In this document: positions 1 through 34,396 of the stretch, piece by piece | How the letters are laid out: each line of letters opens with the position of its first letter | Position numbering within the stretch: the first letter of the stretch is position 1 | Notes under the pieces: model-generated | Databases searched by the model: none | Told to the model about the DNA's origin: nothing | What the model saw: the letters and a program-made list of their open reading frames with translations, nothing else | Made by a program: the position numbers and the translations under genes | From: an uncultured Spartobacteria bacterium | GTDB taxonomy: Bacteria; Verrucomicrobiota; Verrucomicrobiia; Chthoniobacterales; Chthoniobacteraceae | Assembly (NCBI GenBank): GCA_903882875.1 | Contig: CAIRYQ010000019.1 | Coordinates: 1 to 34,396, forward strand | Reading direction: 5' to 3' | DNA: 34,396 bases

Positions 1-1
1 C

Positions 2-451
2 AACGACATCCCGACCAAGGACAGCGTGATCGAGTTCCGGTTCCGGCTCGGGGGCGCGCAGTCGGTCACGGCGGAGTTTGACGACCGGGCGTTCAACGGT
101 TCGCACTACGGGCACCTCTGCATGGCGCGCATCTCGGCGAAGTCGGTCATCCTCACGGACCAGAAGGGTCTCGCGGTGGCCCGGCCCGAGGGCGCGACCG
201 GCGAGCCGCCGACGCCCGCCGGCCGGAAGAACGCCACCTTCCCCGTGGAGATTGACCCGGAGAAGTGGCACACCTTCGCGCTGGAGACGGTGGGCGACGC
301 GATGCGTGCCTCGGTGGATGGAAAGGCGGTCGCGTATCTGCAATCGCCCGGCATCGCGCATCCGACGAAGTCGAAAGTGGAGTTCGGCTGCATGGGGAAG
401 GACGGCTTTTTCGACGACCTGAAGATTTGGAACGCGGAACCGGTGAAGTAG
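2..451 (+). CDS. C-terminal part of a LamG/DUF1080-like (concanavalin-fold) secreted protein, 5' partial
   Basis: The frame is open from base 2 with no stop upstream, so the gene starts outside the window; the GTG at 26 is internal. The visible 149 residues alternate beta-strand-like stretches (IEFRFRL, VTAEFDD, HTFALETVGD, MRASVDGKAVAYL) and end in FFDDLKIWNAEPVK. The pattern of a strand followed by 'W..F.LE..GD...ASVDG' and a final 'DDLKIW' is what I know from the family-16-glycoside-hydrolase-like (DUF1080, 3-keto-disaccharide hydrolase) and LamG-like domains common in Planctomycetes and Verrucomicrobia. Those domains bind or cleave sugars outside the cytoplasm. No catalytic residues can be assigned from this fragment. 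The stop is TAG. Confidence 0.6.
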   Translation, partial: NDIPTKDSVIEFRFRLGGAQSVTAEFDDRAFNGSHYGHLCMARISAKSVILTDQKGLAVARPEGATGEPPTPAGRKNATFPVEIDPEKWHTFALETVGDAMRASVDGKAVAYLQSPGIAHPTKSKVEFGCMGKDGFFDDLKIWNAEPVK

Positions 452-561
452 GGGCGGGGTGGTGGAGAAAAAGGGATTGAACTACGAATGGCACTAAGGG
501 CACGATTTGGAAAATGGCTGAAAAGGCGGGTAAAACGCTAAAACCGGCCAATCCGGCCCTG

Positions 562-876
562 AAAAGGAATAGTCGGATTGGCGAACCGAATGATCGGATT
601 GGGAAAAGGAATAGTCGGATTGCCAAACCGAATGATCGGATTGGGAAAAGGAATAGTCGGATTGGGAAAAGGACTAGTCGGATTGCCAAACCGAATGATC
701 GGATTGGGAAAGGGACTAGTCGGATTGCCGAACCGAATGATCGGATTGGGAAAGGGACTAGTCGGATTGCCGAACCGAATGATCTGATTGGGAAAAGGAA
801 TAGTCGGATTGGCAAACCGATTGAGCGGATTCGGAAAGGGATTCATCGGATTGGCAAACCGATTGAGCGGATTGCG
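562..876. repeat. 21-bp minisatellite, 15 consecutive units
   Basis: Fifteen head-to-tail units of exactly 21 bp without indels. Two sub-types roughly alternate: type A (aaaaggaatagtcggattg plus 2 bases) and type B (aaaccgaatgatcggattg plus 2 bases). A degenerate unit is visible before the array (541-561) and another after it (877-897). Both sub-types share the core tcggattg. The period is a multiple of three, so several frames stay open on both strands, and a plus-strand frame would read as heptads such as KRNSRIG/KPNDRIG. That frame runs without a stop into the cupin gene downstream, but I read it as incidental. An A-rich tract recurs every 21 bp. Confidence 0.95.
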
Positions 877-1053
877 CAAAGCCATGAGCGACTGCCTTGT
901 GCCGCTGGCTCCCACGGCCGGGCCCGGCGTGACACCCGCACTTTCACGACGGCATTCCGAACTTCGCAGGGGCCGTCGAATTCGAGGCGGCCCGCTCTTG
1001 CGTTGTGGAGTTCCTGTTTGCAACTCCGGCGCAACAGGGTGGACGCTCACGGC

Positions 1054-1515
1054 ATGAAACCAGTGACCGGCTATCACCTCATCACGCCGGGCGACCTGCA
1101 TTGGCGTCCGTCGAACCTGATGCGCATCCCGAACGCGGACTTTCTCGAACGCACGGGAAGCGAGGCCATGGGCGCGCGGCTGTGGCGGTTGCCGCCGCAC
1201 AGCGCGAACACGCTGCACAGGCACATCCGCGCCGAGGAGTTTTACTTTGTGCTCGAAGGCACGGGGCGGATGCGGGTGGGCGGCGAGACGATCACAGTGC
1301 CGAAGCACGGAGGCGTGCACGTGGGGCCGGAGCAGTTGCGGCAGGTCTTCAATGACACGGACACCGAGGTGCTCTGGCTGATCATCGGCGCGCCGGAGGA
1401 GTTGGAATTTCTCCAAGGCTCGAAGTCGCAGATGGATCTCTCGCTCATCTATCCGGAGGATCCGACTCAACTGCCGCCGGAACTCGAGGGCAGGGAGTGG
1501 CCGCCGAAAGGGTGA
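1054..1515 (+). CDS. single-domain cupin protein
   Basis: 153 residues. Cupin motif 1 is visible as HRHIRAEEFYFVLEG, with metal-ligand candidates H55, H57 and E61 or E62. Motif 2 is P.HGGVHVGP..LRQVFN, with H89 as the third histidine. This is one small beta-barrel, so it may be a metal-dependent sugar-binding, isomerase or sensor-type cupin; the substrate is unknown. The reading frame stays open upstream to 514 through the 21-bp array. I place the start at ATG 1054 (MKPVTGYHLI) because everything before it is repeat or low-complexity sequence and the cupin fold begins just after it. There is no strong Shine-Dalgarno sequence. The domain call is firm; the function is not assigned. Confidence 0.85.
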   Translation: MKPVTGYHLITPGDLHWRPSNLMRIPNADFLERTGSEAMGARLWRLPPHSANTLHRHIRAEEFYFVLEGTGRMRVGGETITVPKHGGVHVGPEQLRQVFNDTDTEVLWLIIGAPEELEFLQGSKSQMDLSLIYPEDPTQLPPELEGREWPPKG

Positions 1516-1619
1516 ATGAAGATCGAGCGGCGCGCGGCACGGCGCGGAGCTTGGTGCCGCCGATGCAGAGGATGCTCTCGGCGGGCAGGAGCAATCCGTA
1601 ATATCAGGCGATCCCGCCG

Positions 1620-2720
1620 CTACTTCACCACGCGCACGCGGTGCGCTTCGCTGTCGCCGATGAAGACGCTGCCGTCCTTGTCCACGAAGACGCCGTGCAG
1701 GCGGGCCATCTTGCATTTGAGCGGGCCGCCCGCGCCGTCCGCGGCGTCCCGCGGTGGGCCGTCACCCTTTTCGCCGGTGCCTGCGATGAGTTCGAGCGTG
1801 CCCTTTTTCATGTCAATCATGCGGACGGTGTGGCTCTCGGTGTCGGCGAGATAGACGTTTCCGTTTGGCGCGATGGAGATGCCTTTCGGGCCGGAGAGCG
1901 CGGCTTCCTTTGCGGGGCCACCGTTGCCGGTGAAGCCCGCTTTTCCACTGCCCGCGATGTGGTGGATTTTGCCGGCCCCTCCTTTTGACAAATCGAACTT
2001 GAAGACCTGATTTCCCGCGCGCGTGACGAGCCAGAGGTTGCCGTCGGCATCAAAGTCAATCGAGCGCGGGCCATTGAGTGGGGTGCCAGTGATGGGCGCG
2101 CCGTCGGGCGTGGGGCCGGCTTTTCCGGTGCCGGCGAAAGTCGAGATGATACCGGTCTTCACATCCACTTTGCGGATGACGTTGTTGCCGATGTCGCAGA
2201 TGTAGAGATCGCCCGCAGGGTCGAACTGGATGCTGTGCGGCTGCTTGAGTTGCGCGGCGTTCGCAGGGCCGCCGTCGCCGGAGTAGCCGGGCTTGCCCGT
2301 GCCCGCGAAGGTGGTGATGACGCCGGTCTTCGCGTCCACTTTGCGGATGGCGCTGTTCACCATGTCGGCGATGTAAAGGTCGCCATTTTTGTCGAAGCGG
2401 ATCTCGTGAGGGAGATTGAAAGTCGCCTGCAACGCGGGGCCGCCGTCGCCCGTGTAGCCTTTCTGCCCGATGCCTGCGACGACGTGCAGTTTGCCGTCCG
2501 CCGTGATTTTGCACACGCGCTGCCCGGAGTATTCGCAGAACCAGAGATTCCCATCCGGCCCGCGCGTGATGCCGAAGGGGTTGTCAATTTGTGCCGCCGT
2601 TGCCGGGCCGCCGTCGCCAGCGGAGCCTTTCACGCCGGTGCCGGCGACGGTGCGGATTTCCGCAGCGGCGAGCGTGGAAATCGTGGAGGCGGCGAGGAGC
2701 AGCGGGAGGAGGAATCTCAT
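1620..2720 (-). CDS. secreted NHL-repeat beta-propeller protein
   Basis: 366 residues from ATG 2720; an in-frame ATG at 2756 would add 12 residues before an otherwise normal signal peptide (MRFLLPLLLAAS...AAA). The mature protein consists of five to six copies of an NHL-type unit, recognisable as AGTG..G..GDGGPA..A.L..P.GI..D..GNLYIAD..N..IRKVD. NHL repeats form a beta-propeller that usually mediates protein or ligand binding. In this group they are often extracytoplasmic, with no proven activity. No fused catalytic domain is present. The gene is divergent from the membrane-protein gene at 2923, with about 200 bp between the two starts. Confidence 0.9.
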   Translation of the reverse strand: MRFLLPLLLAASTISTLAAAEIRTVAGTGVKGSAGDGGPATAAQIDNPFGITRGPDGNLWFCEYSGQRVCKITADGKLHVVAGIGQKGYTGDGGPALQATFNLPHEIRFDKNGDLYIADMVNSAIRKVDAKTGVITTFAGTGKPGYSGDGGPANAAQLKQPHSIQFDPAGDLYICDIGNNVIRKVDVKTGIISTFAGTGKAGPTPDGAPITGTPLNGPRSIDFDADGNLWLVTRAGNQVFKFDLSKGGAGKIHHIAGSGKAGFTGNGGPAKEAALSGPKGISIAPNGNVYLADTESHTVRMIDMKKGTLELIAGTGEKGDGPPRDAADGAGGPLKCKMARLHGVFVDKDGSVFIGDSEAHRVRVVK

Positions 2721-2922
2721 GGCGTGGAGAAAAGCGGGCGCGTCGCGCGCGGCCAAGCGCGGAATGACAGGCGGCGATCCGGCGGCCCGCCCGGATGCTG
2801 CAACTTGCCGGAGGTGATCCGAATCCGCGCGGACTCAGCGCGGCCTTCGCTGTTACGATCCTGTGTCGTTCTGATTTCGCGCTTCATTCATCCTCCGCCA
2901 TCCGGCATTCGTATTTCCGTCC
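2721..2922. other. divergent intergenic region
   Basis: About 200 bp between the NHL-repeat gene (leftward) and the membrane-protein gene (rightward). It must hold both promoters if both genes have their own. I see no convincing -35/-10 pair, operator palindrome or RNA gene. Confidence 0.4.
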
Positions 2923-4896
2923 ATGCCTTCGCGCCGACTTCAGATCCTTCTGTTCACGCTCTCGTTCGTCACGTTTGCGTGGTTTCATCAGGGTGGCGGG
3001 TGGAACCAGAATGCGCGTTTCGCCGAGGTGCGCGCGATTGTCGAGCAGGGCCGTTTTTCCGTGGACGACTACATGGTCTATCGTCCGGGGCAGCCGCGGC
3101 ATCTCGTGCGTCCGCAGATCGTGCGCGGCGAATTCACGCTCGACGGCGTGCGGCACCAGCTCTCGTGGGGCGCGTGGGAGAATGTCGGCACGGATGCGAA
3201 GCCGGACTGGCGGCAGATGGGATCGCACGGCGAACCGCTCGATCCCGCGGCGACGATGGTGATCATCGGCGAGGGCACCTGCACGGGCGATGTCGGCATC
3301 GCGCCGGACGGCCACTTTCATCCGAACAAACCGCCCGGCGCATCGCTGCTCGCGGTGCCGCCGTACTTTGCCATTTTCCACATCGAGCGCCTGCTCGGGA
3401 TCGATCCGGACGACTGGTGGGTGATGACGGTGAACGCGTGGCTCTGCTCGGTGTTCACGGTCGGGCTCGCATCGGCGCTCGGCGTCGTGCTCGTGCTGCG
3501 TGTCGCGTCGCAGATGTGGCCGGGGAAAACTCGCGCCGCGCTTGCAGCCGCGCTGTCGTTCGGATTCGGCACGACGTTCTTCCCGTTCGGCACGCTGATG
3601 TTTGATCACAACATCACCGCCGTGCTGCTGCTCGCGAGCTTCGCCGCGGTGAGGAATGGCCGTCCGCTTTCCGCGGGCGTGTGGGCGGGCGTGGCGGCGG
3701 TGACGAATTACCTCGCGGCGATCCCCGGCGCGTTTTTTGCGCTGTGGAGCCTTTGCGGCCGCCGGGGGAATGATGCGGGCACTCTTGAACGCGAAAATGC
3801 AAGTGGCGCGGACGACGCGGAAAATCCGCAATCGGATCAGCCCGCCTCCTGCCGTCGGCGGCTGCGGTGGGATGCTGCGCTCCGTTTCACGCTTGGAGTG
3901 CTGCCGTGTCTCGCGGTGCTGCTCGCATACAACGTGGCGGCATTCGGTTCGCCGTTCGCGCTGAACACGAGTTTTCAAAATCCGATCTTCAAGGAGATCA
4001 CGCCCGCGTTTCTCGGCATGTTCACGGCACCGAGCTGGTTTGCCACGCTCGTGATCTCGGTCTCGCCATGGCGGGGAGTCTTCGTGCTTTCGCCGGTGAT
4101 CATTGCGGCGGTGGCGGGACTTTTTCGCATGGGAAAAAAAGGGACGCTCCGTGCGGAACGCAGGCTCATCGTCGCGTGCGCGGCGTATTTTTTCCTGATC
4201 AACATCTGCTTCAACGGATTTCACGGCGGCTTTGCGGCGGGGCCGCGCTACCTCATTCCGGCGCTGCCTTTCGTATGCCTCGCGCTCGTGCCGGCGTTCG
4301 ACCGCTGGCCGTGCGTGACGACTGCGCTGGCCGCCGTGAGCATCGTGCAGCAGGCGCTGCTCACGATCACCGATGCGCTGAACCCGCTCGGCGTCGGCGC
4401 GCACGCTTGGGTGAACCATCCCGGCGAATGGAAGGACAAGCTCGTCGGCAACAGCCTCGTGTGGCGGTACGCATGGCCGCTGTTCGCGCACGGACGCGCG
4501 TGGCCGGTGATTGATGCGAAGTTCGAGGAGTGGTTCGAGTGGAAGCGCGCGAGGCAGGAGAAAGACGGACTGCCTGCCGCCGAATTGCAGACGCGGCTCT
4601 CGAAACTGCGCGAGGAAGGCCGCGCGAAAGTCATGCGCGGAGAATCCGAGCCGCTGTGGATCGCGGCGATGGACGGCCCGGTCTCGGTGAACACGCTCGG
4701 CATGTGGGACGGCACCTATTTCCAAAATTTCCCCGCGCACTCGCCCGCAGCCGAGTGGGCCGCGTTCAATGTGGGCGAGCTGATTTTCCCGAAGAGCCGG
4801 TGGAGCCTCGCGCCGCTGCTCGCGATGTGGATTGCGGGCGCGCTGCTGCTGCGGCGCATGTCACGCGCTGAAAGATGGGCGGGGGCGGCGGGATGA
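2923..4896 (+). CDS. multipass membrane protein, GT-C/PMT-like
   Basis: 657 residues with many hydrophobic segments: an N-terminal one at about 7-22, then a run of helices from about 165 to 460, and a last one near residue 640. A soluble loop after the first helix contains DDYMVYRPGQPRHLVRPQ. Further on there are HNITAVLLLASFAAVRNGRP, a charged cytoplasmic-looking insert near residues 285-310, and GFAAGPRYLIPALPF. The 'GPR.LIPALPF' motif and overall layout resemble glycosyltransferase-39/PMT-like polytopic proteins, which use lipid-linked sugars on the outer face of the membrane. I do not see a diagnostic catalytic DD/DE pair near the N-terminus, so the enzymatic role is inference. ATG 2923 fits the first membrane segment. 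Confidence 0.75.
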   Translation: MPSRRLQILLFTLSFVTFAWFHQGGGWNQNARFAEVRAIVEQGRFSVDDYMVYRPGQPRHLVRPQIVRGEFTLDGVRHQLSWGAWENVGTDAKPDWRQMGSHGEPLDPAATMVIIGEGTCTGDVGIAPDGHFHPNKPPGASLLAVPPYFAIFHIERLLGIDPDDWWVMTVNAWLCSVFTVGLASALGVVLVLRVASQMWPGKTRAALAAALSFGFGTTFFPFGTLMFDHNITAVLLLASFAAVRNGRPLSAGVWAGVAAVTNYLAAIPGAFFALWSLCGRRGNDAGTLERENASGADDAENPQSDQPASCRRRLRWDAALRFTLGVLPCLAVLLAYNVAAFGSPFALNTSFQNPIFKEITPAFLGMFTAPSWFATLVISVSPWRGVFVLSPVIIAAVAGLFRMGKKGTLRAERRLIVACAAYFFLINICFNGFHGGFAAGPRYLIPALPFVCLALVPAFDRWPCVTTALAAVSIVQQALLTITDALNPLGVGAHAWVNHPGEWKDKLVGNSLVWRYAWPLFAHGRAWPVIDAKFEEWFEWKRARQEKDGLPAAELQTRLSKLREEGRAKVMRGESEPLWIAAMDGPVSVNTLGMWDGTYFQNFPAHSPAAEWAAFNVGELIFPKSRWSLAPLLAMWIAGALLLRRMSRAERWAGAAG

Positions 4897-4941
4897 CGCA
4901 GAACGAAAGCAAACGGTGAAATCACAAGCCGTCCCCGCCGG

Positions 4942-4962
4942 CTCGCTGCGTCCGTGAGCGAG
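4942..4962. terminator. possible hairpin between convergent genes
   Basis: The inverted repeat ctcgct...agcgag, with a 9-nt loop, lies in the 80-bp gap between two convergent genes. There is no U-run on either side, so rho-independent activity is doubtful. Confidence 0.2.
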
Positions 4963-4976
4963 GTCTCAAGCCCCGC

Positions 4977-6893
4977 CTACTTTCCGCCAGCCTGCCGCTG
5001 CTTCGCCGCCTCGAGCTTCTTCTCGATCTTGTCCGCATCCTCCGGCTTCAGCTTCAGCGCACGCTCCCAATATCCGATTGCCTCCGCGTTGTTCCCGAGC
5101 TGCCCGCACACGTCGGCGAGATGATCGAGGACGGTCGCGTCATCCTCCGGCATCTGCTTCACGGCAGAGAGCAGCTCCTTCTTCGCCTCCTCAAATTTCC
5201 CCGCCTTGAAATAATACCATCCGAGTGAGTCGAGATACGCGCCGTTGTCGGGCTTCATCTCCACGGCCTTGCGGATGAGCTGCCCGGCCTCCTCGACATT
5301 CTGCCCGCGGTCCACCCACATGTAGCCGAGATAATTGTACGCCTCGGGCGTCTCGGGATTCAGCGTGATGCTCTTCTGCAAAAGCTCCGCGGCCTTCTCG
5401 ATGCGGCCCGCCTGCTCCGCCGCCGCGCCCCATTTGAAATAGAAATCCGCATCGAGGCTCATGTCGCTGCGTCCTTTCGTCTCCTCGACGACGTTCGCAA
5501 ACATCCGCATCGCCGCCTCATGCCGCTTCGCCGAACTGAGCGCGAGCGCGAGGCCGAGCGTCACGTCCGGGCGGTCGGGAAATTTCTTGCGCGCCTTCTC
5601 CATCGTCTCCACCGCATCCGCCGGCTTCTTCCCGCGGATCTGCATGTTCGCGAGGTTGAAATGGTTCCGCGGCTCACCCGCGTCGAGCACCAGCGATCGC
5701 TTGTAATGCTCGATCGCCTTTTCCGTCTGCCCGGCCTGCTCGTACAGCTCACCGAGCAGCTCGAAAAGATCCTGCCGCAGCGACTGGTTCGGGTCGCGTG
5801 CGAACTGCTCCAGGAGCGGAATTGCCTCCGCGCCGCGGTCATTCGCAGCGAGCGCGCGGATGTATTTTTCGCGCAGGTTCTTCGTCGCCTCGTCTCGCGG
5901 GGCCTGGTTCAGCTTCACCGCGCGCTCGTAGAATTCCAGAGCCTCCTTGCCCTTGTGCGCGAGCACCGCAAAGTCGCCGGCCTGCGCGAGCACCGACGCG
6001 TCCTTCGGCTTCAGCTCCACCGCCTTGCGGAAAACCGTCTCCATCTGCTGCATCTCCTCGGGCGATGCGGTGCCGTCGTCCTTCAGGAAAATCTTCCGCA
6101 GGTAGCTGCCGAAGCCGAGCCAGAAATCCGGATCCTTCGACGTGCTCTTCAGCGCCTTCTCGATCAGTTCGCCCGCCTTCTGCGTCTCGCCGAGCTGCTG
6201 GTGCAGCTCAGACACCGCGGCCCACGCGCTGAAATATTCCGGCGCGGCGGCCATCGCCTTCTGCGCCATCTGCATCGCGAGTTCGGGCTTGTTCAGGTGC
6301 TTCGCGTACACCTGCGCGAGGTAAATGTAGGTGTCAGGCTCCTTCGGCGCGGCGGCGATGGAATCCTTCAGGACGCGGATTGCCTCCGCGGGTTCGTTGC
6401 GCTTCGCGAGTTCCACCGCCACCTTCACCGCGAGGTTCGCGTTCGCCGGATCGAGTTCCGTTGCGCGTTTCCACGCGTCAATCGCCTTGTCCGGGTCGCC
6501 CTTCTCATCCGCCATCTGCCCTTCGGCAAACGCCGCGACCGCCAGCGCGCGGTTCTCCGCCTCGCGCGTCAGTTGCAGATCCGCCTCGGCCTTTCGCCGC
6601 TCGGAAGGCCACGCATCCGCGTACTTCGGCCCAGCGGAGAGCGGCGCGACCAGCACGCCGTCGCCAGCGGGCACAGCGGGCTTCCGCGCAGCAGGCTTCG
6701 TGGCCGTGGCCGTGCCCTCGAAAAGATCGTCCGCTGCCGGTGGCTTCACCGCAGGCGCGGGCGTCGGCGTCGGTTTTTTCCCCGGCTTCGGAGCAGCAAA
6801 AGCCGCCCCGGTCGCCGTCGCGATCAGCACCGCCAGCAACCCGGAAATCCCGCACCGCCATTGGCGACTCTTGGAAATCCGGTTCCAGCTCAT
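4977..6893 (-). CDS. exported tetratricopeptide-repeat protein
   Basis: 638 residues. A basic N-terminus and hydrophobic stretch (GISGLLAVLIATATGAAFAA, about 17-36) form a signal peptide or anchor. A Pro/Ala/Lys-rich linker to about residue 90 follows. The rest is a solenoid of TPR units with the typical W..A..L.P.....L..L...Y...G....A......A....P pattern, for example PDKAIDAWKRATELDPANANL and TEKAIEHYKRSLVLDAGEPRN. TPR arrays scaffold protein-protein contacts; in this group they are often linked to envelope assembly or polysaccharide export, but nothing here fixes the partner. It is followed upstream by the small basic-protein gene at 6911-7015 on the same strand, only 17 bp away. The stop is TAG. 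Confidence 0.9.
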   Translation of the reverse strand: MSWNRISKSRQWRCGISGLLAVLIATATGAAFAAPKPGKKPTPTPAPAVKPPAADDLFEGTATATKPAARKPAVPAGDGVLVAPLSAGPKYADAWPSERRKAEADLQLTREAENRALAVAAFAEGQMADEKGDPDKAIDAWKRATELDPANANLAVKVAVELAKRNEPAEAIRVLKDSIAAAPKEPDTYIYLAQVYAKHLNKPELAMQMAQKAMAAAPEYFSAWAAVSELHQQLGETQKAGELIEKALKSTSKDPDFWLGFGSYLRKIFLKDDGTASPEEMQQMETVFRKAVELKPKDASVLAQAGDFAVLAHKGKEALEFYERAVKLNQAPRDEATKNLREKYIRALAANDRGAEAIPLLEQFARDPNQSLRQDLFELLGELYEQAGQTEKAIEHYKRSLVLDAGEPRNHFNLANMQIRGKKPADAVETMEKARKKFPDRPDVTLGLALALSSAKRHEAAMRMFANVVEETKGRSDMSLDADFYFKWGAAAEQAGRIEKAAELLQKSITLNPETPEAYNYLGYMWVDRGQNVEEAGQLIRKAVEMKPDNGAYLDSLGWYYFKAGKFEEAKKELLSAVKQMPEDDATVLDHLADVCGQLGNNAEAIGYWERALKLKPEDADKIEKKLEAAKQRQAGGK

Positions 6894-6910
6894 GACGCGA
6901 ACCCTAGCGC

Positions 6911-7015
6911 CTAGCTCTTGTACCGCAAACGCTTCTTGTGGCGGTTGAGCTTCATCCGCTTCTTGCGTTTGTGACGGTTGATTTTCGACTTACGGCGCTT
7001 CTTGATGGATCCCAT
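6911..7015 (-). CDS. 34-residue basic AURKAIP1/COX24-domain-like protein
   Basis: An ORF of 34 codons from ATG 7015 to TAG 6911. It begins MGSIKKRRKSKINRHKRKK and ends in KKRLRYKS, so more than half of the residues are Lys or Arg. Bacterial AURKAIP1/COX24-domain proteins begin with the same MGS-(V/I/L)-KKRR pattern followed by K.K.H+++++ and R.H+++, and are considered small ribosome-associated proteins. The match in length, start and spacing of basic residues is close. It lies 17 bp upstream of the TPR gene and could be co-transcribed with it. The gene is short enough to be missed by standard gene callers. Confidence 0.8.
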   Translation of the reverse strand: MGSIKKRRKSKINRHKRKKRMKLNRHKKRLRYKS

Positions 7016-7106
7016 GCGTAGGTGTGCTGATTAGGAGATTTGGTTTAAGAGGGCGCGGAGCAAAGCAACGTCGCACGTTCTCGGCAAACACTTTCTCAGC
7101 GTATTC

Positions 7107-10100
7107 TCACGGCTTCGCATCCACCGATTCCGCGAGCCCCTTGCGCCGCACATGCAACAGCACCGGCAGCGACGCCTGCTTCCCCGATTCGCGCGAGACG
7201 GCAAAGACGAGCCGGTCCGTCTCCGGCACCCACGATGCGGCCTTGATGAAAATCTCCCCGGCATCCTGTCCTTCGAGCAGCGTGATGCCGTTCAGCCCGA
7301 GATTGTCCACCACGACGCCGTGCGGGAGATTCTCGACATCGAAACGCAGCGCGCCCTTCGCGCTCCCGCGTTTCAACACGACCCACGCACTCACCGTCTC
7401 GCCCGGCGCGATCGTAATCTCCGCGAGCTTCTCCCCATCGCCTTGCACGCTGCGCGAAAATGGCGGCGCATCGTTATTCGCGCCCGCGGGCTGGAGAGAC
7501 ACGATCATCGGCGCTTCGCCTTCCAGCTTCACATTCGCGATCTCACCCGCGGCGTGCGTGATCTTTTTTCCGCCAATCTCCGCGGTCGCTGAGATTTTTG
7601 CGGCGCTCCACTTCGCCGCATTCGGCAGCGCCGAGATGCTGCCCTTCGCCACGAGGTGCCCCGCTTGGATCACGATCGGACTCGTCACGCGCCAGCTTTC
7701 CGGCACACCGGAAATTTCGCACACGATGTCGCCATCGAAGCCGTCCTTCCGATCCGCCGTGAGCGTGAACGATGCGCCGCTGCCGACATTCACCACGCCC
7801 TCGGGCTCCGTCAGCTTCACCGCAAAATCCGGCTGCGCCTCGCGCGCGATCAGCCGGTACGCGAACCGCTCGCCCGCCGCCCCGCGGCTCTCGCGCACGC
7901 GGACGATAAAGTCGCCGTCCGCAGGCGCAGTGAAAAGCAGCCGTGAATCCGTGCCCGCATTGCGCGAGCCGTCGTCGTCATTCTCGTAGTTCAGCGTGAA
8001 AACCGGCAGGCCGTTCGCCACGAGCTTCGTGCCGGGCGGGTGCGGCTCCACGATGTAGCACGGCTCGTCCAGTGAGTGCGCGGTCGCCGTCGTGTCGAAG
8101 TAGGTGATGCGCTTGCCGCCATTCGTGTAAAACGCAAACCCGCTGTCCGGCCCCTCGGGCATCCGGAAAATTTTCGTCACCTCGCCCTGCATCCACATCA
8201 GTTCGTTCAGCTCCATCTCGCGCCAGTTGTCCACGCGCGCATCGGACACATTCGAGTCAATCGGACGGAACGTGATCGCGCTGTCGCGCACCGCCTGCAT
8301 GAGCAGCCGCTCGACGGGACGACCATCCGGCCACAGCACCGCGATCTTCGTGTCCGCCGGCGAGCCGCGCCGCGCGGCCTCCGTCTCGATCGCATACGTC
8401 ACGCCCTTCTTCGCCGTGAAGCGGAAATGATCCGACTCGCGCGCCGAAAGAAAACGCCCGCTGACTGAGAACGGCACATCGAGCTTCTGCGCGCCCACCA
8501 ACGTGCCGCATTCCTCCGACGCGACCCAATTCGGCGCGTCGCTCACCGGCAGCGACGCCTGCGCACGGCTGCGAAATTTCTGCGCCTCGAGCTTCACCGG
8601 AACCATCCCGCTCGCGCCGGACTTCACGGCCACCGTCCGCGCCGCCGGATCGGGCGGGAGATTGTAGCCGACGAGTTCCACTTTCGTCTCCGCGTTCGCC
8701 TGCACGCTCAGCGGAAACACACCCGTGACAAACGGCAGCGCGCCGATCGTGAGACTGTAAAAATGATCCGCGCTCCCGGTCATCAGCGCATCGCCCACGG
8801 CGATCGTGTAGCGCCCGTCCGAGATGAACCTGTGCGCGATGAACGGTTCGCCGCTCGAATCAAAGCTGCCGTTCGTCGCAAGCACGCGCCCCGCGGCATC
8901 CGTGAGCGTGAGCGTCGCCGCCGCTTTCGAGCCGAGCGACTTCGCCTCGCAGTTGAAAATGATCGTCGTCCCCGCCTTCGCCGCAAACTCGTAGCGGTCG
9001 CTCTCACCCGCCTTCGCGAGCGTGCCCCACACATTCGCGGGCAGCGCCGTCAGCCTCTGCATCGTCGCCTCGCCGGGAAAGGAGAGCACCGCGATGTCCT
9101 CGACATGCAGCATCGCGCGACCGATTTCCGTCCCGTCCGCGCCGCGCGCAACAATCGCATAGCCGCCGCGCGGCAGGTTCGCCGGAGTGGAAACCACGAG
9201 CGGCACCGAATCCTTTTCCGGCGCAGCCGCAAACACGCGCACGCGTGCGTCCTCGCATTTCACCGCGACGATCTGCGGAAGATTCGCCCCGGTGAGCCTC
9301 ACCTCGATCATCTTCCCGCGCTCAATCCCGCGCGGAGAAATCCCCGACACCGCCGGCCCCTTCGGCGGCACGGCCGGCTTCTCCATCGCCTTCTTCTTCG
9401 CCTGGCAGAAAATCTTCCGCGCGCGCAGCCGAAGATCCAGCGCGGTGAAACGCGTCGCTCCGCGCGCGTTTGAACTGCGTGTTGCAACCACCGCCTGCGG
9501 GAGGGAGGAAGCGTGCGTGGAGCGACACGCTCCACCGCGCATCCCGCTCTTCGGGCCCGCGATCAGCTTTCCTGTCTTCGCATCGTAAAACGCCACCGTG
9601 CCATCCGCGCGCCCCGTCACCACGGCGTTGCCGGAAAATGCGAGCGCCGTCGGCCAGTCCGGCTGCTTCTCCAGCAGCACGCGCTCCTTCACCTCCGCCG
9701 CATCCCACACGCGCACCGTGCCATCCTGCGCGGAACTCAGCATCGTCGCGCCATCCGCGCTCCACACGAGACGCAGGATCGCCTGCTCGTGCGCGAACCT
9801 CGCCACCACGAGCGGATTCGTCGTCTCCTTCGCGTCGGGCGAAACGCTCCACACGCGGATGCGGTTGTCCGCGCCCGCCGCCGCGAGCCGCTTCCCGTCC
9901 TTGCTCCACGCCACTGCAAACTGCTCCTTGCTGGGCTGGCTCAGCGTGTCGCGCCGCTCGCCGCTTGCCACGTCCCACAGCTTCACCGTGCGGTCCGCGC
10001 TCGCGCTCGCGATCAGTTTTCCGTCGGGACGGAACGCCAGCGCGAACACCGCGCCGTTGTGCCCGCTCAAGGTCTTCCGCTCCGTCGCATCCGCGACATT

Positions 10101-10874
10101 CCACAGCTTGATCTTCTGATCGTAGCTCCCCGTCGCGAGCGTCTTGCCATCGGGCGAAAGCGCGAGCGCGTAGATCACATCGCGGTGCCCCGTGAAAGTG
10201 CGCGCCACCTTCGTGCTCGCGACGTCCCACTGCCGCACCTCGCCCTCGATCGCATTCTCGCCCGACGCCGCGAAAAGTTGCGAGCCGTCCGCCGACCACA
10301 CGAGCGCATTCACCGCGCCGCGATGTCCGTCGAGCTTCTTCACCGCGACTTGCGAGACAGGATCCACCAGCTCAACGATGCTCCCGCGGCCCACCGCCAC
10401 GAGCTTCGCCTCCGCGGAAAATGCGAGCGCATTCACCGGTACGCGCGGCGCGACTTTCGGCGCGACCTTCGGCACCTCCACGATTTTCTTCCCCATCTCG
10501 CGCTGCGGCGGCTTCGCGCCCGCATCAATCCACTTCACAAATTTTTCCACGTCGTCCGCCGACAGCTTGTCGCGCTTGCCCGGCGGCATGAATTTCTTCT
10601 TCCCGTCCTTCACCACCTCGCCGCGCAGATACTTCACGAGCAGGCTCTCTCCCGATTTTCCCGCGATGAGCGCCGCACCGCTCTCGCCGCCCTTCAGGAT
10701 GTCCGCATGTTTTTCCAGCACGAGCTTCCCGTCCGGGTCATCCGCCGAATGGCAGTCGAGACACCGGTCCTCGATCAGCTTCGCGACCGCGGGAAAATAA
10801 TCCGGCTCCTCGGCACAAAGCGGGTGCAGCGGAATCACAAGGGCGAGCAACGGGAGGAAAAGGCGCGGCTTCAT
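7107..10874 (-). CDS. exported cytochrome c (planctomycete type)/WD40 protein with PPC-like C-terminal region
   Basis: 1,255 residues. A signal peptide covers about 1-21. A planctomycete-type cytochrome c domain follows, with the heme-binding motif CLDCH at 38-42 and FMPPGKRDKL supplying a candidate methionine ligand. A WD40 propeller spans about 140-440, with several GH..(X)..D(G)..L(A/F)(T/S)(A/G)S.D..(I/V)(K/R)(L/V)W units. An odd linker follows, then a long C-terminal part with Ig-like and PPC-like segments (ISPRGIERG..IEVRLTGANLP; NYENDDDGSRNAGTDSRLLFTAPADGDF). In Planctomycetes and Verrucomicrobia this architecture is common, extracytoplasmic, and of unknown physiological role. The linker is encoded by a palindromic repeat inserted at 9439-9540 (separate entry). 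No DUF1549/DUF1553 partner genes lie beside it. Confidence 0.9.
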   Translation of the reverse strand: MKPRLFLPLLALVIPLHPLCAEEPDYFPAVAKLIEDRCLDCHSADDPDGKLVLEKHADILKGGESGAALIAGKSGESLLVKYLRGEVVKDGKKKFMPPGKRDKLSADDVEKFVKWIDAGAKPPQREMGKKIVEVPKVAPKVAPRVPVNALAFSAEAKLVAVGRGSIVELVDPVSQVAVKKLDGHRGAVNALVWSADGSQLFAASGENAIEGEVRQWDVASTKVARTFTGHRDVIYALALSPDGKTLATGSYDQKIKLWNVADATERKTLSGHNGAVFALAFRPDGKLIASASADRTVKLWDVASGERRDTLSQPSKEQFAVAWSKDGKRLAAAGADNRIRVWSVSPDAKETTNPLVVARFAHEQAILRLVWSADGATMLSSAQDGTVRVWDAAEVKERVLLEKQPDWPTALAFSGNAVVTGRADGTVAFYDAKTGKLIAGPKSGMRGGACRSTHASSLPQAVVATRSSNARGATRFTALDLRLRARKIFCQAKKKAMEKPAVPPKGPAVSGISPRGIERGKMIEVRLTGANLPQIVAVKCEDARVRVFAAAPEKDSVPLVVSTPANLPRGGYAIVARGADGTEIGRAMLHVEDIAVLSFPGEATMQRLTALPANVWGTLAKAGESDRYEFAAKAGTTIIFNCEAKSLGSKAAATLTLTDAAGRVLATNGSFDSSGEPFIAHRFISDGRYTIAVGDALMTGSADHFYSLTIGALPFVTGVFPLSVQANAETKVELVGYNLPPDPAARTVAVKSGASGMVPVKLEAQKFRSRAQASLPVSDAPNWVASEECGTLVGAQKLDVPFSVSGRFLSARESDHFRFTAKKGVTYAIETEAARRGSPADTKIAVLWPDGRPVERLLMQAVRDSAITFRPIDSNVSDARVDNWREMELNELMWMQGEVTKIFRMPEGPDSGFAFYTNGGKRITYFDTTATAHSLDEPCYIVEPHPPGTKLVANGLPVFTLNYENDDDGSRNAGTDSRLLFTAPADGDFIVRVRESRGAAGERFAYRLIAREAQPDFAVKLTEPEGVVNVGSGASFTLTADRKDGFDGDIVCEISGVPESWRVTSPIVIQAGHLVAKGSISALPNAAKWSAAKISATAEIGGKKITHAAGEIANVKLEGEAPMIVSLQPAGANNDAPPFSRSVQGDGEKLAEITIAPGETVSAWVVLKRGSAKGALRFDVENLPHGVVVDNLGLNGITLLEGQDAGEIFIKAASWVPETDRLVFAVSRESGKQASLPVLLHVRRKGLAESVDAKP
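9439..9540 (-). repeat. palindromic repeat element, copy 1, inside the cytochrome/WD40 gene
   Basis: The left arm gcgcggtgaaacgcgtcgct and its continuation pair with the right arm ending agcgacacgctccaccgcgc. I count about 28 of 33 positions complementary. It is the same family as 13073-13161 and 34171-34259, sharing gtcgctccgcgcgcgtt and the inner gtt.gcaa/cctgc pattern. It is flanked by the 4-bp direct repeat atcc (9435-9438 and 9541-9544), a possible target duplication. The host reading frame passes through it unbroken and gains about 34 residues (starting GGACRSTHASS). Confidence 0.85.
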
Positions 10875-10939
10875 GGCGGGAGAATCGTGAGGAAAGTCAC
10901 GGGATTCAAGACGCCGTTCATCCCGAGCTTAGGGCACCC

Positions 10940-10955
10940 CACACGTTTTCGTGTG
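10940..10955. other. perfect small hairpin
   Basis: cacacg-tttt-cgtgtg, a 6-bp stem with a TTTT loop, lies in the gap between the cytochrome/WD40 gene start and the TIR remnant. There is no following U-run on either strand, so I do not call it a terminator. It may be the outer part of the compound palindrome at 10986-11204. Confidence 0.5.
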
Positions 10956-10985
10956 TTCCAGTGAAATGAGCGGGCGGACGGTGCC

Positions 10986-11204
10986 AACGCCAACGGCGTT
11001 CCATCATCCAGCCCAGGGTTGGCGCGACGCAGGAGCGGCTACCCCGGGTCTGCCAATGGAAAGGCATCAACCCTGAAAGGGTTGAATTCGCAGCCATGCG
11101 ACGGAGATGCAACCCTTTCAGGGGTGATGCACGACACGGAACCACGTCCCAGGGTAGCTCGTTCCTCGCAACCCTGGGCTGATAGGTGGAACGCCGTTGG
11201 CGTT
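10986..11204. repeat. 219-bp compound palindrome (nested inverted repeats)
   Basis: The ends are a perfect 17-bp inverted repeat: aacgccaacggcgttcc at 10986-11002 and its complement at 11188-11204. Nested inside are a perfect 13-bp pair (cagcccagggttg at 11009-11021 with 11169-11181), an imperfect pair (gctacccc... at 11038-11054 with 11143-11159) and a 21-bp pair with one mismatch (11064-11084 with 11110-11130). The spacing is symmetrical, so the whole unit could fold as one long interrupted hairpin with its apex near 11097. It fills most of the gene-free stretch 10875-11240; I see no coding gene in it. Confidence 0.9.
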
Positions 11205-11240
11205 CTCCACATGAACGGGCTTCACCTTTTGCTTCCCGCA

Positions 11241-11663
11241 TCACTTCGCGCGCTCGTCTGCACGCAGATCCTTCAGCAGCCGCGCAAAGGCGGCCTCGAA
11301 ATGGTCGTGGTTCTTCCAGTCCGAGAAATCGGGGATGAAGTATTCGCGCAGTTCGGTGGCGAGATCCTTGCCGCTGTCGGCATCGAAGCACTCCCACGCA
11401 TGGATGGTCGCCATGTCCACCAGCCGCACGGGGAACAGCTTCCGCCTGCCCTCCCGCCGCTCGGCCTTGAACGCCTTGCGCAGCTCCGTCATCACCCATT
11501 CGCTTTGCAGGCTCGCCTCGGAGAGGACGATGAGCAGCTTGTCGTAAACGCGGATCGCCGTCTCGATCTGCTCGTGCAGCTTCGCGCCGCTCTTCATGTC
11601 CTCCGGCGCAAACCTCACGCGTAAACGCGCATCGCGCATCTTCCCGTGCAGCCGCTTTCTAAA
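11241..11663 (-). pseudogene. TIR-domain gene fragment, 5' truncated
   Basis: The frame from 11663 to the stop at 11241 reads FRKRLHGKMRDARLRVRFAP, then EDMKSG, LLIVLSEASLQSEWV, LFPVRLVDM, WECFDADSG and YFIPDFSDW. This is the C-terminal three quarters of a bacterial TIR domain. TIR domains usually act as NADases or as signalling modules in immunity. The N-terminal strand (typically FISYS..D..FA) that should precede RLH is absent; an in-frame TGA at 11664-11666 sits directly before it. An ATG at 11639 could start a 132-residue product. Within what remains, the conserved Glu region (LLIVLSEASLQSEW) is present. The 5' end abuts the 3' end of the next gene, so I infer a deletion or recombination junction near 11663. 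Confidence 0.8.
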
Positions 11664-12417
11664 TCAAATCGGCCGGATTGTAAGTTCCCTGACTTGATTC
11701 CTGAAAACATCGAATGCAAACACCCGATCAAAGGAACTGGGAAAGATCGCGTGATCAAATTCCTCATGGGGAGCAAACCATGAACTAATGCGACCTTCAG
11801 CCACGATCAGTAACCACACGATTTTGCAAACGCCACGATACTTGGCGGTGCGGGATTCCTTGCCATTGATTATCGCCTGCACGCGCTGAACAGCGTCACT
11901 TGCGACCCCTGCATCTCCGCAATTCCAGTGGCTATTTCCGTGCTCAGGATCGATCCAAATCTCCTCGATATATTGACCGAGAATTCTGTCGTCGGGTTTT
12001 GCCCAATCAGTTTGCCAACACCTTCGTTTTTGGGCCAACAAGCCACTAACCTGGCTTGCGATTCCTCTTACCAAGTTATCTCGCACGTCCGACGGCGGCA
12101 TCAGCTCCCGCGTCCAGTCAACCGAAACCATAAGCCGCTCATTGTTTTTTTGTTTCGAACTCTTGCCTCGCTTCATTGACGATTCTGTCGCGGAGATTTT
12201 CGAGTTCACGACGCTTTGATCCACCCTCCTCTTTGGGGAGGTATTCAGTTATTTCGATACCGATCTCCAAGTCTTGAAACCGAATATCGGGTGCCGGAGC
12301 TGGTGGCTGTTCAGGCTCGCCCGGTGGGAAGCTTGGGCAAAGTGCTTGCGAAGCCTTAAACCACCTAAGCTCTTTCGCTTTGAGCGCGGCTTCTTGGGAG
12401 GAGATTCCCTTGATCAT
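11664..12417 (-). pseudogene. hypothetical gene (possible PD-(D/E)XK-like) split by a +1 frameshift
   Basis: Two overlapping frames make one protein of about 250 residues. The first (ATG 12417) has PAPDIRFQDLEIGIEITEYL and ends shortly after QEFETKKQ. The second continues from NNERLMVSVDW to WLLIVAEGRISSWF, then FDRVFAFDVF, and stops at 11664. The switch lies at a run of seven A on the coding strand (12145-12151); removing one A gives ETKNNERLMV and a continuous frame. 'PD....(I/V)EITEY' is the spacing seen in PD-(D/E)XK nuclease-like proteins, but the family call is tentative. The base composition is visibly lower in GC than the flanks, which suggests transfer. It may be a true frameshift, a slippage site or a homopolymer error. 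Confidence 0.7.
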
Positions 12418-12653
12418 AGGATCGGTGGCTGTGCCACGTTTCTCATTCTCCGCTCCTGCTTCAAAACCGCGAGATGCTCTTTGTTCGCCATACGCGCGTC
12501 AGTTGAAGCACTCCGCAGCCCGGCAGGCCAAGCGGAAACTCGGCGCGCATCCAAATGGGGCCAGCCGGCCTCCCTTGGACGAGGAAACAACGTCCGGCTT
12601 CGCAAGCCATTGTCCCTCAGGGCCTGACGCGCGGCCTCTCAACCCTTTCGCAC

Positions 12654-12928
12654 GGGCCTCGGAAGGTCACGCGCGACGTTCTGAACCTTGCAAACGGGCC
12701 TCCGAGCCCCGCGCGCAACGCCCGGAGCCTCGCATCGCAAGGCTCGGAACCCGGCGCACGAGCCTCGGAACGTCGCGCGCGACACTCTGAGCCTTGCAAA
12801 CGGGCCTCCGAACCCCGTGCGCGACGCTCTGAGCCTCGCACCGCGAGGCTCAGAACCCGGCGCGCGAGCCTCGGAACGTCGCGCGCGACACTCTGAGCCT
12901 TGCGCGCGGGCCTCAGACTGCCGGCCAC
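12654..12928. repeat. 21/22-bp minisatellite with a 106-bp higher-order period
   Basis: Degenerate units of 21 bp (one in five is 22 bp) carry a core like gcctcggaac followed by gcgcg. Five units form a higher-order block of 106 bp: gggcctc recurs at 12696, 12802 and 12908, with near-identical order of sub-units between. Two further units precede the first block (12654-12695). Heptad-like peptides (GSE.RAR on the minus strand, SEP..AR on the plus strand) appear in all open frames; none can be singled out as a gene. The rest of the stretch 12418-13303 holds copy 2 of the palindrome and no gene I can support. Confidence 0.9.
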
Positions 12929-13072
12929 CAGCTCCAAAGCGTCGCGCTTGAGCGGATACCCGTGGCGTGTGGCTTCCCGCACGATACCTCTCGCTTCCGG
13001 CATCCCTGCTCCCAGAGCGATTTGCGTTAACGAGTGGCCGTTATTGGATTGGATGAAGACGCGGCAGCGTCG

Positions 13073-13161
13073 GTGGAGCGCGTCGCTCCGCGCGCGCTTC
13101 TTGCGGCTGCAAGCAAGCCCTGCAATCCGCGCCCAAACGCGCGCGGAGCGACGCGTTCCAC
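13073..13161 (+). repeat. palindromic repeat element, copy 2
   Basis: The left arm gtggagcgcgtcgctccgcg pairs with the right arm ending cggagcgacgcgttccac. Its reverse complement aligns along its whole length with copy 3 (34171-34259), including the inner attgca...gcttgcttgcag. It therefore belongs to the same family but lies in the opposite orientation. It is in the gene-free stretch upstream of the sulfatase gene. Confidence 0.9.
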
Positions 13162-13303
13162 GCATTCATCATTCGAGATTGAATGCGTCTGGATCGTGGC
13201 TCGATTTCCTTGGGGTACCGATCGTGAGATTTGCGCAACCAATCCGAAAATGATTGCGGGAAAAGGTGCCGGCAAAAGGTAGTCACAAGCACCGTTTCCT
13301 TCC

Positions 13304-14947
13304 ATGAACCCAGTCCTCACCCCTTTTGTCGCGCTATTGGCCATCTTCACGACACTCGTCCGCGCCGAAAACGCGCCGCGATGGAACATCCTCTTCGTCT
13401 TCGCCGACGACTGGGGACGCTACGCGGGCTGCTACAAGGGGATTGATGGGCGGCCCTCGATGAATGACGTGATCACGACGCCGAATGTGGACCGCGTCGC
13501 GCGCGAGGGCATCGTGTTCAAGCACGCGTTCGTGAATGCGCCGAGCTGCACGCCGTGCCGCAGTTCGCTGCTCACGGGCCGCTATTTTTTCAACTGCAAC
13601 CGCGGCGCGATTCTCAACGGCGCGGTGTGGGACGACTCGATCCCGACCTATCCGCTCATGCTGCTCGACGCGGGCTACGTCATCGGAAAAAGCCACAAGG
13701 TCTGGAGCCCCGGCACGCCCGCGGATGCGCCGATCGGCGGACAAAAATACGCCTTTGAAAAGCACGGCGCGCTCGCGCAGCACTTCTCGAACAACGTCGT
13801 GCCGATGGTGAAGGGCGGCATGAGCGTCGCCGATGCGCGGCAGAAGGTGCTCGATCAGGTGCGCGGAAATTTCGACGACTTCCTCGCGACGCGGCAGCCA
13901 GGCAAGCCGTGGCATTATTTCTTCGGCCCCACGACGACGCACCGCATGTGGGTGAAAGGCTCGGGCAAATTGCTCTGGGGCATCGAGCCCGATTCGCTGA
14001 AGGTAAAGCTGCCCGCATTTCTCCCCGACGTGCCCGAAGTGCGCGAGGACTGCGCGGACTATCTCGGCGAATGCCAGGCGGTGGATGCGTTCGTCGGCGT
14101 GCTGCTAAAGCGTCTCGAAGAAACCGGCGAGGCCGACCACACGCTCGTCGTGCTCAGCGGCGACCACGGGATGCCCGGCGTGCCCGAGGGAAAATGCAAT
14201 CTCTACGACATGGGCGTGCGCGTGCCGCTGGTCATGCGCGTGCCCGGCGGCAAGGGCGGACGCATCGTCGAGGACTTTGTGCGCCTGCCTGATCTCGCGC
14301 CGACCTTCATGGAAATCGGCGGCGTGAAACCGCCCGAGAATCTTTACGGCCGTTCGCTCATGCCGCTCATTCAATCCGACAAGAGCGGCGTGCTCGACGC
14401 GACGCGCGACTGGGTCATCACCGGCCGAGAGCGCCACGTCGCGAAGGCGCGCCCCGGCAACCTGCCCTACCCGATGCGTTCCATTCACACGCCGGACTAC
14501 GTTTACATCCGCAACTTCGAGCCCGACCGCTGGCCGATGGGTTCACCCGGCGCGGTGACTGCCGACAGCACGCCAGCACTGGACGAACTGGAGCACAACA
14601 CGCAGATCGCATTCGCCGACATGGACGCGAGCCCGACGAAGGCGTGGCTCATCGAGCACCGCCACGATCCGCAGTGGCGTTCCTACTACGAGATGGCCTT
14701 TGGCAAGCGCGTCATGGAGGAGCTTTACGACATCCGCAAAGACCCGGATCAGATGAACAATCTCGCGGGCAACACCGACTTCGCGAAAGTGAAGGCGCAA
14801 CTCGCAAAGCGGCTCATGGACGAACTCACACGAGCGAAGGATCCGCGCGTCGTGGAAAATCCCCCGCGCTTCGAGCAGCCGCCCTTCACCGACGCGGGAG
14901 AAGACAATCCGCGAATGAAAAAAGCGAAACAGCAGCAGGCGAAGTGA
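13304..14947 (+). CDS. secreted sulfatase (formylglycine type)
   Basis: 547 residues. A signal peptide covers 1-21. The metal-site motif FADDWG has D35 and D36. The modification signature is CTPCR at 82-86, followed by SSLLTGR; C82 would be converted to formylglycine and become the catalytic residue. A second metal-site motif SGDHGMP is at about 286-291. The length is normal for the S1 family. The layout fits heparan-N-sulfatase/iduronate-sulfatase-like enzymes that remove sulfate esters from polysaccharides in the periplasm or outside; the substrate cannot be read off. The usual fourth signature residue is Ser; here it is Cys, a variant I recall in PVC-group sulfatases. No sulfatase-maturing enzyme is in the window. 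It starts at ATG 13304 without a clear Shine-Dalgarno sequence. Confidence 0.93.
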   Translation: MNPVLTPFVALLAIFTTLVRAENAPRWNILFVFADDWGRYAGCYKGIDGRPSMNDVITTPNVDRVAREGIVFKHAFVNAPSCTPCRSSLLTGRYFFNCNRGAILNGAVWDDSIPTYPLMLLDAGYVIGKSHKVWSPGTPADAPIGGQKYAFEKHGALAQHFSNNVVPMVKGGMSVADARQKVLDQVRGNFDDFLATRQPGKPWHYFFGPTTTHRMWVKGSGKLLWGIEPDSLKVKLPAFLPDVPEVREDCADYLGECQAVDAFVGVLLKRLEETGEADHTLVVLSGDHGMPGVPEGKCNLYDMGVRVPLVMRVPGGKGGRIVEDFVRLPDLAPTFMEIGGVKPPENLYGRSLMPLIQSDKSGVLDATRDWVITGRERHVAKARPGNLPYPMRSIHTPDYVYIRNFEPDRWPMGSPGAVTADSTPALDELEHNTQIAFADMDASPTKAWLIEHRHDPQWRSYYEMAFGKRVMEELYDIRKDPDQMNNLAGNTDFAKVKAQLAKRLMDELTRAKDPRVVENPPRFEQPPFTDAGEDNPRMKKAKQQQAK

Positions 14948-15040
14948 CTTCCTCCCACGCCTAGAAAAGCTGTGTCGCGTCCGCACGTCCGCCTTGCAAG
15001 TGCGCGCGCTTTTCCCAAAGGTCGCTCCCTTTTCAACACC

Positions 15041-17305
15041 ATGACCGAGCCCGCCATCACCAAGGAAATCATCGCAAAGCACGGCCTCACCGACGAGGAG
15101 TATGCCCGCATCCAGGGCATCCTCGGGCGCGATCCGAACATCACGGAGCTGGGCGTCTTTTCGGTGATGTGGAGCGAGCATTGCAGCTACAAGAACACGA
15201 AGCGCGAGCTGCGGAAATTCCCGACGACGGGGCCGCTCGTGCTCGTGAAGGCGGGCGAGGAGAATGCGGGCGTGATTGACATCGGCGACGGGTGGGCGGT
15301 GGCGTTCAAGATGGAGTCGCACAATCACCCGAGCGCCATCGAGCCGTTCCAAGGTGCGGCGACGGGCGTGGGCGGGATCATCCGCGACATTTTCACGATG
15401 GGCGCGCGGCCGGTGTTCTCGCTGGACTCGCTGCGCTTCGGGCCGATCCACGGCGATACGGCGCAGCACAAGTGGAACCGCTCGCGCTTCGCCGGCGTGG
15501 TGAGCGGCATCGCGCACTACGGAAATTGCATCGGCGTGCCGACCATCGGCGGCGAGGTGTTTTTCGACGAGAGCTACAATGGCAACCCGCTCGTGAATGT
15601 GTTCTGCCTCGGCATCCTGAAGCACGAGCAGATCGCGCGCGGCGCGGCGCGCGGCGTGGGCAATCCGGTTTTCTACGTCGGCGCGGAGACGGGACGCGAC
15701 GGGCTCGCGGGTGCGGCGTTTGCGTCGCGCGACCTCACGGAAGAATCGAAGCAGGACCGGCCCGCGGTGCAGGTGGGCGATCCGTTTCGCGAGAAGCTGC
15801 TGCTGGAGGCGTGCCTCGAATTGCTCGCGACCGATGCGGTGGCGGGAATCCAGGACATGGGCGCGGCGGGTCTCACGTGTTCGACGTGCGAGACGGCGAG
15901 CCGCGGCGGCACGGGCGTGGAAATCGATCTCGCGAAAGTGCCGCAGCGCGAGACGGGCATGACGCCCTACGAGACGCTGCTGAGCGAATCGCAGGAGCGC
16001 ATGCTCATCATCGTGAAGAAGGGCCACGAGCAGACGGTCGTGGACATCTTTGAAAAGTGGGACCTGCCCTACGCCGAGGTCGGCGTGGTGAAGGACGACG
16101 GCATGATGCGCGTGCTCGATCACGGCAAGCTCGCCGTGGAAATCCCCGCCGCGAAACTCGCCGACGACGCGCCGCTTTATTCGCGCGAGTGGAAGGCGCG
16201 CCCGGAGCCCGCGCCGCTCGATTTTTCCACGCTCGCCGCCGTGGACGAAAAGGCTGCGCTGCTGAAGCTGCTCGCGCATCCGACGATCGCGAGCAAGCAG
16301 TGGGTGTGGCGTCAATACGATCACATGGTGCGCCTCGGCTGCGCCGTGCTGCCGGGCAGCGACGCCGCCGTGTTCATCGTGCGCGAGGCGGACAAAATCC
16401 TCGCCGCGACGAGCGACTGCAATTCGCTCTACGTGCTACAGGACCCGCGCGAGGGCGCACGTATCGCCATCGCCGAGGCCGCGCGGAATCTCACGTGCAG
16501 CGGCGCGCGCCTGCTCGCGGTGACGGACAACCTCAACTTTGCAAACCCGCACAATCCCGAGCTGTTCTGGCAGCTCCGCGAGAGCGTCGAGGGACTCGCC
16601 GAGGGCTGCCGCGAATTCGGCACGCCGGTCACGGGTGGCAACGTGTCGCTCTACAACCAATCGCCCGCGGGCCCGATCGATCCCACGCCGACCGTCGGCA
16701 TGGTCGGCCTCATTGACGACGCGAAGCACATCACCACGCAGGCGTTCAAGTCCGCGGGCGACGTCATCATCCTCGCCGGCCCCGTGCTCGATCCCGCCGC
16801 GGGCGATCTCTCACTCGGCGCGTCGCACTACATGAAAGTCGTGCATGGCCAGAAGGCGGGCCGCACGCCGCGGCTGTCGTTCGATTTGGAAAAGCGCGTG
16901 CAGGCCGCAGTGCTCGGCCTCATTCGCGACGGACTCGTGAAGAGCGCGCACGATTGCAGCGAAGGCGGCCTCGCTGTCGCGCTCGCGGAGATCTGCATTG
17001 GCGGAAAACTCGGCGCGACCATCGAACTGCCCTCCGGCCCCGCGCTCGACAAATATCCCGCGCACGCCGCCCGCGCCGCACTGCTCTTCGGCGAAAGCCA
17101 AAGCCGCATCATCCTCGGCATCGCCCCGGAAAACGCAGACCGCGTCCTCGCCGCACTCGCAGCCGCCAAGATCCCGCACAGCCGCCTCGGCACCGTCGGC
17201 GGCGACCAACTGAGCATCACCGCCCACGGCGCGACGCTCACGTCACCGCTCGCGGAAGTCAGCGATCCCTTCGAGCATAGCATCGAGCGGGCGATGGAAG
17301 GGTGA
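15041..17305 (+). CDS. purL: phosphoribosylformylglycinamidine synthase subunit PurL
   Basis: 754 residues, the length of the small-type PurL. It catalyses the fourth step of purine synthesis, converting FGAR to FGAM with ATP and ammonia supplied by PurQ; it acts in the cytoplasm together with PurS and PurQ. Visible landmarks are [15 protein letters not shown] with the conserved active-site His, the Gly-rich [65 protein letters not shown] and [16 protein letters not shown] chose ATG 15041 ([11 protein letters not shown]) because the 23 residues upstream in frame are not conserved-looking. purS and purQ are not adjacent. Confidence 0.97.
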
Positions 17306-17318
17306 CCGCAAAACGAAC

Positions 17319-18107
17319 ATGCAGCCAACAACAGTTGATTTGTTGCCAGCAATTCCATACCCGGAATCCGAACAGCCGAAGCTTGCCGCGCTGGAAGAAT
17401 TGTTTCGAAGATGGCACCATTGCTTCAAGATGGCATTGGGCAGTCATGTGGCAGATGCAATGGTGTTCGATGGGTTTTACCCAAACTATTTTGGCCAGCA
17501 GAAACGGATTTTATTCATTGCTTAGGAGCCACGCGGAATCTCTGGAAATAATTACTTGGATGTTCTCTACCCTTCGTATCGCAAGACTAAACTCATCTCT
17601 ACGCGTCACCTGAACTGGGACAAATTCCACTCACGTATGATTCGTATTGCATGGGGCATCAATCACGGAATGCCGCCGTGGGAAGAAATTCCTCCAGCAA
17701 GTGTGATCGGAGATTCCTTCGGTTCTGAACAAGGACTCAGTTTTGCGTTTATGAATATTTGCAAATTGAGCAACGAAAGTGATGACCACACGGCGGATCA
17801 AGAAACGATCGACGCCGCGTTTAGACTTTCGACTCATGGGCGAAACTTCGTCAGCGAAGAAGTGGCAGCATTTGAACCACATGTTGTGATTACAATGAAT
17901 CTTCGCGACAAACTTGCGACGTTGGGAAGTCTTGTTCCCATTGAGGCATCACATGAAGCTCATTCGTTCTGGCTGACGAGCGGCAGTCATCGTTCGCTGC
18001 TCATCGACGGCTTTCACTTTGCCGCTAGGAAGAAGGCTGCTGTGCATTATTATGAGCCATTCTGCGACGTGATCCGTCGCACCGAGACAGCGCGCGGTCA
18101 GACATGA
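17319..18107 (+). pseudogene. hypothetical gene (possible uracil-DNA-glycosylase-like fold) interrupted by an in-frame TAG
   Basis: A single frame from ATG 17319 to the stop at 18107 is broken only by TAG at 17523-17525. It reads ...QQKRILFIA, then stop, then EPRGISGNNYLDVLYPS.... The two halves clearly belong together: FDGFYPNYF upstream; RIAWGINHGMPPW, IGDSFG..QGLSFAFMNICKLSNES, PHVVITMNL and LLIDGFHFAARK downstream. I recall intact relatives reading 'ILFIGRE' at this point, which would place the TAG at an Arg codon. The motif order (ILFIG, VVIT, late HF) resembles the uracil-DNA-glycosylase fold; this is inference. It starts 13 bp after purL and has lower GC than its neighbours. The 3' half could start separately at ATG 17556. 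Confidence 0.7.
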
Positions 18108-18158
18108 AAAAGCGCGTGTAGTGGCCGAAGCCTTTGGTTCCCCTGCGCTGCGTGCTGC

Positions 18159-18369
18159 CTACCCAGGCACCTTGTTCCACTTGTCGAGGTTCGCCTTTTG
18201 CGCGGCGAAGAGGTCGTCGGTGGAATCGAGCACTTCGATGCCCTTGATGGCGTCGCCCTGCATTGACGCAGCGCGGTGGCGCGGGCATCTTCGCCGCATG
18301 AACGTTTTTGAAACCACCGCGGTCATCGAGGACGCATCGCACCTTTCGTTGCGCGAGCCCGTGCCTCGC
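18159..18369. repeat. 211-bp direct repeat, copy A
   Basis: It aligns without gaps to 19278-19488 (offset 1,119 bp). It contains a 34-codon minus-strand frame (18263 to 18159, starting MQGDAIKGIEVLDSTDDLF and ending WNKVPG) and the start of the plus-strand antitoxin-like gene at 18298. Across the 105-nt minus-strand frame I count about 11 differences between the copies, mostly amino-acid changing. The two copies bracket the Phd/PIN pair. Confidence 0.85.
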
Positions 18370-18495
18370 GCGGCTACGAAAGAATGCCGTGTGATCGTTC
18401 TCTTTGAACCCGAGACCGGCGCTGCCAGTGTGTGGCCGGATGGATTCTTCGAGGCGATTCGGATCGAGGATGCGGCATTCACCCGCCCGCGTTGA
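18298..18495 (+). CDS. small antitoxin-like protein
   Basis: 65 residues beginning MNVFETTAVIEDASHLSLRE, followed by VIVLFEPETG and ending WPDGFFEAIRIEDAAFTRPR. The N-terminal pattern 'M..FETTA.VE...L.L..P.P' followed by 'V(I/V)VL' is what I know from short antitoxin-like proteins that lie directly upstream of PIN-domain toxins. The end 'WP.GFFE.IRI.D.AF.RP' is also of that type. Here no toxin follows on the plus strand. The gene runs instead into the 3' end of the minus-strand PIN gene, 10 bp away. It is therefore probably an orphan or remnant. Its first 19 codons are duplicated at 19417. Confidence 0.5.
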   Translation: MNVFETTAVIEDASHLSLREPVPRAATKECRVIVLFEPETGAASVWPDGFFEAIRIEDAAFTRPR

Positions 18496-18505
18496 CGGTG
18501 GGCGA

Positions 18506-18958
18506 TTACAGCGGAACGACCAGCCCTTCGCTTTCGGCGAGAGTGCGCTGGTTCGCATCGAATGTGAGAAACTCCCTCGTCGCGAGCTGACACGCGGTTG
18601 CGACGTGGAGCAGGTCGAAGCTGCGCGCGCCGGTGCGCGGCGTGTATTGCAGAATGAGGTGTTCGGCTCGGGCGAGTGTGGTTTGCAGATCGGGTGCGAG
18701 GACTTCCCACACGCCCTGCCCAAGATCTAAATCGAACGCGGCAAGGCCGGATTGAGCCTGAACCTGTTCCAGCCCGCGCGCGTCACTGTTCGCCTTTCGC
18801 CAAACTTCAAACTACACGGCTTGGTGGAACTCGAAGTGGACGAGCGATGAGATGCGGAGCGGGAGCGGCGAGGAGTGAATCTTCTCGATGGCTTGCGCTG
18901 ATGCATCGCGCGGAAAGTAGAACGCGAACAGAAAACTCGTGTCCGCAAACGCGCTCAC
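18506..18958 (-). pseudogene. PIN-domain toxin (VapC-like) with an in-frame TAG
   Basis: From GTG 18958 the frame reads VSAFADTSFLFAFYFPRDAS, with D6 the first PIN acidic residue, and on to LVHFEFHQAV. It is then interrupted by TAG at codon 49 (18812-18814). After it come FEVWRKANSDARG, then ARSFDLLHVATACQLATREFLTFD with the downstream acidic residues, and the frame ends GLVVPL at 18506. PIN toxins are Mg-dependent ribonucleases. An intact frame would give 150 residues, normal for the family. Relatives I recall have an Arg where the TAG stands (RF.VW). The GTG start overlaps the antitoxin stop as GTGA. A 68-residue C-terminal ORF (ATG 18712) remains open but lacks the first catalytic Asp. Confidence 0.85.
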
Positions 18959-19221
18959 AGTCGCCGGTCGCTGCGGAGCGTTTCAAACTGTGCGCTCACA
19001 GATTCCGTGCTGGCGAGCGCGTCCGCTCCCCACATGGCGAGAAAGCGGGCTTTGAAATCGGGTTTCGCAACTTGGGGCTTTGCTTGCGTCAGTGCTACTG
19101 TGGGAGACACGCGTGCGACAACGCGGCCTTCGCGGCTGAGAGCCACTTCCTCACCGGCTTCGACGCAGCCGAGGTAGTCGGCAACGTGTGCGGTGAAATC
19201 TTCGATGGTCGCGGTTTTCAC
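18955..19221 (-). CDS. Phd/YefM-type antitoxin
   Basis: 88 residues from GTG 19221: it begins VKTATIEDFTAHVADYLGCV and continues EAGEEVALSREGRVVARVSP, the usual N-terminal DNA-binding/dimer fold of the Phd/YefM family (I..F...+.DYL..VE.GEEV.+.R.GR.VARV.P). A C-terminal tail (FKARFLAMWGADAL...) would wrap the toxin. It overlaps the PIN gene by 4 bp (GTGA), a typical antitoxin-toxin coupling. Such antitoxins normally autoregulate through a palindrome at the promoter; I could not identify one. Because the toxin is broken, the antitoxin may be a leftover or may serve a toxin elsewhere. An ATG-initiated extension upstream (to 19407) overlaps the direct repeat and is unlikely. Confidence 0.8.
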   Translation of the reverse strand: MKTATIEDFTAHVADYLGCVEAGEEVALSREGRVVARVSPTVALTQAKPQVAKPDFKARFLAMWGADALASTESVSAQFETLRSDRRL

Positions 19222-19277
19222 GGCGCAGAATCTACGGATCGCTACGCGTGGCGGCAAGAGAGAGTTCTCGTGCAGCC

Positions 19278-19488
19278 CTACCCGAGCACCTTGTTCCACT
19301 TGTCGAGGTTCGCCGTTTGCGCGGCGAAGAGATCGTCGGTGGAGTTGAGCACTTCGACGCCCTCGGTGACCTCGCCCTGCATTGAAGCAGCGAGATGGCG
19401 CGGGCATCTTCGCCGCATGAATGCATTTGAAACTACCGCGGTCATCGAAGACGCGTCGCTTCTTTCGTTACGTTAGCCCGTGCCTCGC
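19278..19488. repeat. 211-bp direct repeat, copy B
   Basis: This is the second copy of the segment at 18159-18369. The minus-strand 34-codon frame is intact here too (19382 to 19278, MQGEVTEGVEVLNSTDDLF, ending WNKVLG). The plus-strand frame is cut after 19 codons by TAG (see the next entry). Homology ends near 19488. Confidence 0.85.
19417..19476 (+). pseudogene. truncated copy of the antitoxin-like gene
   Basis: The frame reads MNAFETTAVIEDASLLSLR and then TAG at 19474-19476. The paralogue at 18298 has GAG (Glu) in this position. Homology then ends within about 12 bp, so the rest of the gene is missing. Confidence 0.65.
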
Positions 19489-19622
19489 CCACCTGCTCCT
19501 GCATTTTCCGCAACGATTCCTTCATTGCCTCAGGGACATTAGGATCCTTCAGGGCTTCTCCAACTCATCCACCATTCTCCTAGTCGTCTGTGTGGCAATG
19601 TGCTGTTCGCCGAGCGCCTTGG

Positions 19623-19673
19623 TCCGGTACTCCAGCGCAGGGCGGGCGAAGGGCGAAAGCCCGGAGCACCGGA
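19623..19673. repeat. hairpin-forming repeat with a GAAA loop
   Basis: The outer arms tccggtactcc (19623-19633) and ggagcaccgga (19663-19673) pair at 10 of 11 positions. A short inner hairpin gggc-gaaa-gccc lies at 19651-19662. It has the style of a REP-like element. The surrounding stretch 19489-19778 has no complete gene. On the minus strand near 19560-19480 there is a frame reading ALKDPNVPEAMKESLRKMQE that could be a gene remnant. Confidence 0.6.
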
Positions 19674-19778
19674 GAGATTGCGCTTCGTTTTTCCACCGGG
19701 CGCGTCATGCTTGCGCGTCTTCATTCACCCGACGAAGAACCCGGCTGGCTCGCCGATTCCCCGGAGCCGCAACACACC

Positions 19779-20138
19779 ATGACCAAACGAACACCGATCA
19801 GCTTCCAGTCCGGCCAGAGCATCTGGCCCACCGTGGAAAAATGGGCCGCGGAGAACGGCTACAAACTGGTGTCGCAGGACGGCAGCGGGCGCACCTTTCA
19901 GAAAGGCGTCGGCTTCCTCGTCGCGCCGATGATGCTGAGCCTTGCGCAGAGCGGTGACACGGTGGCGGGCGAGGCGTGGATCCGCGCGGGGTTGTTTGTG
20001 CGGATCATGGCGCTGTTCCTCCTGCCGGCGGAGATGGGCATCGAGTCCGGCGGGTTCAAGGGAGTGCTGCCGCGCAAGATCGCGCGCACTGCGGTGAACA
20101 AGCTGCTCACGGCTCTCGGGCAGCAGCCGATCGGGTGA
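19779..20138 (+). CDS. hypothetical protein, 119 residues
   Basis: Starts at ATG 19779 (MTKRTPISFQSGQSIWPTVE). The sequence WPTVEKWAAENGYKL..QDGSGRTFQKG looks like a small alpha/beta domain. It is followed by a hydrophobic stretch with AGLFVRIMALFLLPAEMGIES and a basic C-terminal helix (RKIARTAVNKLLTALG). I do not recognise the family. The hydrophobic part could be one amphipathic or membrane-associated helix. The frame stays open 189 bp upstream, but that part crosses the repeat region, so I did not extend it. Confidence 0.65.
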   Translation: MTKRTPISFQSGQSIWPTVEKWAAENGYKLVSQDGSGRTFQKGVGFLVAPMMLSLAQSGDTVAGEAWIRAGLFVRIMALFLLPAEMGIESGGFKGVLPRKIARTAVNKLLTALGQQPIG

Positions 20139-20264
20139 ATTTTTTCCGCGGTGCTTGCCGGTGCAGAGATGACGTCCGGTGCGGGCCATGAATGCGGGCG
20201 GGAGAAATGGGCCGGAGTTTTGCCGCGCGATTTTTCCGCGTGAACCGTCCGCCGTCCGTGCGCT

Positions 20265-21038
20265 ATGACTCGCACGATGCACCGTCTCCTCACGCTCGCC
20301 GTCCTCACTTTTACCCTCGCGAATGCTCATGCGCTCAGCGACCGCGAACTCGCATCCATCGGCCAGCGCGTGTGGCAGAACGAGTGCGGCGGCACGCGCG
20401 AAGGGCTCACGTCGTGGAATTCGGGCGAGGACTTCGCGTCGCTCGGCATCGGGCATTTCATCTGGTATCCGAAAGGCGGGCGCGGGCCGTTCGAGGAGAG
20501 CTTCCCAGGGCTGGTGAAATTTCTCGCGGCGAGCGGCGTGAAGCTCCCGGAGTGGCTGAAGCCCGGCATGGCGTGCCCGTGGCGCACGCGCGCGGAGTTT
20601 CTCGCGGCGGCAAAAGGCAGGCAGATGACCGAGCTGCGCGACCTGCTCGCGGGGACGGTCGCATTGCAGAGCCGTTTCCTCGCGCAGCGCATGGAGGCCG
20701 CGCTGCCGAAGCTCCTCGCCGCGGCGTCGCCCGCGCGCCGCGCGCATGTGAAGGCGCAGTTTGAAAAGCTCGCCGCGAACGGGAAGGGGACGTTCGCGCT
20801 GATTGACTACGTGAATTTCAAGGGCGAGGGGACGAATCCCGCCGAGCGGTACAACGGCCACGGCTGGGGCTTGCTCCAGGTCATCGAAGGCATGGAGGAC
20901 GACGGCCGTCTCGCGGAGTCCTTCGCGGCCTCCGCGGCGCGCGTGCTTGCGCAGCGCGTGAAAAATTCGCCGCCGGAGCGCGACGAGGCCAAGTGGCTCC
21001 CCGGCTGGGTCCGCCGCGTCGAAGCCTACGCGCGTTAG
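20265..21038 (+). CDS. exported protein with a lysozyme-like N-terminal motif
   Basis: 257 residues. The signal peptide is MHRLLTLAVLTFTLANAHA; ATG 20277 is an alternative start 12 bp downstream. The mature N-terminus reads IGQRVWQNECGGTREGLTSW, then NSGEDFASLGIGHFIWYPKGG. A Glu about 25 residues before (S/T)(L/I)GIGH is the arrangement of the phage-lysozyme (GH24) active site, where the Glu is the acid catalyst. This is my inference, since the family is usually annotated as hypothetical. The second half has NFKGEG....ERYNGHGWGLLQVI, another conserved-looking block. The gene converges on yaeQ, with 70 bp between the stops. The protein is probably periplasmic; its substrate is unknown. Confidence 0.75.
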   Translation: MTRTMHRLLTLAVLTFTLANAHALSDRELASIGQRVWQNECGGTREGLTSWNSGEDFASLGIGHFIWYPKGGRGPFEESFPGLVKFLAASGVKLPEWLKPGMACPWRTRAEFLAAAKGRQMTELRDLLAGTVALQSRFLAQRMEAALPKLLAAASPARRAHVKAQFEKLAANGKGTFALIDYVNFKGEGTNPAERYNGHGWGLLQVIEGMEDDGRLAESFAASAARVLAQRVKNSPPERDEAKWLPGWVRRVEAYAR

Positions 21039-21108
21039 CGGAACGACAGGGGAAAAGGTCGCGGGCGGTTCGAGGCGGCCGGAAAAAATTCTCCCGGACA
21101 CGTCCCGC

Positions 21109-21669
21109 TCAGGACTTTCCGAACAGGCGCACGGGGGAGACTTCGATGGAGCGGGTGCCGTCGCCGATCCAGATGGCGCCGTCCTGCACGGTGACCTGCA
21201 ATTCCATCGTGCGCTGCGCGAGCGCGGCGAGTGATCGGCTTTGCTCGGAGGGGATCTGCCAGACGGTGAGGTTTTGTGCGCGCGTGAGTTTGGATTCGAC
21301 GGCCTTCCACCACACGGGCGTGCTGGATGCAAAGCTGTACACGCTGACGCACCCGACGCGGGAGGTGGTGCGCAGGAGGCGCTTCTCGTCCGGCTGGCCG
21401 ACTTCGATCCAGTGCGAGATGATCTGCCCGGTGAGGTCCTTCTGCCAGAGCGCGGGCTCGTCGGCATCCCACATGTCCTTGGCAAATTCCAGCGTGCCGC
21501 CGGCATCGTCCGCGGGGACGTTCAGCGCGAAGGCGAGGAGGCGGATGAGCATGCGTTCGTCCGTCTCCGAGGGATGCCGCGCGATGGTGAGCGGGTGGTC
21601 GCCGTACACGCCGCGGTCTATGTCGGAGAGCTGGACGGTGGCCTTGTAGATGATCGCCTTGAGTGCCAT
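21109..21669 (-). CDS. yaeQ: YaeQ family protein
   Basis: 186 residues, the usual YaeQ length. It begins MALKAIIYKATVQLSDIDRG, followed by YGDHPLTIARHPSETDERML, then LTGQIISHWIEVGQPDEKRL and VYSFASSTPVWW. All four blocks are hallmarks of YaeQ. Structures of the family show a PD-(D/E)XK-nuclease-like fold; the cellular role is unclear. It stands alone between convergent and unrelated genes. Confidence 0.95.
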   Translation of the reverse strand: MALKAIIYKATVQLSDIDRGVYGDHPLTIARHPSETDERMLIRLLAFALNVPADDAGGTLEFAKDMWDADEPALWQKDLTGQIISHWIEVGQPDEKRLLRTTSRVGCVSVYSFASSTPVWWKAVESKLTRAQNLTVWQIPSEQSRSLAALAQRTMELQVTVQDGAIWIGDGTRSIEVSPVRLFGKS

Positions 21670-21762
21670 GGGACGTGGAGCAATGCGGGGGCGCTCCGGA
21701 AAAAGCGAGCGCGGGCTTTTCTGCGGGAACCGTGACAGGCTCCGGTCGCACTGTGAGGCTGC

Positions 21763-22629
21763 CTACCGCGGCACGTCGCACTTCGTGAGCTTCACGAGTT
21801 CATCCCAGCCGTTGCAATCGCCGAGGATGTCCATCTGGCCGCCCTTTGCCACGCGCACTTCGGCTCCGTCCTTGGGGATGAGGACGAGGATGGTTCCCGA
21901 GCCGGAGTGATCCTCGCGGTAGCGCCACTGCATGAGATTGAACGAGCACAGCACCCAGCCCGTCGAGGTGCCGCCGGTGAGATAGATGAGGAGGTTCTTT
22001 CCGTTTTCCGGATCGAGCTTGTAGCCGGCCATCGCGCCGCGGACTGCAATGCGCACGCCCTTGTAGGTCTTGTCGGCGCGCGCGCGATCGGCGCTGTATG
22101 CGCGCAGGAGCGTCTCGGCGGGGACGATGCTGCCGGATTCGGCGCGCAAGATCGGGACGTTGGCGTTTTGCAGACGCTCGATGGATTGCCGTACGGAGAC
22201 CGCGTCGTCGAGGCGGCCATCCACGGTGAGCTGCTTTTTCAGCTCGATGAGCTTGGGCAGGGATTCCGCGACGGTGCCGGAGACGAGGTCGTTCATTTTC
22301 GTGAGCGTCGTCTGCTGGAGCGTGCGGAGCGATTTCGGTTCCTTTGCAAGATTCAGCTCGGAGAGTGCCTGCTCGGTGTGGATGCGCGTGCGTTCGTCGC
22401 GCACCGTGATCGCGCTTTCGAGGTCTGCGATCTTCTGGAACTGGAGCTGCAGTTCACCGAGCTGGTTCTCGTATTTGGAAAGGATGTCGCGGCGCACGTT
22501 CGCGATCCTTTCCTCGATCCTCTGCACCTCGCTTTCAGCGAGGCTTGCGCCGTTGGGGACAGCCACGCGCTGGGCATGGGCGTGTGCGCCGAAGCTGATG
22601 AGGGCGATGAGCAGGAGGAGGCGTTTCAT
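21763..22629 (-). CDS. exported coiled-coil protein with an OB-like (tRNA_anti-like) C-terminal region
   Basis: 288 residues. A signal peptide (MKRLLLLIALISFGAHAHA) is followed by a long charged helical region, about 25-160, with heptad-like Leu/Ile spacing (ESEVQRIEERIANVRRDIL, LGELQLQFQKIADLE). This kind of stretch occurs in many exported Planctomycete/Verrucomicrobia proteins. The C-terminal part, LLRAYSADRARADKTYKGVR, then IAVRGAMAGYKLD and TGWVLCSFN, matches the layout of tRNA_anti-like OB-fold domains ('..Y..D...AD..YKG..(I/L).V.G......C.F'). No catalytic residues are evident and the function is unknown. Confidence 0.7.
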   Translation of the reverse strand: MKRLLLLIALISFGAHAHAQRVAVPNGASLAESEVQRIEERIANVRRDILSKYENQLGELQLQFQKIADLESAITVRDERTRIHTEQALSELNLAKEPKSLRTLQQTTLTKMNDLVSGTVAESLPKLIELKKQLTVDGRLDDAVSVRQSIERLQNANVPILRAESGSIVPAETLLRAYSADRARADKTYKGVRIAVRGAMAGYKLDPENGKNLLIYLTGGTSTGWVLCSFNLMQWRYREDHSGSGTILVLIPKDGAEVRVAKGGQMDILGDCNGWDELVKLTKCDVPR

Positions 22630-22734
22630 GCGGGGCGCGAAATAGAGTGCGGGGCGGGCACGATGGCAAGCACCGCGCGCGGGATTCCGCGGAGGGTGTC
22701 GCCTGAGTCCGTGTGTGGTTTCCCGAAAGCCGGA

Positions 22735-24339
22735 TCAGACGATCTTCAGCTCCGCGCCGGTATTCGCATCGTGCAGGCTGAACCTTTCGTGGTGATAGGT
22801 TGGGTCTGGTCGGAAGGTGAGCTTGCCGGCGTACTTGCGTTCGATCTCGACGAGCAATTCCTCGTCCTCCTTGCGGAGACGGTCGAGGACGTGCGGGTGA
22901 AGCTGGATGCGGATCTCGTGGATGTTCACGTAGTACTTCATCACGCGATGCAGGCCGCGCTGGATTTCCACGCTCATGCTCATGGGGCTCTTCACTTTTC
23001 CGCGGCCATTGCAGTACGGGCACGGCTGGAAGACGGAGCCGCTGATGCTCTCCTGCGCGCGTTGGCGCGTCATTTCCATGAGGCCGAGCGGCGAGATGGG
23101 GAGGACGTGCGTCTTCGCCTTGTCGCGGCGCAGGCAGTCCTTCATGCGCTGATAGACGGCCTGCTGATCCTTGCGGCTCTTCATGTCAATGAAGTCGCCG
23201 ATGATGAGGCCGCCGATGTTGCGGAGGCGGAGCTGGCGCGCGATTTCATCCACGGCCTCCATGTTCGTCTGGAAGATCGTTTTCTCAACGTCGCGCGCGC
23301 CCTTGTTGCGGCCCGTGTTCACGTCCACGGCGACGAGCGCCTCGGTCTCATCAATCACGATGTAGCCACCGCACTTGAGCCAGACTTGGCGGTGGAATGC
23401 GTCCTCGATCTGCTTCTGGATGCCGTATCGCTCGAAGATCGGCACGGGCTCCCTGTAGTGCGTGATGCGCGAGACGCTGCGCTTGCTCACCTGGCCGACC
23501 ATTTCCTGCATGCGCTTCACGCTGTGCTCGTCGTCGCACACGACCTCCTCGATTTCGTCGGTGAGAAAATCGCGCACGGTGCGCTCGACGAGATCGGGCT
23601 CCTGGAAAACGCAGGCCGTTCCTTTTTTCTCCTTCATCTGCGCCTCGATGCTGCGCCACTGCTCGACGAGGTACGCGATGTCGCGGATGAAATAGCGTGC
23701 CTTCTGGCCTTCGCCCACGGTGCGGATGATGACGCCCATGCCCTCAGGCACGCTGAGTTCGCGGAGGATTTTGCGCAGGCGTTCGCGCTCTTTCGGGTTT
23801 TCGATTTTGCGCGAGATACCGCATTGGTCGCTGAACGGCATGAGCACGAGGAAGCGTCCCGCGAGGCTGATGTTCGTCGTAATGCGCGGGCCCTTCGTGC
23901 TGATGGGGCCCTTCGTCACCTGCACGAGCACTTCGCTGCCGACGGGGTAGATGCTCGGGATGTCCTTCGAGGTGATACGCTGCTTCTGCTTCTTGTTCGT
24001 GCGCTCGACTTCCTCGACGCCCGCGTCGAGTGCTGCGGGCAGTGCGTCCCAGAAATGCAGGAACGCATTCTTTTCATAGCCGATGTCCACGAACATGGCC
24101 TTGAGCCCTTGCTCGATGTTGCGCACGCGGCCTTTGAAAATGCTGCCGACGATGTTCCGTTCGTTGGTGCGCTCGACGTTGTATTCTTCGAGCACTCCGT
24201 TCTCGAGGAGCGCGACGCGCTTCTCCAGTTTTTCGACGGTGATGATGAGTTTGTTGCCAGTCTGGCGGGGTCCGAGTCCGATGAGTCGTTTCACTTTGTT
24301 GATGATGGAAATGGTTGTCTGAGCGAGTTTCTTGAGCAC
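22735..24339 (-). CDS. rng: ribonuclease G/E family
   Basis: 534 residues, the size of RNase G rather than RNase E. An S1-like RNA-binding domain lies near 40-140 (GSIFKGRVRNIEQGLKAMFV). The catalytic core has EALVAVDVNTGR (D339) and GGLIIGDFIDM (D382), the two Mg-binding aspartates. The zinc-link CPYC is at 440-443. The enzyme is an endoribonuclease acting on single-stranded AU-rich sites, in 16S rRNA 5' maturation and mRNA decay. The start is GTG 24339, 13 bp after the mrdA stop, so it is probably the last gene of the mre operon. An association of rng with mreBCD is known in other bacteria. The insert AALDAGVEEVERTNKKQKQR near residue 110 sits inside the S1 region, as in other RNase G/E proteins. 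Confidence 0.95.
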   Translation of the reverse strand: MLKKLAQTTISIINKVKRLIGLGPRQTGNKLIITVEKLEKRVALLENGVLEEYNVERTNERNIVGSIFKGRVRNIEQGLKAMFVDIGYEKNAFLHFWDALPAALDAGVEEVERTNKKQKQRITSKDIPSIYPVGSEVLVQVTKGPISTKGPRITTNISLAGRFLVLMPFSDQCGISRKIENPKERERLRKILRELSVPEGMGVIIRTVGEGQKARYFIRDIAYLVEQWRSIEAQMKEKKGTACVFQEPDLVERTVRDFLTDEIEEVVCDDEHSVKRMQEMVGQVSKRSVSRITHYREPVPIFERYGIQKQIEDAFHRQVWLKCGGYIVIDETEALVAVDVNTGRNKGARDVEKTIFQTNMEAVDEIARQLRLRNIGGLIIGDFIDMKSRKDQQAVYQRMKDCLRRDKAKTHVLPISPLGLMEMTRQRAQESISGSVFQPCPYCNGRGKVKSPMSMSVEIQRGLHRVMKYYVNIHEIRIQLHPHVLDRLRKEDEELLVEIERKYAGKLTFRPDPTYHHERFSLHDANTGAELKIV

Positions 24340-24352
24340 TGGAGGGTGAGTT

Positions 24353-26683
24353 TTAGCGGCGGCCGGCTGGGGCCAGCGCAGATGGAGGCTGGGTTTTGTT
24401 TCCTGGGGTTCCTGAGTTTTTCGGGTTGAAAAGGCGCTGGAAAAAATTGGGCTTTGTCACGCGGCCGCGCGCGTCGGCGGCTTCGCGCAGATCGGGCTTC
24501 GCGGAACTTTTCTCGCGTGCGCCGGAGGCAATGTTGGGATCGTCGCTGTGGCCCGCTGTCTCCTCGACCGCGATGTGTGCGTCGGGCTTCTGGTCGGTGC
24601 CTTTGAAAGTGGTCGCCACGAGAGTGCTGGCGCCGCCGTCCTCCTTGAGCCGGATTTCGGAGATGTAGGAAGTGTGTCCCTTGACCGGATCCATCCACGC
24701 GATCTTCGGCGCATAGCCGCCTTCGAGTGCGAGGCATTCGGTGAGGATTTTGTGCGCGACGGGCGCCGCGACATCGCCTCCGGATTTTGCGCCCTGAATC
24801 ATCACGACGATGGAGTACTTCGGCTGTTTGTAAGGCGCGAAGCACATGAACCACACATGGTTGTCCTTCTCCCTGATCGGGCGTCCGCGATCGTCCTTGC
24901 CAGTCGTCCGCCAGAACTGCGCGGTGCCCGTCTTGCCTGCGACTTCGACGCCCTTGATGCGTGCCTTCGATCCGGTGCCGCCGGCCTCGTTCACGACCTT
25001 CCACATGCCCTGCCGCACGGCTTCGATTTCGCCCGCGCTGAATCCCATGCCTGGGAGATTCGCCCGCACTTTCGGTTCGACCGGCACGACAAAATTTCCC
25101 TGCTCGTCGCGGACGTCGGCGCCCGCGGAATCCACGACGCGAGAGACGAGGCGCGGGTAATAGGCCGTGCCGCCATTGGCGACGGTGGCGCAGACGATGG
25201 CCATTTGCAGCGGCGAGGCGAGCACGTCGCCCTGGCCGATCGCGGTGTTTGCGAGATAGCCCGAGGATTTTTCGAGGACGGATCTGCCGTGCGCGGCGAG
25301 CCAGCGCGGGCCGGGGAGCGTGCCGGGGCTTTCGGCGCTGAGCGGGAGGCCCGAGCGCATTCCGAGCCCGAGCGCATCGCCGATCTTCTCGTAGTTGATC
25401 AGCTTCGCGTCGCGGCCCCATTGGTAAAAGTAGCTGTTGCACGAGTGCTTGATCGCGCTGCCGAGGCTGAGCGCGCCATGAGCGCCGCCGCACTTCATCA
25501 GTTTTTTTCCGAAGATCACGCCGCCGGTGCAACTGTAAGTCTTGCCCGGCGACAGGCCCGCAAGGAATCCGGCGAACGACGAGACGATCTTGAAAGTCGA
25601 GCCGGGCGCGAAGGACTGCACGGCGCGATTCACGAGCGGATCGGTCGGATCGTCGTCGAGCTTCTGGTAGTCCTCGGCGCTGATTTTCGGGATGAAAATG
25701 TTCGGATCGTAGTTCGGCACGCTCGCCATCGCGAGCACGTCGCCGTTGCTCGGATCCACGACGACGACAGCCGCTCGTCCCACGCCGGCCTGCTTCAGCG
25801 TCTGCTCGGCGATGGTCTGGATGCGCGCGTCAATCGTGAGATACACGTTGTTGCCGGGCTGCGGCTCCTCGCGCGAAAGCTCCGCGCCGATCTTGTTTTT
25901 TGCGCTGCGTTCGAGCGTGCGCGTGCCGGGCCTGCCGCGCAGCCACTGGTCGTAGGCTTTCTCAATGTCGGAGCGGCCCTGCACGTCCGGCTGATAGTAG
26001 GTGAAGCTGCCGATGTCCGGCAGCTTGTTGATGTCCTCCGGTGCGCCGACGTAGCCGAGGATGTGCGCGGCGAGCGAGCCGTAGAGGTACTGCCGAACGG
26101 GGCGCAGCGAGATTTCCACACCGGGCAGCCCGATGTCGTTCTCGGAAATTTTTGCGACGGCGTTGAAATTCACATCCTCGAGATAGCTGTACGGCACATG
26201 CTCATTCGTGCGGAAGTGGCGCTCGAGCAGCCCCGCGGCGTAGTCGCGGGCGAGGTGCAGTTTTTCAAAGCCGGGGATCACCGTCTGATTCACGATCTCG
26301 ACGATATCGGGCACCTCGACGTCCTTCAGCATCCCGTCGCGCGTCGTGCGGTAGCTCACGCGGGGAAAGTCGCCGTCGTTCTGCTCGATGAAACCCTTGA
26401 CCATTTGCGGGAGGTAGAAATCCACGCAGTAGCTGGAGCGGTTCGCCACGAGCGTGATGCCGTTGCGGTCGCGGATTTCACCGCGCACGCTCGGGATGCG
26501 GATGGTGACGGACGATCCCTTGCGCAGGCGGTCGGTCCATTTTTTTGAATTCGTCACCTGCTCGTACCAGAGTTTCGCAGAGAGCACGCCGAGCATCCCG
26601 AGCATGAATCCTCCGAGCACGTACACGCGGATCGCCGTGCTTGAGAGCGCGCGCATTTTCAGGATTTTGCGGAGCATGCTCAT
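24353..26683 (-). CDS. mrdA: penicillin-binding protein 2 (elongation transpeptidase)
   Basis: 776 residues. One N-terminal membrane anchor lies at about 16-36, then a class B PBP dimerisation region (VRGEIRDRNGITLVANR). The transpeptidase motifs are STFK at 362-365 (S362 is the acyl-enzyme serine), SCN at 414-416 and KTG at 584-586. It cross-links peptidoglycan during side-wall growth, with RodA and the MreBCD complex. The length is above the about 630 residues usual for PBP2 because of a long, charged, Pro/Ser/Ala-rich C-terminal tail after about residue 720. It starts 4 bp after the mreD stop. ATG 26677 (MLRKIL) is an alternative start. Confidence 0.96.
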   Translation of the reverse strand: MSMLRKILKMRALSSTAIRVYVLGGFMLGMLGVLSAKLWYEQVTNSKKWTDRLRKGSSVTIRIPSVRGEIRDRNGITLVANRSSYCVDFYLPQMVKGFIEQNDGDFPRVSYRTTRDGMLKDVEVPDIVEIVNQTVIPGFEKLHLARDYAAGLLERHFRTNEHVPYSYLEDVNFNAVAKISENDIGLPGVEISLRPVRQYLYGSLAAHILGYVGAPEDINKLPDIGSFTYYQPDVQGRSDIEKAYDQWLRGRPGTRTLERSAKNKIGAELSREEPQPGNNVYLTIDARIQTIAEQTLKQAGVGRAAVVVVDPSNGDVLAMASVPNYDPNIFIPKISAEDYQKLDDDPTDPLVNRAVQSFAPGSTFKIVSSFAGFLAGLSPGKTYSCTGGVIFGKKLMKCGGAHGALSLGSAIKHSCNSYFYQWGRDAKLINYEKIGDALGLGMRSGLPLSAESPGTLPGPRWLAAHGRSVLEKSSGYLANTAIGQGDVLASPLQMAIVCATVANGGTAYYPRLVSRVVDSAGADVRDEQGNFVVPVEPKVRANLPGMGFSAGEIEAVRQGMWKVVNEAGGTGSKARIKGVEVAGKTGTAQFWRTTGKDDRGRPIREKDNHVWFMCFAPYKQPKYSIVVMIQGAKSGGDVAAPVAHKILTECLALEGGYAPKIAWMDPVKGHTSYISEIRLKEDGGASTLVATTFKGTDQKPDAHIAVEETAGHSDDPNIASGAREKSSAKPDLREAADARGRVTKPNFFQRLFNPKNSGTPGNKTQPPSALAPAGRR

Positions 26684-26687
26684 GGGA

Positions 26688-27224
26688 TCAGATCGCAGTG
26701 CGCCTCGGTGTGAAGAGCCCCGCGCGGCGGCCGAACCAGTTCAGGAAAAGGAAAAGCGGTGCGGCGAAAAATGCCGTGACGAGTGCGGTCCCGGCGATGC
26801 GCGTCCAGATCTCGCGGGGCCACACGAGCGCGAACGGCTCGCGGCGGAACGTGATGATCACGTATTCCACGAGGACCAGCGCCGAGGTGAGCAGGCCCGC
26901 GACCGCCGCGTGGATGAACCACAGGCCGCGCAGGAAGAGCGGGCGCAGGCCGTTCATCAGCGCGCCGATCCCCGCGTAGAGCAGGATGGTGCCGCCGAAC
27001 GGAAAGTCCGCGCGCCCCTCGACGGGCATGAAGTGCATGCAGTCCCACATGAGCCCCGCGGCGAATGCGAGCACGAGCATGCTCCACACGGGCAGCGCCG
27101 CCGCGCCGCACAGAAAGACGATCGGCAGCACCATAATCTGGCTGCCGAATCCGGGCACGGCACCGACGAAATGCTGGAGCACGAGGCCGACGAACATCGC
27201 TGCGATGAATGCGATCGTGATCAT
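26688..27224 (-). CDS. mreD: rod-shape-determining protein MreD
   Basis: 178 residues, with about five hydrophobic segments covering most of the length (ITIAFIAAMFVGLVLQ, MVLPIVFLCGAAA, WSMLVLAFAAGLMWD, ILLYAGIGALMNG, GTALVTAFFAAPLFLFL). The motif 'AGLMWDCMH..P.EGRADFPFGGTIL' corresponds to the typical 'G...D......G...L' of MreD. MreD is an integral membrane partner of MreC in the elongasome. It is identified partly from its place: it starts 2 bp after mreC and ends 4 bp before mrdA. Confidence 0.9.
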   Translation of the reverse strand: MITIAFIAAMFVGLVLQHFVGAVPGFGSQIMVLPIVFLCGAAALPVWSMLVLAFAAGLMWDCMHFMPVEGRADFPFGGTILLYAGIGALMNGLRPLFLRGLWFIHAAVAGLLTSALVLVEYVIITFRREPFALVWPREIWTRIAGTALVTAFFAAPLFLFLNWFGRRAGLFTPRRTAI

Positions 27225-27226
27225 TT

Positions 27227-28063
27227 TCAGCGGGATGTGGTGGCCCCTTTCATTCCTGTGATCACGAAGACATCCGAGAGTCCGGCGATGTCAACGGAGG
27301 GTTCGATGACGGCCTGCCCGTCGAGTTCGCGTGATTTGAACTCGACGATCTGCCCGATGAGAATCCCCGGCGGATACACGCTGCCCGCGCCGCTCGTGAG
27401 GATTTTCTGGCCGGGCCGCAGCGGTGCGAAGCGCGAGAGAAAATTCAGCGTCATCGTGGGCTGGATGCTGTTCGAGGTGCGCTGGCCGCGCACTTCCACG
27501 CGCACGATGCCCTGTTCCTTCGATCCCTCGACTGAGCCGGCGACCTTGCAGTTTTCATCCGAGATCAAAAGCACGGTGGCGGAGTGTTCGCTGAGGGTCA
27601 TCACTTTCCCAACGAGGCCGTCGGGCGTGACCACAGCGAGCCCGGCCTCGATCAGATCGAGCGTGCCCTTGTCAATCACGATGGTGCTCCACCAGTTTGA
27701 AGGGCTGCGCCCGATCACGCGCGCGGGCACGACTGCGAACGGCGAATTTTTCTGGTAGCCGAGCGCGGCCTTCATTCGGATGTTCTCGGACTCGACGCCG
27801 CGCAGTGCCAGGTTTGTGGCGCGCAGCTCGTCGTTGCTCACCCTGAGCTGCTTGTTTTCGGCTTCGAGTTCGTCGAGTTTTTTCAGGCCCGCTTGGTACG
27901 CCCTGCGGCGCGAGTCCAGCTCCGATCCCTTTTTCAAAAACGGAGAGATGAGCCCGACGAACCCGCTCTGGAGCCGCTGCCGGTTGCGCGAACTGAGGAG
28001 GAAGACAAACGTCAGCGCGAGGAGGAAGACGCCGATGGCGATGAGGTTTGCGCGGCGGTTCAT
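27227..28063 (-). CDS. mreC: rod-shape-determining protein MreC
   Basis: 278 residues. One N-terminal membrane helix (LIAIGVFLLALTFVFLL), a coiled coil at about 60-100 (LKKLDELEAENKQLRVSNDE), and a periplasmic beta-barrel part with VIGRSPSNWWSTIVIDKGT, GLVGKVM and PPGILIGQIV, all standard MreC features. It joins MreB/MreD to the peptidoglycan synthases. I chose ATG 28063 because GGAGGT lies 7 bp upstream; the in-frame ATG at 28090 has no such site and would add nine residues before the membrane helix. Confidence 0.95.
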   Translation of the reverse strand: MNRRANLIAIGVFLLALTFVFLLSSRNRQRLQSGFVGLISPFLKKGSELDSRRRAYQAGLKKLDELEAENKQLRVSNDELRATNLALRGVESENIRMKAALGYQKNSPFAVVPARVIGRSPSNWWSTIVIDKGTLDLIEAGLAVVTPDGLVGKVMTLSEHSATVLLISDENCKVAGSVEGSKEQGIVRVEVRGQRTSNSIQPTMTLNFLSRFAPLRPGQKILTSGAGSVYPPGILIGQIVEFKSRELDGQAVIEPSVDIAGLSDVFVITGMKGATTSR

Positions 28064-28185
28064 GGCGCGCACCTCCGGAGAAATGCGCAACGCAGAATGC
28101 GCAACGCAGAATGCACGGCGGCGTAGCGCGCAGCGTCGCTGAACCGCGGCTGTCCTTGCGCGGGTGCCTGTTGGCTCTGGGTCAT
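28060..28185 (-). CDS. possible 41-residue leader ORF coupled to mreC
   Basis: The frame from ATG 28185 (MTQSQQAPAQGQPRFSDAAR...) ends in a TGA that overlaps the mreC start as ATGA. It crosses two exact 14-bp direct repeats (28083-28096 and 28097-28110, atgcgcaacgcaga). The overlap could couple translation, but the peptide has no recognisable features and the repeats make chance likely. Confidence 0.2.
   Translation of the reverse strand: MTQSQQAPAQGQPRFSDAARYAAVHSALRILRCAFLRRCAP
28071..28076 (-). promoter_or_regulatory. ribosome binding site of mreC
   Basis: GGAGGT on the minus strand, 7 bp before ATG 28063. It is the clearest Shine-Dalgarno sequence I found in the window and decides the mreC start. 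Confidence 0.75.
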
Positions 28186-28201
28186 CGGGGCGGTCGGCGG
28201 A

Positions 28202-29248
28202 TTAGTTCCGCCACTGCCGATCCGTCGCGGTGACCTGCCGGAGGAATTTCATCTCGCTCAATGCGCGGCCGGTCCCTTCGGCCACCGCGCTGAGCGGATC
28301 CTCCGCGACATGCACGGGCAGCCCGGTCTCCTCGCTGAGGAGACGGTCGAGCCCGCGCAGGAGCGCGCCGCCGCCGGCGAGCACGAGGCCTCGATCCACG
28401 AGGTCGGCGCTCAGCTCGGGAGGGCATCGCTCCAGGGTCACGCGAACATTGTCCACGATGGTGGAAATCGGCTCCAGCAGCGCCTCGCGGACTTCCTGCG
28501 AAGTCACGCTCAGCGTTTTCGGCAGGCCCGCCACGAGGTCGCGTCCCTTGACCTCCATGGTGGTTTCCTTCTCGATCGGATAGGCGCTCCCGATCTTGAT
28601 CTTGATGTCCTCGGCGGTGCGTTCGCCGATCATCAGGTTGTAGGCCCGCTTCATGTACTGGATAATCGCCTCGTCGAGCTCATCGCCCGCGACGCGCACA
28701 CTCCGGCTGAAGACAATGCCGGAGAGTGAGATCAACGCCACCTCGGTGGTGCCACCGCCGATGTCTATGATCATGTTGCCCGCCGCGTCCTGCACAGGGA
28801 GTCCGCAGCCGATGGCCGCAGCCATTGGCTCCTCAATGAGGAAGACTTCCCGCGCACCCGCATGCACGGCCGATTCTCTCACCGCGCGTTTCTCGACCTC
28901 CGTGATGCCTGAGGGCACCGCGATGACAACGCGCGGGCGTGGTTTGAAAAGAGTGCGCTTGCCGTGGACCTTCTGGATGAAGTGCCGCAGCATCGCCTCA
29001 GTGACTTCGAAATCCGCGATGACGCCGTCCTTCAACGGACGAATCGCGACGATGTTTCCCGGCGTGCGCCCGAGCATCCTTTTTGCCTCGTCGCCGACGG
29101 CGAGCACCTTGCTCGTGCCCGCCACCACGGCAACGACCGACGGCTCGCGCAATACGATGCCGTGGTCCTTGACGTAAACGAGCGTGTTCGCCGTTCCGAG
29201 GTCTATTCCGATGTCGTTGGAGAAAAGTCCAAGTAAGCCATTAAGCAT
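28202..29248 (-). CDS. mreB: rod-shape-determining protein MreB
   Basis: 348 residues, the normal length. It belongs to the actin/HSP70 ATPase fold: phosphate-1 motif [11 protein letters not shown] at 12-22, phosphate-2 motif DIGGGTTEV at 162-170, and [14 protein letters not shown] near the C-terminus. An N-terminal amphipathic segment (MLNGLLGLF) would bind the membrane. MreB filaments orient the elongation machinery and set rod shape. It is the first gene of the operon mreB-mreC-mreD-mrdA-rng; 138 bp separate it from mreC. No clear promoter or Shine-Dalgarno sequence is visible upstream. Confidence 0.97.
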
Positions 29249-29645
29249 CGCGCTACCGAGAGTTGAGAAGGGGCGCGGTCAGCACCCCTGCGAGTGGAGA
29301 AACCCGCGCGCCACTGCCCGCGAACGGGGGAAATGTGCGAAACTGGCGCGGGAGATTTCATGTGTCGTGAAAATTAGGGGTGGACTTTTAGGTTCCGAAC
29401 GGATGGGCGTCAAAGAAAATCCCTACAAATGTCATTTTGGTGACGGAACGCGCGTGAGGCGCGTGTTGCCGGAAGTCCCCCCGATTTCGGATTCCTTCTC
29501 CCCGTCCTGCTCGTGTTCGCGCTCTCCAAGAAGCAGCGCGAGCCAGGGCACGAGCAGGACGGAGAAGCGGGATTGCAAACGGGGACACCGCCTCGTCGCA
29601 CGCCTGCATTGCATTTGGAGAATGTCCGCTGGTAGCGTCCCGCGC
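29249..29645. other. divergent intergenic region between mreB and sorA-like gene
   Basis: Nearly 400 bp must hold the mreB and sorA-like promoters. I could not assign either with confidence. No RNA gene is recognisable. The only strong structure is the inverted repeat at 29495-29567, listed separately. Confidence 0.5.
29495..29567. repeat. 73-bp inverted repeat
   Basis: cttctccccgtcctgctcgt (from 29495) pairs with acgagcaggacggagaag (29550-29567), with a 2-base bulge. The inner part (gttcgcgct / agcgcgagc) pairs again partly. It is not related in sequence to the palindromic family seen at 9439, 13073 and 34171. It may be a REP-like element or act in the mreB/sorA promoter region. Confidence 0.7.
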
Positions 29646-30878
29646 ATGACTGCTCCCATCGTTCCAGAAATTTCGCGCCGATCGTTTCTCCGCCGCGCCG
29701 CGCTCGCTGCCGCGGTGCTGCCCGCGGGACTGCGTGCCGAGACGGTCACTCTGCCTTTCGAGAACGGTGAGCGCGAGCTGGTGAAGTATCCGCAAAAGCG
29801 CGCGCTCATCCGGCTCACGTCGCGTCCGCCGCAGCTCGAAACACCGTTCGCGATTTTCAACGACGGCGCGATCACGCCGAACGACGCGTTCTTCGTGCGC
29901 TACCATCTCGCCGGTTCGCCGCCCGCACGCGAACTGCTGACGGCGGATGCGTTCCGCTTGCAGGTGCTCGGAAAAGTGAACACGCCGCTGAAGCTCAACG
30001 TCGAGGAGCTGCGCAGGCATTTTGAACCGATCGAGATCACCGCGGTGAACCAGTGCAGCGGGAACAGCCGTGGCTTTTTCAATCCGCGCGTGCCCGGCGG
30101 ACAGCTCGGCAACGGCGCGATGGGGAATGCAAAGTGGAAGGGCGTGCGGCTCAAGGACGTGTTGGAAATGGCGGGACTTCTCGCAGGTGCGAAGCAGGTG
30201 CTCTTCAACGGACTCGACACGCCGCCCGCTCCGACGGTGCCGGATTTCATCAAGGCCCTCGATGTCGAGCAGGCGCTCGATCCCGACATCCTGCTCGCCC
30301 ACGAGATGAACGGCGAGCCGCTGCCGTGGCTGAACGGCTTCCCGCTGCGCCTCGTCGTGCCGGGGCACTACGGCACGTATTGGGTTAAGCACCTTCACGA
30401 AATCACCGTCGTGGACGAGACGTTCAAGGGCTTCTGGATGGATCCCGCGTACCGCATCCCGGACACCGAATGCGCCGCCATTGCGCCCAACACCGCGCCG
30501 AAAAAGACCGTGCCCATCTCGCGGTTCAACGTGCGCTCATTCATCACGAGCCACACCGACGGCGCGCAGCTCAAGGCGGGTGTGCAGCAGATCGTGAAGG
30601 GCATCGCATTCGACGGCGGACACGGAATCCGCGAAGTGCTCTTCAGCAGCAATGACGGGCACAGTTGGCGCGAGGCGGAACTCGGACGCGACCTCGGAAA
30701 ATATTCCTTCCGGGAATGGACCATCGCCTTCGCGCCGAAGACCGAGGGCGAGCGCAAGCTGCGCGTGAAAGCCACGAACACGCTCGGCCAGTCGCAGCCG
30801 CTTGAGCCGCTCTGGAATCCTGCCGGCTACATGCGCAACGTCGTCGAGACCGTCACCGTCACCGTCCAGAAAGCCTGA
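29646..30878 (+). CDS. Tat-exported molybdopterin-dependent sulfite oxidase-like protein (SorA-like)
   Basis: 410 residues. A twin-arginine signal, SRRSFLRR at 10-17 followed by AALAAAVLPAGLRAE, means export as a folded cofactor-containing protein. The molybdenum ligand is in VNQCSGNSRG (C137), followed by NPRVPGGQLGNGAMGNAKW, as in the bacterial sulfite dehydrogenase SorA. Conserved HYGTYWVKHLHEI and a C-terminal Ig-like dimerisation domain (IREVLFSSNDGHSWREAEL) complete the family layout. It would oxidise sulfite to sulfate in the periplasm and pass electrons to the cytochrome encoded 3 bp downstream. I chose ATG 29646 because it places the RR motif near the N-terminus. Sulfite as the substrate is inferred from family and partner. 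Confidence 0.9.
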   Translation: MTAPIVPEISRRSFLRRAALAAAVLPAGLRAETVTLPFENGERELVKYPQKRALIRLTSRPPQLETPFAIFNDGAITPNDAFFVRYHLAGSPPARELLTADAFRLQVLGKVNTPLKLNVEELRRHFEPIEITAVNQCSGNSRGFFNPRVPGGQLGNGAMGNAKWKGVRLKDVLEMAGLLAGAKQVLFNGLDTPPAPTVPDFIKALDVEQALDPDILLAHEMNGEPLPWLNGFPLRLVVPGHYGTYWVKHLHEITVVDETFKGFWMDPAYRIPDTECAAIAPNTAPKKTVPISRFNVRSFITSHTDGAQLKAGVQQIVKGIAFDGGHGIREVLFSSNDGHSWREAELGRDLGKYSFREWTIAFAPKTEGERKLRVKATNTLGQSQPLEPLWNPAGYMRNVVETVTVTVQKA

Positions 30879-30881
30879 GTC

Positions 30882-31181
30882 ATGAAACGCATTCCCATCG
30901 CATTCCTCGCCTGCATCACATCCTCGTTCGCTGCCGACGAGTGGAAGCTGCCGGAGGAGAAAATCGCGTTCAAATCCGCGCCCGGCGCGGATCTCGTGCA
31001 GGCGAGCTGCATCATGTGCCACTCGCACGAATACATCACCACGCAGCCGCCGCTCACGCGCGACCAGTGGAAGGCTTCCGTCACGAAAATGCTCCAGAAA
31101 TACGGCGCGCCGATCGTACCGGAAAAAGTGGACGCGCTGCTCGACTACCTCGCACAGAGCTACGGCAAGGCGGTGAAGTGA
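30882..31181 (+). CDS. small c-type cytochrome subunit (SorB-like)
   Basis: 99 residues. A signal peptide (MKRIPIAFLACITSSFA) is followed by one heme-attachment motif CIMCH at 43-47 and a downstream Met (MLQKYGAPI) as candidate second heme ligand. The 'SC..CHS.EYI..QPP.....W...V.KM...YGAP' pattern is that of SorB, the electron acceptor subunit of bacterial sulfite dehydrogenase. The gene starts 3 bp after the SorA-like stop, so both are surely co-transcribed. Confidence 0.9.
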   Translation: MKRIPIAFLACITSSFAADEWKLPEEKIAFKSAPGADLVQASCIMCHSHEYITTQPPLTRDQWKASVTKMLQKYGAPIVPEKVDALLDYLAQSYGKAVK

Positions 31182-31245
31182 GTGATTCTGCGAAATCGGC
31201 ACGGCTCGACCAATCACAATAAGTCCTTTGAACGAAGACCGCTCA

Positions 31246-31596
31246 ATGTCGCTCCGGGGAAGGAGAGCTTTGCCGAAAGTGTTCGCGACTGCCTTCAAAA
31301 TTTGGATTCCAGTTACCATCATCGGCGGGCTTCTTTGGGGTCTTTTATTTTTCCTCGCTTTTGGACGAGCAATGTCTTCGTTCGGGCCACATCCATCGGC
31401 CTATCCAACTCCGCAGGAAGTGGCCCCACCCGGATTGCTCCTGAGCCTCTTGGCGTTTCCAGTCACACTCCCTGAAATTATCATGTCGGGTTTTCATCTT
31501 CCTCGATCCGCGCTTCCGTACGTTTGGGCGGTTCATCTCTTTCTCATGTGTTTCCTCGTCGCGCTGTTCAGGTATCGCCGAACCGTCTTTCGGTAG
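31246..31596 (+). CDS. small hypothetical membrane protein
   Basis: 116 residues from ATG 31246; a TTG at 31228 is an alternative start. Two to three hydrophobic segments are visible (IWIPVTIIGGLLWGLLFFLAF, LLLSLLAFPVTLPEII, VWAVHLFLMCFLVALF), with a Pro-rich loop between. I do not recognise the family. GC is lower than in the neighbouring genes. No operon link to sorB (64 bp gap) or asd is evident. Confidence 0.5.
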   Translation: MSLRGRRALPKVFATAFKIWIPVTIIGGLLWGLLFFLAFGRAMSSFGPHPSAYPTPQEVAPPGLLLSLLAFPVTLPEIIMSGFHLPRSALPYVWAVHLFLMCFLVALFRYRRTVFR

Positions 31597-31706
31597 CGCG
31601 CAAGACAGTCAGAAATCAAAAGGCCGGTCCGATTTGGTGGAACCAGCGCCGGTGTTTCCCCGCCTTGCCAAGCGCCGCTTCGTCGCTACCGTCCGCGCTC
31701 CTTTTT

Positions 31707-32732
31707 ATGAGCAAGAACCTGCATGTGGCCATCGTCGGAGCAACCGGAGCCGTGGGCATCGAAATGATGCGCACGCTCGAAAAGCGGAAGTTCCCCTTGG
31801 GCAAACTCACGCTGCTCGCCTCCGCGCGCTCGGCGGGCAAGTCGCTGCCGTTCCTCGGTAACGAGGTGAAAGTGCAGGAACTCACCGAGCATTCGTTCGA
31901 GGGAGTTGATGTCGCGCTCTTCAGCGCAGGCGGACCCATTTCAAAAAAGTTCGCGCCTTTCGCGACGCAGGCCGGCGCGGTGGTGGTGGACAATTCCAGC
32001 GCATTCCGCATGGACGCCGACGTGCCGCTCGTCGTGCCCGAGGTGAATGGCGCGGACGTGAAAGGCAATCGCGGCATCATCGCGAACCCTAATTGCACGA
32101 CGGCAATCACACTCATGGCGCTGTGGCCGCTGCATCAGGCATTCGGCGTCACGCGCGTCTTCGCATCGAGCTACCAGGCCGTGAGCGGCACCGGCGCGCA
32201 GGCGATCGAGGAGTTGGAGAAGCAGACGCGCGAGTGGGCGAAGTCTCAGCGCAAGTGGGACGACGTGCGCCTCGCGAGCGAGCATGTGAGCGTCTATCCG
32301 CACCAGATCGCCTTCAACGCGCTGCCGCACGTGGACTCGTTCCTCGATAGCGGCTACACGAAGGAGGAGATGAAGATGGAAAACGAGGGACGCAAAATCA
32401 TGCACCACCCGAATTTCCGCGCGAGCGTCACCTGCGTGCGCGTGCCGGTGTTCCGCGCGCACAGCGTCGCGGTGAGCGCGGAGTTTGAAAGGCCCGTCAG
32501 CGTGGAGGCCGCGCGCGAAGTGCTCGGCAATTCGCCGGGCCTCGACCTCGTGGACGATCCCACTTTGAAAAAGTACCCGCTCGCGCTCGACGTGGCCGGC
32601 AGGGACAACTGCGCGGTCGGCCGCATCCGCAAGGACTGCGCGTTCGACAACGGCCTCGCATTCTGGGTCGCCGGCGATCAGCTCCTCAAGGGCGCGGCGC
32701 TGAACGCCGTGCAGATCGCCGAGCTGTTGTAG
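31707..32732 (+). CDS. asd: aspartate-semialdehyde dehydrogenase
   Basis: 341 residues, normal for the family. The NADP-binding loop is GATGAVG at 11-17. The catalytic Cys is C130 in NPNCTT. Further landmarks are SSYQAVSGTG, HQIAFNALPHVD and CVRVPVFRAHS with the conserved Arg and His. It reduces aspartyl phosphate to aspartate semialdehyde, the branch point to lysine/diaminopimelate, threonine and methionine. ATG 31707 puts the dinucleotide fold at the start; the frame is open further upstream, but that part is not conserved-looking. Confidence 0.97.
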   Translation: MSKNLHVAIVGATGAVGIEMMRTLEKRKFPLGKLTLLASARSAGKSLPFLGNEVKVQELTEHSFEGVDVALFSAGGPISKKFAPFATQAGAVVVDNSSAFRMDADVPLVVPEVNGADVKGNRGIIANPNCTTAITLMALWPLHQAFGVTRVFASSYQAVSGTGAQAIEELEKQTREWAKSQRKWDDVRLASEHVSVYPHQIAFNALPHVDSFLDSGYTKEEMKMENEGRKIMHHPNFRASVTCVRVPVFRAHSVAVSAEFERPVSVEAAREVLGNSPGLDLVDDPTLKKYPLALDVAGRDNCAVGRIRKDCAFDNGLAFWVAGDQLLKGAALNAVQIAELL

Positions 32733-32766
32733 GGCGCAACCGGAAGCGCGCCGCGGACGGTTCCGT

Positions 32767-32835
32767 TGCTTCAAGGCTTTGTTCTGCTGGTGCGTCTTCC
32801 CCGGGGCGCTGCCGTGGGGAAGAGGCTTGAAGGCA
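32767..32835. repeat. 69-bp inverted repeat downstream of asd
   Basis: The outer arms tgcttcaaggc and gcttgaaggca are partly paired. The inner perfect 8-bp arms are tcttcccc (32795-32802) and ggggaaga (32816-32823). It could act as a transcript end for asd, but no U-run follows. Confidence 0.5.
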
Positions 32836-32864
32836 GGTCCGTTCCCGTGTTCATGCGTCCCGCC

Positions 32865-34061
32865 ATGAATCCGTTCCGCTCCCTCCTCGTTGTCTGCTTC
32901 TTTCTGGGTCATCACCTCGCTGCGGCGGAGCCGGCGTGGGATTTGGCCCGGCTTGGGAAAGTGCCGCAGACTTATCCGTCGGATGGGATCAAGTCCGACG
33001 ACCCGCAGATCCAGCCGCTGTTCTTTGAAGGCCTGCCGTATCACGGGAAGCCCACGCGCGTGTTCGCCTGGATGGGGATTCCGAAGGCGGTGGACGGGGC
33101 CAAGGTCCCCGCCATGGTCCTGGTGCATGGCGGCGGCGGCACCGCGTTCAAGACCTGGGTGAAACTCTGGAACGACCGCGGCTACGCGGCCATCTCGATG
33201 GACACGTGCGGCGCTTTGCCGGAGCCGAACACCAAGCCGCGCCCGCGTCACGACTTCGGCGGGCCTCCGGGCTGGGGCGGCTTTGACCAGATTGACCAGG
33301 CACCGGAGGACCAGTGGACCTACCACGCCGTGGCGGACGCGGTGCTGGCCCACTCGTTGCTCCGCGCGCAGCCGGGGGTGGATGCAGACCGCATCGGTGT
33401 CACCGGCATCTCGTGGGGCGGCTATCTGACCAGCATCATCGCCGGCGTGGACGACCGGCTGAAGCTCGCCGTGCCTGTGTATGGCTGCGGCTTCTATGAG
33501 GAGACCCTTTTCGGTGCCAATGTGCAGAAGGCCGGCGCGGACAAGGGCGCACGCTGGATGCAGTGGTGGGATCCCTCCCATTATCTGCCGCGGGCGAAGA
33601 TGCCCACGCTCTGGGTCACGGGCAGCAACGACTTCGCCTACTGGTTCCCGGCCTTGCAGAAATCCTACCGGCAGATCCCGGCGGATCACCGCACCCTCGC
33701 CATCCGCCTGCGAATGCCGCACGGCCACGGCCCGGCCGGGGAGGCCCCGAAAGAGATCGCCGTCTTCGCAGACAGCATCCTGCGCCACGGCGATCCCTTG
33801 CCCCGCATCGAATCCCAGACCGTGCGGGACGGCACCGTGACCGTGGCCTTCACCAGCAAGCACCCCGTGGTCAAAGCGGAGCTGAACGTCACCGCCGACT
33901 CCGGGAGCTGGCCGAAGCGCCAGTGGAACGCCCTCCCCGCAACGATCACCGGCGGCACCGTCACCGCCACCATCCCGCCCAAAACGACCGTCTTCTACGT
34001 GAACCTCTTCGACGACCGCGACTGCGTCGTCAGCACAGAGCACGTGGAGATCGCGCCGTAG
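32865..34061 (+). CDS. secreted alpha/beta-hydrolase (acetylxylan-esterase/dienelactone-hydrolase-like)
   Basis: 398 residues. A signal peptide ends near residue 21 (MNPFRSLLVVCFFLGHHLAA). The oxyanion-type motif is HGGGG at 88-92. The nucleophile elbow is GISWGGY with S183. A candidate Asp is D256 in TGSNDF, and a candidate His is H286 or H288 in MPHGHG. A C-terminal beta-rich region (about 300-398) is added after the hydrolase fold. Related proteins are annotated as acetylxylan esterases or S9-like hydrolases acting on plant polysaccharide side groups; the substrate here is not known. ATG 32853 (MRPAMNPF) is an alternative start. Confidence 0.88.
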   Translation: MNPFRSLLVVCFFLGHHLAAAEPAWDLARLGKVPQTYPSDGIKSDDPQIQPLFFEGLPYHGKPTRVFAWMGIPKAVDGAKVPAMVLVHGGGGTAFKTWVKLWNDRGYAAISMDTCGALPEPNTKPRPRHDFGGPPGWGGFDQIDQAPEDQWTYHAVADAVLAHSLLRAQPGVDADRIGVTGISWGGYLTSIIAGVDDRLKLAVPVYGCGFYEETLFGANVQKAGADKGARWMQWWDPSHYLPRAKMPTLWVTGSNDFAYWFPALQKSYRQIPADHRTLAIRLRMPHGHGPAGEAPKEIAVFADSILRHGDPLPRIESQTVRDGTVTVAFTSKHPVVKAELNVTADSGSWPKRQWNALPATITGGTVTATIPPKTTVFYVNLFDDRDCVVSTEHVEIAP

Positions 34062-34170
34062 CGGGAACCAACGCCCTGCGCGCCCTCTCGGGCGCCATTC
34101 ACGAATCCTCCGGGGCCGACTTTGCCAGGGCATTTTCAGTTCAAGTGCAGCCGCAGTGGTTCGTGGAACG

Positions 34171-34259
34171 GTGGAACGCGCCGCTCCGCGCGCGTTTCGG
34201 GGGGATTGCGAGGCCTGCTTGCAGTCGAAGGAAGCGCGCGCGGAGCGATGCGCTCCACC
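34171..34259 (-). repeat. palindromic repeat element, copy 3
   Basis: The left arm ggtggaacgcgccgctccgc pairs with the right arm ending cggagcgatgcgctccacc. It is the same length (89 bp) as copy 2 but in reverse orientation, and in the same orientation as copy 1. It lies about 110 bp after the hydrolase stop; no gene is visible in 34062-34396. Confidence 0.9.
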
Positions 34260-34280
34260 CTGCCGCCTTCCCGGTGCCAG

Positions 34281-34396
34281 CCGAGAATCTCGGCTGAGGA
34301 CGGGGAGACTCGGGAACGCTGGCCGAGAATCTCGGCTGAGGATGGGGAGACTCGGGAACGCTGGCCGAGAATCTCGGCTGAGGACGGGGAGACTCG
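34281..34396. repeat. 42-bp tandem array, at least 2.8 units, runs off the window
   Basis: Units start at 34281, 34323 and 34365, almost identical (one c/t difference seen). Each unit carries the perfect 15-bp palindrome gccgagaatctcggc. On the minus strand a frame would read 14-residue repeats (S.SAEILGQRSRVSP). The array continues beyond the window. Confidence 0.95.

What the first reader, a model, noticed from the sequence alone, without database searches (positions are those of the whole stretch)
9439..9540. Palindromic mobile-type element inserted in frame inside a protein-coding gene
The element at 9439-9540 belongs to the same family as two intergenic copies, yet the 1,255-residue host frame reads straight through it. 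It adds about 34 residues to the linker after the WD40 propeller. In-frame palindromic elements inside genes are known from Rickettsia (RPE). I know of no described equivalent in Verrucomicrobia-like bacteria. The candidate 4-bp flanking repeat atcc suggests a real insertion.
Basis: partly seen in the sequence, partly recalled or inferred. Interest (0 to 1): 0.75.

Follow-up and report, generated by a model that had tools for sequence, protein, structure and literature searches.

The report
Mobile DNA repeat read inside proteins
A small hairpin-forming DNA repeat that normally sits between genes of an uncultured bacterium has landed inside a protein gene without breaking its reading frame, at a floppy joint where two sister species carry quite different repeats, which makes it a good system for asking how mobile DNA becomes part of proteins.

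Summary
Confirmed: 9444-9536 (93 nt, codons 447-477) is a copy of a dispersed palindromic family (41 copies by my grouping, own genome). The host frame, a 1,255-residue WD40-cytochrome protein, reads through it. The family is nearly confined to three congeneric genomes, is stop-free in all six consensus frames, mostly intergenic (1 of 34 testable copies inside a gene), and shows no consistent target duplication, so 'atcc' is no evidence. The insert lies in a predicted disordered linker, where 6 of 24 examined homologues are split into two genes. G001 and G007 lack it; sister species G003 and G004 carry two unrelated dispersed repeats there. A second in-frame copy sits in a prolyl oligopeptidase of G003. 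'No Verrucomicrobia equivalent' is wrong: intragenic REPs of Opitutus terrae are published (PMC3733652). Wider surprise: relatives carry REP-associated transposase (RAYT) domains in frame inside AlaRS, ThrRS, ValRS, ClpB and RecG, bracketed by repeats where tested. Best reading: a non-autonomous REP-dimer/MITE-like element; mobilisation by a RAYT is inferred, not shown.

The parts
9444..9536 (-). In-gene copy of the palindromic element (core, 93 nt = codons 447-477 of the host); flanked by GCGC on both sides (9440-9540)
9444..9468 (+). Left arm (GGTGAAACGCGTCGCTCCGCGCGCG)
9512..9536 (-). Right arm, inverted
7107..10874 (-). Host gene: N-terminal CxxCH cytochrome-like segment (motif read directly), WD40 propeller, linker, second beta domain(s); 1,255 aa
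9363..9545 (-). Predicted disordered linker, host residues 444-504 (pLDDT below 50), which contains the whole insert
   Evidence: model residues 315-375; model residue 1 = host residue 130
13072..13162 (+). Intergenic copy of the same family (91 nt)
34170..34259 (+). Intergenic copy of the same family (90 nt)

Best explanation
9440-9540 is a copy of a genus-restricted, non-autonomous palindromic mobile element (REP-dimer/BIME- or MITE-like, core 91 nt) that inserted into an already fused WD40-cytochrome gene. It is tolerated and translated for two reasons: the element is free of stop codons in every frame, and the target is a disordered linker at a joint between two domains that are separate genes in some relatives. 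Shown: family, open frame through the insert, absence in outgroup congeners, other repeats at the same site in sister species, stop-free consensus, depletion inside genes. Inferred: that it moved, most likely in trans by a Y1/HUH (REP-associated) transposase that inserts without target duplication; that the protein is made full length; and that most in-gene insertions are removed by selection, leaving those in linkers and surface loops.
For: 67 arm matches in the own genome against 5 in the control. Of 97 genomes searched (own included) 5 match: G000, G004 (20 arms), G003 (4), and one stray arm each in G020 and G038; the control pattern gives 2 hits in all 97. Consensus open in 6 of 6 frames; each frame open in 24 to 30 of 30 copies. 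1 of 34 testable own copies lies in a gene, where a coding fraction of 0.73 predicts about 25. Orthologues: G001 and G007 lack an insert; G003 carries a GGGCATNCTGCCCGC palindromic repeat and G004 a (CGTCCAA)n array there. Both patterns recur elsewhere: the first 2 times in G003 (one of them this insert) and 24 times in congener G008, control 0 in both; the second 65 overlapping hits in G004 (about 30 places, this one included) and 24 in G003, control 0. A second in-frame copy of the element sits in a propeller loop of a G003 prolyl oligopeptidase. The linker is predicted disordered. No target duplication, as expected of IS200/IS605-type Y1 enzymes (recalled). Y1_Tnp genes in 22 of 23 genomes searched, 3 of them in the own genome.
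Against: None of the 3 Y1_Tnp loci of G000 and none of 9 others from the listing is flanked by this element's arms at up to 4 mismatches; 2 of 17 further loci hold one stray arm each. So the mobiliser is not identified. Y1_Tnp genes are as common in congeners without the element. The element is not a GTAG- or CGTC-tagged REP. No exact empty site was found: flanking linker DNA is too diverged to place the insertion to the base. Same-site reuse is not a rule: the RlmN site used in G004 holds no comparable insert in 14 of 14 other genomes. Read-through expression is not shown.
Confidence: 0.82

Rival explanations
1. The linker is a former intergenic spacer: the WD40-cytochrome gene and the downstream gene were separate, repeats sat in the spacer, and fusion made the repeats coding.
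For: In 6 of 24 homologues examined (L145, L155, L161, L163, L164, L165) the protein is two neighbouring genes split at this point, the second starting with a signal-peptide-like stretch. Repeats of all three kinds are mostly outside genes in the loci examined.
Against: The outgroup congeners G001 and G007 are already fused without a repeat, and 18 of the 24 homologues examined read through without a stop, most with short linkers, so fusion most simply precedes the repeats. G000 and G003 share the sequence up to GGGATGC and then differ.
Confidence: 0.1
2. The hairpin acts on RNA or DNA (attenuator, mRNA stabiliser, or a device that lets the two halves be expressed separately) and its reading frame is incidental.
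For: Consensus folds to about -70 kcal/mol. Copies lie mostly between tandem (16) or convergent (8) genes and rarely divergent ones (2), like REPs.
Against: The convergent-to-divergent bias is not significant (Fisher P = 0.16). The in-gene copy keeps the frame (93 nt although the consensus is 91). The sister species' heptad array is a direct tandem repeat at the same site.
Confidence: 0.08
3. The inserted peptide is kept because a longer, basic linker benefits the host protein.
For: Three sister species carry three different long linkers; all keep the frame.
Against: The three peptides share no evident sequence; G001, G007 and 13 other intact homologues have 32-69 residues in the same span; there is no population data for a test of selection.
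Confidence: 0.07

Closest known systems
Intragenic REPs of Opitutus terrae and other bacteria (PMC3733652; sections 6, 15, 16 read in full, other passages by term)
   Same: Palindromic repeats, often dimers encoding 20-30 residues, inside genes of a Verrucomicrobiota species. Reported targets include UvrA, UvrD/REP helicase and tRNA synthetases; here UvrD and AlaRS recur with other repeat families. Different REPs at about the same site in two Xanthomonas recB genes are reported.
   Different: This family has no GTAG or CGTC tag and a 91-nt core of two 25-nt arms; the same-site repeats here include tandem heptads as well as palindromes; no RAYT with these ends was found.
Rickettsia palindromic elements (RPE; seen through a review passage, PMC10969869, and recalled)
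   Same: Palindromic repeats read in frame inside unrelated genes.
   Different: By that passage nearly half of RPEs lie in ORFs; here 1 of 34 testable copies. No sequence relation tested.
REPs inserted in frame inside tnpA-REP genes (subclass 2.4, PMC6006769; passages seen)
   Same: In-frame REP insertion tolerated between motifs of a protein.
   Different: There the host gene is the transposase itself; here it is an unrelated cellular gene.
MITEs
   Same: Short, non-coding, long near-perfect terminal inverted repeats, many copies.
   Different: No consistent target duplication and no matching autonomous transposon found.

Membership tests
GTAG/CGTC-tagged REPs (PMC3733652) | 20-40 bp stem-loop with an unpaired GTAG or CGTC tag at one end | tested here: not met
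   Consensus has no GTAG; its CGTC lies within the paired 5' arm, not as an unpaired tag before an 8-9 bp stem (definition)
GTAG/CGTC-tagged REPs (PMC3733652) | Association of GTAG REPs with a RAYT gene (REPtron) | tested here: not met
   0 arms beside the 3 Y1_Tnp genes found in G000 or 9 other Y1_Tnp loci; a draft assembly in 129 contigs with 7 copies at contig ends, so a missed REPtron is possible
GTAG/CGTC-tagged REPs (PMC3733652) | Mostly intergenic, between tandem or convergent genes | tested here: inconclusive
   Of 34: 16 tandem, 8 convergent, 2 divergent, 7 without a neighbour in view, 1 inside; convergent against divergent P = 0.16
Rickettsia palindromic elements | In-frame reading inside protein genes | tested here: met
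   Window copy and G003 prolyl oligopeptidase; open frame only, translation not tested
Rickettsia palindromic elements | Large share of copies inside genes | tested here: not met
   1 of 34 testable in G000; 1 in frame of 4 places in G003; 0 of 9 fetched copies in G004
Rickettsia palindromic elements | Sequence relation to a named RPE family | not tested
   RPE sequences were not at hand
MITE | Terminal inverted repeats, no coding capacity, many copies | tested here: met
   25-nt arms, 41 copies by grouping
MITE | Target-site duplication | tested here: not met
   No consistent direct repeat over 31 copies
MITE | Autonomous relative with the same ends | tested here: inconclusive
   No two arms lie a transposon's length apart around a transposase that I could see in the rows or the loci; draft assembly

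The most novel reading that the evidence does not exclude
In this clade of Verrucomicrobiota, mobile repeats have become compatible with protein coding. Short stop-free palindromes and heptad arrays, and REP-associated transposase genes that run on without a stop codon and are bracketed by inverted or direct palindromic repeats, live in frame inside essential genes (AlaRS, ThrRS, ValRS, ClpB, RecG). They would be intein-like mobile inserts that are tolerated rather than spliced, and the window's element would be a non-autonomous counterpart.
Probability: 0.4. Interest if true: 0.9.

Novelty: new variant of a known kind. Interest (0 to 1): 0.68.

Why it matters
The finding alone extends a known phenomenon. 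What is unusual is that one protein joint holds three unrelated repeats in three sister species, and that relatives keep transposase domains in frame inside enzymes they should not be able to live without. This gives a natural series (empty site, short repeat, whole transposase) in which to measure which protein sites tolerate mobile DNA, whether such inserts are adapted to be read through, and how non-coding repeats become protein sequence.

Tried and rejected
Target-duplication statistics gave nothing clear. A link between the element and the three own Y1_Tnp genes was not found. An outer flank motif (TTTT...GTGTAGCCG) occurs 8 times in the own genome with control 0; by position 5 of the 8 lie beside a core copy and 3 do not. 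Whether it is an outer element or a second repeat was not resolved. For the (CTCTCAA)n pattern the reversed control is uninformative because the pattern is its own mirror. Of the cases flagged in frame, I dropped L267 (a 15-nt match in what I read as nusA; taken as chance) and L259 (no homology support; not scanned). Same-site reuse is not universal: at the RlmN site that holds an array in G004, the two matching pieces lie 0-15 nt apart in 14 of 14 other genomes, so there is no comparable insert. The overlap of a copy with the C-terminal end of an ORF in L131 is weak. At the RecF loci (G003, G008) the transposase frame lies on the 5' side of recF and may simply be an open frame that is not translated as one protein; I do not count them as inserts. 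Transposase-bearing methylase-like frames in G003 and G036 were not scanned against families and are not counted either. Of 39 loci I examined 24 at the junction; the six with stops or frame shifts there (L145, L155, L161, L163, L164, L165) and L176 (truncated match) were left out of the structure alignment. The free-standing transposases were not captured by my motif filter, so the tree holds only 14 in-frame ones; within its AlaRS/ThrRS/RecG/methylase group the branching is unresolved. No tree of the host gene was built.

Full report
1. The family has a 91-nt core consensus (from 18 copies of that length): two inverted arms GGTGGARCGCGTCGCTCCGCGCGCG around about 41 nt. The own genome (5.78 Mb, 129 contigs) has 67 arm matches at up to 3 mismatches; the reversed control has 5. 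Grouping the rows with at least one arm at up to 2 mismatches gives 41 copies. Seven lie at contig ends, leaving 34 testable. The window holds three of them. The in-gene copy is 93 nt, in codon phase, residues 447-477 of a 1,255-residue frame with WD40 repeats. It is more changed than most copies: 77.6% to consensus, against 78-96% for the other 21 two-armed copies of this genome and 71% for the other in-gene copy, L130.

2. It is not chance and not a conserved linker. Of 97 genomes from genus to order (own included), 5 match: the own genome, G004 (20 arms) and G003 (4), all one genus, and G020 and G038 with one arm each; the control pattern gives 2 hits in all. Orthologues of the host protein were read at the site. 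Congeners G001 and G007 have a linker without the repeat (69 and 63 residues in a span where the window protein has 96). Thirteen more distant intact homologues have 32-54 residues there, and L176, a truncated match, 21. G003 and G004, 81% and 88% identical to the window fragment, carry other inserts at the same place (124 and 78 residues in the span). In G003 this is a palindromic repeat with GGGCATNCTGCCCGC-type units, encoding AGILPA...GRMPG. In G004 it is a (CGTCCAA)n array, encoding ERPTSNVQRRTSKV. Both patterns recur elsewhere. GGGCATNCTGCCCGC gives 2 hits in G003 (one is this insert) and 24 in congener G008, with 1 control hit in all 38 genomes. The heptad gives 65 overlapping hits in G004, in about 30 places including this one, and 24 in G003, with no control hit.

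3. Where it sits. AlphaFold2 on host residues 130-640 with 17 homologues gives pLDDT above 90 over most of the propeller and below 50 for residues 444-504, which contain the whole insert. In 6 of 24 homologues examined the protein is two neighbouring genes split at this junction, the second opening with a hydrophobic leader of signal-peptide type (read directly, no predictor run). The linker is therefore a joint between units that can stand apart. This explains its tolerance of inserts better than an appeal to the element alone.

4. In-gene copies are the exception. One of 34 testable copies in G000 lies in a gene; with a coding fraction of 0.73 by my caller this is far below neutral expectation (P about 4e-18). 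The consensus has no stop in any of six frames, and each frame is open in 24 to 30 of 30 copies. There is no consistent target duplication. The only other in-frame copy found is in G003: 70 nt in a prolyl oligopeptidase (Pfam PF02897 and PF00326), in a stretch where the best-matching solved chain (6jci) has 15 residues and this protein 42. Five congeners lack it (G000, G002, G004, G006, G009), but G002 and G006 have a (CTCTCAA)n array in the same loop. That array also recurs in these genomes (14 and 51 overlapping hits, these sites included), though the reversed control is uninformative there.

5. How general it is. In loci of G003 and G004 grouped, 5 of 41 heptad arrays lie in frame by codon statistics. 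Four have homology support: the host gene, an MBOAT protein, a UvrD helicase and RlmN. For GGGCATNCTGCCCGC I fetched loci for 21 of the 24 hits in G008 and both in G003. Of 27 places found there at up to one mismatch, 6 were flagged: one is the host gene of G003, one I take for a false positive, one is a penicillin-binding protein, and three lie in one AlaRS of G008. Against a general hot-spot rule: the RlmN site holds no comparable insert in 14 of 14 other genomes.

6. Transposases in frame. The AlaRS search showed a segment of about 200 residues that matches other loci, which one search had listed as Y1_Tnp hits. Reading the frames and scanning families gives a REP-associated (Y1/HUH) transposase domain in frame inside AlaRS of G008, G004 and G002, ThrRS of G008, RecG of G008 and G037, ClpB of G008, G002 and G014, and ValRS of G040: 10 cases in 5 protein families and 6 genomes. 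Each host protein tested with NCBIfam exceeds the curated cut-off of at least one equivalog model (AlaRS 3 of 3, ClpB 1 of 1, RecG 2 of 2, ThrRS 1 of 1, ValRS 1 of 1; RecG of G008 narrowly misses two other RecG models). The ClpB cases of G002 and G014 rest on Pfam. The transposase model NF047646 is below its own cut-off in 8 of the 9 proteins (53-77 bits against 80) and above it in one; PF01797 exceeds its cut-off in 8 of the 9 proteins. The listings show no intein domain. Seven regions were tested for brackets. In five (AlaRS and ThrRS, RecG and ClpB of G008, RecG of G037) inverted repeats of 40-95 nt, 83-92% complementary, enclose the insert. The ValRS insert has 64-nt direct repeats, each palindromic, and the methylase-like frame of G003 has 53-nt direct repeats. 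In G008 the AlaRS brackets are, within one mismatch of the 15-nt pattern, the repeat type that forms the short insert of the host gene in G003. Of the 24 matches of the AlaRS query in G008 only one is an AlaRS, so the interrupted gene appears to be the only copy in that draft. The three ClpB transposases form one supported clade (100/99); the two beside recF pair with less support (92/94). This fits inheritance or gene-specific homing.

7. Mechanism. Shown: a dispersed stop-free repeat, in an open frame, in a predicted disordered joint; unrelated repeats at the same joint in sisters; absence in outgroups. Inferred: transposition, most likely by a Y1/HUH transposase in trans, since no target duplication is seen and since such transposases with palindromic brackets occur in frame in this genus. 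No transposase with this element's own ends was found, so this step is open.

8. Literature. PMC3733652 (sections 6, 15, 16 read in full; other passages by term) already describes intragenic REPs, most numerous for GTAG REPs in Opitutus terrae, and two different REPs at about the same site of recB. PMC10969869 (passages) summarises the Rickettsia elements. PMC6006769 (passages) reports REPs in frame inside tnpA-REP genes and says that a few unexpectedly long proteins, from gene fusions or annotation errors, were discarded. PMC8987985 (passages) has no occurrence of RAYT. I saw no description of RAYT genes in frame inside housekeeping genes in the searches; these cover only an open-licence library, and most hits were seen as listings.

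Noticed in passing
L341:1890-2510 (AlaRS, G008); L340 and L339 (AlaRS, G004 and G002); L329:2965-3583 (ThrRS); L328:3375-4048 and L334:3404-3975 (RecG); L327:3096-3843, L330, L331 (ClpB); L333:3152-3884 (ValRS): REP-associated transposase domains in frame, without a stop codon, inside housekeeping genes, bracketed by long inverted (or, in ValRS, palindromic direct) repeats in the regions tested.
   Followed up: partly
L297 / L342 (AlaRS of the window's own genome, G000:C68): After the conserved STLP the AlaRS carries a long (SPTGGAS)-type tandem peptide repeat; G002, G006 and G037 have different repeats or long segments at the same point.
   Followed up: partly
window 10986-11204: Inverted repeat just upstream of the host gene; its CATCATCCAGCCCAGGGTTG matches (1 mismatch) sequence on both sides of the Y1_Tnp gene G000:C3 (L033:1372-1391 and 2000-2019), so it looks like a repeat belonging to an identified transposase.
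   Followed up: partly
window 34280-34396; L117 right of 3470 (oriented as): A 42-nt tandem array at the contig end beside an element copy; a similar array lies beside another copy in L117.
   Followed up: no
window 498-938, 12649-12966, 18158-18369/19277-19488: Further repeats: an array with a 21-nt period, three 106-nt units, and a 212-nt direct repeat at 88%.
   Followed up: no
L163 (SXTU01000066.1) between the two split genes: About 1 kb of other sequence, with GGGGGAGAGGG-type repeats and a long open frame, separates the two halves of the host protein.
   Followed up: no
L164 (CALQJI020000082.1): The record title says Klebsiella pneumoniae, but the locus encodes homologues of the kind otherwise found in Verrucomicrobia records; the label looks wrong.
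   Followed up: no
L103, L099, L120, window 34133-34153 and others: Longer shared flanks around many copies (TTTTCAGTTAAAGTGTAGCCG on one side, GGCGCTGCCGCGCCTTCATCC on the other), possibly a larger outer element; 3 of 8 own-genome hits of the first motif lie away from any core copy.
   Followed up: partly
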